Source: Chitinophagaceae bacterium
GTDB taxonomy: Bacteria; Bacteroidota; Bacteroidia; Chitinophagales; Chitinophagaceae
Length of the DNA stretch: 64,000 nt
Direction: 5' to 3'
Assembly: GCA_019638595.1 (NCBI GenBank)
Contig: JAHBTJ010000009.1
Coordinates: 62,001 to 126,000, forward strand
The notes below the pieces were generated by a model. It was not told the origin of the DNA. It ran no database searches and saw only the letters and a program-made list of their open reading frames with translations. Below, piece by piece: positions 1 through 64,000 of this stretch (position 1 is its first letter; the number at the start of each line of letters is the position of its first letter). A program made the translations under genes and the position numbers.

Positions 1-443
1 TTGCCTGGTATGCATAAAACGCACCGGGAGATGTAATATTATTTTAATGCCGTAAATAAAATTTTTTGAATGAAGGGATGCAGTATGTGTGCCTTTATAC
101 GTCGTACTTGCTTAGTAAGGACAGCTAAAAAAAGAACATCCGGCTCAAAAACTTATTTATCATTTGATAAGATGGAACAACAAACACATAAACCTGCTGC
201 AATCTTAACATTATGAAGCACTTAATTTAAAGTAACTATCTGCACAATAAAATACCGCGTGCGCTCCGCAAAATTTCATAGACTAATGCACGCTTACGCA
301 TCGTTTAATCTCACTGGATACAGCAATAAAAAACACTCGGGAATTGCACCTGGTGTCAGCTGTTTTTCATTCAAATTTTAATATACACCCTAACCCTTAA
401 TACCTGGGATCTTTGAAAAGGTCCTGCACTGTAAACGTACCCT
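1..443. other. Intergenic region, no gene supported
   Basis: I see no open reading frame with a start, ribosome-binding context and coding character here. The stretch is A+T-rich and lies before two hairpins that could end plus-strand transcripts. It may hold the 3' end of a transcript starting outside the window or a small RNA, but nothing recognisable was found. Confidence 0.4.
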
Positions 444-467
444 GATCATGTAAAGCATGATCTTTTT
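444..467 (+). terminator. Rho-independent terminator-like hairpin, plus strand
   Basis: GATCATG (444-450) pairs with CATGATC (456-462) around a TAAAG loop, followed by five T. It would stop a plus-strand transcript, yet no plus-strand gene precedes it in the window. Confidence 0.45.
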
Positions 468-524
468 AATCCATACCCCAAACGAAGCTGTTGGGCATTC
501 ACAACCTCAGCAACTTTGTAAAAC

Positions 525-553
525 AAAAGCCCTCCGTACAGGAGGGCTTTTTT
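525..553. terminator. Bidirectional terminator
   Basis: AAAAGCCCTCC (525-535) pairs with GGAGGGCTTTT (541-551) around a five-base loop, with T-runs on both strands. On the minus strand it lies about 35 bases beyond the stop of the lipoprotein gene at 589-1449 and would end that transcript. Confidence 0.75.
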
Positions 554-588
554 GTGAATAGCCAGTGAGCAAAGCTCAACAACCCCCG

Positions 589-1449
589 TTATTTACATTC
601 ATAACTGAATTTTGTAAGTCCGTCTACTATCAGCAATCCATCCAAAACATCTCCGCTTGCATATAATTCGGTAATATATCCGTCTGGGGAAAATTTATAG
701 TTTTTATACTCGGTCGTATACGTTTCAATGGTATTGCCCGAAGCGTCGTATGTTTTTACTATAACCTTTGTAAGCAGGTTCGTGGATTTTTTTCCAACAT
801 TTACTGCAAGTATAAAGGGCGCGAGCTCATTGGCTTCCGGGAAGCTGTAAACAAAATTGATTACCGGCCGGGACAGATCGTACTGAAGTTCGGCCGTAAG
901 CGCTGTTCTTCTTAATCCACCGGCTTCCGTAGCTTCCACCTTTACGAGGTTGCCGTTCTGCCAGGTATAAGTATATACAAACGAGGGAATATCCGTAGAA
1001 AGAGAATATATGTACCAGCTCTTACTTTTCAGGTACCCTTCCCCGTTATATTGATAAGTATACCGGAATTTGTCCGACCCCGGGTCGCCCGCAACTTCAT
1101 AAGTATTAAACTCCGAAATCCTTTTTTCCTGATCCAGTAAAAAATATCCGCTGTTCCCTACCTCCATGCTATCGCCTTTGTAAACAAAGCTGGTTTTATA
1201 ATAGCTGCTGCCGGAAGTACTGTCGAATATCTCTGTTTTTAGCGGTTTGCCGTCGTTGCCCAAAACAACAGATAATGAACCATACGCCTTTCCGCTAAGT
1301 GAATCACAGGGAGCGATGCCGGTAACCCTGCAATCGCTTCCCAGCGGGATGTCAATATTTCCCCTTTCCCGGCTGTTTTCCTTGGAACAGGATACAGCAG
1401 AAAGCAAACCAAGCAGCATACACAAAAAAGCATTTGTATATCTTACCAT
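589..1449 (-). CDS. Predicted lipoprotein of unknown function
   Basis: A 286-residue exported protein. Residues 1-21 form a signal peptide ending in a lipobox (LLSAVSC), so Cys21 is the likely lipidation site. The mature part is rich in short Tyr/Thr beta-strand phrases with recurring F-x-Y and Y-x-Y patterns (FRYTYQY, FVYTYTW, FSYEC). This resembles the secreted all-beta lipoproteins of Bacteroidota grouped as DUF4595-like, but I do not recognise a specific family with confidence. It lies just downstream of lspA on the same strand with a 20-base gap, so the two may be co-transcribed. LspA would also process its signal peptide. No catalytic motif is visible. Confidence 0.75.
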   Translation of the reverse strand: MVRYTNAFLCMLLGLLSAVSCSKENSRERGNIDIPLGSDCRVTGIAPCDSLSGKAYGSLSVVLGNDGKPLKTEIFDSTSGSSYYKTSFVYKGDSMEVGNSGYFLLDQEKRISEFNTYEVAGDPGSDKFRYTYQYNGEGYLKSKSWYIYSLSTDIPSFVYTYTWQNGNLVKVEATEAGGLRRTALTAELQYDLSRPVINFVYSFPEANELAPFILAVNVGKKSTNLLTKVIVKTYDASGNTIETYTTEYKNYKFSPDGYITELYASGDVLDGLLIVDGLTKFSYECK

Positions 1450-1469
1450 ACATACAAGCGCAGTGGTCT

Positions 1470-2201
1470 TTATAACACCTGCACTTCGTCATTTACGGTA
1501 GAATTGGTTTCTACAGTTGGGTGGGTTTCTTTCTTTTTGCGATCAAAGAAGCGTTTCTGGAACAGTAAAATAGTGAGTACACCTATGGAAATGGAGGCGT
1601 CGGCGATATTAAATACAGGCCGGAAAAACTCAAAATCCTCACCACCCCATATTGGAAACCAGGCGGGAAAGTGAGCCTCCCTGATAATAGGAAAATAAAG
1701 CATATCTACTACGCGCCCATGTAAAAAGCCCGCATAACCGCCATTTTCAGGAAAAATTTTTGATATATATGGGTTGAAGATGTCTCCGCTGTTTTCAAAT
1801 ATCAGCCCGTAAAACATGCTGTCAATCAAATTACCGATAGCCCCGGCGTAAATCAACGTGGCGCAAATAATGAAACCTTTATGATAACCCTGTTTGATGA
1901 TTTGCCTGAGATAGTAGGTTCCAAATACAACCGCAAACAGCCGGAATAGAGTCAGAATAAGCTTGCCCCATTCCCCGCCAAGCTTCCAGCCATAAGCCAT
2001 GCCTTCATTTTCAATAAAATGGAGCCTGAACCATGAACCAATGATCAATTTCTCCTCCCCCAGATAAAAACTCGTTTTTATCCAGATTTTAAACACCTGG
2101 TCAATCAAAAGAATCAATACGGTCAGGAATATTACCGATCTGAATTTCACCGATATAAGTTTAGCAGCAAACCTACACGAAAAAGCTGATTTTTCAGTCA
2201 A
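1470..2201 (-). CDS. lspA: Lipoprotein signal peptidase (signal peptidase II)
   Basis: An inner-membrane aspartyl protease that cleaves the signal peptide of prolipoproteins before the lipidated Cys. The hallmark residues are present: D34-Q35 in the first membrane segment, ENEGMAYG (65-72, the N-x-G-x-A/S-x-G region), GAIGNLID (120-127), and the catalytic aspartates in GRVVDM (D166) and FNIADASI (D201). At 243 residues it is longer than the usual 160-200. The extra length is a loop at about 132-192 and a charged C-terminal tail, and long loops of this kind are common in Bacteroidota LspA. The N-terminal 20 residues are less certain, and an internal start is possible. Confidence 0.93.
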   Translation of the reverse strand: MTEKSAFSCRFAAKLISVKFRSVIFLTVLILLIDQVFKIWIKTSFYLGEEKLIIGSWFRLHFIENEGMAYGWKLGGEWGKLILTLFRLFAVVFGTYYLRQIIKQGYHKGFIICATLIYAGAIGNLIDSMFYGLIFENSGDIFNPYISKIFPENGGYAGFLHGRVVDMLYFPIIREAHFPAWFPIWGGEDFEFFRPVFNIADASISIGVLTILLFQKRFFDRKKKETHPTVETNSTVNDEVQVL

Positions 2202-2343
2202 TTATAGGCGCATTCATGTTTCCCGGTAACTTCAAAACAAAAACATTAACAAAATAGCGCTGCCATAGGTATAGGGCGGCTGTTGTTTGTATAAATACTC
2301 AATATCCTGGCTTAAAAAACGTTAACATTCCGTAAATGATAGG

Positions 2344-2370
2344 TTGGCTGGCCGTATTTTTATATATTTG
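2344..2370 (+). promoter_or_regulatory. Putative Bacteroidota-type promoter
   Basis: TATATTTG (2363-2370) matches the -7 consensus TAnnTTTG, with TTGG at 2344-2347 as a possible -33 element. The 16-base spacing is shorter than usual. If used, transcription starts at about 2376, which excludes the ATG at 2336 and favours the ATG at 2381 as the start of the next gene. Confidence 0.4.
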
Positions 2371-2380
2371 TTCCCGCTTA

Positions 2381-2743
2381 ATGGCAAACCCAAAAACAAC
2401 ATATAGATCAAAACATTATGCATCGTGCGTGTTTATGATGCTTACGTTGCTGTGGCTTACAGTAAGCGCTCCTTTTATAATGGATATGCAGAAAAAGTTA
2501 CACGATTTAACCTCTTCTTCTGCCGGCAGCCCTCAAAGCCAGTCTATGGAAGAGGCCGCTAATCCATTTTCAGGGTTAAATGAGGAGAAATGCAGTGGAG
2601 GCAATACTTTATCGGAATACCTTCATGAGCCGCTCGCGTTAGCCGTACCTCTTGATGTTGAGTTGATACATGCAAGCCGGGGCGGCACAGCCATATATAT
2701 TGCTTATTGCGGCGAGCTGCTATCGCCCCCACCCGAGCTTTAA
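2381..2743 (+). CDS. Small membrane-anchored protein of unknown function
   Basis: About 120 residues when started at the ATG at 2381, chosen because a promoter-like TATATTTG lies just before it. The open frame itself extends back to 2336. One hydrophobic segment near the N-terminus (CVFMMLTLLWLTVSAPFIM) is either a signal anchor or an uncleaved signal. The rest is polar, contains two Cys (in EEKCSGG and AYCGEL) and ends in PPPEL. It precedes the SulP transporter gene by 160 bases on the same strand. I do not recognise the family. Confidence 0.55.
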   Translation: MANPKTTYRSKHYASCVFMMLTLLWLTVSAPFIMDMQKKLHDLTSSSAGSPQSQSMEEAANPFSGLNEEKCSGGNTLSEYLHEPLALAVPLDVELIHASRGGTAIYIAYCGELLSPPPEL

Positions 2744-2905
2744 GCCTCTCTTTCTGAAGTTTTATTATTACTGAATTTGCTTCCCTGGCAGAAGAATGTG
2801 GGAATCCGTTGGCGCGTTCTAATCGCTGAAAGGGATTTCTGATCAGCTCTATGATAACAATATTTATCAGGGAATAATTTATTACATCCTTTCAATCTTA
2901 CTGAT

Positions 2906-4537
2906 ATGAACAATCGTTCTCAATCTTATATAAAAAGTATTGGATCAGATCTACCTGCTTCTATAGTTGTTTTTTTGGTGGCTCTGCCGCTTTGTCTTGG
3001 TATCGCATTAGGGTCTAACGCGCCTCTGTTCAGCGGAATTATTGCCGGTATTGTAGGGGGCATTGTTATTGGCGCACTCAGCGGTTCCCAGCTTAGCGTA
3101 AGTGGGCCGGCGGCAGGTTTAACAGCGATTGTTGTTGGTGCTATCGCCTTGCTTCCGAGTTTTGAAGCATTCCTGCTGTGTGTAGTTATATGTGGAGCCC
3201 TGCAATTGGTACTTGGCTTTGCAAAGGCAGGTGTTATAGGAGACTATATTCCCAAAAGCGTTATAAAGGGAATGCTTGCAGCCATAGGCATTATTCTTAT
3301 TTTAAAGCAGGTGCCTCACCTGGTAGGATACGACAAAAATTATGAAGGTGATGAAGCCTTTTTGCAACGCGATGGAGAAAATACTTTTAGCGGTATTTTC
3401 AGCGCACTGAACGCCATAACTCCTGCGGCAGTACTGATAGGTGTTGTTTGCCTCGCATTCCAGTTTTTGTGGGGAAGCTATGCAGAAAAAAAGGAGGGCT
3501 GGCTAAAGCTTATACCGGCTCCTTTATTGGTGGTATTGCTGGGTGTAGGTATTAACGAGCTGCTTATATGGCAAACAGCGGCGTACGGATTGAAGGCGGA
3601 ACATATGGTAAATATACCAGCCGCTTCATCTCCCCGTGAGTTCTTTTCATTTTTTACTTTTCCCGATTGGAGTCATTTAATGAATAAGCAGGTTTGGATG
3701 AGTGCTGTTACACTTGCCCTTGTAGCGAGCATTGAAACGCTGCTGGGTATTGAAGCGGTTGACAACCTGGATCCTCAAAAAAGAATTTCGCCTACCAACC
3801 GGGAGTTGAAAGCGCAAGGGGTAGGTAATATGGTATCGGGTTTACTGGGCGGATTGCCTTTAACCAGCGTGATCGTCCGTTCTTCTGCTAATGTAACTGC
3901 CGGAGGTAAAACAAAAATGTCAACTATTTATCACGGGTTCTTTCTATTGCTCAGCGTTGCTTTTATTCCTAAAGTATTAGGTATTATTCCCCTGTCTGCC
4001 TTAGCCGCCATTTTAATTTACACAGGTTTTAAGCTGGCAAAGCCGGAGCTGTTCAAAGATTTTTATAAAAAGGGATGGGATCAGTTCATACCATTTGTGG
4101 CAACGATTGTTATTGTGCTTTTAACCGACCTGCTGATAGGTGTGCTTGCCGGGTTGGCTGTAGGGCTTTTCTTTTCGGCACGGAGCAATTATAAAACCGC
4201 GGTATTTATTGTAAACGACGATAATAATTATCTTATCCGCCTGAGGAAAGATGTATCTATCCTTAACAAACGTGGAATAAAAGAAAGGCTCGACGCGGTA
4301 CCCGAAAAATCGAATGTATTGATTGATGCTACCCGGGCTGATTTTATTGATAAAGATATCATTGATATGATTGAAGATTTTAGCAGGGAAGCTCATAAAC
4401 GAAATATACAGGTTGAATTCAAGACAAGTGTATTTAACGACTCCAAATTTGAACCGATGGCAAAAGGGGATATTACCAAACACGTAAACGGAAAGGAAAA
4501 GGTCAAAGCATCAGGTCATTCATTGAAGAACAATTAA
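2906..4537 (+). CDS. SulP family anion transporter (likely bicarbonate or sulfate)
   Basis: A 543-residue inner-membrane permease. Residues 15-430 hold 10-12 hydrophobic segments, including the SulP signature region PAAGLTAIVVG and the conserved SANVTAGGKTKMS stretch. The C-terminal part from about 440 is a STAS domain, the cytosolic regulatory module of this family. SulP proteins exchange or symport sulfate, bicarbonate or dicarboxylates. The beta-carbonic anhydrase gene begins 12 bases after this stop, which favours bicarbonate. Sulfate cannot be excluded because sulfate-activation genes lie elsewhere in the window. The ATG at 2906 gives a short polar N-terminus before the first membrane segment, normal for the family. 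Confidence 0.9.
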   Translation: MNNRSQSYIKSIGSDLPASIVVFLVALPLCLGIALGSNAPLFSGIIAGIVGGIVIGALSGSQLSVSGPAAGLTAIVVGAIALLPSFEAFLLCVVICGALQLVLGFAKAGVIGDYIPKSVIKGMLAAIGIILILKQVPHLVGYDKNYEGDEAFLQRDGENTFSGIFSALNAITPAAVLIGVVCLAFQFLWGSYAEKKEGWLKLIPAPLLVVLLGVGINELLIWQTAAYGLKAEHMVNIPAASSPREFFSFFTFPDWSHLMNKQVWMSAVTLALVASIETLLGIEAVDNLDPQKRISPTNRELKAQGVGNMVSGLLGGLPLTSVIVRSSANVTAGGKTKMSTIYHGFFLLLSVAFIPKVLGIIPLSALAAILIYTGFKLAKPELFKDFYKKGWDQFIPFVATIVIVLLTDLLIGVLAGLAVGLFFSARSNYKTAVFIVNDDNNYLIRLRKDVSILNKRGIKERLDAVPEKSNVLIDATRADFIDKDIIDMIEDFSREAHKRNIQVEFKTSVFNDSKFEPMAKGDITKHVNGKEKVKASGHSLKNN

Positions 4538-4549
4538 AATATTTTACAA

Positions 4550-5188
4550 GTGAAATCATATCAAAAATTATTACTGGAAAATAAAGCATGGGCGGCGGAA
4601 AAAATAGATTCGGACCCCGATTATTTTAACAGGCTGGCCAATGTACAAACGCCTGAGTTTTTATGGATTGGCTGCAGCGATAGCCGTGTGCCGGCTAACG
4701 AAATTACCGGCACCAAGCCCGGCGAAATATTTGTACACCGCAATATAGCCAACATGGTAATTCATACCGATGTAAACCTGTTGAGCGTACTGGATTATGC
4801 GGTTAATCATCTTAAAGTAAAGCACATTATTGTATGCGGGCATTACGGCTGTGGTGGCATAAAAGCATCTATGACCAATACAGATTATAAAGCGGTATTA
4901 AATATGTGGCTACGCAATATTAAAGATGTATACCGCCATAACCGCGAGGAGCTGGATGCTATTGAAAACCTGGAGGAAAGGAGCGACCGGTTATCGGAGC
5001 TGAACGTAATAGAACAGGTAGTGCGGCTGAGCCAAACCACCATTGTACAAAACGCCTGGGAAAAAGAGAAAGCTCCACATTTGCATGGCTGGGTGTACGG
5101 ATTAAAGGACGGAATGATCAATCCTGTTTTTGAGCTGGCTGCCGGAAGCGACATTGATCCTTTATACAGGTACGACAAAATTCAATAA
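4550..5188 (+). CDS. can: Beta-class carbonic anhydrase
   Basis: Interconverts CO2 and bicarbonate in the cytosol. Zinc ligands are visible as C42 in GCSDSR, and H98 and C101 in CGHYGCGG. The D44/R46 pair that gates the active site is intact. At 212 residues it is full length for the beta class. Translation starts at a GTG (4550), since the next in-frame ATG would remove conserved residues. It forms a two-gene operon with the SulP transporter, 12 bases apart, a pairing that suggests bicarbonate uptake or CO2/HCO3- balancing for carboxylation reactions. The gene ends just before a 13-bp stem terminator. Confidence 0.95.
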   Translation: MKSYQKLLLENKAWAAEKIDSDPDYFNRLANVQTPEFLWIGCSDSRVPANEITGTKPGEIFVHRNIANMVIHTDVNLLSVLDYAVNHLKVKHIIVCGHYGCGGIKASMTNTDYKAVLNMWLRNIKDVYRHNREELDAIENLEERSDRLSELNVIEQVVRLSQTTIVQNAWEKEKAPHLHGWVYGLKDGMINPVFELAAGSDIDPLYRYDKIQ

Positions 5189-5205
5189 CCTGTCCGTTCA
5201 TATGA

Positions 5206-5246
5206 AACAATACCCGGTAATAATGCGCTTACAACCGGGTATTGTT
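5206..5246. terminator. Bidirectional terminator between can and crtY
   Basis: AACAATACCCGGT (5206-5218) pairs perfectly with ACCGGGTATTGTT (5234-5246). It lies between two convergent genes, a typical position for a shared terminator, although the T-runs are short. Confidence 0.7.
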
Positions 5247-5254
5247 GTTGATCA

Positions 5255-6406
5255 TCATTTAATGATTTCCCGGGTGGCCGCGGGTAAAAAAATGCGTGAG
5301 GGCATAGCCTTTAGTATTTTAATTTCTTCCGCAGGCAGGGTTTCGTTATCAAGGAATTTAAAAATCAGCCATGCGGGAACACGCTGAAACAATCGCATGA
5401 AAATATCACTGCCTGTCATTTTTTTCCGGGTAAGCACATTCAGTAATATACTATCGTATAAATAAAACCGGGCGGGCGGCTTATTGCTGACAGCCATATT
5501 GTTGCTGCCATTCACTATCGCTGAAGCAAGCTGCGCCGCCTGCTTTTGTATGAACCGGAATGTATATCCTGTAGACGGTTTGGTTTGCCCGCCGGCAGTT
5601 CCTATAAAAAAGATACCGTTTTTGTATAGCGGGAAGCGATGATTGGTCATGGGAATTACGCCAAACTCTGTATGCGTTATGGAATAGTCCTGTACGCCCA
5701 GTTCGTTTTGAATATATTCCTTCAATGCAGTATCGTATTCCTCCTGTGGCAAAACAGCTTCAGAAAATACAGTGTACTCAACCAGCGCTTCCGTGGCCGA
5801 TAGCGGCAACATGTAAGCAAAAGCCGCGGGATGGTTTTTTTGATCAACGGAAAAATCCATGAGCAAGGCCTGTTGCAGATTAAATATTTCCGTACGTGTT
5901 TTTATAAGCCAGCCTTTGAAATGCTGCAGCAGGTAATATTTGCCGCTATTTTTTGCAGGCGCCTGAAAAACGGAACTGAATACAAACCCGGCTTCCGCTT
6001 CCAGCACTCCCGAATTGGTTGTTATAGTAATATGCCCATTGCGATTATTAATCTCCAAAACATCCCGCTGTATATATTCTATATTACCAGCCGAAACGAT
6101 CCGTTTGAAACAATACTCATAAAAATCTATTCCCCGGATCATTTTATATACGTAGCTATTTAGGTCAAGCGATTGCCTCAGCGATCTGTTTTTTACAACC
6201 AGATCAGTCCAGCGTTTATACACAATGCTTTCAAAGTACCCGTTTTCTTTTTCCCAGAAGCACCAGGTACGGTCGTTGTTTTCTTTTTTCTCTTTATCAA
6301 TAAGCAGCACTTTCTTTACAGAAAAGCCGGGGTCGTTCATGAACTGCATAAGCAGGCTCAACCCTGCGCAACCTGCGCCAATGATTATATAGTCATACTT
6401 TTTCAC
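5255..6406 (-). CDS. crtY: Lycopene beta-cyclase, CrtY type
   Basis: A flavoprotein that closes the beta-ionone ring at an end of lycopene or gamma-carotene-type substrates. The N-terminal Rossmann dinucleotide motif is clear (DYIIIGAGCAGLSLL, 4-18), followed by the family block DRTWCFWE. The C-terminal half carries the typical GTAGGQTKPSTGYTF stretch. At 383 residues it is the normal length. Its start overlaps the stop of the cruF-like gene by four bases (ATGA), so the two are translationally coupled. With cruF and the crtD-like desaturase nearby it probably makes the ring of a monocyclic carotenoid with one hydroxylated acyclic end. Confidence 0.9.
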   Translation of the reverse strand: MKKYDYIIIGAGCAGLSLLMQFMNDPGFSVKKVLLIDKEKKENNDRTWCFWEKENGYFESIVYKRWTDLVVKNRSLRQSLDLNSYVYKMIRGIDFYEYCFKRIVSAGNIEYIQRDVLEINNRNGHITITTNSGVLEAEAGFVFSSVFQAPAKNSGKYYLLQHFKGWLIKTRTEIFNLQQALLMDFSVDQKNHPAAFAYMLPLSATEALVEYTVFSEAVLPQEEYDTALKEYIQNELGVQDYSITHTEFGVIPMTNHRFPLYKNGIFFIGTAGGQTKPSTGYTFRFIQKQAAQLASAIVNGSNNMAVSNKPPARFYLYDSILLNVLTRKKMTGSDIFMRLFQRVPAWLIFKFLDNETLPAEEIKILKAMPSRIFLPAATREIIK

Positions 6407-7101
6407 GCCGGTAAAAATGTTCGTAACACAAGAAAGAACATAAACTGGATGAGCAGCAGGTATACCGCAAATACATTTGCCTTATTAAACCGAAGCAGGG
6501 AAAAGATGAACATCAGCAAAACGCTTACAGCAAACCAGGTAATATAATTGAGTAAGGGAATAGTTCCGTCCTCCCATTGCCAAAAGTTTAAAGCAACAGC
6601 TACAGGCTCCATGATCCAATCAAAAAGAACAGCCAGCAATGCTCCGTCTATCACAATGGAAGCCCTGCTCCACCGGGTGAACGAAGACAGAGCCCCCGGC
6701 TCAAGCCGGCTCCTGATCTTTTGCTGAAGCAGGTTCATGGCAGTGCCGCAGCAGTATATTACTACAAACCAGTTGATACCGATCAGCGCCGGCACAGATT
6801 TTACTTTAGGCCCCAGGCTGCTTCCATAGCTATAGTTACCGAAAAGCACACCTGAGCGCACGCCGGCTGCTTCTGCCCAAAATCCAACGGCGTAGCAAAT
6901 CAGTGCAAAAAAATAAAAGGTCGTGTTTTTCTGCTCCTGTGTCCAGCAGACTAATACAAGCATTACCAGCATATTCAGGGAAGTAAGCGAAGCGAATGCT
7001 GCTGTATCTATCCACAATATACCTGCTAAGCCAACAACATGAAAAAGTATCGCAATAAAGGTGGCGATCCTGTATTTGTTTGTTATGATCTTCTTCCACA
7101 T
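6403..7101 (-). CDS. cruF: Carotenoid 1,2-hydratase-like membrane protein (CruF family)
   Basis: A 232-residue integral membrane protein with six or seven hydrophobic segments and no cleavable signal. It belongs to the carotenoid biosynthesis family that includes CruF and archaeal bisanhydrobacterioruberin hydratase (COG2324). Recognisable stretches are the FGNYSYGSSLGP loop, the LIGINW segment and the DWIMEPVAVALNFW segment. Family members add water to the psi end of carotenes to give a 1-hydroxy group. It overlaps crtY by four bases and both are on the minus strand. The assignment rests on overall resemblance and neighbours; the substrate is inferred. Confidence 0.8.
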   Translation of the reverse strand: MWKKIITNKYRIATFIAILFHVVGLAGILWIDTAAFASLTSLNMLVMLVLVCWTQEQKNTTFYFFALICYAVGFWAEAAGVRSGVLFGNYSYGSSLGPKVKSVPALIGINWFVVIYCCGTAMNLLQQKIRSRLEPGALSSFTRWSRASIVIDGALLAVLFDWIMEPVAVALNFWQWEDGTIPLLNYITWFAVSVLLMFIFSLLRFNKANVFAVYLLLIQFMFFLVLRTFLPA

Positions 7102-7178
7102 GTAAAAAGTGAAATTACTAAAAACAGGCCTTTAAAAAATGATGGTTAGTTTGTATATTCAGGGATACAATCACCTAT

Positions 7179-7622
7179 ATGCGTTTTATTTTACTGGCTG
7201 TTTTTATATATACAGGATTGATTGCTTATGCTCAAAATAAAGAGATGCTGGATTTTGGGCAATTTAAAGTGAAAGCGGATTCGCTTTCGCGTATAACAGA
7301 CACTCACATCCATTTGCTTTATAAGAAAGATATTACAGGTATGCTTGATGATTATCAATTCAGGGGACAGGTATACCTGAACACAGCAACCAATGAAATC
7401 TACAAAGCATCTTACAAGGAAGATACAGGGGAGGAAACGGGCTCATACCGGTTATTCTATTACTATAAAAATAACCTTGTTAAAATGGTAGTATCAGATT
7501 CCGCCTACTATCCTTTCAATGGGAAGATTCTTAACTCAAAGGGCGGTATAACTAATGAAATTTTTTCCGGCAATATGCTCAGGTTTGAAAGCAATTGCCG
7601 GAAACTGGTGCTTACACTATAA
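7179..7622 (+). CDS. Exported protein of unknown function
   Basis: A 147-residue protein with a cleavable signal peptide (MRFILLAVFIYTGLIAYAQ), predicted periplasmic. The mature part is beta-rich with repeated Tyr/Lys phrases (YRLFYYYKNN, YYPFNGK). I do not recognise a family. It runs opposite to the carotenoid genes and splits crtD from cruF/crtY, so a carotenoid role is not implied. It converges with the crtD-like gene, the two stops being only 8 bases apart. Confidence 0.7.
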   Translation: MRFILLAVFIYTGLIAYAQNKEMLDFGQFKVKADSLSRITDTHIHLLYKKDITGMLDDYQFRGQVYLNTATNEIYKASYKEDTGEETGSYRLFYYYKNNLVKMVVSDSAYYPFNGKILNSKGGITNEIFSGNMLRFESNCRKLVLTL

Positions 7623-7630
7623 TATTTACT

Positions 7631-9115
7631 TTAGTGAAAAGACTTCGTGTTACGTATGATCTCTCCCATAATTTTCGCACTCTTCAGACAAAGTGGTATA
7701 CCGCCGCCGGGATGAACAGTGCCGCCGCAGAAATACAGCCCGCTGATCTCTTTACTGAAATTAGGATGCCGGAAAAAAGCGCCTGATCCTGAGTTGGAGC
7801 TCATTCCGTATATGGCGCCGCCTGCTGCGCCGGTACCGGCTTCTATTGCGGAAGGATCCAGGATCATTTCCGTTTCAATGCAAGGTTCAACATCTTCCTT
7901 TAACATTCCCCGGAGCTTTTTTAAAACCTGTTGCTTTGCATAAGCGGTTAATTCCTGCCAGTTGTTTTTGCTGCCCGAAGGAACATTAACCATTACAAAC
8001 CAGTTTTCTTTTCCCGCAGGGGCATGGCCTGCTTCCATTTTAGATGTTATGTTGATATAGATGGTAGGATCTTTATAAACGGTTTGGGTCTTAAACAAAC
8101 TTTCAAATTCCGCTTTATACTCGCTGCTGAAAAATATATTGTGTAATTGCAATTGGGGAAACTGTTTGTTGATGCCCCAGTAAAATACGATAGCGCTGCT
8201 GCTTTTTTCGTACTTCTCAATTTTCTGTGCGGTACGTTCATCGTTCAGCAGCTTTTGGTATGTAAAGTAGATATCTGTATTACTTACTACAAGATCTGAA
8301 AAAAAATTTTCACCGTTAATAACAATGCCCCGGACCTTGTTTTCTACACAAATAATCCTGTCTGCAGAAGTATTAAAAACAAACTGTACTCCTTTTTTTA
8401 CAGCCAGCCTGTACAGCGCATTGGTAATGCTGATCATTCCGCCTTTTGGATAATATACGCCCCCGTTAAGCTCTGTATGCGGAATAATGCTGAGCATAGC
8501 CGGCGCGGAATAAGGACTGGAACCATTATAGGTTGCGAAGCGGTTGAATAACTGTATGGCTTCGCCCGTTTTAAGCTTTGCCTGGTTGTATTCATTTAAA
8601 GTATTGTACAGCATGTATGGGCGTACAGCGCTCAATGCTTTAAGAAAGGAGCGTTTGAACCAGGTTTTCCGTTTCTGCAACGGATTATTTAAAAATACGG
8701 TGCCGATAGAATGATATAATTCTTCTGCCTGGTTAAGATATACTGTTACTGTTTCCCGGGGTTCGCCCAGTTTTTCAGTGAACTCAGCCAGCAGCCTGTC
8801 GCGGTCCGTCCAGCTATGAAACAGTTTTCCGTTTGCGAAAAAATATTTGCAACCGCATTCAACTTTGCTGTAAGAAATATATTCATCAATAGGTTCTCCG
8901 GCATAATCAAATAAAGCCTCCAGCTCAGCGGGGTCGGTAAAAAGAGAAGGCCCTGCGTCGAAACTGTAACCCTCTTTTTCTGTTAACGAAAGCTTACCGC
9001 CGGGATAGCCATTCTTTTCGTAAACGGTAACCGAAAAGCCCTGAACAGCCAGTCGTATAGCTGCAGCTATCCCGGCTACGCCGCTTCCTATTATAATTGC
9101 CGACCGTGATTTCAT
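7631..9115 (-). CDS. crtD: CrtI/CrtD-family carotenoid desaturase, probably 1-hydroxycarotenoid 3,4-desaturase
   Basis: A 494-residue FAD-dependent desaturase. The N-terminal FAD motif (AIIIGSGVAGIAAAIRL, 6-22), the PGGKLS block and the FDAGPSLF block are characteristic of the CrtI superfamily. The C-terminal FAD-binding signature is FCGGTVHPGGGIPLCL near 458-473. CrtI (phytoene desaturase) and CrtD (3,4-desaturation of 1-hydroxy ends) are hard to tell apart by eye. I prefer CrtD because crtB is absent next to it while a CruF-type hydratase and CrtY are close by, the trio needed for saproxanthin-, myxol- or flexixanthin-type pigments. The superfamily call is firm; the substrate is inferred. 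Confidence 0.85.
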   Translation of the reverse strand: MKSRSAIIIGSGVAGIAAAIRLAVQGFSVTVYEKNGYPGGKLSLTEKEGYSFDAGPSLFTDPAELEALFDYAGEPIDEYISYSKVECGCKYFFANGKLFHSWTDRDRLLAEFTEKLGEPRETVTVYLNQAEELYHSIGTVFLNNPLQKRKTWFKRSFLKALSAVRPYMLYNTLNEYNQAKLKTGEAIQLFNRFATYNGSSPYSAPAMLSIIPHTELNGGVYYPKGGMISITNALYRLAVKKGVQFVFNTSADRIICVENKVRGIVINGENFFSDLVVSNTDIYFTYQKLLNDERTAQKIEKYEKSSSAIVFYWGINKQFPQLQLHNIFFSSEYKAEFESLFKTQTVYKDPTIYINITSKMEAGHAPAGKENWFVMVNVPSGSKNNWQELTAYAKQQVLKKLRGMLKEDVEPCIETEMILDPSAIEAGTGAAGGAIYGMSSNSGSGAFFRHPNFSKEISGLYFCGGTVHPGGGIPLCLKSAKIMGEIIRNTKSFH

Positions 9116-9168
9116 TATTAAAATTGACTGGCTTTCCCTGGAAATATCGTGCTGTGAATATATGCAAT

Positions 9169-9207
9169 AAAAAAAGTCATTCCATAACGAAACGGAATGA
9201 CCTTTTT
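9169..9207 (-). terminator. Terminator of the rplKAJL operon
   Basis: GTCATTCC (9176-9183) pairs with GGAATGAC (9194-9201). On the minus strand it is followed by a run of seven T just past the rplL stop. The plus strand also has a T-run. Its presence directly after rplL means rpoB is not part of this transcript. Confidence 0.8.
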
Positions 9208-9226
9208 GTATGCGTTCAAAATCGAA

Positions 9227-9604
9227 TTAAGCGATCTCTACTTCAGCGCCGGCTTCTTTTAATTTAGCTGCAATTTCATCAGCTTCAGCTTTGGCAACGC
9301 CTTCTTTAATTGGTTTGGGAGCGCCGTCTACCAGGTCTTTAGCTTCTTTCAGTCCAAGACCGGTAAGGTCTTTTACTATTTTTACTACGCCCAGCTTGTT
9401 AGCGCCGGCAGCTTTCAATACTACATTGAAAGCGGTCTTTTCTTCAGCCGCAGGAGCAGCGCTACCAGCCGCAGGACCAGCTACAGCTACAGCCGCAGCA
9501 GCAGGCTCAATGCCATACTCGTCTTTCAAAATAGTCGCTAATTCGTTTACTTCTTTTACAGTAAGATTTACTAACTGTTCTGCAAATGCTTTTAAATCTG
9601 CCAT
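9227..9604 (-). CDS. rplL: 50S ribosomal protein L7/L12
   Basis: The ribosomal stalk protein that recruits translation GTPases. It is 125 residues: an N-terminal dimerisation helix region, an Ala/Pro-rich flexible hinge (about 34-54), and the C-terminal domain with the conserved helix residues ([19 protein letters not shown]). Complete and full length. It is the last gene of the minus-strand rplKAJL group, separated from rplJ by 178 bases that contain a T/A-rich repeat hairpin. The usual next gene, rpoB, is absent; a carotenoid desaturase follows instead. Confidence 0.98.
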
Positions 9605-9696
9605 TGTTTCAAATTTTTACCGCCTTCATTGCCTGTGCTCCGGCGGAGTCATTAAAAAAATTTGGTTGTATATTATCCCTCAGGCTGGGATAAATT

Positions 9697-9784
9697 ATTT
9701 GAAAATGTGTTAATTTGAAAATTTGAAAATGGAACTGGGTATTAATAGCATTTTCAAATTGTTTAATTTTCAAATTGCCACATT
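9697..9784. repeat. ATTTGAAAAT repeat cluster and hairpin between rplJ and rplL
   Basis: The unit ATTTGAAAATG occurs near-exactly at 9697-9707 and 9721-9731, with a further partial copy at 9713-9720. Its reverse complement CATTTTCAAAT is at 9749-9759 with another TTTTCAAATT at 9767-9776. AATTTGAAAATG (9720-9731) and CATTTTCAAATT (9749-9760) form a perfect 12-bp stem. In the polycistronic mRNA this could attenuate or protect the L12 message. It looks like a dispersed intergenic repeat rather than a dedicated regulator. Confidence 0.55.
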
Positions 9785-10310
9785 ATTTAGCTCTTTCTTC
9801 CAGCGCTTTTACCAGGCTGGCCAGTTTGTTACCTGCGTTAAGGGCGCTGATAACGTTCTTGGCCGGCGACTGCAGCAAGCCGATGATCTCACCAATAAGA
9901 TCGTTTTTGCTCTTAAGCGTTGTAAGCGCTGTTAACTGGTTGTCTCCCTCAAATACATCCCCGTCAATAAAAGCCGCTTTTAAAACGGGCTTTTCCGTAT
10001 TGGATGCTTTGCGGAAAGAACTCAATATTAAAGCCGGCTCTTTCGGGTTTTCAGAAAACAGCAACGCGGTAACATTGTTCAATGAGTTATATACGCCGTT
10101 GTAACGGGTGCTGTCTATAGACTCAAGGGCTTTTTTAATGAGTGTATTTTTAGCTACCCTCATTTCTACGTTTTTGTCGAAACACGCGCGGCGTAATTTA
10201 CCAATCTGCTCTACAGATAATGATTCTGTGTCGGTAACGTAAAAGTTATTGTATTGTGAGAACTTGCCTTTCAGCAACTCAATCACTTCGTTTTTTTCCT
10301 GTTTGGTCAT
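9783..10310 (-). CDS. rplJ: 50S ribosomal protein L10
   Basis: The base of the ribosomal stalk. It binds 23S rRNA and carries L7/L12 dimers. At 175 residues it is normal. The N-terminal block (MTKQEKNEVIELLKGK) and the conserved LRRACFDKNVEMRVAKNT region are typical. It lies 28 bases after rplA on the same strand. In many bacteria L10 represses this operon by binding the mRNA leader of rplJ. Here only 28 bases separate rplA and rplJ, so such a leader would have to lie within rplA. Confidence 0.98.
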   Translation of the reverse strand: MTKQEKNEVIELLKGKFSQYNNFYVTDTESLSVEQIGKLRRACFDKNVEMRVAKNTLIKKALESIDSTRYNGVYNSLNNVTALLFSENPKEPALILSSFRKASNTEKPVLKAAFIDGDVFEGDNQLTALTTLKSKNDLIGEIIGLLQSPAKNVISALNAGNKLASLVKALEERAK

Positions 10311-10338
10311 ACAAAAAGATTTTTATGCCGTGAAAGCA

Positions 10339-11031
10339 TTAGTTCATTAATGATTTGGTGTCTATTGCAATGCCGGGGCTCATAGAGCTTGCCATGAACG
10401 CGCTTTTAAGGTAGGTTCCTTTAGCGGTAGATGGTTTTGCTTTAATAATAGCATTGATAAATTCCTGGCTGTTTTCCGCGATCTTGTCGGGTGTAAAGCT
10501 TACACGGCCTATGGAAGCGTGAATAATGCCCGCTTTATCAACCTTGAACGCTATTTTACCGCCTTTTACTTCATTAACCGCTGCCGCCACATCGTTGGTA
10601 ACGGTACCTGTTTTAGGATTGGGCATCAGGTTACGCGGACCTAAAATTTTACCCAGTTTACCAATTTTGGGCATAACAGAAGGGGTAGCCACAATTACAT
10701 CCACATCTACCCAGCCGCCTTCAATTTTCGTTACAAACTCATCCAGGCCTACATAGTCGGCTCCTGCGGCTTTCGCAGATTCTTCTTTATCGGGAGTGCA
10801 AAGCACCAGCACTCTTTTTGTTTTACCGGTTCCGTGGGGAAGCGTTACTGTTCCGCGGATAGCCTGGTCTGCTTTTTTAGGATCCACGCCTAAACGCAGG
10901 TGTATATCAACGGAGCTGTCGAATTTTGTGGTATTCACTTCCTTTACCAGGGTAGACGCCTCCTTCAGGGAGTACATCTTGTTTTTATCTATTTTGGCCA
11001 GTACGGCTTTTCTTTTCTTGCTGATTGCCAT
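10339..11031 (-). CDS. rplA: 50S ribosomal protein L1
   Basis: Forms the mobile L1 stalk near the tRNA exit site. It is 230 residues when started at MAISKKRK; the frame has another ATG two codons earlier (11037), but the internal Met is the conserved N-terminus. The [15 protein letters not shown] signature is present and complete. It sits between rplK and rplJ. L1 commonly autoregulates rplK-rplA by binding a stem-loop in the rplK leader, and such a stem-loop is visible upstream of rplK here. Confidence 0.97.
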
Positions 11032-11060
11032 TTTCATTCAGTTTTTGGAAAGTGAATATT

Positions 11061-11504
11061 TTAATTTTCCCAGGGGGCTTTACCATCAACAGTAATACCC
11101 ATGCTGCGTGCCGTGCCGGCAACCATGCGCATAGCGCTTTCAAGCGTAAAACAGTTCAGGTCAGGCATTTTGTCTTTGGCAATTGCCTCAACCTGGCCCC
11201 AGTTTACTTTACCAACCTTGCTACGGTTGGGCTCTTTTGAACCACTTTGCACTTTTGCAGCTTCCAATAACTGAACAGCGGCAGGAGGAGTTTTAATGAC
11301 AAATTCGAACGATTTGTCGGAATACACTGTAATTAATACGGGAAGTACTTTTCCTATTTTATCCTGCGTACGAGCATTGAACTGTTTGCAGAATTCCATG
11401 ATGTTCACACCTTTGGAACCCAGCGCAGGACCTACCGGAGGTGCAGGGTTTGCCTGACCGCCTTTTACCTGTAGCTTTACAAAGCCACTGATTTCTTTTG
11501 CCAT
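11061..11504 (-). CDS. rplK: 50S ribosomal protein L11
   Basis: Binds the GTPase-associated region of 23S rRNA. At 147 residues it is full length. The N-terminal [17 protein letters not shown] block and the C-terminal [12 protein letters not shown] block are both present. It is the first gene of the minus-strand operon, preceded by a convincing promoter at 11579-11610 and a leader hairpin. In most Bacteroidota the order is tuf-secE-nusG-rplK. Here the upstream neighbour is instead the M50 protease gene of a peptide-modification cassette, 182 bases away. Confidence 0.98.
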
Positions 11505-11527
11505 TTTTTACATTTTTTGGTGATAGC

Positions 11528-11547
11528 GTCCCGCCTTGGGGCGGGAC
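11528..11547 (-). promoter_or_regulatory. Leader hairpin of the rplK operon
   Basis: GTCCCGCC and GGCGGGAC form a perfect 8-bp G+C-rich stem around a four-base loop. It lies about 23 bases before the rplK start in the minus-strand leader and has no T-run, so it is not a classical terminator. A second, A/U-rich hairpin can form just upstream of it (CCCAAA/TTTGGG ends). A likely role is autoregulation by L1 or another ribosomal protein, but this is inference. Confidence 0.45.
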
Positions 11548-11578
11548 TCCCAAATTCAAAAAGAACTTTTTGGGGCGG

Positions 11579-11610
11579 CAAAGGTAGTCCGGAAAAGGGA
11601 AATAGCAAAA
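11579..11610 (-). promoter_or_regulatory. Promoter of rplKAJL
   Basis: Read on the minus strand, TTTTG (11610-11606) is followed after 19 bases by TACCTTTG (11586-11579). This matches the Bacteroidota -33/-7 pattern very well. Transcription would start near 11573, giving a leader of about 70 bases containing the G+C-rich hairpin. It shows that the ribosomal operon does not depend on the upstream peptide cassette. Confidence 0.7.
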
Positions 11611-11686
11611 TAAATGGGAAGTAATTTTATGGATAAACCCCGGTAAAGATATAGCAAGCAATTATCCCGGCAGTGCAATAATTAAC

Positions 11687-12880
11687 TTACTTTACTCTAT
11701 TTCTTCTATATATCCTCCCTGTTATATTAGATTTCAGAAAGTTAAATAGCATGAAATAAAATAACACTGGAATAAAAAAATTTTTTAAGTTTTCGAGTGA
11801 GAGATATTTTACATTATGATGTAAATCTATCATAAAATGGTAAAAATTTATGGGTAAATAGATAATTGAATTCAAATGATAAAATGTGGCATAGAAAATA
11901 AAAAAAAGTGCAGTACAAATATTTCCCAAAGCATAAATACAAAGAAGTATATTCAATTTTGTGAACGCAAACAACTTTCTTTTATAGATAGATTGCACTA
12001 ATTCTTTTAATGTTCTATTGGCTTGTTGATGAAGATTAGGAATATTTAGAAAATCAACTAATATCCAATAGCCATCACTTCTAATAAATGGCAATAAATT
12101 AAATAATGCTTTTAAAAATATTCCATATACTATTATAGCTATACCTATTCTGTCAATCAGAATACTGATCAATAGGAAAATGGTGCAGATTATCATTTCA
12201 AAATAGACTCCCGCTATATTAACAATAATTCTTTGCTTATAAGGCAATTTCCATATATCAGAAATATCTGCAAAATATACTGGAGACAACAGATAAAAAC
12301 CACCTCCTATTCCGTTCTGTTCTGCACCGAAATACTCTGCAGCGGTTACATGCCCCAACTCATGAAAGGTGATACTTATGAATCCTAGTACTAAAAAGAG
12401 TACTATGTCGCCATTAAAATTATATGATATAAGTAATTGACGACACTTTAAAAAAACAATAAAGGAAATGGTGAGAAATAATATAAAAGAAATAAGAAAA
12501 GAGGCGGGATTAAATAAAAATTTAAGAGGCGGGATTATTTTTGAAATAATCCTTTTATTAATGAATATAAAGCTAAGTTTTAAATAACTTGGGTTCGAAT
12601 CCTTTTTGATCTTAGCTAACGAATTTTTAATAATACCAAATGACCCTAACTTGTCAAATAAAAGTTCATATATAAAATCTATCGAGACATCTTTTTCATA
12701 TTTTTTTGTCAAGAAACTAATGTTTCTTTTTCCATCAATCATCAATAATAACAAATAAACCTCAGAAGAGACTTTTAATCTATGATTGTATTGAGTTTGA
12801 TGTACTAAGTATGTGTTTTCTGAAAATTGGGAGATTTTTACATCTTCATTGATTTCAGGAATCATTTCACCTTTTTCCAT
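11687..12880 (-). CDS. M50-type membrane zinc protease with N-terminal PqqD-like domain
   Basis: A 397-residue membrane protein. Residues about 14-90 look like a PqqD-type winged-helix domain (SSEVYLLLLMIDGKRNI), the fold that binds leader peptides of ribosomally made, modified peptides (an RRE). Several membrane segments follow. The zinc site HELGH is at 173-177, and the second M50 motif NLLPFIRSDGYW gives N261 and the third metal ligand D269. The SPVYFADISDIWKLP block is typical of the COG1994-like branch found in peptide maturation loci. All catalytic residues are present. It overlaps the terpenoid-enzyme fusion gene by 14 bases, so the two are coupled. The likely job is leader removal or maturation and export of the peptide encoded at 16084-16239. 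Codons are very A/T-rich compared with rplK next door. Confidence 0.8.
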   Translation of the reverse strand: MEKGEMIPEINEDVKISQFSENTYLVHQTQYNHRLKVSSEVYLLLLMIDGKRNISFLTKKYEKDVSIDFIYELLFDKLGSFGIIKNSLAKIKKDSNPSYLKLSFIFINKRIISKIIPPLKFLFNPASFLISFILFLTISFIVFLKCRQLLISYNFNGDIVLFLVLGFISITFHELGHVTAAEYFGAEQNGIGGGFYLLSPVYFADISDIWKLPYKQRIIVNIAGVYFEMIICTIFLLISILIDRIGIAIIVYGIFLKALFNLLPFIRSDGYWILVDFLNIPNLHQQANRTLKELVQSIYKRKLFAFTKLNILLCIYALGNICTALFFIFYATFYHLNSIIYLPINFYHFMIDLHHNVKYLSLENLKNFFIPVLFYFMLFNFLKSNITGRIYRRNRVK

Positions 12881-14753
12881 AGAGTTCTAAGGAGTTTAAA
12901 ACTGTTGAAGTTGTGAAAAGGCGGTTGAACTCTCTTGATCTAATATTAACTCCCAAACGACCAACCTCTCTGACTTTATTTTCGATTATATTTTCATCGG
13001 GATTGGGAATTAGGAGTGCATTTGAATTTTCCCATGAACCATCATCGAATTGAGCGCTATTTATATACGCCACACATTTTTCTATGTTGTCTAAATATTT
13101 TCTGGGCGATAATAAAAGTATTTCTAATGCTAACCCAGTATAAAATAAATTTTCTCCATAGTTATCACTAAAACTCCCATTATTATTTTGTATTTCAAGT
13201 AGAAATGAAACTATTTCTGATAACTTTGCAAATTCTTTTATGAATTTGTAAGTAAGTGCCAAATAATAATATGTGTAAATATTGCTAGTCCACCAGTAGG
13301 CTTTAATATTCTTGGGGTCATTAAAATACGCATATAACTTACGAAATTCTTTATTATACTTTTTAAGTAACGCCAGATTATAAAACGCAACAGCACTAAC
13401 ACAACCGTGCCCATTACACCATCCTTTGACATTGGATATTTGCGGATCATTTAAACTTGATAATAGCTCTTTTTCATTATTGTATGTTGAAAAACTACCA
13501 TTCTCATTTTGAAAGTTTAACCAGTTTTTATACGAGAGTCCCTCCATTTCAGAGCATTGAAGTTGAAAAGCAAGGATTGAAAGACTGGTTGAATCCGCAT
13601 CGCAAATCCACGTAGAGTTATAACCCCATAAATCAATAGCACTTACATTTCTATTTAAAAATTGCAACGCTTTTTTTATAGAAAAACTCGGGAAACTTTT
13701 TTTATCCAACTTAGTAGTAATGAATGCAGTTGCCCAAATATCGCTTATACCCCCCTGATTTGAGTATTCATGCCAACTTCCGTCATCGTTTTGCCTTGTA
13801 AGTATGAATTTTTTTGCAATTTTTATTTGTGTTGAATATGGCATTTGCTTTTTCGTTATTGAAAGGTAAATTCCTGAAGAAAGAAATTCCAAGTAATCAT
13901 TTATTTCTCTGATTGCTTTTAGAAAAGTCGATTTCGTCGAGAAAAGGTGTTCCTTCCAAAGAGGGAGGTTAATTGTATTTATTTCATCCAATGCAGAATC
14001 CAAATAAGAAATTCCAATTCTAAATAGCTCTGCTGCATAACCCTTTATATAAAATATCTTATTTGCTTCATCAATACTTAACCCCGAATGTTTTTTTGAT
14101 AGATTGTAGTACGCGAAGTTAAATTGGCCATTTTCATAATCTTCTTTGATATCTTTTATATCATCATAGATTTGGTAAGCTATTGAAAAAGAACGGTGTG
14201 ACTTTAATATCTTCTCATACGTAATTGAATTCTTTTTTTCTGAAAGGACATATAATGCGTCTACTGCAATCTTGCCCAACGCAGATTTAAGATCAGCCAA
14301 TAATTCAAATTCCGAAGTTTCAACTATATTGGAAGAAATCATCCTTTTTTCGATGCTTATTCCTTTAATGTATTCATTCTTCCGCTCATTCCATAGAGAC
14401 CAAAAAAATGAATCTCTTCCAAAATGCGAGGTAAGTATCTTGATTGTCTCTTCTTGACAAACCGATATTGTCAGAAAATCATCTTTCCTTTTTTCGTCAA
14501 TAAAGCTATCAGTTAAAAGCGTAGCTTCATAATACAGATAACCGGCAATACATAAATCGTCTATCACTCTTTCTTCAACAGAAAATTCATCTGAAAATAA
14601 CTTAGGGTAAAAGAAGTAAAAAGAAGGATTTTGATTTAGAAAAACATCACTTAAAATTTTATTACGAATCGAGTCGGGAATTGCTAGTCCTTCAACGTAA
14701 TTTTGAAACAAATCACGATACGTATTAGTGTAGGTGTTATTTGCCTGGTTCAT
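12867..14753 (-). CDS. Fusion of polyprenyl-synthase-like domain and terpene-cyclase-like toroid domain
   Basis: A 628-residue two-domain protein. Residues 1-295 resemble the all-helical isoprenoid synthase fold: a first Asp motif DSFID (82-86, where prenyl synthases have DDxxD) and an intact second motif DDIKD (197-201). Residues 300-628 resemble the class II terpene cyclase/protein-prenyltransferase alpha-toroid. QW-type repeats are seen at 321-327 (QNDDGSW), 415-421, 522-528 and 568-574 (QFDDGSW), and DADSTS at 385-390 lies where class II cyclases have DxDD. The middle Asp of that motif, the proton donor in known enzymes, is kept. No signal peptide is present. It lies in one operon with a precursor-like peptide and a PqqD-M50 protease. 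It could prenylate and cyclise on the peptide, or make a free terpene. The domain calls are from motifs; substrate and product are unknown. Confidence 0.75.
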   Translation of the reverse strand: MNQANNTYTNTYRDLFQNYVEGLAIPDSIRNKILSDVFLNQNPSFYFFYPKLFSDEFSVEERVIDDLCIAGYLYYEATLLTDSFIDEKRKDDFLTISVCQEETIKILTSHFGRDSFFWSLWNERKNEYIKGISIEKRMISSNIVETSEFELLADLKSALGKIAVDALYVLSEKKNSITYEKILKSHRSFSIAYQIYDDIKDIKEDYENGQFNFAYYNLSKKHSGLSIDEANKIFYIKGYAAELFRIGISYLDSALDEINTINLPLWKEHLFSTKSTFLKAIREINDYLEFLSSGIYLSITKKQMPYSTQIKIAKKFILTRQNDDGSWHEYSNQGGISDIWATAFITTKLDKKSFPSFSIKKALQFLNRNVSAIDLWGYNSTWICDADSTSLSILAFQLQCSEMEGLSYKNWLNFQNENGSFSTYNNEKELLSSLNDPQISNVKGWCNGHGCVSAVAFYNLALLKKYNKEFRKLYAYFNDPKNIKAYWWTSNIYTYYYLALTYKFIKEFAKLSEIVSFLLEIQNNNGSFSDNYGENLFYTGLALEILLLSPRKYLDNIEKCVAYINSAQFDDGSWENSNALLIPNPDENIIENKVREVGRLGVNIRSREFNRLFTTSTVLNSLELYGKR

Positions 14754-14859
14754 ACTAATTTATTTCTTCGGTAGTCATTAACTCGTTAATGATAAGTTTG
14801 TGTTAACTCTTAATTATTAGGATTCGGTAAAAAAGTTAAGTGACAAAAAACGAGCTTTT

Positions 14860-16026
14860 TTACTTCACAAACTCAATTTCTTCTTTTGACAAGCTGATAG
14901 TATTGAAATTGTTTTTGTGACTGGGTACTGCTTTATATATTGGAACTGTATAGTCAAGTGGAGTTCCCTCAAATGCCCCGGACTTTGCTTCTTTTGTTAT
15001 GTATAACGTGGTTTCCGAATCACTATCTATTATTTGATGTTGTAAATAAGTTGTTGCCAAAATTGACATAGATGCATAAGACAATGAATATTTAACAGGA
15101 TCCACCCTGTTTTCAAAAACTAATTTCAGAGATATTTTTTGGGTATTGCTTTTATAAGATAATTTATAATCAGGATTATACCCTTGTGTTGAATAGTTGG
15201 ATAACAATACATCAACATTAAAAAAAACGATTGCGCCAGACTTGATATCAAAATCGCACTCGCCGGAAAATTTAGCAACAGCTTCTTTGCGTTTTGGTAT
15301 TTTAAATTCATTTGTTTCAAAATTTACCTTCAACGCCGTCTCAGATTTTGTTGTATTTAACAACGATATCTTTGTATTCTTAACAATACTTTCTAAGATA
15401 AAATTCAGGTATAACCTACTTAAAAAATCTTCCAAAGCAATCCCAATGTTTGCGCCACTTGTAGAAATAATCCCGGTATTTCTAAAAGCTTTTATATTTT
15501 TTAAATCAATTTTACAAAATTTACTTATAGGCGAATTAAAATTAAATGATAAATCAGGGCTCCACCAATCAACCTCAGCTACCATCAATCGTGTAAGCGT
15601 ATCGTGTGATCTTATTGTTTCCTTATATGTGCCTTGGCGTAATACGGGATAATCTACATATAGTTGATTGTAATTCTTCAATATGTAGCTAAACTTTTTA
15701 TTCAGATCCAAATTTGAAATGATTACCTCGGGCATTGAATATACTATTGGAACAAGATATATGGTATCAGTATTTTTATCATTTGCCGGCAATTCCTTTC
15801 TGTAATAATTCACATGGCTAAACCTGAACAAATTATTGGTAGTAGTTAAATTTAATGTAGCAAAACCATCTTTATTAGTAGCTGTTCCTTCATGTCCATT
15901 TGAACTTACAATATTTACGTGCTCAATTGGGGTATGCGCCAGGCTATCCAAAACAATAAAGTGATATTGGGCTATGCCTGTTAAGGGAAACCCTAAAATA
16001 AATAAGAAAACAAAATTTTTTTTCAT
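14860..16026 (-). CDS. Exported protein with carboxypeptidase-regulatory-like domain
   Basis: A 388-residue protein with a clear signal peptide (MKKNFVFLFILGFPLTGIAQ). Residues about 21-100 look like the carboxypeptidase D regulatory-like beta-sandwich that begins many Bacteroidota outer-membrane proteins (PIEHVNIVSSNGHEGTATNKDGF). The rest is beta-rich, with no plug or barrel signature and no zinc-peptidase motif, somewhat like the DUF5686/peptidase-associated secreted proteins. It lies between the 51-residue peptide gene (57 bases upstream) and the prenyl/terpene fusion gene (106 bases downstream), all on the minus strand. It may bind, receive or help export the modified peptide across the envelope. 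That role is inferred from position only. Confidence 0.7.
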   Translation of the reverse strand: MKKNFVFLFILGFPLTGIAQYHFIVLDSLAHTPIEHVNIVSSNGHEGTATNKDGFATLNLTTTNNLFRFSHVNYYRKELPANDKNTDTIYLVPIVYSMPEVIISNLDLNKKFSYILKNYNQLYVDYPVLRQGTYKETIRSHDTLTRLMVAEVDWWSPDLSFNFNSPISKFCKIDLKNIKAFRNTGIISTSGANIGIALEDFLSRLYLNFILESIVKNTKISLLNTTKSETALKVNFETNEFKIPKRKEAVAKFSGECDFDIKSGAIVFFNVDVLLSNYSTQGYNPDYKLSYKSNTQKISLKLVFENRVDPVKYSLSYASMSILATTYLQHQIIDSDSETTLYITKEAKSGAFEGTPLDYTVPIYKAVPSHKNNFNTISLSKEEIEFVK

Positions 16027-16083
16027 AATAGATAGAGATAGGAGTAAAGCATTACCTTACTCCTATTACTTTGGTGATGGAAA

Positions 16084-16239
16084 CTAGATTTTAATACCAA
16101 CGCCTACGCCATCTCCACCACGTTCTTTGTGAAGCCAGCCCATCTCAAACCTCTTTTCTAATTCTTCTACTTTAAAGCTCTCCAGAAGCTTTTCGTCCGT
16201 CACTCTTTTTTCTTCCTTTTTTTCTGCTTTGTTTTCCAT
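16084..16239 (-). CDS. Putative RiPP precursor peptide, 51 residues
   Basis: A small minus-strand gene: ATG at 16239, TAG at 16084-16086. The peptide has a Lys/Glu-rich N-terminus (1-16), a predicted amphipathic helix with the phrase FKVEELEKRFEMGW (22-35), one Trp (W35), and a Gly/Val-rich tail GGDGVGVGIKI (41-51). It has no Cys and no signal peptide. This leader-plus-core look, an A-rich upstream stretch like other starts in the window, and the position at the head of an operon with a PqqD-domain protease argue for a ribosomally made, modified peptide precursor. W35 is a candidate prenylation site by analogy with ComX. Cleavage site and modification are not visible in the sequence. Confidence 0.75.
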   Translation of the reverse strand: MENKAEKKEEKRVTDEKLLESFKVEELEKRFEMGWLHKERGGDGVGVGIKI

Positions 16240-16870
16240 GTTTAAAATTTAAAACTTGCCTTTCTTTCGCCTCGGCAATTTTTCAGCGTCACGCAGTATT
16301 CCCGCTCCCGTGAACTCGGGTTTCATTTTATATATTATTTATTGTTCCTTCTTAGAGTATTTTAAACCTGATTTCCCTCTTTTCTTTCAATTAGGTATTC
16401 AGTTTCTTTCTTAAGCCTGTAATTGTCGCATTACAGATTGTGAGGTGGGGTTAATTCGTGGAATTTATATTAAGATAACTATGAAATGATCTATACCTCC
16501 CCAATTGTATAAGAACAAATAAAAACTGCTTATTTTTAGGGGGAGCTATATTCTTAGTTTCTAAACACTACTTTCCTTTGTAGAAATATAATGTGACGAA
16601 AAATTAGGTAATAACTTCAGTTGAGGTAAAAAAGAATGTGTTTTCATGCTATTATCTTTTGGTGTTCAAAATTTGAAAGGTTAATGCAATGTAAGAACTA
16701 TGTTATGCATTAAGCAAAAAAATATTTTAAAGCAACTTTATGAAATTCCGAAAGGAAATATAAAAACCTATTATTGTTGTTATCCTTCCGTTGATCAATG
16801 CAACCGCAGGCGGCTCTATTGCAACACCTGAAAGTGCTATGAACGGACAGGTATTTTATCTTCTTAACAG
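16240..16870. other. Non-coding stretch upstream of the peptide cassette
   Basis: No convincing gene is seen. It must contain the promoter of the minus-strand cassette, but I could not find a TAnnTTTG match in the right orientation. A short G+C-rich patch at 16261-16320 (33 of 60 bases G+C) stands out from the A+T-rich surroundings. It holds a 25-codon minus-strand open frame (16249-16326) rich in Arg/Lys near its end, which may be a relic or chance. TGTAAT/ATTACA (16423-16440) is a small hairpin. Confidence 0.4.
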
Positions 16871-17045
16871 ATGGAAATGAACCAACGATTTCAAATCATA
16901 TTCTTAGATGAAGCTTTTGAGTTCTTACAAAATTTGGAGCGAAAACATTATGAAAAAATACTTTAGAACATTCGTAAAGCACAAGCAGGAAACGACTCGA
17001 ACTTTTTAAAATGCTAACTGATGATATTGGGGAAACAATATTTTA
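16871..17045 (+). pseudogene. Broken HigB/Gp49-like toxin gene
   Basis: The frame from ATG 16871 begins like the phage Gp49/HigB-type RNase toxins (NQRFQIIFLDEAFEFLQNL). It is cut by an in-frame TAG at 16964-16966, continues recognisably (NIRKAQAGNDSNFLK), then needs a frame change to read KMLTDDI near 17009-17029, where the family has K-L-x-x-x-I-W-E-F-R. The remaining roughly 60 codons, including the rest of the catalytic half, are missing. It directly precedes an intact XRE antitoxin gene in the usual toxin-first order. Family assignment is from pattern only. Confidence 0.65.
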
Positions 17046-17070
17046 AGGAGAAATTTAAGGAGAAGAAAAA

Positions 17071-17361
17071 ATGAAAACATATACATTAAATGAAGTCCAG
17101 GATAAGCTTATCGGAAAAATCGGTACACCGGAACGTGATCGGTTTGAGTACGAACTTCAGATGGATATGATAGGAAAAGCTATCAGGCAAACACGTCATG
17201 AGCGTAATCTGACACAAGAAGAATTAGGAAAATTAATAGGCGTTCAGAAAGCGCAAATTTCAAGGCTTGAAAACAATGCCGGCAATGTAACAATGGATAC
17301 ACTATTAAAAGTGTTTACAGCCTTAAAAGCAAAAGTGAAATTGCAGGTAGAGTTCTCATGA
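17071..17361 (+). CDS. XRE-family HTH antitoxin, orphaned
   Basis: A 96-residue DNA-binding protein. The Cro/C1-type helix-turn-helix spans about 33-88: AIRQTRHERNLTQEELGKL, then VQKAQISRLENN. This architecture is typical of HigA-like antitoxins that neutralise Gp49-type toxins and repress their own operon. A strong GGAG ribosome-binding region (aaggagaag) precedes the ATG. The toxin gene upstream is broken, so this is probably an orphan that still acts as a DNA-binding repressor. It marks the outer edge of the A+T-rich insertion. Confidence 0.85.
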   Translation: MKTYTLNEVQDKLIGKIGTPERDRFEYELQMDMIGKAIRQTRHERNLTQEELGKLIGVQKAQISRLENNAGNVTMDTLLKVFTALKAKVKLQVEFS

Positions 17362-17435
17362 TAGCAAGGTTAGTTTGGGGAAATTGTAAAGATTTGGCTT
17401 ACATATAGAATATTACAACTATCACGGTTTCTATC

Positions 17436-18581
17436 CTACTTCCCCAGCACGTCTTCCAGCTTTTCATGCAATTCCGCTCCCCGCAAATTCTTCCCGATTA
17501 TCTTTCCCTGCGGGTCAAGCAACAGGTTTTGGGGAATAGACTGAATGCCATACAGTTTTGCCACAGCATTGTTCCAGAACTGGAGGTCGCTTACATGTGT
17601 CCAGGTAAGGTTATCCTCATGTATGGCTTTGATCCAGGCATCCTTCGCTCCCTGCCTGTCGAGTGATACGCCTAAAACAGTGAACCCCCTGTCTTTATAT
17701 TTATTGTATGCATTCACCACATTAGGGTTTTCCTGCCGGCAGGGGCCACACCAGCTTGCCCAAAAATCAACCAGCAGGTATTTGCCGCGAAGAGAAGACA
17801 GCTTAACAGGGTTATCCAGGGTATCGTTTTGAGTAAAATCTGTAGCTAATTGCCCGATCGCGGTGCGTTTGGTAATATCTATTCTTTCTTTCAGGGCTAC
17901 CGCGGAAGGATATTGTTTTACCTCCGGCGATAATATATTAAAAAGCGGCTCAACCTGATCTATGTCAATGTCTTGCCCTCCTGCATACTGGTTCAGGGCC
18001 ATAAGCGCTACCGGCGAAGATCCATTGTTTTTAATAAAAGGGATCAATACGGATTCCTTAATCGTTTTTTCCAGGGCTACTGCCTTTGTTTCAATCAGCC
18101 CCATGCTGTTCATATCGTTTACCTTTCTTGCCTCGGCGTATTGCTGGTAATAAAGCTGCATACTGTCGCTGAACGGACGGGTAAGCGTTTCAAACTTCTT
18201 ATAGGTTTCGTGGGCGGGAGCTCCTTTAACAGTTATGTTGGAAAAGGTGTCGATGTTAACAATATTGATTTTGCCCGGCTGCAAAAACAGGGTGGCAAAA
18301 TCGCGTGGAGCTACCCCGGGAGCTTCTGCCCCCTTGTATTTTGCCCTCAGCCTTGAAATAGTAGGCTCTTTTATTTCTCCTTTAAAAATGTATTTTCCCT
18401 TCTCTACTTTCACGCTGTCTATAACCCTGTTATTATCAGCTATATAATAAATATATACCCAGTCAACCGTATCTTTCATTTGCTTAAAGCTGCCTGTTAC
18501 CGTAAATGCCGGAGAGGGTCCGGACTGAGCCGGGGACAAAAATGGCAGGCATACAACAAAAATCCAAAGCGCTTTTTTCAT
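17436..18581 (-). CDS. TlpA-like thioredoxin-fold protein with DUF4369-type N-terminus
   Basis: A 381-residue exported protein. It has an N-terminal signal peptide (to about residue 19) and a beta-rich DUF4369-like domain (about 25-130) that begins with a domain phrase typical of Bacteroidota (FTVTGSFK). A helical linker leads to a C-terminal thioredoxin fold with the redox motif WCGPC (C278, C281). Such proteins act as periplasmic thiol-disulfide reductases, for example in cytochrome c maturation or disulfide reduction; the partner here is unknown. It stands alone on the minus strand, next to rny on the other strand. Confidence 0.88.
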   Translation of the reverse strand: MKKALWIFVVCLPFLSPAQSGPSPAFTVTGSFKQMKDTVDWVYIYYIADNNRVIDSVKVEKGKYIFKGEIKEPTISRLRAKYKGAEAPGVAPRDFATLFLQPGKINIVNIDTFSNITVKGAPAHETYKKFETLTRPFSDSMQLYYQQYAEARKVNDMNSMGLIETKAVALEKTIKESVLIPFIKNNGSSPVALMALNQYAGGQDIDIDQVEPLFNILSPEVKQYPSAVALKERIDITKRTAIGQLATDFTQNDTLDNPVKLSSLRGKYLLVDFWASWCGPCRQENPNVVNAYNKYKDRGFTVLGVSLDRQGAKDAWIKAIHEDNLTWTHVSDLQFWNNAVAKLYGIQSIPQNLLLDPQGKIIGKNLRGAELHEKLEDVLGK

Positions 18582-18773
18582 ACATTCATTTTAACGCCGC
18601 AATTTACTGAAAAATGCACCCATGCCTTATAATTTAACGGTTGGCCGGTATCCCGGCAGGCAAATTCATTCTTACACAATCGGCTTGTTTTGTATCTTCG
18701 GCCATTACAACTTACTATGATTACAAGGAGCATAGGAAGGAAAAAATAAAAGAACAGTTTAAATCAAAATTTC

Positions 18774-20339
18774 ATGGAACTGAATGTCTTGTCCATCATA
18801 ATACCCGTTGCCGCACTGATTATAGGGATAGTTGCGGGTAAAATCATTTTCGCCGCCAACACAAAAAAACAGGTTGAAGAAGCAGATTCGCAGGCGCAAA
18901 AAATAGTTTCCGACGCGCAAACAACGGCTGAAACACTGAAAAAGGAAAAAATACTGGAGGCTAAAGAGCAGATCGTACAATTACGGGCAGAGCACGATAA
19001 AGCGGTGCTGGAAAAGAACAAAAAGGTGAATGAGTCGGAAACAAGAGCACGTCAGAAAGAACAAAGCCTCACGCAAAAGATTGAGAACCTTGAACGGCAG
19101 GCGAAAGAAAACGATGCCATAAAAGAGAACCTGAACCGGCAGATTGAAGTGGTGAACCAGAAACGCACGGAACTGGAGAAGCACCAGGAGGAGCACATTC
19201 GCCGGCTGGAAAAAATTGCTGCTTTAACTGCCGACGAAGCAAAAGCACAGTTGCTGGAAACGCTGAAGCACGAAGCGCAAACCCAGGCGCTTACCATGCA
19301 GCAGGAGATTATTGAGGAAGCAAAGCTCAAAGCCAATAAAGAAGCCAGGAAGCTGGTGATCCAAACCATTCAGCGCACTGCTGCCGAACAAACCATTGAA
19401 AATACGGTTACCGTTTTTAACCTGGAAACCGATGAAATAAAAGGACAGATCATTGGGCGGGAGGGAAGAAATATTCGTGCTATTGAGGCCGCTACGGGGG
19501 TTGACCTTATTGTGGATGATACGCCTGAAGCGATCGTACTTTCTTCTTTCGACCCGTTGCGCAGGGAAGTGGCGCGCCTGGCCTTGCAAAGGCTGGTAAC
19601 CGACGGTCGTATACATCCGGCACGTATTGAGGAGGTGGTTGAAAAAACCCGCAAGCAACTGGAAGAACAGGTATTGGATATTGGTGAAAGAACGGTAATA
19701 GAGCTGGGTATACATGGTTTGCATAAAGAGCTGGTAAGGATGGTAGGGCGTATGCGCTTCCGTTCCTCTTACGGTCAGAACTTATTGATGCACAGCCGCG
19801 AAACCGCCAATCTATGTGCTACTATGGCGGCAGAGCTGGGGCTCAATCCTAAATTAGCCAAAAGGGCCGGGCTTTTACATGATATAGGAAAAGTGCCCGA
19901 TGAAGAAAGCGAACTGAGCCACGCATTGCTGGGTGCAAAGCTTGCCGAAAAATATGGTGAAAACCCTGCGGTGGTAAACGCTATAGGCGCCCACCACGAT
20001 GAAATGGAAATGCAATATGTTATTTCCCCCATTGTACAGGCCTGCGATGCCATTAGCGGCGCCCGTCCCGGCGCCCGCAGGGAGATCATGCAGCAATACC
20101 TGCAGCGTATTAAAGAGCTTGAAAACCTGGCATTAGCATACCCGGGAGTAGAAAAAGCATATGCTATACAGGCCGGCCGTGAGCTTAGGGTGATAGCGGA
20201 AGCTGATAAAATGAGTGATGCAGACAGTGAAAAGCTCAGCTTTGAAATAGCCCTGAAAATACAAACTGAAATGACCTATCCCGGGCAGATCAAAGTAACC
20301 GTGATCCGGGAAAAAAGAGCGGTGAATGTAGCGAGGTAG
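18774..20339 (+). CDS. rny: Ribonuclease Y
   Basis: A membrane-anchored endoribonuclease that starts bulk mRNA decay. At 521 residues it is full length. It has an N-terminal membrane helix ([20 protein letters not shown]), a long Glu/Lys/Gln-rich coiled coil (about 30-205), a KH RNA-binding domain ([19 protein letters not shown], near 222-240), and an HD hydrolase domain with the metal-binding LLHDIGK (H369, D370). The ATG at 18774 is preceded by A-rich sequence. A TATCTTCG element at about 18695 may be the promoter -7 box. Confidence 0.96.
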
Positions 20340-20344
20340 CGGAT

Positions 20345-20480
20345 GGCTGTCAGCTATGGGCTATCGGTTGTTTCAAGTTACAGGTTACAAGTTGCAGGTT
20401 AACCATAAACAAAAAACCATACACTATAAATTAATTGTTGGGCTTAGATAGCTGTTGCCGATAGCTGATCGCTCACAGCC
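20345..20480. repeat. Inverted repeat pair flanking a tandem 14-mer
   Basis: A 23-base arm at 20345-20367 (starting GGCTGTCAGC) matches the reverse complement of 20458-20480 (ending CTCACAGCC) at 19 of 23 positions. Between them lies CAAGTTACAGGTTA (20374-20387), immediately repeated with one change as CAAGTTGCAGGTTA (20388-20401). It fills the gap between rny and rplS and resembles short dispersed intergenic elements of Bacteroidota rather than an insertion sequence. Confidence 0.6.
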
Positions 20481-20500
20481 CCAAGCAATTTCCAGAAACA

Positions 20501-20532
20501 TTTGGTATTTAAGTGCTGGCTTGTTACCTTTG
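20501..20532 (+). promoter_or_regulatory. Promoter of rplS
   Basis: TTTGG (20501-20505) and TACCTTTG (20525-20532), with 20 bases between TTTG and the -7 box, fit the Bacteroidota consensus. Transcription would start near 20538. This places the start codon at 20554 and rules out the longer open frame beginning at 20455. Confidence 0.75.
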
Positions 20533-20553
20533 CGTCCCTTAAAATTTGTAGTC

Positions 20554-20910
20554 ATGAACGCAGCAGTACAATTTGTTCACGAACAACTGACCCCTGGTAA
20601 ATCTTTCCCCAGCTTTAAGGCCGGCGATAATGTTACCGTTAATTATAAAGTTGTGGAAGGTAATAAAACCCGTATCCAGGGTTTTAAAGGAGATGTTATT
20701 AAACGCCAGGGCACTGGTCATACTGCAACTTTTACAGTGCGCAAAATATCTGATGGTGTAGGTGTAGAAAGAACATTCCCTTTGTTTTCCCCTAATATTG
20801 ATTCAGTTACGCTGAATAAAGTAGGTAAGGTGCGCCGTGCCAAGCTGTACTTTTTGCGTAGCCGCAGCGGTAAAAGCGCCAGGATTAAAGAAAAAAGGGC
20901 AGGTATTTAA
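20554..20910 (+). CDS. rplS: 50S ribosomal protein L19
   Basis: Sits at the 30S-50S interface. It is 118 residues from the ATG at 20554, which agrees with the family length and with the promoter just upstream. Upstream in-frame codons encode a non-conserved extension and were rejected. The conserved [16 protein letters not shown] and the C-terminal [20 protein letters not shown] block are intact. Monocistronic: its own promoter precedes it and a strong terminator follows. Confidence 0.97.
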
Positions 20911-20932
20911 GATTTTTTATATCAACTGTGCG

Positions 20933-20966
20933 AACGGAAACCGGATAGCCTGGTTTCCGTTTGTTG
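20933..20966 (+). terminator. Terminator of rplS
   Basis: AACGGAAACC (20933-20942) pairs with GGTTTCCGTT (20952-20961), followed by a T-rich tail. It lies 22 bases after the rplS stop. Confidence 0.8.
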
Positions 20967-21002
20967 TTAAACGGGGGTTAAGTATGCCGGGTATTTTATA
21001 AA

Positions 21003-21035
21003 TTGGCTTACAAAACAATTAAAACTGTACCTTTG
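21003..21035 (+). promoter_or_regulatory. Promoter of the tatA gene
   Basis: TTGG (21003-21006) and TACCTTTG (21028-21035) are spaced as in Bacteroidota sigma-A promoters. The inferred start, at about 21041, lies roughly 20 bases before the ATG. Confidence 0.65.
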
Positions 21036-21061
21036 TTTACTCATCTTTAAATTTTTGTACG

Positions 21062-21286
21062 ATGTTGTCAAATTACAATTCTCTGTTGATATCAATGCCT
21101 GGTGGTACCGAGTGGGTTCTTATCATTCTTGCAGTGCTCATTCTTTTTGGCGGAAGAAAAATTCCTGAATTCATGCGCGGTATAGGAAAAGGTATCCGTG
21201 AATTTAACGATGCTAAAAGCAACGTGAAGAAGGAAATTGAAGAAGGGATGAGCGAAAAAGATACCAAGCAACAACAGCAGGCGTAA
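21062..21286 (+). CDS. tatA: Sec-independent protein translocase subunit TatA/E
   Basis: A 74-residue component of the twin-arginine export channel. It has a short periplasmic N-terminus, one membrane helix (EWVLIILAVLILFGGRKIPEF) with the FGGRKIPE hinge typical of the family, then an amphipathic helix and a charged Lys/Glu/Gln tail. No tatC or tatB gene is beside it. In Bacteroidota tatA is often unlinked from tatC. Confidence 0.92.
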   Translation: MLSNYNSLLISMPGGTEWVLIILAVLILFGGRKIPEFMRGIGKGIREFNDAKSNVKKEIEEGMSEKDTKQQQQA

Positions 21287-21318
21287 CGATTACTTGTTTT
21301 GAACAGAAAACAATATTT

Positions 21319-21361
21319 CTGCCGGCAGGTGTGAAGATTTTTTGCTTTGCGCTGCCGGCAG
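21319..21361. repeat. Paired CTGCCGGCAG palindromes
   Basis: Two copies of the self-complementary ten-mer CTGCCGGCAG (21319-21328 and 21352-21361) with T-rich sequence between and after. Together they can form a hairpin that may end the tatA and HAD-phosphatase transcripts, which converge here. Confidence 0.5.
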
Positions 21362-21401
21362 TATTATTTTATTAAGATATGTCTTTCCTATACCCTGCTC
21401 C

Positions 21402-22133
21402 TTACATTTCATCCCTTACCCATTTCCTGAATGAAGGAAAATAATGCATAGCTTCCAGTATCCCTTCTGTTCCTTCCGTTTTTGCCTGGTAAACATATTC
21501 TCTGTTTGCGGTAGCTTTTAATAATCCTTCTTCGGCATTGCCCACCACTACTCCTTTATAGCCGGCATTGAACAGCGAAAGATCATTGAAGGTATCTCCC
21601 GCGGTAAGCACTTCGTTAGAAGATAACTCCAGGTAATTCACCAAAGCCTTTAGGGTAGATCCTTTGTTAACGCCTCCGGGCAAAACATCTGCAAATTTTC
21701 CTGCCGAAATAATAAGATCGCACTCAATATCGCGCACTGCCTGCCGCAGGCTTCCCATATCAGTATTGCCATTAAAGAAAAAAGAACAACGCCTTTGCTG
21801 TGGCACCTGCTGCGGCTCAAGTCCATGTATGCCTGCAACCGCCTGCAGCACTTTTTCCTTCCCTACCCACCGGGCATCAATAGGCAACTGAAGCGCATCT
21901 ACCGGGCTCAGCGTATTGCCATGTAAAATAGTAGCGCCCACATCGCAAATAATATAATCGGGTCTCGGAACAGGCAGCTCATGTTCAAATAAAGGAAGAA
22001 TGCTTTCAACACCCCTGCCTGTTACAAAAACCAGCTTCAATGCAGGTTGTTGGCTTATGATAGTGTAAAGCTTTTGCCTGTATGGTAAATCGCCTGCTAA
22101 AAATGTTCCGTCAAGGTCGGTAGCCAGTAACAT
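21402..22133 (-). CDS. HAD-superfamily (type IIB) sugar-phosphate phosphatase
   Basis: A 243-residue cytosolic hydrolase. Motif I is DLDGTF (D6 nucleophile, D8 acid), motif II is in VFVTGR, a lysine appears in GVNKGST, and motif III/IV is AGDTFNDLSLF. The layout is like sucrose-6-phosphate or mannosyl-3-phosphoglycerate phosphatases (HAD-IIB, cap between motifs II and III). The exact substrate cannot be read from the sequence. It is monocistronic on the minus strand, converging with tatA. Confidence 0.85.
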   Translation of the reverse strand: MLLATDLDGTFLAGDLPYRQKLYTIISQQPALKLVFVTGRGVESILPLFEHELPVPRPDYIICDVGATILHGNTLSPVDALQLPIDARWVGKEKVLQAVAGIHGLEPQQVPQQRRCSFFFNGNTDMGSLRQAVRDIECDLIISAGKFADVLPGGVNKGSTLKALVNYLELSSNEVLTAGDTFNDLSLFNAGYKGVVVGNAEEGLLKATANREYVYQAKTEGTEGILEAMHYFPSFRKWVRDEM

Positions 22134-22305
22134 ATCGTCGAATGTTTTGTTCTATATGCAATAGAATGCCTGTGTAAAAATAAAAATACGTGTAAATTGT
22201 AAGTATGCCGATAGCTTTTAACGCTTATATATACCAAAATTGATATTAAACCGTTTTGTAACAAGGTAAATTACAATCTGAACAAAAGCTATAGAATACA
22301 ATAGT

Positions 22306-22467
22306 ATGAAAAAACTGATTTTCTATGCAGCATGTAGCCTTGTGTTCATGTCGTATATGTATGGATGTTCTCCCAAATACGGCTGCCCCGCCGATGGAAA
22401 AAGTGTAGGTGCTGAACGTATTCTCAGTGGAGAAAAAGCGCCCAAGGCTAAGTCGTTTAAGGATTAG
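22306..22467 (+). CDS. Small lipoprotein, 53 residues
   Basis: A short gene from ATG 22306 to TAG 22465-22467. The N-terminus is a signal peptide with Cys21 after YMYG, a plausible lipobox, followed by SPKYGCPADGK. The tail is charged and rich in Lys/Ala. It resembles the tiny lipoproteins common in Bacteroidota genomes, of unknown role. It lies 23 bases before the next small gene on the same strand, so they may share an mRNA. Confidence 0.7.
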   Translation: MKKLIFYAACSLVFMSYMYGCSPKYGCPADGKSVGAERILSGEKAPKAKSFKD

Positions 22468-22490
22468 TTTAACTTCTAAAATTAACCCAT

Positions 22491-22793
22491 ATGAACCTTA
22501 CCCTTCGTAACGATTACGGCTGTATAGAGGCCGTAATTGATGAAAACTGCGGTTTCGAAAAATTTTATGGGATTGCGGGTTTGTTAACAGATAAGCTGCA
22601 GGTAAACTTTACCAATAAAATTGACGACCTGGACACTTCCTATTGGGATTTTAATTTTAAAGGGCAAAAGCTTACACTGCATTATAATATCTACGACGGG
22701 GTATCTATATTCCCTGTGCGGCATAAAGACGCTGTTCCAAAAGACAATGAAGCGATAAAGGAACTGGCGCGGATACTGGAAAACCTGCAATAA
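22491..22793 (+). CDS. Conserved-looking small cytosolic protein of unknown function
   Basis: A 100-residue protein without signal or membrane segment. It is a mix of beta-strand phrases (DTSYWDFNFKGQKLTLHYN) and a C-terminal helix (NEAIKELARILENL). The pattern resembles the small DUF3630-like proteins of Bacteroidota, but I cannot confirm it. It follows the 53-residue lipoprotein gene closely. Confidence 0.7.
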   Translation: MNLTLRNDYGCIEAVIDENCGFEKFYGIAGLLTDKLQVNFTNKIDDLDTSYWDFNFKGQKLTLHYNIYDGVSIFPVRHKDAVPKDNEAIKELARILENLQ

Positions 22794-22829
22794 AATAACG
22801 GGTAGCGGCTTACGCTGCTTCGAAACCTG

Positions 22830-23759
22830 TCAATAGCGTTTCTCTTCTATAGATTCAAGTATATTGAAATAGCTCACATAGCGGTCTTCATGTATTTCGC
22901 CGTTTGCAACAGCTTCCTTTACCGCGCATCCGGGCTCACTGGTATGCAAACAGTTGTTGAACTGGCACTGCGATAAAAGGTTCCTCATCTCGGGATAATA
23001 ATGCGATAATTCCTGCTTTGAAATATCTACCAGTCCAAATTCCCTGATCCCCGGTGTGTCAATGATTCTTCCGCCCAACGGCAGGTCATACATTTCCGCG
23101 AATGTAGTAGTGTGCAGGCCTTTTCCGCTCCAGCCGCTTACTTCCTGCGTTTTAAGTGCAACCGAAGGCATCAGCCTGTTAATAAAAGAAGATTTACCAA
23201 CCCCTGAATGCCCGCTTATCAGCGTGGTTTTATTTGTAAAAATATCGTTTACAGCATCCAATCCTTCATTTTTCAAAAGGCTTATCAATAATACCTTATA
23301 ACCTATGGCTTCGTACATTTCTTTCCACTGCTCATACTTTTCCACTTCTTTTTTCCTGAACAGGTCTGATTTATTGAATAACAGGACCGCGGGAATATGA
23401 TACGCTTCGGCGGTGATCAAAAAACGGTCAATAAAGCCCTGCGATGTGCGCGGCTCCTTTAAAGTGCATAGCAGCAATATCTGGTCGATATTGGCAGCAA
23501 TGATGTGATGCAGGTGCTTATGCGATGGCGACTGGCGGTTGATGTAGTTTCGTCTTTTGTGGATATGCGTTATGATAGCGCTGCCGGCGGTATCTTCTTC
23601 CGGTTCAAAAGAAATAATATCTCCTACCGTAACGGGGTTAGTAGAAGTGATATCGCTATCAATTTTAAACTTTCCTTTTATACGCGCGTTGTATATTTCT
23701 CCTCCGGCTGTTTTTACAATATACCAGCTTCCTGTTGACTTATATACCAATCCTTCCAT
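22830..23759 (-). CDS. rsgA: Ribosome small subunit-dependent GTPase A
   Basis: A GTPase that checks late 30S subunit assembly. The circularly permuted GTPase order is visible: G4 (FNKSD) comes before G1 (SGHSGVGKSSFINRL) and G3 (DTPGIREFG). An N-terminal OB fold precedes it, and a C-terminal zinc knuckle (CQFNNCLHTSEPGC) follows. It is about 309 residues from the MEGLVYKS start; an ATG two codons earlier (23765) is also possible. It lies 29 bases from the hemH stop on the same strand, so it is probably co-transcribed with hemH. Confidence 0.95.
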   Translation of the reverse strand: MEGLVYKSTGSWYIVKTAGGEIYNARIKGKFKIDSDITSTNPVTVGDIISFEPEEDTAGSAIITHIHKRRNYINRQSPSHKHLHHIIAANIDQILLLCTLKEPRTSQGFIDRFLITAEAYHIPAVLLFNKSDLFRKKEVEKYEQWKEMYEAIGYKVLLISLLKNEGLDAVNDIFTNKTTLISGHSGVGKSSFINRLMPSVALKTQEVSGWSGKGLHTTTFAEMYDLPLGGRIIDTPGIREFGLVDISKQELSHYYPEMRNLLSQCQFNNCLHTSEPGCAVKEAVANGEIHEDRYVSYFNILESIEEKRY

Positions 23760-23788
23760 ATACATCAGGCATTATACCGCTAATATTT

Positions 23789-24862
23789 TTATTGATATAC
23801 AGGCTCTTTCAAAAGCATGTTGGTTTCACCCGCATTATACGCTTTGATCCACGCTGCAATGGTTTCTACCCATAAAGGATGCGTGTTCAGGCAGGGTATG
23901 AATGTATACGATTCGCCGCCGGCTTCCATGAATGTATCTTTTCCGCGCATGGCTATTTCTTCGAGCGTTTCCAGGCAATCGCTTACAAAGGCGGGGCAAA
24001 GTATCAATATTTTTTTTGTCCCTTCTTTTGGCATCTCTTCCAGCCTCACATCCGTAAACGGCTCCAGCCATCCTTTTCCCAGTCTTGATTGAAAGGATAT
24101 GCTATGCTTATCCGCAGGGATACCCAGCTTTTCGGTAACAAGCCTTGTGGTTTCAAAACACTGGTACCGGTAGCAAAATTCCCGCCCCGGCGATGGCGTT
24201 TGGCAGCACTCCTGCGAACCCAGGCTGTGACTTCCCGTAGGATCTCCTTTAGCCAGGTGCCGGGCGGGTATGCCGTGATAACTGAATAAAATATGGTCAA
24301 AGCCTCCGGCCGAAACAAAGGGCTTCATACTTTCCACCATGGCGTTTATATAGCCGGGGTCGTTGTAAAAGGGTTTTATAAAACGCAGCCTGAAAGGATA
24401 TTTTTTCTTCCGGTGAACTTCCCGGGCATGTTCAACAGCGGTTTCGTAAGAAGACATGGCGTAATGCGGGTACAATGGCACCGCTATCACCTCTTCAAGC
24501 CCGTTCACTTTTTTCACCAGGCTGTCAAACGCATGCTGCACGGTAGGGTTTCCATACCGCATGGCTATTTCTACCGGTTCGCTCAGCAGTGGCTGTACAG
24601 CCTGCTGTAATTGTTGGGTAAGCACTATTAAAGGCGAGCCTTCTTTGGTCCATATTTCTTTATAGGCTTCGGCAGATTTGGGCGCCCTGAAAGGCACAAT
24701 GATCCCGCCAACAAGCGGTAAACGCAGCAGGTAGGGCTTATCAATCACTCGTTTATCCATTAAAAACTGCATCAGGTACCTTCTTACATCTTTTACCTCT
24801 GTAGAATCGGGCGACCCCAGGTTCATTAAAATTACTCCTCGTTTTGCCGGTTTCATTGTCAT
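23789..24862 (-). CDS. hemH: Ferrochelatase
   Basis: Inserts Fe2+ into protoporphyrin IX, the last step of heme b synthesis. It is about 357 residues from MTMKPAKRG. The frame extends 24 codons further upstream, but that extension runs through the hemL terminator hairpin and is not conserved-looking. Signatures include VILMNLGSPDS at the N-terminus and the metal-binding His in FSYHGIPARH. It sits between hemL (upstream, with a terminator in between) and rsgA on the minus strand. Confidence 0.95.
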   Translation of the reverse strand: MTMKPAKRGVILMNLGSPDSTEVKDVRRYLMQFLMDKRVIDKPYLLRLPLVGGIIVPFRAPKSAEAYKEIWTKEGSPLIVLTQQLQQAVQPLLSEPVEIAMRYGNPTVQHAFDSLVKKVNGLEEVIAVPLYPHYAMSSYETAVEHAREVHRKKKYPFRLRFIKPFYNDPGYINAMVESMKPFVSAGGFDHILFSYHGIPARHLAKGDPTGSHSLGSQECCQTPSPGREFCYRYQCFETTRLVTEKLGIPADKHSISFQSRLGKGWLEPFTDVRLEEMPKEGTKKILILCPAFVSDCLETLEEIAMRGKDTFMEAGGESYTFIPCLNTHPLWVETIAAWIKAYNAGETNMLLKEPVYQ

Positions 24863-24888
24863 AATGCTTATTCTGCTTTCTTTGAAAT

Positions 24889-24919
24889 AGTAAAAGGTCA
24901 CTTTAAGTGACCTTTTACT
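24889..24919 (-). terminator. Terminator between hemL and hemH
   Basis: AGTAAAAGGTCACTT (24889-24903) and AAGTGACCTTTTACT (24905-24919) form a 15-base perfect inverted repeat with a one-base centre. It follows the hemL stop and precedes the hemH start at 24862. Confidence 0.75.
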
Positions 24920-24930
24920 GATATGATGGA

Positions 24931-26205
24931 TCAAAAACGGGACGCAGCCTCAATGGTACGATCCAGGTCTTGATAGGAAATGGCGTTACTGATGAACCAT
25001 GTTTCAAATGCCGATGGCGGCAAATATACGCCGGAATTTAACATATGATGGAAGAATTTGTTGAACAACGGGATATCTGCCGTTGAAGCCGTTTCAAAAT
25101 CTTTTACAGGATGTGAGCAAAAATGTACGCTGATCATGCTGCCAATGCGGTTGATAGTATAAGGATAGGACTTGTTCTTAAAGGCATTTCTTAATCCCTC
25201 TTCCAGGTATGATCCTTTGTTATCCAGCTCATTATAAACTTCAGGATGGTTCTTTAGGGTTTCCAGCAATGTGTAACCCGCCACCATTGCCAGGGGATTG
25301 CCGCTTAAGGTGCCGGCCTGGTATACGCTGCCTAACGGGGCTATATGCTGCATGACCTCTTTCCTGGCGGCAAACGCACCTACCGGCATGCCGGCCCCGA
25401 TGATCTTACCGTAGGTAACGATATCCGCGTCAATTTTCAGCTTTTCCTGGGCGCCTCCTGCAGCCAGCCGGAAGCCTGTCATTACTTCATCAAATATCAG
25501 TAATATCCCTTCGCGGGTACATATTTGCCGCAACCCCTCCAGGAAATGGTTTTCCGGTAAAATACAGCCCATATTGCCCGCTACCGGCTCAATAATAATA
25601 GCTGCAATATCATTTTTGTAAAGTGATACCAGTTGTTCAACCGCGTGCAGGTCGTTATAGGCGCAGGTGAGCGTATCGCCCGCTACACCCGAAGTAACTC
25701 CGGGCACCGTTTGAATGTTAAAAGTAGCTACCCCGCTGCCGGCTTTTACCAGGAAGCAGTCTGCATGTCCATGATAGCAGCCTTCAAACTTTATGAATTT
25801 GTTTTTTCCGGTATATCCCCGCGCCAGCCTCACGGCGCTCATGCAGGCTTCTGTACCGCTGTTAACCATGCGGATCAGGTCCACATTGGGAACCATTGTT
25901 TTTATAAGCTCGGCTATTTCAACCTCCAGCTCGGTAGGCGCACCAAACGAGGTGGAAAGGGTGGCTTTTTCCTGTATAGCCCTGATCACCGGTTCGTAAG
26001 CGTGACCGAGGATCATGGGTCCCCAGGAATTAATAAAATCAATATATTCGTTACCGTCTGCATCGTACAGGTAGGCTCCCTTTGCTTTTGAAATAAATAA
26101 AGGATTTCCACCCACACTTTTAAATGCCCTTACCGGGCTGTTTACCCCGCCGGGAATAGATTGCTGTGCCCTGGCAAATAAGGATTGGCTTGTATGTGTA
26201 TTCAT
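24931..26205 (-). CDS. hemL: Glutamate-1-semialdehyde 2,1-aminomutase
   Basis: A PLP enzyme of the C5 pathway that makes 5-aminolevulinate for tetrapyrroles. It is 424 residues from [10 protein letters not shown]; 19 extra codons upstream (to 26262) are non-conserved. It has the [11 protein letters not shown]-terminal block, the [16 protein letters not shown] cofactor region, and the PLP-binding lysine in [15 protein letters not shown]. It is grouped with hemH, giving an early and a late heme gene side by side. Confidence 0.96.
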
Positions 26206-26323
26206 ATTTGTAAACCTTGGAGCAGGAATAAATAACAGTGAACGACCCGCTCTTTTTTTCAAGATGCAAAGCTACGCAGGAACACGTTCGTAAATGTCGG
26301 TAAACAGTAAAATATGTGGTTAA

Positions 26324-27514
26324 TTAAACCCTGATATAAATTTTCTTTTTATCAAGCCACCAGGCTATGCCCCAGAAAATAAGCACATGAAAAATGGCAT
26401 ACAACAGCGACCCGTTCATATTACCGAATGCAGGAGCGAATAAATGATCATACATCCAATTTCCCAGCCCCTTATATACAGGCGCCCCGTTGTTTGTGCC
26501 GTCTTCGATCCTGAATAATCCATACAGCCTTACCCACACTCCACTCAACACAAAAATGAAAAGCGGGTTTTTGCCGAACACATCAAAAAAGCGGCCCCAC
26601 GCGCCTTTTTTACGGTATATTTCAACCACCTGGATGATCATGGCCAACACGGCAATGGCAAGCCCGGAGGTATATACAACATAAGAGCTGGTCCATATTT
26701 TTTTGTTCAACGGAAAAGCGGTATCCCAGCAAATACCAATAAAAATGAACAGCATAGCTATTGTAAACAAATGAGCGATAACAGGATAATAAATGCCTGT
26801 ATGCTGTTTGCCTGGTGAAGATGTTATGCTGTTTTTTGTTTTCTGTATGATATAATCGCCCACTAAAAACCCGAATATTACCTGTACAATGGCCGGTAGT
26901 GTGCTGGCAATACCCTCAGGATCAAAAGCTACCCCCTCGCCATGATACATATGGTTTTCGCCAAGTATCAGCCTGTCTATCCCTGTTCCGAACCATCCCT
27001 GCATGCTATAAAGATCGCCCGGCTTGCCCCATATTATGCAAAACATCCAATATAACAAAAGCAGCAGCGCGCTCATTGCGAAAACTTTCGTGGTTCGGAA
27101 ATAATAAATAATGACGGAAGCGAAAAAATAGCAAACCGCTATACGCTGCAATACGCCCGGTATACGGATCGTATTCCAGGTTTTTGCGGTCAGCAACCCG
27201 GCAGCATCGTATTTAATAAATGGGAACCAATTGAGCAGAAGCCCTATGAAAAATATGAGCAGTGTTCTGCGTATTGTTTTTTTCCAGAAGGCGCTGCCGC
27301 CTGCCTGGCGCAGCTTAGGCATTACAAAAGCCATTGAATTACCTACCGCGAAAAGAAAAAAGGGAAATACCAGGTCGGTGGGCGTACATCCATGCCATTT
27401 GGCGTGATCGAGAGGCGGGTAAATATGCTTCCAGCTACCGGGGTTGTTCACCAGTATCATCAGCGCCACTGTGGCCCCGCGAAAGATATCTAACGGGTAA
27501 AAACGTTGTTTCAA
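26324..27514 (-). CDS. DUF5009/HGSNAT-like membrane acyltransferase
   Basis: A 396-residue membrane protein with about ten hydrophobic segments. The N-terminus (YPLDIFRGATVALMILVNNPG) and the HGCTPTDLVFPFFLFAVG block are the signature of the family containing human heparan-alpha-glucosaminide N-acetyltransferase and bacterial COG4299 proteins. Family members are thought to pass acetyl groups from cytosolic acetyl-CoA to extracytoplasmic sugars; the bacterial substrate is generally unknown. It is a single gene, transcribed away from the possible small RNA at 27746-27907. Confidence 0.85.
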   Translation of the reverse strand: MKQRFYPLDIFRGATVALMILVNNPGSWKHIYPPLDHAKWHGCTPTDLVFPFFLFAVGNSMAFVMPKLRQAGGSAFWKKTIRRTLLIFFIGLLLNWFPFIKYDAAGLLTAKTWNTIRIPGVLQRIAVCYFFASVIIYYFRTTKVFAMSALLLLLYWMFCIIWGKPGDLYSMQGWFGTGIDRLILGENHMYHGEGVAFDPEGIASTLPAIVQVIFGFLVGDYIIQKTKNSITSSPGKQHTGIYYPVIAHLFTIAMLFIFIGICWDTAFPLNKKIWTSSYVVYTSGLAIAVLAMIIQVVEIYRKKGAWGRFFDVFGKNPLFIFVLSGVWVRLYGLFRIEDGTNNGAPVYKGLGNWMYDHLFAPAFGNMNGSLLYAIFHVLIFWGIAWWLDKKKIYIRV

Positions 27515-27745
27515 TAATAAACGGGTTATAACGTTAAAGTTAATAACAGAAATAATAAAAGCCGCTTTACAGGTAACATTCGGGGTGCGGGAAGAATATA
27601 TATTATTGATAAAAGAGAAAGGCGGCTATTTTTTTACAAATCATTATGATTGTGAAAGGAAGTTTTACCGGAACTTTGCTGTTGTAACAAAGGTTCTTTA
27701 TTAAAAAAACAATGGCATTGTAATTGCAATTTTCTTTTGTATATT
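27515..27745. other. Intergenic region, no gene supported
   Basis: A+T-rich sequence upstream of the acyltransferase gene. It should hold that gene's minus-strand promoter and possibly the promoter of a plus-strand small RNA (TTCTTTTG at 27732-27739 is one mismatch from TAnnTTTG). No protein gene is visible. Confidence 0.4.
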
Positions 27746-27907
27746 ACGTTAAAAAGCCAGACAGTTCTTTAGAAATAATTAACAAAGCGCGTGTAAACTG
27801 TTTCGCGGGTTTTGAGTCATATATACAAAGACATTTAAAACAGTCAATTTTCTCATAAGCAGTTAGTTTTGGTTGCGGCCCCTATATCTATAGGGGCCAA
27901 TTTTTTT
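27746..27907 (+). ncRNA. Possible small RNA ending in a strong terminator
   Basis: No plus-strand protein gene precedes the plus-oriented terminator at 27877-27907, so a transcript of up to about 160 bases may start near 27746. CAAA-GCGCG and CGCGG-GTTTTG (about 27791-27823) can pair as an internal hairpin. I cannot match it to a known RNA family such as 6S RNA by eye. The start is a guess. Confidence 0.3.
27877..27907 (+). terminator. Strong plus-strand terminator
   Basis: GGCCCCTATA (27877-27886) pairs perfectly with TATAGGGGCC (27889-27898), followed by AA and seven T. The T-run overlaps the stop codon of the VanZ gene on the other strand. Confidence 0.8.
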
Positions 27908-28295
27908 ATACCACCTTATGTTTCATGGTCCGGTTCCATTTACACAGCAACCACCCTCCCAATGCTCCTGCAGCATCTGCTATCATATCGCCGGTTTCAA
28001 ACCCCCGGTTAGGCACAAAATATTTCTGGTAATACTCCATACCTACTCCATACAAGCAGGTAATTAAAAATGTGAGGAAAAAAATCCACAATATTTTGCC
28101 GGTTTTTACCCGGTTTGCCAGGTACGTATTCCATAAATACACATGTGCTCCAAAAAGAAATACATGAATTATTTTATCTAAATAAGGAATAGAAGGTCCT
28201 TCGGGCAGGTCGCTGCCCGGCAGGCTGAGCAATACAAAAATAATAGCCGACCAAATAACGGCCGGCCATATTGTTCGTAACAATTTCACGATCAT
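27906..28295 (-). CDS. VanZ-like membrane protein
   Basis: A 129-residue inner-membrane protein with four hydrophobic segments. The C-terminal pattern (MEYYQKYFVPNRGFETGDMI, then ADAAGALGG) is the VanZ-family signature of E-x3-Q, R and D residues before the last helix. VanZ itself gives low-level teicoplanin resistance, but most relatives are of unknown role. It follows gcvH by 16 bases on the same strand and is probably in its operon. Confidence 0.85.
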   Translation of the reverse strand: MIVKLLRTIWPAVIWSAIIFVLLSLPGSDLPEGPSIPYLDKIIHVFLFGAHVYLWNTYLANRVKTGKILWIFFLTFLITCLYGVGMEYYQKYFVPNRGFETGDMIADAAGALGGWLLCKWNRTMKHKVV

Positions 28296-28311
28296 ACCTG
28301 TTCAAAATATA

Positions 28312-28695
28312 TCAGTTGCCCACCAGTTCCGAATACGCTTCAGCAGTTAATAAAGCATCCACATCCGCGGTAGCGTCTACTTTTACCTTAATCATCCATC
28401 CCTCACCATACGGATCGCTGTTTACCAGCTCGGGTTTGTTGTTTAATTCAGGATTGACCTCAATAACAGTTCCGGCAATTGGTAAAAAAAGATCGCTCAC
28501 TGTTTTTACAGCTTCAACAGTACCAAATACGGCTTCGGCTGCCAAATGCTGGTCTTTGGTTTCTATTTCTACGTATACAATATCACCCAGTTCGCCCTGG
28601 GCAAATTCAGTAATGCCAATCACGGCTATGCCACCATCCTCCAGGCGTACCCACTCATGTTCTTTTGTATAACGTAAATTTTCAGGAAATTTCAT
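28312..28695 (-). CDS. gcvH: Glycine cleavage system H protein
   Basis: The lipoylated shuttle protein of the glycine cleavage complex. It is 127 residues and full length. The lipoyl-lysine is K64 in [13 protein letters not shown], within the usual beta-hairpin. The surrounding [13 protein letters not shown] and GDIVYVE blocks are standard. gcvP and gcvT are not in the window. It is transcribed divergently from the flippase gene. Confidence 0.97.
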
Positions 28696-28874
28696 TTTTT
28701 AGAAGTTTTGTGCTGCAAAGATTACGAAAACCATTGGAAAAACAACCCTGAAAAAAATCAGGAAAATTTTATAAAGCACGGTATTGTACCGGTAGAAAAT
28801 TAAACTGTTGTAATAACGTTACTTTACAGGCTGTAAAAATAAATGCGATATTGTAGCGGATTATCTTTATCAAC

Positions 28875-30389
28875 ATGACCAATATAAGAAGGCAGAGTAT
28901 AGTTTCCTCCATTGTGATTTATGCCGGTTTTGCGGTTGGAATGTTGAATGTTTATTTTTTTACCAAACAGGGGCTTTTTACTTCTACGGAGTATGGCTTA
29001 ACTGCTGCCTTTATTGCCATTTGCACTATGATGCAGGCATTGGCCAGCTTTGGCATGCCCACCTATATTTTTAAGTTTCATCCTTACTATAGTCATCACC
29101 TCCAGCCTTCAAAGAATGATATGGCTTCGCTGGCGCTGCTAACGGGTATAGCAGGCTTTGCCATCGTAATGCTGGCAGGATGGCTGTTCAAAGACCTTGT
29201 TATTCAGAAGTTCAGTGAACATTCGGCGTTGCTGGTGGAATATTATTACTGGATATTCCCGATGGCTTTCGGGCTTACCATATATACTATACTGGAATCG
29301 TATACCTGGAGCATCGGCAAACCCGTACTTACCAGCTTTTTAAAAGAAGTATTGTGGAGGGTGCTGCAAACGGCAATCATACTATTACTTATGTTTCATG
29401 TAATAAAGAGCTTTGACCTCTTTATTAAGCTGTACGCGATGGCATACCCGGTTATTGCTGTAACACTGCTGTTATATCTTATTTCAAGTAAAAAAATTCA
29501 TTTTGTTTTTACCATCAGCAAGGTTACGCGCCGTTACTTCAGGAAAATCGTATCGCTTTGCTTTTTTGTGTATTCAGGTACTATCATATTTACGCTGTCG
29601 CAAATATTTGATACGATTGTAATAGCGGCGGTATTACCCAACGGGCTACAGCAGGCGGCTATTTTTGGACTGGCCCAAAACATGACCAGCATCATACAGG
29701 CTCCGCAGAGGGGGATCATTGCAGCAGCTATTCCACATCTGTCTAAAGCCTGGAAAGATAAAAACCTGCCGCTCCTGCAAAAGATCTACCAACGTTCTTC
29801 CATCAACCTGTTGCTGTTTGCAGGAGGATTGTTTTTATTGATAATGCTGAACTATACCGAAGCTATAGTTACGTTGGGGCTGAAGCAGGAGTTCCTGCTG
29901 GGCTTCAACGCCTTTTTGGTTTTGGGTGTAACCCGGGTGGTTGATCTTGGCACAGGGCTCAATACTCAAATCATAGTAACGTCTAACTACTGGCGGTTTG
30001 AGCTAGCGAGTGGTATTGTGCTGTTGATTTTTATCTTACCGCTTACATATGTGCTTGCCAAACAATTGCACATTCTTGGTCCCCCTGTGGCGGCGCTCAT
30101 TTCAGGTACTGTTTACAATTTAATACGCGTTGTTTTTTTGTGGAAGAAATTCAGGCTGCAGCCTTTTTCTTATAAAACCATTACCGTAATTGTTTGGGGG
30201 AGTGCATGTTATGCTGCCTGTTATTTTTTATTCCGGAATATACATGGTTTGCCGGGTTTATTCCTGCGCAGCATTGCGTTTATTGTAGTGTACGGGGCCG
30301 GAGTGGTATACTTTAAAATTTCGCCCGACGTGTTGCCGGTATGGGCTACCATTAAAAAAAGAATAGGTATCCGTGGAACAGGTTCTTAA
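28875..30389 (+). CDS. Polysaccharide/lipid-linked oligosaccharide flippase (MOP superfamily)
   Basis: A 504-residue protein with about 14 membrane segments and little else, the layout of Wzx/MATE-like flippases. The N-terminal QSIVSSIVIYAGFAVGMLNVYFF and the tract MASFGMPTYIFKF-like early loop (ALASFGMPTYIFKF) are typical of the Bacteroidota oligosaccharide flippase branch. It would move lipid-linked sugars across the inner membrane. No glycosyltransferases are adjacent, so the substrate is unknown. Confidence 0.88.
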   Translation: MTNIRRQSIVSSIVIYAGFAVGMLNVYFFTKQGLFTSTEYGLTAAFIAICTMMQALASFGMPTYIFKFHPYYSHHLQPSKNDMASLALLTGIAGFAIVMLAGWLFKDLVIQKFSEHSALLVEYYYWIFPMAFGLTIYTILESYTWSIGKPVLTSFLKEVLWRVLQTAIILLLMFHVIKSFDLFIKLYAMAYPVIAVTLLLYLISSKKIHFVFTISKVTRRYFRKIVSLCFFVYSGTIIFTLSQIFDTIVIAAVLPNGLQQAAIFGLAQNMTSIIQAPQRGIIAAAIPHLSKAWKDKNLPLLQKIYQRSSINLLLFAGGLFLLIMLNYTEAIVTLGLKQEFLLGFNAFLVLGVTRVVDLGTGLNTQIIVTSNYWRFELASGIVLLIFILPLTYVLAKQLHILGPPVAALISGTVYNLIRVVFLWKKFRLQPFSYKTITVIVWGSACYAACYFLFRNIHGLPGLFLRSIAFIVVYGAGVVYFKISPDVLPVWATIKKRIGIRGTGS

Positions 30390-30456
30390 ACAAACTTTCC
30401 CTGATCATTTCAAACGACACATTTAACTATCTTGCACTAAACTTTGATTTACCATT

Positions 30457-32076
30457 ATGCAAACTGATTTTCTTGTTATTGGTTCGGGTATTGCCGGCCT
30501 CACCTATGCGTTAAAAGTTGCCCGTCATTGCCCCGATAAGCGCGTGATGGTATTTACCAAAACCACTTCCGATGAAACCAACACCAAATACGCGCAGGGC
30601 GGCATTGCCGGCGTGTGGGATAATGAAAACGACAGTTTTGAAAAACATATTGAAGACACCCTTATTGCCGGCGACGGGTTGTGTAATGAACATACGGTGG
30701 AAATAGTGGTAAAGGAGGGTGTAGACCGCATTAAAGAGCTTATAGAATGGGGCGCTATGTTCGACAGGGATGCTGACGGTGAGTATGCGCTGGGCAAAGA
30801 AGGCGGGCATAGCGAGTTCCGGATACTGCATCATAAGGACGTTACCGGTAAAGAAATGGAAAGGGCATTGCTGGAAGCGATCAAAGCCCAGCCCAATATT
30901 GAGGTAAACACACATTGGTTTGTAGTGGATATTATTACGCAGCATCACCTGGGATATCTTGTTACCAAAGCCACTCCCGATATTGAATGTTTTGGCGTGT
31001 ACGCGTTAAACCTCCGCTCGAAAAAGATAGAAAAAATTGAAGCGAGCATAACGTTGCTGGCCACAGGCGGTAACGGGCAGGTATACCGCACCACTACCAA
31101 TCCTGTAATTGCCACAGGCGATGGTGTTGCTATGGTATACAGGGCAAAGGGAAGGATTGAGAACATGGAGTTCATACAATTTCATCCTACCGCGCTGTAT
31201 GAGCCGGGCATGAAGGGGCAGGCATTCCTTATAACGGAAGCGGTGCGTGGCGATGGCGCTATTCTCCGTAATTCAGAGGGAGAAGCTTTTATGGAGCAAT
31301 ATGACCACCGCAGGGATCTTGCACCCAGGGATATAGTGGCCCGTGCCATTGACAATGAAATGAAAAAAGCCGGTACCGAGCATGTATGGCTCGATTGCCG
31401 CCACATGGACAGGGAAAAGTTCCTGCACCATTTTCCCAACATTTATGAAAAATGTCTGTCAATAGGAATTGACGTATCCCAAAACATGATACCCGTAGCG
31501 CCTGCGGCGCATTACAGTTGCGGCGGTATTAAAGCCGATGAATGGGGGCGCACTTCCATCAGGCACCTGTATGCGGCCGGCGAATGTGCTTCTACGGGCT
31601 TACACGGCGCCAACCGTCTTGCCAGCAACTCCCTGCTGGAGGCGATGGTATTCGCGCACCGCGCCTATGAAGATGCTGTGCATAAAATAAAAAACACATC
31701 GGGCAATGAATGGGGCGCCTGGAACAGGGCAAATATTCCCGACTGGCGCGCGGAGGGTACCACTGCCCCCAAAGAAATGATATTGATTACTCAAAGCCTG
31801 AAAGAGCTGCAACTGCTGATGAGCGACTATGTTGGTATTGTGCGTACCAACAAGCGCCTGGAGCGCGCTATGAGGCGTTTGGACCTTTTGCATATTGAAA
31901 CGGAAGAATTATACAAAACAACCGAGGTTTCACCGCAGCTTTCACAACTGCGCAATATGATAACGGTAGGGTACCTGATCGTAAAATCGGCCCAGTTCAG
32001 GCACGAAAGCAGGGGACTGCATTACAATACAGATTATCCATCCAAGAGCGAGCTGGTGCAGAATATTGTGCTTTAG
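30457..32076 (+). CDS. nadB: L-aspartate oxidase
   Basis: A flavoenzyme that oxidises L-aspartate to iminoaspartate for de novo NAD synthesis. It is 539 residues with an N-terminal FAD motif (DFLVIGSGIAGLTYALKVA), the TKYAQGGIAG substrate-loop block, the HPTALYEPG region and the GLHGANRLASNSLLEA stretch. A helical C-terminal domain follows. TATCTTGC at 30429-30436 may be the promoter -7 box. nadA and nadC are not adjacent. Confidence 0.96.
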   Translation: MQTDFLVIGSGIAGLTYALKVARHCPDKRVMVFTKTTSDETNTKYAQGGIAGVWDNENDSFEKHIEDTLIAGDGLCNEHTVEIVVKEGVDRIKELIEWGAMFDRDADGEYALGKEGGHSEFRILHHKDVTGKEMERALLEAIKAQPNIEVNTHWFVVDIITQHHLGYLVTKATPDIECFGVYALNLRSKKIEKIEASITLLATGGNGQVYRTTTNPVIATGDGVAMVYRAKGRIENMEFIQFHPTALYEPGMKGQAFLITEAVRGDGAILRNSEGEAFMEQYDHRRDLAPRDIVARAIDNEMKKAGTEHVWLDCRHMDREKFLHHFPNIYEKCLSIGIDVSQNMIPVAPAAHYSCGGIKADEWGRTSIRHLYAAGECASTGLHGANRLASNSLLEAMVFAHRAYEDAVHKIKNTSGNEWGAWNRANIPDWRAEGTTAPKEMILITQSLKELQLLMSDYVGIVRTNKRLERAMRRLDLLHIETEELYKTTEVSPQLSQLRNMITVGYLIVKSAQFRHESRGLHYNTDYPSKSELVQNIVL

Positions 32077-32271
32077 AAAAACTTACCCGGATAATTTTAT
32101 TCAACGAATGACCGGCTGCATGGTGACCGGCATATTGCGGAGCATTCGGGGTTGGATCTTCTTTTCCATACGAACACTGCCACCATATTCAAAACAACAA
32201 TGGCTAAATTCAAATCGGGGCCAATATACCTGATATAGTAGCTTTTTCTTTGATGGTATCAAATACATCAT

Positions 32272-33621
32272 ATGAAAGCATTATTACTGATAGCCCTATT
32301 ACCCATCTGCAATATATTATCAGGGCAGGTAACAATAAAAGGCACTGTTAAACATGCAAAAGATAGTGTAATAGTATTTAAAGAAACCGATGGGTTTACC
32401 AATATTACCCGAACCTGGCGCGACAAAAGATACAAAGCCATTATTGATAAGAACAACCGGTTTACCATTACATTGCCCGAACAGGATATTAACCGGTGGC
32501 TGATTGAAACTGAAAACGGCTACCAGTTTTTTGACCTGGCTAAAGGGAAAAATATGGAGCTGGTCGCTGATTTTTCCTGGGTAAAACCATTGAAAGCCAT
32601 TGGAGAAAACGCCGATGATTTTAATTACCTGACTTATGTATCAGGCAGGAATAAACCGGATAAATCATACCAAAAAAGGATCCGGAGCAAAAACATTGAC
32701 AGTGTTCTGTTTTGGAGAAAGCAAATGGCTGTTCGAAACATACAGTTGCTGGATCAATACAAGCGTGCACATAATATGAGTGATGTTTATTATAATTGGA
32801 TTAAATCAAAATATATGTATGAACCTTATGAAAGAACCGGGGTAGAAAATATTGATAATAAGGATTCAATAAGCAGCACTGCTTTGTCAAAATTACTGGA
32901 ACCGGGTATCAACAGCGATTATGCCGCTCTGAATACCAGGGAATACAACGACCTGGTTGAGGTATATATACGCAAAAAATTTATGGATGCTGCAATTGAA
33001 TACACACCACACGCATATTTTACTTTGGCAACAGATTTATTACAGGCTAAAACCCGCGATGTTTGCTTAACAAGATTTACGGCCAGGTTCATACAAACCG
33101 TGGATAGTATTTATAACCCGGTATATGAAAAATACAATGAACTTGTAAAAGACAGTGCGCTTAAAAATTATATTGTAAGGGAAAGGAATGATTACCTGGA
33201 CTTACAGAAGCAGAAGGGAGAAAATATTTCGCAATACTCATCACTTAATGAAATCTTTGGCAAATACAAAGGCAGGGTAATGTATGTAGACTTTTGGGCA
33301 AGCTGGTGCATTCCCTGCCGGGGCGAAATGCCTAACGCCGCTGCATTAAAAAAGCAATTATCGGGCAAAGATGTAGTATTCGTGTATCTCGGATACAGGG
33401 ATACAGAAAAAGCGTGGCTGAAAGCGCGGGAAGACCTGGACATACAAGGGGAGCATTATTTATTAAGTAATAAATTGATAAAGGAAGCAGAAGAGGCATT
33501 TAATATCAGCGGTATTCCGCACTATGTTATTATTGATAAAGCAGGCAATATTGTAAACAAGCGTGCAGAGAGACCCGGGTTTGTTTACCGGCAATTATCC
33601 GGTTTAATTAACAAAGAGTAG
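32272..33621 (+). CDS. TlpA-like thioredoxin-fold protein, first gene of a TlpA-LytS-LytTR operon
   Basis: A 449-residue exported protein: signal peptide (to about residue 19), a DUF4369-like beta domain, a long helical middle, and a C-terminal thioredoxin fold with WCIPC (C346, C349). Ile in place of the usual Gly between the cysteines (CIPC) may shift the redox potential. A histidine-kinase gene starts 18 bases after its stop and a response regulator overlaps the kinase, so all three are probably co-transcribed. It may be a periplasmic reductase whose expression or redox state is tied to the two-component system; this is inference. Confidence 0.85.
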   Translation: MKALLLIALLPICNILSGQVTIKGTVKHAKDSVIVFKETDGFTNITRTWRDKRYKAIIDKNNRFTITLPEQDINRWLIETENGYQFFDLAKGKNMELVADFSWVKPLKAIGENADDFNYLTYVSGRNKPDKSYQKRIRSKNIDSVLFWRKQMAVRNIQLLDQYKRAHNMSDVYYNWIKSKYMYEPYERTGVENIDNKDSISSTALSKLLEPGINSDYAALNTREYNDLVEVYIRKKFMDAAIEYTPHAYFTLATDLLQAKTRDVCLTRFTARFIQTVDSIYNPVYEKYNELVKDSALKNYIVRERNDYLDLQKQKGENISQYSSLNEIFGKYKGRVMYVDFWASWCIPCRGEMPNAAALKKQLSGKDVVFVYLGYRDTEKAWLKAREDLDIQGEHYLLSNKLIKEAEEAFNISGIPHYVIIDKAGNIVNKRAERPGFVYRQLSGLINKE

Positions 33622-33639
33622 ATTACAGTCTAAGCAAAA

Positions 33640-35409
33640 ATGTTAAAAAGCATATTACTTATACTTGCAGTTATTGTAATGTCAGGCAATATCCTGGCAC
33701 AGCAGATCACAGATTCCGTACATCCATACTTCAGTGGAAAATTGCACGCCCGCGAAATGAATGAGCGCTATGATTATTTTGAACTGTCCATCCCTACAAA
33801 AAAAACTGCAAAGACGAAACTATACAATGACGTAGAGCTTTCCGTTTTTCATTCAAACAATCTTTATGTCAACACAGTATTTAACAAACAAAGCGACATC
33901 CGTGATAATAAAGAGCTGTTTGATTTTACAATACCCGAAATCTATGCACAGATAACAGGATCGTATAAAAATACCAGTGCGGTTCCATTGTTTGATTCCC
34001 TCCCGGTTATAGTTACAGCCTACGGTATTGATTCTTTTAACAGGGATCTATACCGGTTCAGGGTACTGAAAAACAAGAACGAAGAAATAATACCGTGGAG
34101 CAGGATCCAATTCTTTACACCTGCTTTTATGCATTTCAGGTATAATGCAGATGGTACAGAGCAAACCCAAATGGCTTACCTGGGGCAATTTCATGCTGCA
34201 CCAGGCAATAGTATTACCGTTGAAGTAAAAAATCTGAGATTGCCTGATACGACCTATAGTATTTCCGCTGTTTGGAAAAAAAGGGCGCCCGGGATCATCG
34301 CTACATTTACCCCGCACGATCTCAGGGCATTTATTGCTGTATATAAGTACCGGTGGAAAAATGATCGCTATGGACCGGAAGGCCCGTCTTACTACGGAGA
34401 CATAAGCCTGCCCCCTGTTGACAGCCTGCTGACCGTTAAGCAAAAGTTCGATTACAACGAAAACAACCTTTTCCTGTATTTAAACGATAAAGTAAAAAGC
34501 GCTGATCTGGTAGAATACAACTTGATAAGCGGAAAAGACAGCACAGGTTGGGTACCCAATCATTTTGATGCCAATGTAATATGGCTTCAGCAGCTTAGCC
34601 CCGGCAAATATACATTGTACCTGCGGTACGCGTTTCAACGCCAGACAATCAACAGCTTTTCATTCACTATAACGCCTGCATGGCATCAAACGGCATGGTT
34701 TAAAGTTATTGCCGGAGTATTATCTGTGTTAGCGGTTATGTCGGTATACCTGTTCATTAAAAACAAGCGGCAGCAGGCTAAACTACAGGCGCAGCAAACG
34801 CAGCACCAGTTGGTACAGGCAGAGATCAAATCCATCAGGTCGCAGTTCAATCCTCATTTTGTTTTTAACGCTTTAAATTCTATACAGGGGCTCATTACCA
34901 AAAACGATATTGAGTCTGCGCATGTTTACCTGCACGATTTCAGCCGGTTGCTCAGAAATTCTTTGAAGGAAAGTGAAAAGGACTTTATCAGCCTGGCAAA
35001 AGACATTCATTTAACCGATAATTATCTGAAGCTGGAACAACTGAGGTTTGGCTTTTGTTATGAGATCAATATGGACAAAAAAATAAATAAAGATGCCATT
35101 GAGGTGCCGGTTTTATTGTTACAGCCTGTAATAGAAAATGCGATCAAGCATGGACTTTCGGGGCAATATGAAAATGGGCTGCTAAAAATTAACTATACGG
35201 CTGCCGGAAACGACATTACAGTAACAATAACAGACAATGGCAGCGGCTATAGCAACAGCATGGTAAAAAAAGGTCATGGTTTAAAGCTTACAAACGACAG
35301 GATAGCGCTCATGAATAAGTTATTGAAAGAGCAATCCATACATTGGCAAACAAACAATACAGGGAACGGAACGCAGGTGATGTTTGTTTTTAAAAACTGG
35401 TTGTTATGA
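33640..35409 (+). CDS. LytS-type sensor histidine kinase
   Basis: A 589-residue sensor. It has a signal peptide, a periplasmic region of about 330 residues without recognised repeats, one membrane helix (about 351-371, VIAGVLSVLAVMSVYLFI), a Gln-rich coiled coil, then the His_kinase domain (PF06580 type) with H406 in RSQFNPHFVFNALNS and an ATPase domain (VIENAIKHGL, DNGSGY). It overlaps the LytTR regulator by four bases. The ligand is unknown. Confidence 0.92.
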   Translation: MLKSILLILAVIVMSGNILAQQITDSVHPYFSGKLHAREMNERYDYFELSIPTKKTAKTKLYNDVELSVFHSNNLYVNTVFNKQSDIRDNKELFDFTIPEIYAQITGSYKNTSAVPLFDSLPVIVTAYGIDSFNRDLYRFRVLKNKNEEIIPWSRIQFFTPAFMHFRYNADGTEQTQMAYLGQFHAAPGNSITVEVKNLRLPDTTYSISAVWKKRAPGIIATFTPHDLRAFIAVYKYRWKNDRYGPEGPSYYGDISLPPVDSLLTVKQKFDYNENNLFLYLNDKVKSADLVEYNLISGKDSTGWVPNHFDANVIWLQQLSPGKYTLYLRYAFQRQTINSFSFTITPAWHQTAWFKVIAGVLSVLAVMSVYLFIKNKRQQAKLQAQQTQHQLVQAEIKSIRSQFNPHFVFNALNSIQGLITKNDIESAHVYLHDFSRLLRNSLKESEKDFISLAKDIHLTDNYLKLEQLRFGFCYEINMDKKINKDAIEVPVLLLQPVIENAIKHGLSGQYENGLLKINYTAAGNDITVTITDNGSGYSNSMVKKGHGLKLTNDRIALMNKLLKEQSIHWQTNNTGNGTQVMFVFKNWLL

Positions 35410-36155
35410 TAAATACGGTTATTATAGACGATGAAAGCAATAATATAGACAACCTGGAGGGGCTTTTGAAAAAGTATTGCCCGCAGGTACTCATAACAGG
35501 TGTTGCTATGAATGCAGCCGATGGAGCCGCGCTTATAAAAAAGCTCAATCCGCAACTGGTTTTTTTGGATATTCAAATGCCCGGGAAAAACGGGTTTGAC
35601 ATGTTAAAGGACCTGCAGGATCATCATTTTGAAGTGATACTGATAACAGCATATGACCAGTACGGCATTAACGCCATAAAATTTTCTGCGATTGATTATT
35701 TGTTAAAGCCCTTGAATATAGAAGAGCTGAAAAGTGCCCTACAAAAGGCAGAAAAAAGAATAAAAGAAAAAATGCAAAACCATGAGCTGAAAAATTTGCT
35801 GCAGCTCATAAAAAACCGTGAAGAGAAATCAACTCATAAGCTGGCGCTTCCCACCCTGAAAGAAACCCGTTTTGTAAGCCCCGGAGATATTATCCGTTGC
35901 GAGTCGTCGAATGCCTATACCAGCTTTTATATTTCAACCGGGGAGAAAATAGTAGTTTCCAAACCAATATATGAATACGACGAGCTGTTATCGGATTTTG
36001 GATTTATCCGTTGCCATCAGTCGCATCTTGTAAACAAAGAATACATTAAAAGCTGGATCAAAGGAGACGGCGGTTACCTGGCGCTGCAAAACGGGGATAA
36101 AATACCTGTATCGAAAGGGAAAAAAGAAATAGTGGCAAACGCGTTAATGCGTTAG
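35406..36155 (+). CDS. LytTR-family response regulator
   Basis: A 249-residue transcription factor. The receiver domain (1-120) has acidic residues D8/D9, the phosphorylation site D55 in VFLDIQMPG and the LLKPL lysine. A charged linker leads to a LytTR DNA-binding domain (about 145-245) with FVSPGDIIRCESSNAYT and the FIRCHQSHLVN block. The ATG overlaps the kinase stop (ATGA), so the pair is coupled. Its targets may include its own operon. Confidence 0.93.
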   Translation: MINTVIIDDESNNIDNLEGLLKKYCPQVLITGVAMNAADGAALIKKLNPQLVFLDIQMPGKNGFDMLKDLQDHHFEVILITAYDQYGINAIKFSAIDYLLKPLNIEELKSALQKAEKRIKEKMQNHELKNLLQLIKNREEKSTHKLALPTLKETRFVSPGDIIRCESSNAYTSFYISTGEKIVVSKPIYEYDELLSDFGFIRCHQSHLVNKEYIKSWIKGDGGYLALQNGDKIPVSKGKKEIVANALMR

Positions 36156-36253
36156 GAAAACCTTGTGCAGAATAATTACCAGCCTTCAGTCGCACCGGGG
36201 TCTTTATTTAAAGCTATTGGGGTAGCCATGAGAAGCCCCTTTGGGCTTAAGTT

Positions 36254-36290
36254 GATGCACCTGCCTGTTGGGACAAAAGGCAGGCGCATC
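36254..36290. terminator. Hairpin between LytTR gene and arylsulfotransferase-like gene
   Basis: GATGC (36254-36258) and CCTGCCT (36260-36266) pair with AGGCAGG (36278-36284) and GCATC (36286-36290), with one internal mismatch. It lies between convergent genes and probably terminates both. Confidence 0.55.
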
Positions 36291-36300
36291 TGTTGTACAA

Positions 36301-37782
36301 TTATTCTTTCGCAAAGTAATTATCCCAAACCGAAGCGGGGATATACTCCGCGCGGTAAGGCACAAAATAGCAATGTAGCTCCCAAAAAATTTTGCCGTCT
36401 ATATCCGTTACCATAACGGCGCCGGTTTTTGAGCTGCACTGTAAAAGCATGTTGTTGGGTAAAACATAACTGCTACCCATACGCGAAGTGTATTTGTCGC
36501 GGGGTAGCATGGCATGTATGGCAGGAGTAGCTGTCCGGTTAACGGTATCCAGCTTAAAAGATACGGCTCCGGATCGTTTTTTCCAGAGTGAGTTATCAAA
36601 TACCATCAGGTCGCCATAGGGGTTGATGTGCACCGAATGCTGGAAAGAAAAATTAAAGGAAGTATCCATTTTAAAATCTCCATCCTTGCCCAGCTTCCAC
36701 ATGATCTTCCCGGTTTGCTTATTCACCTTCCATATCTGGTCCTCAATAGCTACCGATACCAGGTAGTTGCTGTCTGTATCAAAATTGAGCGAGTTCATGT
36801 GAAAGCGGTCGTAAGCAAACTCTTTCAGGTGCGGATCATGTTCCACATCCCATTCATTCCATACATCCCATTCCCATATTTTTTTGCCTTTGTTGTCCAT
36901 TACCAAAATGCCGTCACCACCCAGTGTATCTATTCCGGCGCCGCCTATCCTGGTCATATCAAAAACTTTCTGATTACGCGTTAGTATCACTACGTTGCCG
37001 CTTTTATCCATCCGCACATCATGATGAATGACTTTATGCCTGCCTCCGTCTATGGTATCCATATTAATACGCCATAACATTTTGCCCGTAAGATCAATTT
37101 CCGCAACCGCTGTGCCACCGGCAAAACCCAATGCCCCGCGGCGTATAGGCTTTTCCATTTCCCTTAGGCTGTCGGCTTCCTGTTTGGGGGTGTCGTCAAT
37201 CACATCTTTTACGGGGGGGCGCAACATGGCCAATATAGTGCCGCGCGGAGTGAGTGTAGCGGCTCTTACTCCTATATCATCTATCTGCCAGTACCATCTA
37301 ATCGCCCCTTTTCCATCTACCATGGCAATATACCCCGGCAGGCGTGCATTGCACAGCATTACCATCCCTCCGTCAAGGGTTGAGCCATCGTGAGGTGTTT
37401 CCTCTCTTATCCAGTTATGCATAAGCCAGGGAGATTGCTCGCGTGTGCGAAAATTCATTTCTTTTGAGGAAACATTGAGCAGCTTATCAATAATAACCTG
37501 GAAATGATAGATGGTATTGGGTTCCAGCAATAGTAACCGGACATCATGCTCCTTTGCTTTTTCTGTAAGGAGCGTTTTCATTTTTTCGGTTGAACCGTCC
37601 TTCCAGTAACGTACATACACCCGCTCTTCTTTGTCCAGCACTATTTTTATGGCTTCATTCATGGCAACGTTATTGGGCGTTGACAACTCGATGCTGGTGA
37701 TAGATACTGAATGGTTAGTATATACAAGCGCGCCGGCAAGTATAATTGCCGCGCAAGCGATCCATACGTATACTCTTTTCAT
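36301..37782 (-). CDS. Arylsulfotransferase (AssT)-like protein
   Basis: A 493-residue protein with an N-terminal signal anchor (VWIACAAIILAGALVY). A beta-sandwich start is followed by a WD-like propeller with repeated phrases such as GAIRWYWQIDD, GKKIWEWDV and GKIMWKLGKDG. This is the plan of PAPS-independent aryl sulfate sulfotransferases, where a His takes the sulfate. Candidate histidines are in VIHHDVR, RFHMNSLNF and FQHSVHIN. Some relatives are propeller proteins without proven activity. It lies downstream of susCD after a terminator, and sulfate-transfer genes lie 11 kb away. Confidence 0.75.
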   Translation of the reverse strand: MKRVYVWIACAAIILAGALVYTNHSVSITSIELSTPNNVAMNEAIKIVLDKEERVYVRYWKDGSTEKMKTLLTEKAKEHDVRLLLLEPNTIYHFQVIIDKLLNVSSKEMNFRTREQSPWLMHNWIREETPHDGSTLDGGMVMLCNARLPGYIAMVDGKGAIRWYWQIDDIGVRAATLTPRGTILAMLRPPVKDVIDDTPKQEADSLREMEKPIRRGALGFAGGTAVAEIDLTGKMLWRINMDTIDGGRHKVIHHDVRMDKSGNVVILTRNQKVFDMTRIGGAGIDTLGGDGILVMDNKGKKIWEWDVWNEWDVEHDPHLKEFAYDRFHMNSLNFDTDSNYLVSVAIEDQIWKVNKQTGKIMWKLGKDGDFKMDTSFNFSFQHSVHINPYGDLMVFDNSLWKKRSGAVSFKLDTVNRTATPAIHAMLPRDKYTSRMGSSYVLPNNMLLQCSSKTGAVMVTDIDGKIFWELHCYFVPYRAEYIPASVWDNYFAKE

Positions 37783-37801
37783 TCCCGGGTAATTAAGTAA
37801 A

Positions 37802-37837
37802 AACCACCTGACCGTTTACATAACGATGCAGGTGGTT
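37802..37837 (-). terminator. Terminator after susD
   Basis: AACCACCTG (37802-37810) pairs with CAGGTGGTT (37829-37837). On the minus strand a TTTTTA run follows. It separates the susCD transcript from the arylsulfotransferase-like gene. Confidence 0.7.
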
Positions 37838-37857
37838 GACAAAGTTATAATGATTTG

Positions 37858-39393
37858 CTATGGTAACCTGTTCAAATTTTCAGCAGCCATATTACTGTTC
37901 AACTGCGCATCCAGCAAAGGATAGGGCAGGTACTTCATAGTAGGCTTTACAACCGGCGATAGACCGCGGGAAATAAGATAATCGTTACAGGTAGACTCAT
38001 ATTTACCAAACCTGATCAGATCCGGCCTTCTTTTGTACTCGAATACCAATTCAAAACCGCGTTCATCCAGTATTTTTTGCGCCATTTCTTCTTTGGAGGC
38101 AGGTGCAGGAAAAGCGCCGCTGGAACCATATTCCGGTGCGCCTGCACGGGCTCTTATCTGGTTAATATAAGGCAGCGCAGCAGTTGGCCCGTTCAGTTCA
38201 TTTTCTATTTCCGCTTTGTATAGTATCACATCTTCAATGCGGAAGATAGATATGGTACGCCCGTCATAGTAGGAGTTAGACACCATTTCGTATGAATACT
38301 TTTTGGTAGCTACGTTCTTCAAAAACTTAACCGTATCTGCAGGAGGTGTTGTTTGTCCCGGCTCGGGGATCATATAATAAAATCCATGGGTGGTATGCTC
38401 ATCTCGTTGAGATGCGCCTTCATAATTGTAATAGAAGAACTGCTTACGTGGATCCTGGTCGCTGTATTTGCGCCAGAACTCAAGCGATACAGCATAATAT
38501 TGCCACCGGTCTGTTACATCTTTATGATCTGAAGGCCCAAAGTGGTTGGTTATTTCACCACCGTTCATGCCCGCTTCGTGCAGGATACAGAAAATAAATC
38601 CTTTATCGAACTTATTGCTTTCCGACCAAACATTTTTGAAGTCGGCATTGAGTTGATATACACCCGCGTTCTTCAATGCCAGTACCATATCAACATAGGT
38701 TTTTGCATCCTCGTATTTATGCGCTCTCATATATACATTGGCTATTAGTGTGGCGCATGCACCCTTTGTAGCTCTGGATAGCCCCTCGCTTTCGTCCCAT
38801 TCTTCAGGTAAGTTATCAATGCCATATTTGCAGTCGTCAATGATTACCTGGTCTATTTCTTCAACAGTTGCTAAAGGTGCATTCTCTGTTTCACCCGGAG
38901 CAACTACCGTTGTGTATAATGGAGCAGGTCCCCAGGCATCAGTAATATCCCTGTAAGCCAGCGCTCTTAAAAAGCGCGCCTGGGCGATGATCCTTTTCTT
39001 TTTTGTTTCATCCATTTCAACACCATCTATTTTAGAAAGCAGCAGGTTGGCATTACCTATAATATTATACATATACTGCCAGTTGTACCTGATGTAACGG
39101 TTATTGGCATCGTAGGTAAAGTTGCTCATTTTTGTAGGGTCACCTGCCGCGGTGGAGAAGCCCATATCGGTAGAATAATCGGTAGTCATTACAAGATAGC
39201 CTGCATAGTACATCCACGCGTCGCCGGGGTATGGGTTCAAATCAGCGTATATACCTACCAGCGCGGCATTAATATCACTTTCGGTAGAATAGGCGTTGGC
39301 TGTGGTAAGATCGCTGTATAATTTAGGTTCAAGCTTTGTGCAGCCCGTAACCAGCACAAGTAAGCTTAAACTTATAATTGATAAATATTTCAT
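37858..39393 (-). CDS. SusD/RagB-family outer-membrane lipoprotein
   Basis: The surface lid of a SusCD importer that captures glycans or peptides for the SusC barrel. It is about 511 residues, with a lipobox ending at Cys (LLVLVTGC) and then an all-helical TPR-like scaffold. Typical SusD phrases are NPYPGDAWMYYAG, FLRALAYRDI and the C-terminal ERGFELVFEYKRRPDLIRFG. An ATG two codons earlier (39399) is possible. It is 30-36 bases after SusC. The ligand cannot be read from the sequence. Confidence 0.94.
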   Translation of the reverse strand: MKYLSIISLSLLVLVTGCTKLEPKLYSDLTTANAYSTESDINAALVGIYADLNPYPGDAWMYYAGYLVMTTDYSTDMGFSTAAGDPTKMSNFTYDANNRYIRYNWQYMYNIIGNANLLLSKIDGVEMDETKKKRIIAQARFLRALAYRDITDAWGPAPLYTTVVAPGETENAPLATVEEIDQVIIDDCKYGIDNLPEEWDESEGLSRATKGACATLIANVYMRAHKYEDAKTYVDMVLALKNAGVYQLNADFKNVWSESNKFDKGFIFCILHEAGMNGGEITNHFGPSDHKDVTDRWQYYAVSLEFWRKYSDQDPRKQFFYYNYEGASQRDEHTTHGFYYMIPEPGQTTPPADTVKFLKNVATKKYSYEMVSNSYYDGRTISIFRIEDVILYKAEIENELNGPTAALPYINQIRARAGAPEYGSSGAFPAPASKEEMAQKILDERGFELVFEYKRRPDLIRFGKYESTCNDYLISRGLSPVVKPTMKYLPYPLLDAQLNSNMAAENLNRLP

Positions 39394-39429
39394 TCGCATA
39401 ATTTTTTTAGATAAGAGAGTTAATACCGA

Positions 39430-42400
39430 TTAAAAGTTAATGCTTAGCCCAAAGGAGAAAGAACGCATAGCCGGGTAAGCATTAAAATCCAATCCCGCAC
39501 CTCCGTTAGCACCCTGTCCTCCACCTGCGGAACCGGCACTTGATGTTCCACCTGTCGTTGTTTCATATCCTTTTGTATCCACTTCAGGATCCCACCCGGA
39601 GTATTTGGTAAAAGTGAGCAGGTTTTCTGCAGTAACATAAAAGCGAACAGAGCTGAATGCCCGGGATATATTCTTCAATGTATATCCTACCGTAATATTC
39701 TTTACCCGCATGAAAGAAGCGTTCTCAATAAAATGAGAATTGATATAGCCACCTGATTTCATATAGTAAAAGCCATTCCTGGGTATATCAGTATTTGTAT
39801 TGGTGGGCGTCCACCTGTTCAGCGCATCTGTGGTACGGTTCCATTCCAGGTTCATGCGCGACATATTTAAGAGGTCGTTACCTACAGAACCATGCAGGAA
39901 AATACTGAGATCGAAATTATTGTAAGTGAAGGTATTGGTTAAGCCATAAATGAACTTAGGATTGGCAGACCCGATGATGGTACGATCGTAAGAATCAATT
40001 TTATTATCGGGTTTTCCGTCTGGACCGGAAATGTCTGCAAATTTAGGATCACCGGCTACAGAACTGGGTTGAGGAGCATAGGTTTCGCCCTGCTGTATTA
40101 CACCTGCATACACATATCCAAACAATGAGCCCAACGCTTCTCCTTCACGGATAATAGCAAACTGTTCTTCAGAAACCGTGCCCATGGGTTTGGATGAAGT
40201 TAAATAGATATCTTTCCCGCCAATATCGAGCACTTTATTCCGGTTGAGGGTCAGGTTGAATTTTGTATCCCAGTTAAAGTTTTTGCCCGCTACATTCCTT
40301 GATGCGATTTCAAATTCGATGCCTTTATTTTCAATTGAGCCTAAATTAACCTGGCCGGAAGTAAACCCTGAGTATAAAGGAAAGCTTTTGCTGATAAGGA
40401 GATCGCTTGTTTTTTTGTAATATCCATCAATGGTTACCATCAGGCGGGAATTAAAAAATCCCATATCTATACCCGCATTATATTGCGAAGTAGTTTCCCA
40501 TTTCAACAAGGGGTTTTCCGGAGAAGCCTGGTTTAAATGAGTGCCTGCTGTATTGGTGCTGCCATCAAGCGTTAAATGGGTGGATGCCATTAACGCATAA
40601 GATGCATAGTTACCGATCTGGTCATTACCTGTTCTGCCATAGCCAAGCCTGAACTTAAGAGTGGAAAAAAGGTTAAGATCCCTGATAAAATCTTCTTTAT
40701 CCATTTTCCAGGCAAATGCACCGGAAGGGAAATATCCCCACTTGTGGTTAGCTCCGAAGCGGGAAGATCCATCCCGCCTTACCGTTGCGGTAAACAGGTA
40801 TTTGTCTTTATATCCGTAATTCAATCGTCCGAAGAAAGAAATCAACAGGTTTTCCTGTTTATAATAGTTGGTACCGGTAATAGTAGAAGCCGCATCCAGG
40901 TTATTAAAGCTGAAAAGGTCGGTTGAAAAACCTTTTACAGAAAGCGACCTGAAGCTGTAATATGTTTTTTCGTAGGCGTACCCACCTAATATGCTAAAGT
41001 TGTGCACATCATTCAATGTTTTGGCATAGGTAAGTGTCGCATCAAACAACTGGCGGGTAGAGGAATAATCGGCAGTGCTTGCCACACCATTATCTATGCC
41101 GCCCTGGTAAGTGCTTTTGGGCAAATATTTACCGGTAAAATAATGAGCTACTTCCGCTCCTCCGTTAATACGACCTGTAAGCTCGGGTATAGGCTTTATT
41201 TCGAGATAGGCGTTGCCGTTAAACCTGTCCTGCACTGCTTCGTTCTGCCTTCCTAAAAGATTGGCAAGCGGATTATCGCCCCTGCCACCCGGGGGTCTGC
41301 CGAAGCTGCCATCCGCATTGTATGCCGGCACAGTAGGATCATACGTTAAAATACCCAGTAATACATTCGATTGCAATATGTTCCCGCTATAATCCTGGAT
41401 GTTGGAGTTGGATCTTTGTCCATAGAGAGATACGCCGGACTTGATAAAGCTGTTGATCTTCTGGTCTACGTTTACACGTCCTGAAAATCTTGAATAGTCG
41501 GTATTTTTTAAAACACCTGCCTGTTTAAAGTAACCAACACTTGTGAGAATTTTTGTATTCTCATTGCCACCCTGTACCTGCAGGTTATGATTTTGTATTA
41601 TACCGGTGCGGGATGCTTCCTTTGCCCAGTCTGTATTAATGGTTGATTGCAACTGCGACTGCGTATATGCTCCATATTCCTGGCCTGCCTGTCCGTCAAT
41701 TTCCTGGTACAGCTCATTTGCCAGGGTCATATATTGCTTGCCATCCAGCATGTGAAACGGGTTGTTTATCTTTTGCATACCCATAGACCCGTTATACGTA
41801 ATTTGCGCCTTACCTGTTTTTCCTCTTTTGGTGGTAATGATAATTACACCATTGGCGCCGCGTGCCCCGTAAATTGCCGTGGCAGATGCATCTTTCAGGA
41901 TCTCCATGGATTCAATGTCGTTGGGGTTCAGATCAACACCGCTTGTTGTAGCAAAGCCATCCACCACATATAACGGTTCATTGGTGCTGCTGATAGAGTT
42001 GGAACCGCGCACACGTACAGAAATACTGCCGCCGGGCGCTTTTGAGTTTTGCACCACCATAACACCCGCAGCCCTGCCCTGCAACGCCTGGGCCGCATTA
42101 CTAACAGTACCGCTTAAGGTAAGGTCACTTGCTTTAAGGCTTGTAATAGCGCCTGTCAGGTCTCCTTTCTTTTGTGTGCCGTATCCAATTACCACCACCG
42201 CGTTCAGATCGGCTGCATCTGCGCTAAGTGTTATTGAGAATGTTCTTTCGGAGCCTACTTTAACACTGTAGGGCTTATATCCTACCGCGCTGAACTCAAG
42301 GGTTTCACCGGGATTTGCGTCAATCGTAAATGAACCATCCTCATCGGCAATAATGCCTTTGGTGGTACCCTTTACCGTTACCGATACCCCCGGAATCGGG

Positions 42401-42831
42401 GTCCCCTTTTCGTCTGTTATTTTGCCTTTAACCGGCACCTGTTCCGGCGCTTCGGTAAACAAAGCCATTTTCTTTTCCCCGATAGAAACGAGACTGTCAT
42501 TGATCATTTTGTAAGTAAGCGGCATATTAACAAACAAACGATCCAGGACATCTTCGAGAAGCGCCCTGCGAAATTTTGCCTGTGTTACCACTTTATCAGT
42601 AAGCATATCCTTGCTGTATACAAACCGGAAAACCGTTTTGTCCTCGATCTGGCGTAACACTTCCACAAGCGGGGCGTTGGTTACTTCAAGGTTAATTCTC
42701 TTTTGGGCAAATCCTTTTGCTGAAAGCTGGAGGCTTATAGCCAGGAAAAATACCGTAATCCCGTTCATAAGCATAAGCGCCTTAAAAGCCGGGCGCCACG
42801 GACGTTTTAGACAATTAGTCTTTTTTTGCAT
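39430..42831 (-). CDS. SusC/RagA-family TonB-linked outer-membrane transporter with STN domain
   Basis: A 1133-residue TonB-dependent importer. After the signal peptide come an STN/secretin-like domain (about 46-115, NAPLVEVLRQIEDKTVFRF), a carboxypeptidase-regulatory beta-sandwich (about 132-212), the SusC plug signature (VVVIGYGTQKKGDLTGAI), then a 22-strand-type barrel ending in an aromatic residue. The STN domain normally signals through a FecR-type anti-sigma factor, and exactly such a gene lies upstream. Import is probably transcriptionally self-regulated. Confidence 0.95.
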   Translation of the reverse strand: MQKKTNCLKRPWRPAFKALMLMNGITVFFLAISLQLSAKGFAQKRINLEVTNAPLVEVLRQIEDKTVFRFVYSKDMLTDKVVTQAKFRRALLEDVLDRLFVNMPLTYKMINDSLVSIGEKKMALFTEAPEQVPVKGKITDEKGTPIPGVSVTVKGTTKGIIADEDGSFTIDANPGETLEFSAVGYKPYSVKVGSERTFSITLSADAADLNAVVVIGYGTQKKGDLTGAITSLKASDLTLSGTVSNAAQALQGRAAGVMVVQNSKAPGGSISVRVRGSNSISSTNEPLYVVDGFATTSGVDLNPNDIESMEILKDASATAIYGARGANGVIIITTKRGKTGKAQITYNGSMGMQKINNPFHMLDGKQYMTLANELYQEIDGQAGQEYGAYTQSQLQSTINTDWAKEASRTGIIQNHNLQVQGGNENTKILTSVGYFKQAGVLKNTDYSRFSGRVNVDQKINSFIKSGVSLYGQRSNSNIQDYSGNILQSNVLLGILTYDPTVPAYNADGSFGRPPGGRGDNPLANLLGRQNEAVQDRFNGNAYLEIKPIPELTGRINGGAEVAHYFTGKYLPKSTYQGGIDNGVASTADYSSTRQLFDATLTYAKTLNDVHNFSILGGYAYEKTYYSFRSLSVKGFSTDLFSFNNLDAASTITGTNYYKQENLLISFFGRLNYGYKDKYLFTATVRRDGSSRFGANHKWGYFPSGAFAWKMDKEDFIRDLNLFSTLKFRLGYGRTGNDQIGNYASYALMASTHLTLDGSTNTAGTHLNQASPENPLLKWETTSQYNAGIDMGFFNSRLMVTIDGYYKKTSDLLISKSFPLYSGFTSGQVNLGSIENKGIEFEIASRNVAGKNFNWDTKFNLTLNRNKVLDIGGKDIYLTSSKPMGTVSEEQFAIIREGEALGSLFGYVYAGVIQQGETYAPQPSSVAGDPKFADISGPDGKPDNKIDSYDRTIIGSANPKFIYGLTNTFTYNNFDLSIFLHGSVGNDLLNMSRMNLEWNRTTDALNRWTPTNTNTDIPRNGFYYMKSGGYINSHFIENASFMRVKNITVGYTLKNISRAFSSVRFYVTAENLLTFTKYSGWDPEVDTKGYETTTGGTSSAGSAGGGQGANGGAGLDFNAYPAMRSFSFGLSINF

Positions 42832-42912
42832 AACTTAGTTATGTTTCGGTTAAAAAATAGGAATCAGCAGTTTCTTTGGTGAGTAACCTGGTTCCTGAAG
42901 CCGGTAATTAAG

Positions 42913-42933
42913 GAGGATGCTTGCAACATCCTC
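42913..42933. terminator. Hairpin between fecR and susC
   Basis: GAGGATG (42913-42919) pairs with CATCCTC (42927-42933). The T-rich side is on the plus strand, so it is not an ideal minus-strand terminator. It may act as a processing or stability element after fecR. Confidence 0.35.
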
Positions 42934-42944
42934 TTTTATTGTTT

Positions 42945-44018
42945 TTATTTATATATCATAATGGTATTGTTTTTACGTTCAAAGTTGAATGCTTTTGTAA
43001 ACTGTAATGCAGCCAGCACATCTTCCAGTCTTTCGTTTCTAAAAGATGCTGTATAGAGCATACCCTTCAGTTCCGGATCCACTATTTCAATGGACATTCC
43101 ATACCAACGGCTCAACTGTTTAGTCAGTTCTTCGAACGATTCATCTACAAAAACAAGCTTATCTTCTGTCCATGAAACCTCTACGATAGCCGTATCTTCT
43201 TTACTCACCCGAACAGGCAATACCCCGGATGCAACTGCCTGCAAAGGCGCTGATTCCTCCACCGGTTTTTTAACTTCCGGGTTATTGGCGCGAAGCAGGT
43301 ATTTCTCGTTCGGTCTAAGCGTTATTTTCCTGTTCTCATCTTTAAGCGATAATTCTATACTTCCTCTTATCAGCGAGGTTTCGCTTATTTCATCCCCATC
43401 GTATGCCCTTACATTAAAAGCGGTCCCCAGCACCTTTACATCCATTCTATCTGTTTTTACCACAAATGGCCGGGATGCATCATGCGCCACATCAAAAAAT
43501 GCTTCTCCGCTCAATTGCACCACACGATCTTTTTCATTAAAATGATCTGCCAGTAAAATGCGGCTCTCGGCATTTAATATCACTTTACTGCCATCAGGCA
43601 GCATAAAGGATCTTCTTTCTGTTTTTTGAGTGGTAAAACTTATCGTGTTTGTTGTAACGGGACTGAATAAGCCTGAAAAATTATACCGTGCCAATATTCC
43701 GGCAAGCAAAATTCCTGCAAATACTGCGGCAATCTTCCACCAAACGGTTGCAGGCTTTTTAACCAGTGGAATCTCTCTGTTTTCATCGTGGTAGCTGATC
43801 TGCTCTTTCAGCCTTTCCAGTTGCGCCTGCATTTCAACATCCCTCACGCTGCGCGATGTAAGCAACACCATTGCCTTTAATTCCTCTATATGTTCTTTTT
43901 CATGAGGATGCTCATGCAGATACGCCTCCCACCGGGCAATATCGGTGGCATTGCGGCCCAAACAATAGTTAATAAAACTTTCATCTGCCAGAAAACCGGC
44001 AGCTTCCTGTTCTAACAT
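42945..44018 (-). CDS. FecR-family anti-sigma factor
   Basis: A 357-residue inner-membrane regulator. A cytosolic N-terminal part (about 1-88) binds the ECF sigma factor. One membrane helix follows (VWWKIAAVFAGILLAGILAR), then a periplasmic FecR domain (FMLPDGSKVILNAESRI, FDVAHDASRPFVV, GTAFNVRAYDGDE) and a C-terminal DUF4974-like STN partner domain. It lies 46 bases after the sigma gene and 113 bases before susC, all on the minus strand: the classical cell-surface signalling cassette. Confidence 0.94.
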   Translation of the reverse strand: MLEQEAAGFLADESFINYCLGRNATDIARWEAYLHEHPHEKEHIEELKAMVLLTSRSVRDVEMQAQLERLKEQISYHDENREIPLVKKPATVWWKIAAVFAGILLAGILARYNFSGLFSPVTTNTISFTTQKTERRSFMLPDGSKVILNAESRILLADHFNEKDRVVQLSGEAFFDVAHDASRPFVVKTDRMDVKVLGTAFNVRAYDGDEISETSLIRGSIELSLKDENRKITLRPNEKYLLRANNPEVKKPVEESAPLQAVASGVLPVRVSKEDTAIVEVSWTEDKLVFVDESFEELTKQLSRWYGMSIEIVDPELKGMLYTASFRNERLEDVLAALQFTKAFNFERKNNTIMIYK

Positions 44019-44064
44019 GCGTGAATTTTATAGAATAGAGCGCAAAAGCGCCTGTTTTCACTAG

Positions 44065-44688
44065 TCAGCAGCAAAAAATTATTGCAAAAAAGGTGGCGGT
44101 GGCGGACACAAGGGTAATGATCTTGCTTTTGGGAAGGAGGGAACGCAGCTTATCCATGGCAGCATATACTGTGTTATACACCGTATTTACAGAGATCCGG
44201 TTGGTCTTTGATATTTCTTCATACGACAACCCCAGGTAAAATTTCTGGTAAATAACCTGTCTTTGTTTGGGAGGAAGCTGCTCTATCTGCCTGTGTACCA
44301 GGTTTAATAATAGTTTTTCTCTTTCGCTGTCCAGCAAATGTTCATCGCAAGAAGGCTCAACAAATTCATCGGGGGTGTATTCCTCAAAAAATATATCATT
44401 TATCGAATGCTGGCTGGCATGGGGCTCCCGCTTGTACAATGAGCGGATAAAAAAAGTAATGATATAGCTGTGCGGGTTTTGAACATGCTGCAACCCGGAT
44501 CTTTTTTCCCAGAGGTACAAAAAAATGTCGTTGATCGTATCTTTAACATATTCGGCGTTGAGTCCCCTTTTTATTCCGAGGTAAAGAAGGTAAGCGTAAT
44601 AGTGCTCATACATCCTGTAATAAGCATTCCTGCTTTCGTTATTTACGAAGTCAAGCCAGTGTTGGTTTATAACAGCCTCCTTTCTCAT
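44065..44688 (-). CDS. ECF RNA polymerase sigma factor with hydrophobic C-terminal tail
   Basis: A 207-residue sigma-70 factor. The sigma2 region holds the core-binding helices (about 20-85). The sigma4 HTH (about 130-185) carries QIEQLPPKQRQVIYQKFYLG and SYEEISKTNRISVNTVYNTV. It pairs with the FecR gene downstream and should direct transcription of susCD. Unusually, the last 17 residues (ITLVSATATFFAIIFCC) are hydrophobic enough to form a membrane helix, which would tether the sigma factor near its membrane anti-sigma partner. Confidence 0.92.
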   Translation of the reverse strand: MRKEAVINQHWLDFVNNESRNAYYRMYEHYYAYLLYLGIKRGLNAEYVKDTINDIFLYLWEKRSGLQHVQNPHSYIITFFIRSLYKREPHASQHSINDIFFEEYTPDEFVEPSCDEHLLDSEREKLLLNLVHRQIEQLPPKQRQVIYQKFYLGLSYEEISKTNRISVNTVYNTVYAAMDKLRSLLPKSKIITLVSATATFFAIIFCC

Positions 44689-44793
44689 TAAAAAGCAGGT
44701 TCGAAGCTCACAAATAAATTAATTTAGAATTAAAGTAAAGTTAATCAATAAGAATTGGAAGTAACACGATTATTACGTTAAAAAGAAATTACA

Positions 44794-44803
44794 CAAACGT
44801 TTG
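44794..44803. promoter_or_regulatory. Palindrome CAAACGTTTG in the divergent promoter region
   Basis: A perfect ten-base palindrome in the gap between the sigma gene and the GH-like gene. It resembles LacI/GalR-type half-site pairs around a central CG. No LacI-type gene is in the window, so its use as an operator is speculative. Confidence 0.25.
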
Positions 44804-44914
44804 CGATGATTTGTATCATTTTTATTCAGCTATATTTAATTTTAATTCTTACAGGGTAATAAGTAAAAAAGGATCAGGCAAAAGTGATTACGACATAGCC
44901 GCACACTAAAAATT

Positions 44915-47900
44915 ATGCTGATGAAAAAGCTGTTGATGTTGTTGTTGTTTATTTCGTTTTATTGTGTTTCGTTTTCCCAGGAGCTTTTGTACAAAAGCTC
45001 CTCAGACGGTTGGAATGCGGACTCACTGGGAAACTACCGGGTGGTTGTAAACTTTGACGATACCGGAAATGTTGCTAAGGTATATATCCCCTGGAGAAGG
45101 AGGGATGATGATGCTCCATCAAAAAAAATAATTGTGCAGGATGCACAAACAAATCAACCTGTTTTGAATGTTGTTTCAAAAAATGTAAGCAACGAAAGCG
45201 CCGATATATATTTTGAGCCTGTTTCCGGCAAGGGTACCTATTATGTTTATTACATGCCGTATAAAAATGAGGGAAGGGCTAATTATCCAAAGGGCGTATA
45301 TCTTACGGCGGTTGAAACAGCTACGCCCGCATGGATACAAACTGTAAATTATAATGCAACGGCCAATGCCACTGTTACCTCGATTGAAGCCATCAATGCA
45401 TTCAGCAGCAATTACCCCATGGAAGTGGCGGCAACCAGGGCAGAAACCGGATCTCTGCTGAAAAAAAATCAATCAAAGCCTTTCCTTGTATTTCCCGAAT
45501 TGCGTGAGTTCCCGGTACGTATGAAGGATAAATTACCTTACCGCTGGATAAAATCCGGACCTTCGTCCTCATTTACAGGAGATGCGGCAAGAGGGGAATA
45601 TTATAGTTTTCAAATTGCCCTGTATGCTATACAACAGCTCGGCGATGTAAGCATCAGCTTTACGGACCTCCGTTCCTCATCAGGAAAAACTATTGCTGCG
45701 AAAAATATTTCCTGTATCAATAATACCGGTGTTAAATACGACGCCACTCCTTTTGCGCACAAGGTGGAAGTGCCCGCGCAAACCGTACAATCAATGTGGT
45801 GTTTGTTGCAGGTACCTGAAAATGCTATAAAGGGCGTATATACGGGCAAGGCAACCATACATTCAAAGGGGAATGCAGATATGCCGGTGCAGATCAAAAT
45901 AAATGTACTGGATACCTTATTAACGGATGGCGGCATTAGTGAGCCATGGAAGCAAACCCGGTTGCACTGGCTTAATTCAAGCCTTGCCCAGGAGAATGAT
46001 GTTATTGCGCCCTATACTCCGCTTAAGGTTGGTAAGAGAAGTATTTCCCTGCTGGGAAGAAGAATGTTCGTTAGTGATAATGGATTCCCGTCGCAGATAT
46101 TATCATTCTTTACAAAAGAAATGACCGGTTATACCACCCGGCCTTCAAGAATTTTTTCAGGGCCTGTACGATTCAATGTTACCAAACAAGGCGCGGCTAA
46201 CCCTATGGCATGGAAAGAAAAGGGGCTTCAATTTGTGAGAAAGGAGGCAGGTACAGTTAGCTGGAATGCCGAAAGCTATAATACAGAATTAAAAAGGGAA
46301 GTATCCGCAACCATGGAGTTTGACGGTTTTGTAATGTATACTGTAAAGCTCACCGCGTTAAGCGATATAAGCATTAAAGATATTGCCCTGGTGTTACCTT
46401 TTAGCAAAGAATCTTCAAAATACATGATGGGGCTTGGGCAAAAAGGCGGCTACCGCCCTGCCGGCTTTGAATGGAAATGGGATGTTGCTACCAAAAACCA
46501 GGATGGCGCCTGGATAGGGAATGTAAATATGGGCCTGCAATACAGCCTGAGAGATGAAAAATACAGCCGTCCTTTAAATACTAATTTCTATTTGCAAAAA
46601 CCCCTGCTGCTTCCCGCATCATGGGGTAATGAAAATAAAGGCGGCATCAGCATATCAGAAGAAAATAACAGCGTAAATGTAAACAACTATTCCGGCGAAC
46701 GGTTCATGAAAAAAGGCGACACGCTTTTTTACAATTTCACTTTGCTCATAACACCGTTTCATCCTATTGACACCGACTTTCAATGGGAAACACGTTTTTA
46801 CCATAAATACTCGCCGGTTAATGAAGTGAAAGCTGCAGGCTCCACCGTTGTCAATATTCATCATGCCAATGCAATCAATCCCTGGATCAACTACCCGTTC
46901 ATTGAGTGGCGTAAAATGAAAAGTTATATTGACTCTGCGCACGAACTGGGTCTGAAAGTAAAAATATATAATACGGTAAGGGAAGTATCTAACAGGGCTT
47001 ATGAAACCTTCCCTATGCGCAGCCTCGGACATGAAATTTATTCTCCGGGCAAGGGTGGCGGCTACAGTTGGCTGCAGGAGCATATAGGCGATGATTATAT
47101 TGCCGCATGGTTTGTTCCGGGCATAAAGGATGCGGCTATTATCAATAGCGGGATGAGCCGTTGGCATAACTATTACGTGGAAGGCATGAACTGGCTGGTG
47201 AACAATGTAGGCATTGACGGTATTTACCTGGATGATGTAGCTTTTGACCGCATTACCATGAAACGGATCAAACGGGTGCTGACCCAAAATAGTCCTGCCT
47301 TGCCGGCAGGCAGGCATCCCGGCATTATTGATCTGCATTCTGCCAATCAATATAACAAGAATGATGGCTTTAATAACAGCGCCAATCTTTATATGGAGCA
47401 TTTCCCTTACCTCAACAGGCTTTGGTTTGGAGAATATTTTGATTATGAAAATAACGGCGCCGATTTCTTTTTAACCGAGGTAAGCGGTATTCCCTTTGGA
47501 CTGATGGGTGAAATGCTGGAGAAGGGCGGCAACCCCTGGCGTGGTATGATATACGGCATGACCAACCGTATGCCGTACGATGGTAACGACCCCAGCCATA
47601 TCTGGAAAGTGTGGGATGATTTCGGCATGAAAGATTCAAAAATGATCGGTTACTGGAGCGACAACTGCCCGGTTACAACGAGTAATAAAAATGTGCTGGC
47701 AACAGTATACAAAAAAAACAGGGCAGCATTGGTTTCTATAGCAAGCTGGGATAGCGTCAATACTCATGTTACATTAAATATAGATTGGAAAAATCTTGGT
47801 ATAGACGCCTCAAAAGCCACGGTCATTGCTCCCGGGATAAAAAACTTCCAGGAAGGGAAAACGTTTAATGTTAATGATGCCATACCTGTTGAAAAAGGAA

Positions 47901-47935
47901 AGGGCTGGTTATTGCTCATACGTGAAAAAGAATAG
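44915..47935 (+). CDS. Large exported glycoside-hydrolase-like protein (DUF6067 type)
   Basis: A 1006-residue secreted protein with signal peptide (LLMLLLFISFYCVSFSQ). N-terminal beta domains (about 20-330) precede a region resembling the DUF6067/GH123-neighbouring group. The C-terminal half contains a TIM-barrel-like stretch with acidic residues in NVGIDGIYLDDVAFDR, a plausible catalytic acid pair. I cannot name the substrate. Its stop is only two bases from the cysC start, so the two are co-translated. It lies opposite the SusCD/sigma cassette and may process the polymer imported by it. An in-frame palindromic repeat encodes PALPAG near 47294-47314. Confidence 0.75.
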   Translation: MLMKKLLMLLLFISFYCVSFSQELLYKSSSDGWNADSLGNYRVVVNFDDTGNVAKVYIPWRRRDDDAPSKKIIVQDAQTNQPVLNVVSKNVSNESADIYFEPVSGKGTYYVYYMPYKNEGRANYPKGVYLTAVETATPAWIQTVNYNATANATVTSIEAINAFSSNYPMEVAATRAETGSLLKKNQSKPFLVFPELREFPVRMKDKLPYRWIKSGPSSSFTGDAARGEYYSFQIALYAIQQLGDVSISFTDLRSSSGKTIAAKNISCINNTGVKYDATPFAHKVEVPAQTVQSMWCLLQVPENAIKGVYTGKATIHSKGNADMPVQIKINVLDTLLTDGGISEPWKQTRLHWLNSSLAQENDVIAPYTPLKVGKRSISLLGRRMFVSDNGFPSQILSFFTKEMTGYTTRPSRIFSGPVRFNVTKQGAANPMAWKEKGLQFVRKEAGTVSWNAESYNTELKREVSATMEFDGFVMYTVKLTALSDISIKDIALVLPFSKESSKYMMGLGQKGGYRPAGFEWKWDVATKNQDGAWIGNVNMGLQYSLRDEKYSRPLNTNFYLQKPLLLPASWGNENKGGISISEENNSVNVNNYSGERFMKKGDTLFYNFTLLITPFHPIDTDFQWETRFYHKYSPVNEVKAAGSTVVNIHHANAINPWINYPFIEWRKMKSYIDSAHELGLKVKIYNTVREVSNRAYETFPMRSLGHEIYSPGKGGGYSWLQEHIGDDYIAAWFVPGIKDAAIINSGMSRWHNYYVEGMNWLVNNVGIDGIYLDDVAFDRITMKRIKRVLTQNSPALPAGRHPGIIDLHSANQYNKNDGFNNSANLYMEHFPYLNRLWFGEYFDYENNGADFFLTEVSGIPFGLMGEMLEKGGNPWRGMIYGMTNRMPYDGNDPSHIWKVWDDFGMKDSKMIGYWSDNCPVTTSNKNVLATVYKKNRAALVSIASWDSVNTHVTLNIDWKNLGIDASKATVIAPGIKNFQEGKTFNVNDAIPVEKGKGWLLLIREKE

Positions 47936-47937
47936 AC

Positions 47938-48546
47938 ATGTTTTCTGCATATAAAGATATTGATGGAATATTGGCGCTGGCAGATGAAACGGTTGGCAGC
48001 AGCTTATTACAGCAACGTGGTATTGTAATATGGCTGACGGGCTTATCGGGCTCCGGCAAAACTACCATTGCACAGCTACTGGAGCAGCGTTTAAAAGAGG
48101 AGAACTATTTTGCATTAACCCTTGATGGCGACGTGTTGAGAAATACGCTTAATAAAGATCTTTCCTTCAGCACAAAAGACCGGGCGGAAAACATTCGCAG
48201 GGCTGCGGAAATAGCCAGGCTGCTGGTACAAAAAAATGTGATCACTATTTGCTCATTCATTACACCGTTACGGCAGCACAGGAATATTGCACATTCTATT
48301 TTGGGCGACACCTACTTTGAAGTATATGTTGAATGTCCGCTATCAATATGTGAAGCGCGTGATGTAAAAGGATTGTACAAGAAAGCCCGTAATAATGAAA
48401 TAAAAGATTTTACAGGGATTGGTTCAGGTTTTGAGCCGCCGGAATATCCATTTCTAACATTGTATACTGCCGGGCAATCTCCTGAAGAAAGTACACAAAT
48501 ATTATTTACACAGATATTCCCTCATATTGGTAATGCATTAGTTTGA
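47938..48546 (+). CDS. cysC: Adenylylsulfate (APS) kinase
   Basis: Phosphorylates APS to PAPS, the universal sulfate donor. It is 202 residues with P-loop WLTGLSGSGKTTIAQLL (about 32-48), the DGDVLRN and KDRAENIRRAAEIA blocks, and SICEARDVKGLYKKAR. It is a stand-alone kinase, not fused to CysN. The sulfurylase genes cysD/N are not in the window. It starts two bases after the GH-like gene. Together with the sulfotransferase and cysQ at 51.7-53.4 kb it forms a PAPS supply and use module. Confidence 0.95.
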   Translation: MFSAYKDIDGILALADETVGSSLLQQRGIVIWLTGLSGSGKTTIAQLLEQRLKEENYFALTLDGDVLRNTLNKDLSFSTKDRAENIRRAAEIARLLVQKNVITICSFITPLRQHRNIAHSILGDTYFEVYVECPLSICEARDVKGLYKKARNNEIKDFTGIGSGFEPPEYPFLTLYTAGQSPEESTQILFTQIFPHIGNALV

Positions 48547-48554
48547 ATTACTAA

Positions 48555-49601
48555 CTAAGCGAAATTCAATTTTGAACCATGCTCTTTAATTCGTTTTAAT
48601 GCTATTTCAACGTGCTCCTTATCAATTAATTCGCTTTTCCTTTTATTCCAATCTTTGATTTTTTGCAAGAGTTCATCACTATTTAATTGGGGGTTTTCTT
48701 CTAATAAATAATGAATAGAAGATAGTATTTCTAAGGAAAGGGCAGATTCGAAGCCATCAATAAACTCAAAAACATTTTTTAAACGTGCATGCTGTTCGGG
48801 GTTTAGATTTTTTCTCATATATTCTTGTACTTCTTCTAATCTATCATAATTCAACTGTAAAGGCTCAAATGCCCTGGCACTCATTTGTTCCATCCCGTGT
48901 ATATATTTATTTCGTAGACTATATAATACTTTATCAACTGCTTGTGCATATGGGCCATAAGTATATGGCACGAATTGTAGTTTCAAATTTTCGCCACTTT
49001 TTTGAAGAAAATAAGCAAGTTTATTCGCGACAAAAACACTCGCAACTTCACCAAGTCTTTCATATTTAAAAAGAGCGTAGAGCAACATCGCTCTCCCAGG
49101 TTTAAGTTCTATATCCCTTTGATTTTGTTCCTGCAAAATTTTCTTTACAGCATCACTGGGTTCATATATTTCAATATCTACTCCTTTTAAATCCCCAAGA
49201 TACTTCTCCATAAGTATTTTAACATTATCCCATTTCAATCCCCCATTTCCGCTCCCAAGAGGTGGAATTGCAATACTTTTTATTTTGTATTCTTCAATAA
49301 CTCTTTTTAAATCTTTTAATCCCTCTTCAATATAATTATATTGAGATTTTTTAAACCATTCAGTTTTAGTGGGGAAATTAATGATAGTCTTTTCTCCATA
49401 CATACTATTCTCCTTAACGATAAGCATTTTTCCTATTTCTACCCTTTTAGCTTTGCATTCTGAAGCATATATCTTAAAATTTACCGGAAATCGCTCTTTG
49501 AATTGTAATGCAATACCTTTACCCATTACTCCAACGGTATTCACTGTGTTAACCAATGCATCTGCATTGGAATCTAATAAATTGCCAATAACATACTTCA
49601 T
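48555..49601 (-). CDS. darG: DarG-type macro-domain antitoxin (DNA ADP-ribosyl glycohydrolase)
   Basis: A 348-residue antitoxin. The N-terminal macro domain (about 1-155) has the ADP-ribose-binding pattern DALVNTVNTVGVMGKGIA and IPPLGSGNGGL plus the NFPTKTEWF block found in DarG. The C-terminal part (about 165-348) is the helical region that, in known DarG proteins, binds and blocks DarT. It removes ADP-ribose from thymidine in DNA. It overlaps the darT stop by four bases on the same strand, toxin first. Its A+T-rich codons suggest transfer. Confidence 0.92.
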   Translation of the reverse strand: MKYVIGNLLDSNADALVNTVNTVGVMGKGIALQFKERFPVNFKIYASECKAKRVEIGKMLIVKENSMYGEKTIINFPTKTEWFKKSQYNYIEEGLKDLKRVIEEYKIKSIAIPPLGSGNGGLKWDNVKILMEKYLGDLKGVDIEIYEPSDAVKKILQEQNQRDIELKPGRAMLLYALFKYERLGEVASVFVANKLAYFLQKSGENLKLQFVPYTYGPYAQAVDKVLYSLRNKYIHGMEQMSARAFEPLQLNYDRLEEVQEYMRKNLNPEQHARLKNVFEFIDGFESALSLEILSSIHYLLEENPQLNSDELLQKIKDWNKRKSELIDKEHVEIALKRIKEHGSKLNFA

Positions 49602-50230
49602 TCAAAATAATATTGAGGATTAAAGGTTACAGGAATATCAATTCTTTTTTGCTTCAAGATACCTTCAACTTCCATCTTTTTATCTTTATTTAATACAACA
49701 ATTCTTTTAATAAGACTAATTGGAACATGACCTTTCACTAAAAATTCCGCGTGCTTTTTTCTTATAGTATCCCTGTCTCTCGAAAAATCCCGCGTGTTAA
49801 TAGCCTTCCAATCTATATTTGTCTTAATCTGGTTTAACTCTGTATAAAATTTAGATATTTCCTTAGCCGCGTTTCCATCCGTATAACACCACTGATAATT
49901 TTCAGTAGCCAAATCAGATATCCTATAACATAGATAAACAATATTTTCTTGTGGATATTTAGGGACTCCCCAACCTGTTTTAATATTAAACAGCATGGGT
50001 GTTCTTACCGAAAAGTAAAATGGCACATAATCATTTACGTACGTATCCGGGTAGCATTTTACCACAGCCCTGCCTCTTTGTTCTATAACTTCTCTATTAC
50101 CAATAGAAACAAATATCGCAGGATCAATAGTTTTATCATTTTTACAAAAAATACCATGCTCAAGAATAGCCTCCAAATTCGTTAATGGAATAATTCTGTA
50201 CAATTCCAATGTTGCGATGTTTACAGGCAT
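49598..50230 (-). CDS. darT: DarT-type DNA thymidine ADP-ribosyltransferase toxin
   Basis: A 210-residue toxin (DUF4433 family) that ADP-ribosylates thymidine in single-stranded DNA using NAD+. Family marks are LYRIIPLTNLEAILEHGI at the N-terminus, DYVPFYFSVRTPML in the middle, and KKHAEFLVKGHVP, where E162 fits the catalytic glutamate. It looks complete. It is coupled to darG by a four-base overlap. DarTG systems protect against phage as well as acting as toxin-antitoxin pairs. Divergent from chrA with a 200-base A+T-rich gap. Confidence 0.92.
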   Translation of the reverse strand: MPVNIATLELYRIIPLTNLEAILEHGIFCKNDKTIDPAIFVSIGNREVIEQRGRAVVKCYPDTYVNDYVPFYFSVRTPMLFNIKTGWGVPKYPQENIVYLCYRISDLATENYQWCYTDGNAAKEISKFYTELNQIKTNIDWKAINTRDFSRDRDTIRKKHAEFLVKGHVPISLIKRIVVLNKDKKMEVEGILKQKRIDIPVTFNPQYYFE

Positions 50231-50315
50231 TAATGTACAAAGCTAATAAATTTAGTATTTTATCTATGATTAAACAAGAAAAATATTTTATGGTATCACG
50301 TTTCCACTTGAAATT

Positions 50316-50350
50316 ATAGTGAATTTTGGTACTATAGTTAATATCACTAT
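50316..50350. promoter_or_regulatory. Inverted repeat in the darT-chrA divergent region
   Basis: ATAGTGA (50316-50322) and TCACTAT (50344-50350) form a perfect 7-base inverted repeat separated by 21 bases, upstream of both genes. It could be an operator; no regulator gene is adjacent. Confidence 0.3.
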
Positions 50351-50432
50351 ATTTTACAGTATTTAAAATTTCAAATTAATGCATTTTCCGCATATTCAAC
50401 CTGTTATATAAACCGGTACTTTAGCAGCTATT

Positions 50433-51653
50433 ATGAATAGTGAAACCGAGCATACACGCCCTGTTAGTCTCCGCTACCTGTTTTTTACTTTTTTAAAAAT
50501 AGGCATGGTGTCTTTTGGTGGTCATATGGGGTTGGTAGCCGTTGTAAAGAATGTGATGGTTGATAAAGACAAAACCCTTAAAAATGAAACCATATTAGAC
50601 GCTGTAGGCATTGGCAGCCTGCTGCCGGGACCGCTTGCTGTAAATGTTGTAGCGTATGTAGGCTATGCTATGCGGAGAACAGCGGGAGCTATCATTAGCA
50701 TGACAGGCGTAATTCTGCCTGCATGTGTGGCTATGCTCCTGCTTTCGTGGGCATATTTCAGGTATGGCTATCAACAGCAGTTTAAAGAGGTCATGTACTA
50801 TGTTACGGGAGCCGTAAGCGCAATTATTTTATCTACCGGGCTGCAATTGTATGTTAAAGAATTAAATGGCAATCGCATAAGAACTGTTATTTGCCTGGCA
50901 GGGATCGCGGGCATCCTTCTCACCAATAGTTATGTTGTAACCATCGGTTTTATTGTTGCAGGAGGTATATTAGGCAGTACATTAAAATTGCATACCGGCG
51001 GGCTAACCAACAGTGGTATAGAGAGCCGTTCGTTCACGCGGCGCCCTGGGATATTTTCTTTAATCATTTTGGGCTGCCTGCTTTGTATTGTATGCTTGTT
51101 TGTATTGAATGCGCAACAATACAGCGATAATATCCTGCTCAAAATAATCATTTTGTTTTCCGGGATCAGCCTTACGCTTTTTGGGGGTGGATATGTTATG
51201 ATCCCTATTATGCAAACTTTGTTTGTAAGCAATATGGGCTGGCTCACCCGGCAGGAATTTTTAGATGCGATTGCTTTAAGCCAGTCTACACCGGGGCCAA
51301 TTTTGGTAAGCGCCACTTTCATTGGGTATAAAATGGCTGGTTTTACAGGAGCTATAATAGCTACTATTGCTATTTTTGCCCCTTCGGCCGTATTGAAAGT
51401 GCTTGTTGCAAAAGCATACCTGCAGATAAAAGATCACGCATTGGCAAAAAATATTTTGTCTGGCGTAAAAGCAGTAGTAATAGGACTGATCATTGGCGCA
51501 GCCATAAAAATAGGCGGGCAGCTTAGCTGGAACATGCCACTGGCTTTGATTACTGCTGGTGCTTTTATATGTTCCTTCCGGTACAGGCTTAGCCCCATAT
51601 ATATAATATTGTCTTCCGCTTTAGTTGGAATTATTGTCTGGTTTTTTAAATAG
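50433..51653 (+). CDS. chrA: Chromate/sulfate-type transporter ChrA
   Basis: A 406-residue membrane protein of the two-domain (long-chain) CHR family. The two homologous halves show KIGMVSFGGHMGLV and LTLFGGGYVMIPIMQ, each followed by a PGP loop (LLPGPLAVN; SQSTPGPILVSATFIGY). Characterised members export chromate, probably in exchange for sulfate or as an oxyanion carrier. The sulfotransferase gene starts 8 bases after its stop, so a link with sulfate handling is plausible here. Confidence 0.9.
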   Translation: MNSETEHTRPVSLRYLFFTFLKIGMVSFGGHMGLVAVVKNVMVDKDKTLKNETILDAVGIGSLLPGPLAVNVVAYVGYAMRRTAGAIISMTGVILPACVAMLLLSWAYFRYGYQQQFKEVMYYVTGAVSAIILSTGLQLYVKELNGNRIRTVICLAGIAGILLTNSYVVTIGFIVAGGILGSTLKLHTGGLTNSGIESRSFTRRPGIFSLIILGCLLCIVCLFVLNAQQYSDNILLKIIILFSGISLTLFGGGYVMIPIMQTLFVSNMGWLTRQEFLDAIALSQSTPGPILVSATFIGYKMAGFTGAIIATIAIFAPSAVLKVLVAKAYLQIKDHALAKNILSGVKAVVIGLIIGAAIKIGGQLSWNMPLALITAGAFICSFRYRLSPIYIILSSALVGIIVWFFK

Positions 51654-51661
51654 TAAACAAC

Positions 51662-52672
51662 ATGTCTTTACCCGGTATACAATTCATAGGTACCCAGCGC
51701 TCCGGTTCCAATTTATTAAGGGTGATGCTGGAACAGCATCCTGCCATAGCGGCGCCGCACCCGCCGCACCTGCTGCATATTTTTATGCCGTTGCTTCCGC
51801 TGTATGAGCCATTGAATGAGCGTAATTATAAATTGCTGTTGAACGATATGGCAGATTATGTACACGCGAATCCTGTTCCCTGGGAAGGCGTTGTATTTGA
51901 TAAAGATGAAATGTTCCGACGATCCCGGCATCCCCATATTTTTGAGATATTCAGGCTGATTTATGAAGCCGTTGCTACAAGTAAACATGCCCGATATTGG
52001 TGTTGTAAAAGCATGCAGAATCTTTTTTACTCGCAGGAGATGGAGGCGTTCGGGTTAGACCTTAAGTATATTTTTTTATACAGGGATGGAAGAGATGTAG
52101 CGCTGTCATTTAAAAAAGCAATCGTAGGCGATAAGCATGTATATCAGCTTGCCAAACAATGGAAGAAGGAACAGGATATTTGCCTGGAATTGTATAAACA
52201 GTATGGCGGGGAAAAAGTTTTTTTATTGAACTATGAAAGATTGGTAGCCGAACCTGAAAACTGTGTACGGTCGCTCTGCCTTTTTTTAGGCATTGACTAT
52301 AGAGATGATATGATGCGGTTTTATGAATCCAGTTCATCAAGATATGCCGCAGCGGCAGGCGATATGTGGAAAAACCTGCAGAAGCCTGTAATGCAGAACA
52401 ACACCAATAAATATCTTACGGAGTTGAGCGCCGAAGAAATTGAAATATACGAATGGGTGGCAGGCGATACCCTGCAGGCGCTGGGCTATACTTTGAGCAG
52501 CCGTTTGCAGCACCCGGAACTGATGAATCCGGCAGCCATACAGCGGTATGACGAGGAGAATAAAGAGAGAAAAAAGCAATTCATGGCAACTGCACCTAAA
52601 AACGATATTGAAAAAAGGCAGGCACAACTCGATATCCTGCAATCCATTAAAACCAGGAATATTACCCAATGA
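51662..52672 (+). CDS. PAPS-dependent sulfotransferase
   Basis: A 336-residue enzyme. The 5'-phosphosulfate loop GTQRSGSNLLRVMLEQHP is at the N-terminus, and the 3'-phosphate binding block YRDGRDVALSFK is near 140-151. The last 60 residues are helical and charged. It transfers sulfate from PAPS to an unknown acceptor. It is preceded by chrA (8 bases) and overlaps cysQ by four bases. CysQ removes the inhibitory product PAP, so the pairing confirms the donor. No signal peptide, so it is cytosolic. Confidence 0.9.
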   Translation: MSLPGIQFIGTQRSGSNLLRVMLEQHPAIAAPHPPHLLHIFMPLLPLYEPLNERNYKLLLNDMADYVHANPVPWEGVVFDKDEMFRRSRHPHIFEIFRLIYEAVATSKHARYWCCKSMQNLFYSQEMEAFGLDLKYIFLYRDGRDVALSFKKAIVGDKHVYQLAKQWKKEQDICLELYKQYGGEKVFLLNYERLVAEPENCVRSLCLFLGIDYRDDMMRFYESSSSRYAAAAGDMWKNLQKPVMQNNTNKYLTELSAEEIEIYEWVAGDTLQALGYTLSSRLQHPELMNPAAIQRYDEENKERKKQFMATAPKNDIEKRQAQLDILQSIKTRNITQ

Positions 52673-53436
52673 TCATAAACCAGGTTTTGATAGAAAAGGT
52701 GCTGCCTGTTGCGGAACAAGCCGGCAAAGCTATTCTTGACATTTACAATTCCGGCGATAAAATCCATGTGTCGGTAAAGGACGATAATAGTCCCCTGACG
52801 ATTGCTGATGCGGCCGCCAATAAGATCATCACCGATGGATTAACAGGAATATTTCCTGAAATACCTGTTCTTTCGGAAGAAGGTTCATCCGTTCCGTATG
52901 ATGAAAGAAAAGGATGGGAATACTACTGGTGCGTAGATCCGTTAGATGGTACCAAAGAATTTATTTGCCGCAGGGATGATTTCACCGTGAATATCGCTTT
53001 GATGCATCTCGATCATCCGGTACTGGGTATTATTTACGCGCCGGTATATGATGCATTGTATTATGGATCGGCTGCCACGGGAAGCTGGTTACAAAAAGAG
53101 GATCACCCGTGGAAACAATTGCATGCAGATACGAATGCAAAAGAGTGGATAGCCATTGGCAGCCGGTCACATGCCAGCGAAGAAGAGCGATCGGTATTGG
53201 CAAATTACCCGGTGGTTGCTGCCGTTGCCGCGGGAAGTTCCTTAAAATTCTGCCGTATCGCGGAAGGCGCGGCGCATATCTATTACCGTTATGGACCAAC
53301 GATGGAATGGGACACCGCGGCGGGGCAGGTTATTGCCGAAAGCAGCGGCGCGGTGATGACAACTGCGGATGGGTCTCCGTTCCTGTACAACAAAGCATCC
53401 CTGCTGAATGGAGGGTTTATTTGTAAGGTTCCATAA
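52669..53436 (+). CDS. cysQ: 3'(2'),5'-bisphosphate nucleotidase CysQ
   Basis: Hydrolyses PAP to AMP and relieves product inhibition of sulfotransfer. It is a 255-residue member of the inositol monophosphatase fold, with metal-binding motifs LSEEGSSVPYDER, WCVDPLDGTKEFI and MEWDTAAGQVI all present. The ATG overlaps the sulfotransferase stop (ATGA). It ends a chrA-sulfotransferase-cysQ operon. Confidence 0.94.
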   Translation: MIINQVLIEKVLPVAEQAGKAILDIYNSGDKIHVSVKDDNSPLTIADAAANKIITDGLTGIFPEIPVLSEEGSSVPYDERKGWEYYWCVDPLDGTKEFICRRDDFTVNIALMHLDHPVLGIIYAPVYDALYYGSAATGSWLQKEDHPWKQLHADTNAKEWIAIGSRSHASEEERSVLANYPVVAAVAAGSSLKFCRIAEGAAHIYYRYGPTMEWDTAAGQVIAESSGAVMTTADGSPFLYNKASLLNGGFICKVP

Positions 53437-53553
53437 TGTACAATACAAACTATTGCCCCCGGATAAAGCAGGATTTGCATACCGGCAATTCCCTTTCCTG
53501 TTACCACAAGTCTAAAATTGTAAACATTCCTTTTAAATAAAGGAAAATATACA

Positions 53554-53583
53554 TAAATTTGAAATAGTTGCATAACTAACTAT
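53554..53583 (+). promoter_or_regulatory. Promoter -7 box with overlapping operator-like repeats before the MarR gene
   Basis: TAAATTTG (53554-53561) fits the -7 consensus. Right after it, TAGTT/AACTA (53565-53569 and 53574-53578) and ATAGTT/AACTAT (53564-53569 and 53578-53583) form nested inverted repeats ending at the start codon. That is a typical place for autorepression by MarR. Confidence 0.45.
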
Positions 53584-54024
53584 ATGCCAAACAACCAATT
53601 TAAAAGAGGCGAATTATACAGTTTTATAACAGGCGTAGCATCAACAGCTATTGCAAGGCGGCTGCAAAAGAAATTTAAACAGCACGGCCTGGATATTACT
53701 ATTGAGCAATGGAGCGTTCTATATCATTTATGGAAGCACGACGGGTTAAGCCAGCAGGAATTATGCAATGCCACATTCAGGGATAAGCCCAGCATTACCC
53801 GTTTGGTTGATAACCTGGAAAAGCTCAAACTGGTAAAAAGGGTTCCTTCAAAAGAAGACAGGCGCATCAACATGATCCACCTCAGTGAATCGGCACATTT
53901 GCTGCGTGATCAAACCATGGAAATGGCAAATCAAACCTTAAATGAGGCTTTAGGAGGCGTAACGCACGATGAAGTGGAAGTATGTAAATCCGTATTACAA
54001 AGGGTATACGATAACCTTACATAA
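53584..54024 (+). CDS. MarR-family transcriptional regulator
   Basis: A 146-residue winged-helix repressor. The DNA-binding core spans about 45-105: SQQELCNATFRDKPSITRLV, then KLVKRVPSKEDRR as the wing. Helical ends form the dimer interface. The acyl-CoA dehydrogenase gene follows by 31 bases on the same strand, so it probably controls fatty-acid or aromatic acyl-CoA breakdown and responds to a small ligand. Inverted repeats at its own start suggest autoregulation. Confidence 0.93.
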   Translation: MPNNQFKRGELYSFITGVASTAIARRLQKKFKQHGLDITIEQWSVLYHLWKHDGLSQQELCNATFRDKPSITRLVDNLEKLKLVKRVPSKEDRRINMIHLSESAHLLRDQTMEMANQTLNEALGGVTHDEVEVCKSVLQRVYDNLT

Positions 54025-54055
54025 ATTATTTTGACAAATAAATAAATCTCGTATC

Positions 54056-55843
54056 ATGAGCACTGCAACAGCAACCGCGTTAAAGGGTGGTGAATGGCTG
54101 ATCAGGGAAAGCCAGCCCGACAATATATTTACCCCTGAAGATTATAATGAAGAACAGAAAATGATCAGTGAAATGTGCACTTCCTTTTTGCAGAATGAAG
54201 TATTGCCGCTGATAGAACGAATAGATAAGCTGGAACCGGGGTTAATGCCTTCGTTGCTGGACAAAGCCGGTGAGCAGGGCCTGCTCAGTGCATCTATCCC
54301 GGAAGAATACGGAGGGCTGGGAAAAGATTTTGTAACCTCCACCATGATCAATGAAGGGCTGGGAGGAGGATTTTCTTTTTCTGTGGCGCTGGCTGCTCAT
54401 ACCGGCATAGGCACTTTGCCCATTTTATATTTTGGAACTCCCGAACAAAAAGCAAAATACATTCCTAAACTTGCTACAGGCGAATGGAAAGGTTCTTATG
54501 GCTTAACAGAGCCTAATAGCGGCAGCGATGCGCTGAGCGCTAAAACATCTGCCAAACTCAGCGCCGATGGAAAATATTATTTGCTGAACGGGCAAAAATG
54601 CTGGATCACCAACGGGGGATTTGCAGATGTGTTTACCGTATTCGCCAAGGTTGACGGGGATAAGTTCACTGCCTTTATTGTTGACAGGGGAACAGAAGGT
54701 TTTACACAGGGGCAGGAAGAGCATAAAATGGGGATTAAAGGTTCTTCCACCGTACAACTGTATTTCCAGGATGCGAAAGTACCTGTGGAAAACGTATTGG
54801 GAGAAGTGGGGAAGGGGCATATTATTGCCTTCAATATTTTAAACATAGGGCGGTTAAAGCTTTGCGCCGCCGCTTTGGGAGGAGCAAAAGGAGCTGCGGA
54901 TATCTCTATTCAATACGCCAATACACGCGAGCAGTTTAAGCAGCCTATTTCCAATTTTGGCGCTATGAAGCATAAAATAGCCGAAATGGCGATCCGGATG
55001 TGGGTGGCCGAAAGCGCTTTATACCGTACGGCCAAGTGGGTAGATGAAAAAGAACAGGAGTTGCTGCAGTCCGGCAAACCCTTTAATGAAGCCTTGCTGG
55101 GCGCCGCTGAAGAATACGCTATTGAATGCGCGATGCTGAAAGTATTTGGCAGCGAAGCGCTTGACTTTGTGGTAGATGAAGGAGTACAGATACATGGAGG
55201 AAACGGGTTCAGCGCCGAATATATTATTTCAAGAGCTTACCGCGACAGCCGTATCAACCGGATATTTGAAGGAACGAATGAGATCAACCGCTTACTTACC
55301 GTAGATATGGTATTGAAACGCGCCATGAAGGGTAAGCTTGACCTGATGGGACCGGCTATGGCTGTACAGAAAGAATTACTGAGCATTCCTGATTTTGGAA
55401 GCGGCGATGATACTCTTTTTTCTAAAGAAGTAAAGCTGATAGCTAACATGAAGAAGGCTATTTTGATGGTTGCAGGGGCAGCAGTGCAAAAGCTGATGAT
55501 GAAAATTGAAAGTGAACAGGAAATATTAATGAATGTGGCGGATATGGCCATTAATGTATTTCACGCGGAAAGCGCGCTGTTAAGGGTAATGAAAATGGCG
55601 GAAGCCCGGGGAGAAGCTGCCACATCACTTTATATAGATATTGCACGTGCCTACCTGTATGATACCGCGGATCGTGTAAGCAAGAGTGGCAGGGACGCCA
55701 TTAACGCATTTGCAGAGGGCGATGAACAACGCATGATGCTATTGGGGATCAAGCGGTTTACCAAAGCGGAGCCTTATAATGCTAAGGAAGCCAGGAGAAG
55801 AATAGCGGAAAAGCTGATAGCAGATAATAAATATTCTTTATAA
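54056..55843 (+). CDS. Acyl-CoA dehydrogenase, long form
   Basis: A 595-residue FAD enzyme that makes the trans-2 double bond in acyl-CoA. The core (about 30-420) shows YGLTEPNSGSDAL, WITNGGFADVFTVFA and the catalytic-base region RIFEGTNEINR. About 170 extra C-terminal helical residues make it like the long, very-long-chain-type enzymes common in Bacteroidota. It is downstream of the MarR gene and ends at a 17-bp terminator stem. Confidence 0.94.
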   Translation: MSTATATALKGGEWLIRESQPDNIFTPEDYNEEQKMISEMCTSFLQNEVLPLIERIDKLEPGLMPSLLDKAGEQGLLSASIPEEYGGLGKDFVTSTMINEGLGGGFSFSVALAAHTGIGTLPILYFGTPEQKAKYIPKLATGEWKGSYGLTEPNSGSDALSAKTSAKLSADGKYYLLNGQKCWITNGGFADVFTVFAKVDGDKFTAFIVDRGTEGFTQGQEEHKMGIKGSSTVQLYFQDAKVPVENVLGEVGKGHIIAFNILNIGRLKLCAAALGGAKGAADISIQYANTREQFKQPISNFGAMKHKIAEMAIRMWVAESALYRTAKWVDEKEQELLQSGKPFNEALLGAAEEYAIECAMLKVFGSEALDFVVDEGVQIHGGNGFSAEYIISRAYRDSRINRIFEGTNEINRLLTVDMVLKRAMKGKLDLMGPAMAVQKELLSIPDFGSGDDTLFSKEVKLIANMKKAILMVAGAAVQKLMMKIESEQEILMNVADMAINVFHAESALLRVMKMAEARGEAATSLYIDIARAYLYDTADRVSKSGRDAINAFAEGDEQRMMLLGIKRFTKAEPYNAKEARRRIAEKLIADNKYSL

Positions 55844-55857
55844 AACGCAATAGCGGG

Positions 55858-55894
55858 AATTAAAAACCGGCATCACAGATGCCGGTTTTTAATT
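55858..55894. terminator. Bidirectional terminator, 17-bp stem
   Basis: A 17-base arm (55858-55874, core AAAAACCGGCATC) pairs perfectly with 55878-55894 around a three-base loop. It ends the acyl-CoA dehydrogenase transcript and, on the other strand, the ABC transporter operon. Confidence 0.85.
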
Positions 55895-55931
55895 GTATAC
55901 TCTTTTAAAGCCTTTGCAATGCCTGTTCTTA

Positions 55932-57716
55932 TTACCCTTCGGGAAGCGCTTTCCATTTCCTGATAACGGCTGTATATAACAGTACAAAAATAAACCCGCA
56001 GGCTAATAATATATAGCTCAGGTACCCGCGCAGCAACTCTAGTATCAGGTCGGGCTTTTTCTGATAGTACAGGTCTCCCAGCACCTGCTGGTAATACCGC
56101 TCCTGGTGCAGGTTTATTATAAGCAGGATAAGAAAGATATAAGGTACGATACCCGCCAGTGTGATATTAATAAATACTGCCTGGATATTTTTCCTTACCT
56201 GTTGTAAAAAAAGCAGTGGCATTAATAAAATAGCCGTTCCAACCGCAAACACAATATAAGATATAGTCAGCTCGCTCGAAATATTTGAACCGATTATTGA
56301 TAAGGTGAGCAGGATGGATATTACAATACCTGTAATGATCGAGAACAGCAGGGGCGAAAGCCCCGAAGTTCTGAAAGCAAATAACACTATTGATAAGCCA
56401 AAAGCCAGCCAGTATTGAAAATGAAATAAAACACTCCAGTGGTCGTACGATTTTATACGGTCAATATTCTGGAACGCAGTTTCAAGTCCCTCGGCATCAA
56501 AATAAAAGTTGGTTTTCCTTTCCCTGTAAAACTGCTGTTGCTTACTCCTGTTTTCCGGAGTATTCCTTACGGTATCTGTTTCTACTGAAAAGGTTACATC
56601 ATCAACCGCCGGTTCAACTAATTCAACAGCTTCCAACCGCCTGCCTGTTGTATCTATCAGCATTTTGCTGTTTTCAATGAACTTCTCTACTGTAAAGTTA
56701 TTCCTGTTTATCAATGGCAGCCAGGTATCAACGGTAAGGTTTGTTCGTATGTTCAGCTCTGCCGCTATATCCAGGAACGATGCTAACAACTGTTTAAACT
56801 CATTCACGTCGTTGCGTTCCAGCAATGAATGCGCTTCCCTGTTCATGGCAATAGCAACAGAATCTTTCCTTAAATATCCGCCACTGTAAACCGGCTCTGA
56901 ATAATATCTTCCCTCGTAGTATTTGTCAAATAAAATATGGGAGTAGTTATAATAGCTAAGCTCTGTATTTGCCATTGCCGAAACATCCACCACATCGCCC
57001 CTGTATGCAAACGATGTAAGAGAGTCGGAAACATTCTCCTGGTAAATGCTGTTGATGTAAGCGTTATTCAGCGTTTTATGATCCGAGTTCGGTATCAGCT
57101 TCTTTACAACGGTGTAAAACTGGTATTCATCATTGAACCGTTGCAGGTAAGGCTTGCTGAAATCTATCTGTTCTTCCTTTGTTTCACAATAAAGTGTGTC
57201 GAAAGGTGCAGGATATTTTCGCTTGTCTATGCTGTAATCGCCGGGATTAAAAGAAAGGAAGGCCGCTGCCAGGTTACCGGTATTTATTTGCGCATTGAGC
57301 TTGGGGTCAGGATACTTTTTATTAAGGTAGGCTTTATATCCAAACGCGTAAGAGGTATAAAAGGTGGTAGACAAAAGAAACAGCAAACAATAAATGCAAA
57401 ACGATACAAATAATTGCCATCCGCCGGTAGGATAATAATTTTTAAAGCTGTTGTGCCTGAACAATAGTATCAGCCAAACTACTATTATCAGTACAGAACA
57501 AACAACGCTGAAAAGCAGGATGCCGTTATGCACATATATTTCATAGGCATAATATTCCTGCAAAAGCTCCGGCTGGCGAAAAACGTTTATTCCCAGTATG
57601 AAAAAAATTACATGTACCAGCGCCGTGATCAGCAGCATCCAAAGCAACCCCGTATTCCATATCAAAGGAAATTTTTCAAGCAGGGTTTTATTTATATTTT
57701 GAACAATGGATTTCAT
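55932..57716 (-). CDS. Membrane protein, likely partner of the adjacent ABC ATPase
   Basis: A 594-residue membrane protein. Three N-terminal membrane segments (about 24-46, 65-86, 102-125) are followed by a large extracytoplasmic region (about 130-405) and about five C-terminal segments. It has none of the usual FtsX, MacB or ABC2 permease phrases that I can recognise. It lies 18 bases after the ATPase gene on the same strand, so it is probably the membrane part of an ABC system. Substrate and direction are unknown. Confidence 0.7.
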   Translation of the reverse strand: MKSIVQNINKTLLEKFPLIWNTGLLWMLLITALVHVIFFILGINVFRQPELLQEYYAYEIYVHNGILLFSVVCSVLIIVVWLILLFRHNSFKNYYPTGGWQLFVSFCIYCLLFLLSTTFYTSYAFGYKAYLNKKYPDPKLNAQINTGNLAAAFLSFNPGDYSIDKRKYPAPFDTLYCETKEEQIDFSKPYLQRFNDEYQFYTVVKKLIPNSDHKTLNNAYINSIYQENVSDSLTSFAYRGDVVDVSAMANTELSYYNYSHILFDKYYEGRYYSEPVYSGGYLRKDSVAIAMNREAHSLLERNDVNEFKQLLASFLDIAAELNIRTNLTVDTWLPLINRNNFTVEKFIENSKMLIDTTGRRLEAVELVEPAVDDVTFSVETDTVRNTPENRSKQQQFYRERKTNFYFDAEGLETAFQNIDRIKSYDHWSVLFHFQYWLAFGLSIVLFAFRTSGLSPLLFSIITGIVISILLTLSIIGSNISSELTISYIVFAVGTAILLMPLLFLQQVRKNIQAVFINITLAGIVPYIFLILLIINLHQERYYQQVLGDLYYQKKPDLILELLRGYLSYILLACGFIFVLLYTAVIRKWKALPEG

Positions 57717-57734
57717 TGTATTCGTTTTAAAAAG

Positions 57735-58889
57735 TTAAGCCACAAAGTATTTGCGGGTAGAGTTGGAGATGTTCCTGATATAAGTGATATCCGCCTTGTG
57801 ACTGCCCAGCGCCGACAGCACATTGCTAAATTGTATTCCCTTTTGAAAATATATTATATATACACCGCCGTTATACGAAATTTTTTCAGGAGCCAGGTGG
57901 GCGAATACGGTGGTGAGCTGTTCCCGGCCTGCTGCTGTTTCAATTTCTACGATCAGGTGTTCTAAAGGCGGTGCATCGCCGGAAATGTGTGTGTCGGTAT
58001 ATTTCCCGTTTTTCAGGTATATTACCTTGTCGGAAACCTTTTCTACCTCGTATAATTGTTGTGAGCTTAGTATGAGCGCAATAGGGTTATTTACAGAATT
58101 GGCTATAGACTTCAGGTCTTCCAGTATTATTTGCTGCGCCAGTACATCAAGATTGGCCAGCGGTTCATCCAGCAATAAAAGCTCCGGCTTTCTTAATAAG
58201 GTACGGGCTAATTCAAACCGCATTTTGTAACCCGAAGACAGCTCGCTCCACTTCAGGTGCCGGTAATTCCATAAGCCCAGCCTGGCTATTATGAACAAAA
58301 CCCTTATTTCATTTTCGTGCGAAGGAATATTATAAGAAGACAATACAAGCTTTAAATTGTCTTTAAGACTGCCATACCATTTTTTTGTGCGTTGAGGTAT
58401 GTAAACAAGCTTTGTACGTAAATCAAAATCATCTTTAGCCGGTTTAGTAAAATTATATTGCAGGCTCCCCGAATTTTCCCGTAGTTCCCTGGCAAGTATA
58501 CGTAGCAATGTTGTTTTGCCGTTGCCGTTTTCACCTACAAGACCATATACCTGCCCTTTGTTTATGCTTAACGAAATAGGTCCTAAAGAAAAGCCGCTTC
58601 TTCCGTATTGCTTGCATATATCAGCCGCATATACAACGGCATGGGAAGTATCGTATTCGTTCAGTGTAATTTTCTCTGTTTTCAGCAACAGGTCAATCGC
58701 TTTTTGGATGAATGCCTGCTGCTCCTGCGGGTTTTGTTCTTTCCACCCGGTTAGCTCAACAGCCTCTTTATAAAGCTGCATATCCTGGGTATCGGCTACG
58801 CAATCCAGCAGTCTCCGGAAGCCGAGGTTGATATCGTTATTTTCCAGGAAGCCCAGGGTTTGCCTGGCGCGTATTTGTTGATTTTCCAT
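57735..58889 (-). CDS. ABC transporter ATP-binding protein
   Basis: A 384-residue ATPase. An unusual N-terminal extension of about 90 residues precedes the nucleotide-binding domain. Walker A is GLVGENGNGKTTLLRIL, the signature is LSSGYKMRFELARTLLRKP, Walker B is LLLLDEPLANLD. The signature reads LSSGY instead of LSGGQ, and the switch His is replaced (LSSQQ). About 70 residues follow the core. It is coupled to the large membrane protein downstream. The function is not known. Confidence 0.88.
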   Translation of the reverse strand: MENQQIRARQTLGFLENNDINLGFRRLLDCVADTQDMQLYKEAVELTGWKEQNPQEQQAFIQKAIDLLLKTEKITLNEYDTSHAVVYAADICKQYGRSGFSLGPISLSINKGQVYGLVGENGNGKTTLLRILARELRENSGSLQYNFTKPAKDDFDLRTKLVYIPQRTKKWYGSLKDNLKLVLSSYNIPSHENEIRVLFIIARLGLWNYRHLKWSELSSGYKMRFELARTLLRKPELLLLDEPLANLDVLAQQIILEDLKSIANSVNNPIALILSSQQLYEVEKVSDKVIYLKNGKYTDTHISGDAPPLEHLIVEIETAAGREQLTTVFAHLAPEKISYNGGVYIIYFQKGIQFSNVLSALGSHKADITYIRNISNSTRKYFVA

Positions 58890-58989
58890 CGGCTGTATAT
58901 TTTACCAAATATAAATACCAGTTTACATAAAAAGTAACCTGCCGTTTTCTGCAACTAAAATGAAACAAAAACAGTATATCCAAAAACAT

Positions 58990-59020
58990 AAAAGGGATGA
59001 ACTGTTCGTACATCCCTTTT
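58990..59020. terminator. Terminator between small lipoprotein and ABC operon
   Basis: AAAAGGGATG (58990-58999) pairs with CATCCCTTTT (59011-59020). It lies 20 bases beyond the lipoprotein stop on the minus strand. Confidence 0.65.
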
Positions 59021-59039
59021 AAAAATAGGTTTTTAACCT

Positions 59040-59309
59040 CTATTCCGGATCCGTACAATCAAGTGATTCTAAATCCTCGGAAAGTGCATCTTTTTGTTCC
59101 TGGCTAAGGTTTGTAAAACAGGAACTCTTAATATACTCTTGCATAGCAGCTTTGTAAGCGTCACAATTTGCCTTTGTTTGGCTGTTAGCAAAAGCCTGGC
59201 CGGCAGTGGCTGCTTTTTGTGCTGCAGCAGTACAATCAACTCCTTTGTCTTTTTTGCAACTGGCGAATGCTATACCAGCAATTGATAAAACTGTAATAAT
59301 TTTTTTCAT
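59040..59309 (-). CDS. Small Cys-containing lipoprotein
   Basis: 89 residues from MKKIITVLS; an upstream in-frame ATG (59342) adds 11 unlikely residues. The lipobox FASC places the lipidated Cys at 18, followed by KKDKGVDC. The mature domain is helical, Ala/Lys/Gln-rich, with three or four further Cys that could pair. I do not recognise a named family; such proteins are common in Chitinophagaceae. Own terminator downstream. Confidence 0.75.
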   Translation of the reverse strand: MKKIITVLSIAGIAFASCKKDKGVDCTAAAQKAATAGQAFANSQTKANCDAYKAAMQEYIKSSCFTNLSQEQKDALSEDLESLDCTDPE

Positions 59310-59717
59310 AGAAACAAGTTTTTGTGGTTGTGAATGAACCAATAACGGTGTGTTTATAATTATATTGCTTTTTATAGCAATTTATATTGCGTTTTGTAGT
59401 ACCCTGTTGATAATAATATAAGGTTGTATACGCATATACCATTAGATTGGCATAGTTGTTTGCATGAAACCCCGGGCGTTTTTACCTTCTGTTCCGGTAA
59501 GGCTATTGAAGCTTTTTTGGTAGTAAAAGTTTTGAATACGTTAATGAAATCAAAAAAAATCAGGTTCGCTAACATTAAAGCACCGTGTAAATTCTATCCC
59601 AGTTCAAAAGCAGCTACCTTCGCACTTCCAGACTAGAAAGTTAACCCTTAACCCGGCAATTCATAAGGCATTAGCCATTGGTTACCCTGTAGCATTGTTC
59701 AATCCAACTAATTAACG
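59310..59717. other. Intergenic region with probable promoters
   Basis: No protein gene is supported. TACCTTCG (59615-59622), one base from TACCTTTG, may be the -7 box for the TonB-dependent receptor, giving an 88-base leader. The minus-strand promoter for the small lipoprotein should lie near 59330-59400. Confidence 0.4.
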
Positions 59718-62267
59718 ATGAAGTTTGTTTTACTGCCAGTTGCATTAATTGTTTTTTGCTTTTTGAATGGGAGCGCACAAACTGAACGGGAAGCGCAACA
59801 ACCCGTTGAAATGCCTTTGCTGCAGTTTAAGTCGAGCCGTTTATATGGTAAAGTGGTAGATCCTAATTCAGAAAAAGGATTTGCAGCAGCGTCGGTTCAG
59901 TTGTATTTGCATCCAAGAGATAGCCTGGTAGATGGGTTGTTTACAAAGGCAAATGGAGACTTCAGCTTTAAAAACCTGCGCCCCGGAACAGCCTACCTGC
60001 TTATTATTACTGCGCTGGGCTTTGAACCTTATGAACAGATCATACAAACAGATTCTTTAAAAGAAAACAATGCAGCTTCGTTTGAAAGGGATCTTGGAAA
60101 TATAGTATTACAAACCCAGGTTAAAGAGCTGGCGGATATTAAGATCGTAGCAACCAAGCCTGCGTTCGAGATGAGTATAGACAGAAAGGTGTTCAACGTT
60201 TCCAAAAGCCTGAATGCAACAGGAGGAACGGCGGTAGATGTAATGAGAAATATTCCGTCTGTTTCTGTAGATATTGATGGGAACGTGCAACTCCGTAACA
60301 GTCCTCCGTTAATTTTTGTGGATGGACGACCTACCATTCTTACGCTGGATCAGATCCCTGCAGATAATATTGAAAGGGTAGAGCTGGTTACCAATCCTTC
60401 TGCAAAATTTGACGCGGCTTCTTCTGCAGGCATTATAAACGTGGTTTTAAAAAAAGATAAACGCATAGGGCTTAATGGCATAGCTTCCGCCTCGGTAGGA
60501 ATTCCCAAAGTATTGAATGGCAGCCTGAATATGAATTTGCGCGAGGGGAAAATTAATTTCTTTGTAAGCGCCAGCCGCAACCAATCCGGCGGCAAAGCAA
60601 GAGGCAAAACGGAAAGGGAAAATAAAAAAAACGGGATTACCCAGGACTTTTTTAACCAGGCTTCCGCCAATGACCGTTTGCGCCACTTTACTTCTTTGAA
60701 CTATGGGTTTGATTATTTTATTGACAACCGCAATACGATCACTATTACGCATAGCGTGGGTGGCGGGCGTTTTAACAACAATGAATTGCAGCAGCAGGAA
60801 TATCTTACCAATATAAAAAGCCCGGAATATTACGGTGCGCGTACGAGTGTGGGCAGATCAGGGTTTAACTGGAACAATTTACGGTTGAATTACAAGCATA
60901 CCTTTCCTGAAAAGGGGCGTGAACTGACAGCAGATGTAACGTATAATTTTGTGAAAGGCCATTCAAATTCTGAAATTATAAACACCTATACGGCTCCCGA
61001 CGGATCTGAATATAAGCCATCGGCCACGGTGAGGAACGATGGCAGGAACAGGAGCCCGCAGCTAACTTTCCAGGCAGATTATGTTCATCCGGTAAGTGAA
61101 AACTCAAAATTTGAAACGGGTGTACGGAGCTATTACAAGAAGTTCAGGAGCTATTTTAATGTTTTTAGTGTGGAAGACGGGTCGGAAATGATACTGCCGC
61201 TAAGTAACAATTATGAGTATACAGAAAGGATCAATGCTGTATATGGAACATATTCACAAAAAATGGGCAGCTTCTCGTACCAGGTAGGGTTGCGTGCAGA
61301 GCACTCAAAATTTGATGGTTTGCTGATTGACAGCGCTTATAAATTCGGCTACCAGTACCCTACCAGTATGAAAAACTTCTTCGATGGCTTTTTTCCCAGT
61401 TTATTTCTTACGCAGGAGCTGAGCGAAAAAGACCAGATGCAGTTTAATTTTTCAAGAAGGATCCGGCGCCCCGACTTCTGGCAACTGAATCCCTTTATTG
61501 AAATAAACGATCCGGTTAACCTGCGCCAGGGCAACCCTGAGCTGCAGCCGGAGTTTATCAATTCGTTTGAGGTGAACTACAGCCATAATTATGATAAAGG
61601 AAATATGCTGGGCGTTTTATACTGGCGTAATAATCCACGCGACATTACTCAATACAGCGATACCATAACTGCTGAAAAATACGACCAGTTACAAAATGCC
61701 GCAGTGGATCCCAACGCCATTTTAAACACTTTTGTAAATGCCAGCACTACCAACCGATATGGAGCAGAGTTTACCATGCGGTATAAAGCTGCCGGTAATT
61801 TTGATATAACGCCTTCGGTAAATATGCAGTACAGGAGTGTTAACGCCAATATCAACGATATGGATTTGAGCAATGAAGGATTTAACTGGAACGCGAAGCT
61901 GATAGCGAACTATAAGCTGAAAATGGAGGACAATGCAGTGCTTCATAACCTTAGCTTCCAGCTAACAGGGCAATATGAATCTTCTCAGGTTATTCCGCAG
62001 GGCAGAAGGCTTCCGCAATACGGGGTGGATTTTGCTATGAGGAAAGATTTTCTTAAAAATAACAGGGGCACCCTCACCCTGGGTATTAATGATGTGTTTA
62101 ATACGCAGCGCTGGGGAACCATATACGATACCGAAGCTTTTTACCAGGATTCATATCGTCGCTGGAACGTAAGGAATTTCCGTCTTACGTTTAGCTATAA
62201 ATTCGGGAAGGCAGATTTCTCTATCCTGAATAAATTAAGAGGAAATCATGGTGATGAAGACTCTTAA
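59718..62267 (+). CDS. TonB-dependent receptor with outer-membrane beta-barrel (OMP_b-brl_3 type)
   Basis: An 849-residue outer-membrane protein: signal peptide (VLLPVALIVFCFLNGSAQ), a carboxypeptidase-regulatory domain (about 40-130), a plug with VDVMRNIPSVSVDIDGNVQ and the LRNSPPLIFVDGRPT block, then a barrel with many aromatic-alternating strands. It lacks the SusC signature and has no SusD partner, so it is a stand-alone receptor of the outer-membrane beta-barrel family. The ligand is unknown. Confidence 0.9.
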   Translation: MKFVLLPVALIVFCFLNGSAQTEREAQQPVEMPLLQFKSSRLYGKVVDPNSEKGFAAASVQLYLHPRDSLVDGLFTKANGDFSFKNLRPGTAYLLIITALGFEPYEQIIQTDSLKENNAASFERDLGNIVLQTQVKELADIKIVATKPAFEMSIDRKVFNVSKSLNATGGTAVDVMRNIPSVSVDIDGNVQLRNSPPLIFVDGRPTILTLDQIPADNIERVELVTNPSAKFDAASSAGIINVVLKKDKRIGLNGIASASVGIPKVLNGSLNMNLREGKINFFVSASRNQSGGKARGKTERENKKNGITQDFFNQASANDRLRHFTSLNYGFDYFIDNRNTITITHSVGGGRFNNNELQQQEYLTNIKSPEYYGARTSVGRSGFNWNNLRLNYKHTFPEKGRELTADVTYNFVKGHSNSEIINTYTAPDGSEYKPSATVRNDGRNRSPQLTFQADYVHPVSENSKFETGVRSYYKKFRSYFNVFSVEDGSEMILPLSNNYEYTERINAVYGTYSQKMGSFSYQVGLRAEHSKFDGLLIDSAYKFGYQYPTSMKNFFDGFFPSLFLTQELSEKDQMQFNFSRRIRRPDFWQLNPFIEINDPVNLRQGNPELQPEFINSFEVNYSHNYDKGNMLGVLYWRNNPRDITQYSDTITAEKYDQLQNAAVDPNAILNTFVNASTTNRYGAEFTMRYKAAGNFDITPSVNMQYRSVNANINDMDLSNEGFNWNAKLIANYKLKMEDNAVLHNLSFQLTGQYESSQVIPQGRRLPQYGVDFAMRKDFLKNNRGTLTLGINDVFNTQRWGTIYDTEAFYQDSYRRWNVRNFRLTFSYKFGKADFSILNKLRGNHGDEDS

Positions 62268-62312
62268 AAGAGAGATTTGCTAGCGACAGCCTGTATTATA
62301 TTTTGTTTTGAT

Positions 62313-62334
62313 CCCGGCAGGGCAACCTGCCGGG
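62313..62334. terminator. G+C-rich hairpin between TonB receptor and gdhA
   Basis: CCCGGCAGG (62313-62321) pairs perfectly with CCTGCCGGG (62326-62334) around GCAA. No T-run follows on either strand. It lies between convergent genes and belongs to the CCTGCCGGCAGG-like palindrome family seen elsewhere in the window. Confidence 0.5.
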
Positions 62335-62342
62335 GCGAAAGC

Positions 62343-63683
62343 TTACACCACTCCCTGGGCCAGCATTGAGTCGGCAATTTTTACAAAGCCACCGATATTA
62401 GCGCCTTTTTCGTAGTTGACGTATCCGTCTTTTTCCCTTCCGTATTTCAGGCATATCCTGTGGATGTCCTTCATGATATTTTTTAGCTTGTTATCAACTT
62501 CATCTCTTGTCCATGTATAACGTTGGGAGTTTTGCGACATTTCAAGTCCGGATACAGCCACGCCGCCGGCATTTGCCGCTTTGCCGGGAGCATATGCAAT
62601 TTGCGATTTATGAAAAACGGCAACCGCTTCGGGTGTACAGGGCATGTTAGCGCCTTCGGCAACACATATACAGCCATTTTTTACCAGCAACATGGCATCG
62701 CTGCCGTCCAGCTCATTTTGCGTGGCATTGGGCAACGCTATATCGCATTTTATTTTCCAGGGGCGTTCGCCGGGAAAAAAGCTGCAATTGTATTTCTTAG
62801 CATATTCTTTTATTCGTCCTCTTTCCGTATCCTTCAGGTATTTAATGTATTCCAGCTTATTGGTATCAATGCCTTCGGGGTCATATACAAAACCTTCGGA
62901 ATCAGACATTGTTAATACAATAGCGCCTCTTTCAATACATTTTTCCGCGGCGTATTGCGCCACATTTCCCGAACCGGAAATAACCACTTTCTTGCCTACC
63001 ATCGAATCTCCTTTTACCTTCAGTATCTCTTCTACAAAATATACAAGACCATAGCCGGTTGCTTCGGGGCGAATAAGGCTTCCGCCCCATTCATAGCCTT
63101 TACCGGTCAGCACACCGCTAAATTCGCCTTTAATGCGTTTGTATTGCCCGAACAGGTAACCGATCTCTCTTTTGCCTACTCCAATATCTCCGGCAGGTAT
63201 ATCTATATCAGCGCCAACATGGCGGTACAACTCCGTCATAAAGCTTTGGCAAAACTTCATTACTTCATTGTCCGACTTTCCTTTAGGATCAAAGTCGGAG
63301 CCTCCTTTACCGCCGCCCATCGGCAAACCGGTAAGGCTGTTTTTAAAAACCTGCTCAAAAGCAAGGAATTTAAGCACACTCAAGGTAACGGAAGGGTGGA
63401 ACCGGAGCCCGCCTTTATAGGGGCCAATGCTGCTGTTCATCTGAACGCGGAACCCCCTGTTTACCTCTATCTCGCCTTTGTCGTTAAGCCAGGGTACCCT
63501 GAAAATGATCACTCTTTCCGGCTCAACGATGCGCTCTAAAATCCTGGAATTTTTGTATTGGGGAACCTCCTGTATATAAGGAATAATTGATTCCGCTACC
63601 TCTGATACGGCTTGCAGAAATTCGTGCTCTCCATTATTTCTGTGCTTGACTTTTTCAAGAAACTGACTGATTATTTCTTTCAT
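62343..63683 (-). CDS. gdhA: NADP-type glutamate dehydrogenase
   Basis: Makes glutamate from 2-oxoglutarate and ammonia. It is 446 residues from MKEIISQFL; the 15 codons upstream (to 63728) are not conserved-looking. The catalytic region PMGGGKGGSDFDPKGK with its lysines, the GADIDIPAGDIGVG block and the VVISGSGNVAQYAAEK Rossmann motif are present. Size and pattern fit the hexameric biosynthetic enzyme. Confidence 0.96.
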   Translation of the reverse strand: MKEIISQFLEKVKHRNNGEHEFLQAVSEVAESIIPYIQEVPQYKNSRILERIVEPERVIIFRVPWLNDKGEIEVNRGFRVQMNSSIGPYKGGLRFHPSVTLSVLKFLAFEQVFKNSLTGLPMGGGKGGSDFDPKGKSDNEVMKFCQSFMTELYRHVGADIDIPAGDIGVGKREIGYLFGQYKRIKGEFSGVLTGKGYEWGGSLIRPEATGYGLVYFVEEILKVKGDSMVGKKVVISGSGNVAQYAAEKCIERGAIVLTMSDSEGFVYDPEGIDTNKLEYIKYLKDTERGRIKEYAKKYNCSFFPGERPWKIKCDIALPNATQNELDGSDAMLLVKNGCICVAEGANMPCTPEAVAVFHKSQIAYAPGKAANAGGVAVSGLEMSQNSQRYTWTRDEVDNKLKNIMKDIHRICLKYGREKDGYVNYEKGANIGGFVKIADSMLAQGVV

Positions 63684-64000
63684 GTTACAAGGGGCAACCA
63701 ATTTGAATTTAATTGCAGGATAATTCAATCTTCTGCAATGATTATTAAAAAAATTTAAAAAGTATTGCGAATATATTTAAATTATTGCAACATAATATGA
63801 AAACATGATTGAAAAGCTTACATTTTTCGAAACTGCCTGCGGTTGCGCACTCTTAAAACTGCCTGCAATCGTTTGTGCCGGGGCGGTTTGTATTGTATAC
63901 CGTGACCGTTCGAGCGTGTTTGTATTTTACAACCAGGGCTAAAAAACCTTCTTTTATTGCTTAACCAAATGATATTGTTTTTTGAGTATACAACATTTTA
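63684..64000. other. Intergenic region at window end
   Basis: A+T-rich sequence holding the gdhA promoter region. No gene start is visible before the window ends. Confidence 0.4.

What the first reader, a model, noticed from the sequence alone, without database searches (positions are those of the whole stretch)
11687..16239. Peptide plus terpenoid-enzyme cassette: a candidate new RiPP class
Seen: four same-strand genes encoding a 51-residue precursor-like peptide, an exported regulatory-domain protein, a prenyl-synthase/terpene-cyclase-like fusion, and an M50 protease with a PqqD-like leader-binding domain. The last two overlap by 14 bases. Known: PqqD-like domains (RREs) bind leaders of ribosomally made modified peptides, and ComQ (polyprenyl-synthase fold) prenylates Trp in ComX. 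Inferred: the peptide is prenylated, perhaps cyclised as a terpene, then trimmed by the protease. I know of no described Bacteroidota system with this gene set.
Basis: partly seen in the sequence, partly recalled or inferred. Interest (0 to 1): 0.93.

Follow-up and report, generated by a model that had tools for sequence, protein, structure and literature searches.

The report
Gene cluster for terpene-decorated tryptophan peptides
This four-gene bacterial cluster is predicted to make a small peptide with a ring-shaped terpene attached to one tryptophan; the chemistry is of a kind first reported in 2024, and related clusters, nearly all with a matching membrane protease, turn up across the Bacteroidota phylum.

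The parts
16084..16239 (-). Precursor peptide, 51 aa: conserved leader (FKVEELEKRFEM, residues 22-33) and short Gly-rich core with the predicted acceptor Trp35 (codon at 16135-16137)
   Evidence: family-wide leader motif and Trp; only match in the genome with this query at E <= 10
14860..16026 (-). 388-aa protein, exported by its signal-like start, with an N-terminal CarboxypepD_reg-like domain; role unknown (perhaps export, reception or self-protection)
   Evidence: a homologue on the same strand within 5 kb of 32 of 53 full-length fusions; in L022 the homologue is an 812-aa protein with OMP_b-brl_3 and TonB-receptor matches
13869..14753 (-). Fusion, residues 1-295: trans-isoprenyl-diphosphate-synthase-like P domain with FARM D82xxxD86, Q194 and SARM D197-D198-xx-D201, plus D205
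12867..13847 (-). Fusion, residues 303-628: MstE-like monodomain class II terpene cyclase C domain with DxDS motif D385/D387, H449-x-C451 and W487-W488
12617..12880 (-). M50 protein, residues 1-88: predicted RRE (PqqD-like) leader-binding domain, b3-a3 fold
11687..12559 (-). M50 protein, residues 108-397: membrane metalloprotease with H173-E-x-x-H177 and D269

Best explanation
The cassette most likely makes a ribosomal peptide (RiPP) whose core tryptophan, Trp35, would first be prenylated by the N-terminal domain of the 628-residue fusion enzyme, after which the C-terminal domain would cyclise the prenyl chain into a fused-ring terpenoid. The likely donor is C15 or C20 (farnesyl or geranylgeranyl diphosphate); carotenoid genes at 5255-9115 make a geranylgeranyl pool plausible. 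The P domain probably uses FARM (D82, D86) to bind the prenyl diphosphate, and the SARM region (D197-D201) with Q194 to hold the indole. The C domain probably protonates the distal alkene with D387, the counterpart of MstE D109. The RRE of the M50 protease probably binds the FxVEELExRxE leader, and its HExxH site would then cut the lipid-anchored precursor near the ELExRxEM/W junction. The CarboxypepD_reg protein may help the product cross or be sensed at the outer membrane. Shown here: gene anatomy, domain identities by profile and predicted fold, conserved catalytic residues, the nearly invariant Trp, and co-localisation across the phylum. Inferred: every chemical step, the donor, the cleavage site and the biological role.
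Against: No product, expression or enzyme assay. ChrPC's own sequence and the 2024 paper were not available, so direct homology is untested. Exceptions exist. L029 and the held-out L076 lack the Trp near the leader (it lies 3rd from the C-terminus), and their enzymes lack the Gln. L030 lacks the Gln but keeps the Trp. L084 has a P-domain-only ORF and two precursors with Tyr where Trp is expected. P-only genes (L031, L084) show that cyclisation is not universal. The RRE is seen by fold only: Pfam PqqD matches 2 of 34 members (best E 0.0011, not the window protein) and Foldseek E-values for RRE chains start at 0.07. The first peptide model and profile A3 included the Trp column, which favours Trp-bearing hits; the leader-only model was built from the same peptides. 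Gene calls were simple ORF calls, so some peptide starts are uncertain.
Confidence: 0.85

Rival explanations
1. The fusion makes a free terpenoid (a prenyl diphosphate elongated and cyclised, as in drimenyl-type synthases), and the peptide is an unrelated small protein or a separate RiPP matured by the M50 protease.
Against: A peptide of one family accompanies 48 of 53 fusions and its core Trp is nearly fixed while the rest of the core varies. The Gln upstream of SARM that the review ties to Trp prenyltransferases is in 51 of 53. The closest fold, MstE, was solved with prenylated dihydroxybenzoate, an aromatic that already carries its prenyl chain.
Confidence: 0.07
2. Trp35 is prenylated but the product stays linear or only closes to a ComX-like pyrroloindoline; the cyclase domain is structural or inactive in this member.
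For: P-domain-only versions exist (L031, L084), and in L005 the two domains are separate ORFs. ComQ, without a cyclase domain, prenylates Trp with ring closure at the indole (PMC5331326 passages).
Against: D385/D387 are in 53 of 53 full-length fusions, with W487 and Y493 also in all 53. The window's C domain keeps the MstE-type H-x-C and YWW elements.
Confidence: 0.08
3. The M50 protein is not the leader protease but has another role, such as removing membrane-stuck product or immunity, and another protease matures the peptide.
For: The nearest named M50 families (daptide protease, YydH/LiaK) are known here by family name only, and the window protein scores well under both cut-offs (113 of 300 and 72 of 225 bits). 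No cleavage motif is obvious.
Against: Its model carries an RRE-like fold, the gene lies within 5 kb of all 53 full-length fusions, and similar M50 genes lie near LExRLE peptides or YcaO/nitroreductase genes in other loci.
Confidence: 0.15

Closest known systems
ChrPC pathway (Hubrich et al. 2024, Chem 10:3224; seen only through review PMC13290415, section 9 and passages)
   Same: Trans-IDS-like P domain plus a cyclase C domain; acts on an internal Trp of a ribosomal peptide with C10-C20 donors, then cyclises the prenyl group.
   Different: Sequence not held here. If, as the name suggests, ChrPC is from Chryseobacterium (inference), it may belong to the DxDD cyclase clade (L041 and 11 others), separate at 100/100 support from the DxDS/T clade holding the window. 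Whether the published cluster has an M50-RRE protease I could not check.
NctPC (same paper, same review, passages of section 8)
   Same: Prenyltransferase plus cyclase fusion, the cyclase said to resemble MstE; C20 on Trp, then cyclisation.
   Different: Its prenyltransferase is of the ABBA barrel fold, not the isoprenyl-synthase fold found here.
ComQ-ComX of Bacillus
   Same: Enzyme related to isoprenyl diphosphate synthases that prenylates an invariant Trp in an otherwise variable peptide (PMC5331326 passages).
   Different: No cyclase domain; in ComX the Trp is 3rd or 4th from the C-terminus, here it is 17th from the end; ComX has no obvious leader motif for ComQ, here the leader is the most conserved part besides the Trp.
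PalQ of Paenibacillus alvei
   Same: Isoprenyl-synthase-superfamily Trp prenyltransferase of a RiPP (PMC10853753 passages).
   Different: C-terminal Trp, NHLP-type leader, and a three-gene cluster (kinase, precursor, prenyltransferase) without M50 or cyclase.
MstE (Scytonema), monodomain class II terpene cyclase
   Same: C-domain fold, DxD acid and H-x-C/YWW elements; solved with an aromatic that already carries a prenyl chain.
   Different: MstE is a stand-alone enzyme acting on prenylated dihydroxybenzoate.
Daptide protease (NF041824) and YydH/LiaK epipeptide protease (NF058609)
   Same: Membrane metalloproteases of RiPP clusters; the two named families that match the M50 protein in NCBIfam.
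   Different: 113 of 300 and 72 of 225 bits: not members by the curated cut-offs.

Membership tests
Ribosomal peptides with cyclised isoprenoids (ChrPC type) | One enzyme joining a trans-IDS-like P domain and a terpene cyclase C domain (the review states resemblance to MstE for NctPC) | tested here: met
Ribosomal peptides with cyclised isoprenoids (ChrPC type) | FARM and SARM with conserved Gln just upstream of SARM | tested here: met
   D82/D86, Q194, D197/D198/D201 in the window protein and in 51-53 of 53 full-length fusions; criterion from PMC13290415 section 9
Ribosomal peptides with cyclised isoprenoids (ChrPC type) | Neighbouring precursor with an internal Trp | tested here: met
   Trp35 of 51; 90 of 91 family peptides
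Ribosomal peptides with cyclised isoprenoids (ChrPC type) | Trp carries a prenyl group that is cyclised in the product | not testable with these tools
   needs expression and NMR
Ribosomal peptides with cyclised isoprenoids (ChrPC type) | Sequence homology to ChrPC itself | not tested
   sequence and primary paper not held
ComQ-ComX pheromone system | Trp 3rd or 4th from the C-terminus | tested here: not met
   Trp35 is 17th from the end; the L029 and L076 peptides do have their Trp 3rd from the end
ComQ-ComX pheromone system | Prenyltransferase without a cyclase domain | tested here: not met
   fusion
MstE-like monodomain class II cyclases | Fold and catalytic Asp (D109 of MstE) | tested here: met
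RRE (PqqD-like) domain | b3-a3 winged-helix fold at the N-terminus | tested here: met
RRE (PqqD-like) domain | Sequence match to Pfam PqqD | tested here: inconclusive
   2 of 34 members at E <= 1, best 0.0011; not the window protein
M50 site-2 metalloproteases | HExxH and distal Asp | tested here: met
   H173, E174, H177, D269 invariant in 34 sequences; folds RseP/SpoIVFB/S2P; Pfam M50 26.7 bits, just under its cut-off of 27.2
Daptide protease NF041824 | Score above curated cut-off | tested here: not met
   113.2 of 300 bits

The most novel reading that the evidence does not exclude
In Bacteroidota the ELExRLE leader and the RRE-M50 intramembrane protease form a shared chassis for lipid-tailed ribosomal peptides. 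The lipid enzyme is swapped: a terpenoid P-C fusion, a P domain alone, or a lipid A-acyltransferase-like enzyme, with or without a radical SAM enzyme. The lipid anchors the precursor in the membrane, where the RRE protease cuts it. Within the terpenoid branch, one clade that lost the Trp-recognition Gln has moved its acceptor site.
Probability: 0.4. Interest if true: 0.75.

Novelty: new member of a known kind. Interest (0 to 1): 0.5.

Why it matters
It places an unannotated cassette in a young RiPP class whose enzymes attach and cyclise terpenes on peptides. It also gives a simple recipe for finding more members: the leader motif FxVEELExRxE followed by Trp, beside a P-C fusion and an RRE-M50 gene. 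In a sample of 395 Bacteroidota genomes 11 have the fusion family (one with the C domain only), and 1,040 peptide clusters match the precursor profile at E <= 10 (120 of them inspected). The natural variants (P domain only, DxDD cyclases, loss of the Trp-recognition Gln with a shifted Trp, Cys-pair cores next to MauE genes) make substrate recognition and cyclisation directly testable. If the leader-protease chassis is shared with acylated peptides, it would explain why an intramembrane protease is the leader peptidase.

Tried and rejected
Close relatives of the fusion in viral contigs: 1 stretch matched a pattern but it does not encode a relative. A LanC-like reading of the C domain (the GWCNGHGC stretch looks like a LanC zinc motif, from memory) was dropped: profile and fold point to MstE, which carries the similar stretch GWCGAHTCVS. 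A protein-farnesyltransferase-like reading was dropped: such chains appear only at Foldseek E about 4e-4 or weaker with TM about 0.5, below the cyclases. Membership of the daptide protease family was rejected on score. The primary 2024 paper is not held. Its content is known to me only from review PMC13290415 (section 9 read whole; part 1 of 4 of the reference list; passages elsewhere) and from memory of its abstract. Literature searches (10 of 10 used): judged by titles and abstract starts, no listed paper describes the M50-RRE gene or this leader family with the fusion. Most subscription journals are missing, so this is not evidence of absence. Other papers were seen only as search listings or as passages (PMC10853753, PMC12715784, PMC5331326). 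C-domain-only matches (L002, L056-L060, L081) and other partial fusions (L005, L023, L031, L048, and a 325-aa hit in L013) were not counted among the 53 full-length fusions. Of the M50 places, 10 lower-scoring ones (L101-L109, L111; mostly in proteins of over 500 aa) were not looked at.
Full report
The four minus-strand genes are at the stated coordinates, and the fusion and M50 genes overlap by 14 bases. With the peptide as query, only the peptide itself is found in the 7.06-Mb genome, and the fusion is single-copy there. None of 11 same-genus genomes has the fusion (2 of 98 genomes matched, the window's own and one weak C-domain-only hit). The cassette has GC 0.309 against a window median of 0.426, the lowest of 238 windows. 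In a tree of 59 fusions the window protein is sister to six Flavobacterium proteins (100/98). Together these suggest horizontal acquisition (inference).

Neighbourhoods. A scan of one genome per species returned 58 loci. By record title 52 are Bacteroidota; the other six are L019 and L050 (full-length fusions on MAG contigs titled Zambryskibacteria and Algicola), L057-L059 (archaeal MAGs) and L060 (Massilia), the last four with weak C-domain hits only. These loci, L002 and the window were searched with models of each gene (L001, a copy of the window region, was left out of counts). Of 53 full-length fusions, 53 have an M50 homologue on the same strand within 5 kb (43 abut or overlap it within 60 bp), 48 have a precursor peptide within 5 kb, and 32 have a CarboxypepD_reg homologue. 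The five without a peptide are L025, L027, L037 and L039 (contigs of 3.6-4.6 kb) and L049 (9.9 kb held upstream, 1.2 kb downstream). In an even sample of 395 Bacteroidota genomes 11 have the fusion family (G140 with the C domain only), and 21 have an M50 of this family at E <= 1e-20. All 11 M50 places above 220 bits lie in fusion-bearing genomes: nine beside the fusion, one on another contig (G109:C9), and one a second M50 (G472:C102).

Precursors. The 91 peptides in 48 loci share F-x-V-E-E-L-E-x-R-x-E, with some variation, and then diverge. A Trp follows within 12 residues in 90 of 91, also with a leader-only model. Aligned on the Trp, the core positions on both sides have more than 3 bits of entropy. 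Twenty of 48 loci carry two to six precursors. In the large protein database 1,040 proteins match at E <= 10 (only 7,993 candidates were scored). All 120 listed have the Trp, 107 of them with a C-terminus not in my loci. The profile contained the Trp column, so this list leans towards it. Of these 9, 7 have the M50 gene in the stretch held (not L077, L081), and 8 have a precursor (6 by model, L083 and L084 by eye; none in L081). Of those 8, 6 have the Trp; L076 has it only third from the C-terminus and L084 has Tyr in its place.

Results that do not fit simply. The enzymes of L029, L030 and L076 have Ser, Thr and Cys in place of Q194 and group together (99/89; two of them are long branches, so the grouping is not certain). 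Two of the three (L029, L076) have precursors whose only Trp is third from the C-terminus, as can be the case in ComX, while L030 keeps the usual Trp. L084 and L031 encode the P domain alone. Twelve fusions (8 of 53, plus four held-out) have a DxDD motif and another active-site pattern and form a separate clade (100/100). The window belongs to the DxDS/T clade.

Wider pattern. The window's genome has a second, unlinked M50 gene of this family (L085, G000:C23) beside a 41-aa peptide with LEQLEERLEM but no Trp, and a protein weakly like lipid A acyltransferases (19.1 bits, cut-off 22.3). Of 7 M50 loci examined without a fusion beside them (L085, L112-L117), 5 have an LExRLE peptide within 1.5 kb of the protease (L085 and L113 are close homologues, so four independent cases at most). 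Elsewhere this pattern occurs in 2 of 8,521 small ORFs not labelled as precursors, one of those being a real precursor. The leader-model E-values of these peptides are mostly weak (0.0003 in L116, 0.026 to 0.9 elsewhere). Partner enzymes are lipid A-acyltransferase-like in L085, L113 and L116 (all below Pfam's cut-off), radical SAM in L114 and L116, and aromatic amino acid lyase plus a ketosynthase in L112; a 327-aa partner in L114 has no Pfam match and no meaningful PDB match. L115 (YcaO and nitroreductase) and L117 (contig end) have no such peptide. Separately, all 12 fusion loci with a MauE-type gene or M50-MauE fusion have at least one core with two or more Cys, against 9 of 36 without it (Fisher p 4e-6, not corrected for relatedness; by peptide 34 of 39 against 12 of 52), which suggests disulfides in those products. 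The window's core has no Cys, and no such gene was found near it.

Comparison with the known. ChrPC and NctPC (Hubrich et al. 2024, Chem 10:3224) join prenyltransferase and cyclase domains. ChrPC has a trans-IDS-like P domain and modifies an internal Trp with C10-C20 donors, and its C domain facilitates cyclisation of the prenyl group (PMC13290415 section 9 and passages of section 8). The primary paper is not held; from memory, its abstract says such pathways occur in diverse bacteria and involve cyclised geranylgeranyl groups. The window cassette meets every defining feature of that kind that I could test. I therefore file it as a new member of a known kind, not a new class.

Verdict. The remaining interest lies in the breadth of the family, its natural variants and the possible shared chassis with acylated peptides.

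Noticed in passing
L085 4582-7047 (G000:C23, same genome as the window): Second M50 gene of the same family beside a 41-aa peptide with the LEERLEM leader motif but no Trp, and a lipid A-acyltransferase-like gene; relaxase and TraG-type genes lie next to it, so it may ride on a mobile element.
   Followed up: partly
L029, L030, L076: Group of fusions without the Gln upstream of SARM; in two of three the only precursor Trp sits third from the C-terminus.
   Followed up: partly
L084 21-830 and 3271-4221: P-domain-only ORF with two Cys-rich precursors that have Tyr where the Trp is expected.
   Followed up: no
L004 8394-19064, L005 8403-19028: Two cassettes in tandem with different precursors and different cyclase types (DxDS and DxDD); in L005 the first enzyme is in two ORFs.
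   Followed up: no
window 48555-50230: DarT-like ssDNA ADP-ribosyltransferase toxin gene with an adjacent macro-domain gene (DarTG-like pair).
   Followed up: partly
window 5255-9115: Carotenoid genes (lycopene cyclase, CruF-like, CrtD), a likely sign of a geranylgeranyl diphosphate pool.
   Followed up: partly
window 16860-17361: HTH antitoxin-like gene preceded by a short ORF that ends early at a stop and looks, by eye, like the start of a toxin of a toxin-antitoxin pair.
   Followed up: no
L115 5980-9169: M50 gene of the same family beside YcaO and nitroreductase genes, so this protease type is not tied to terpenoid peptides.
   Followed up: partly
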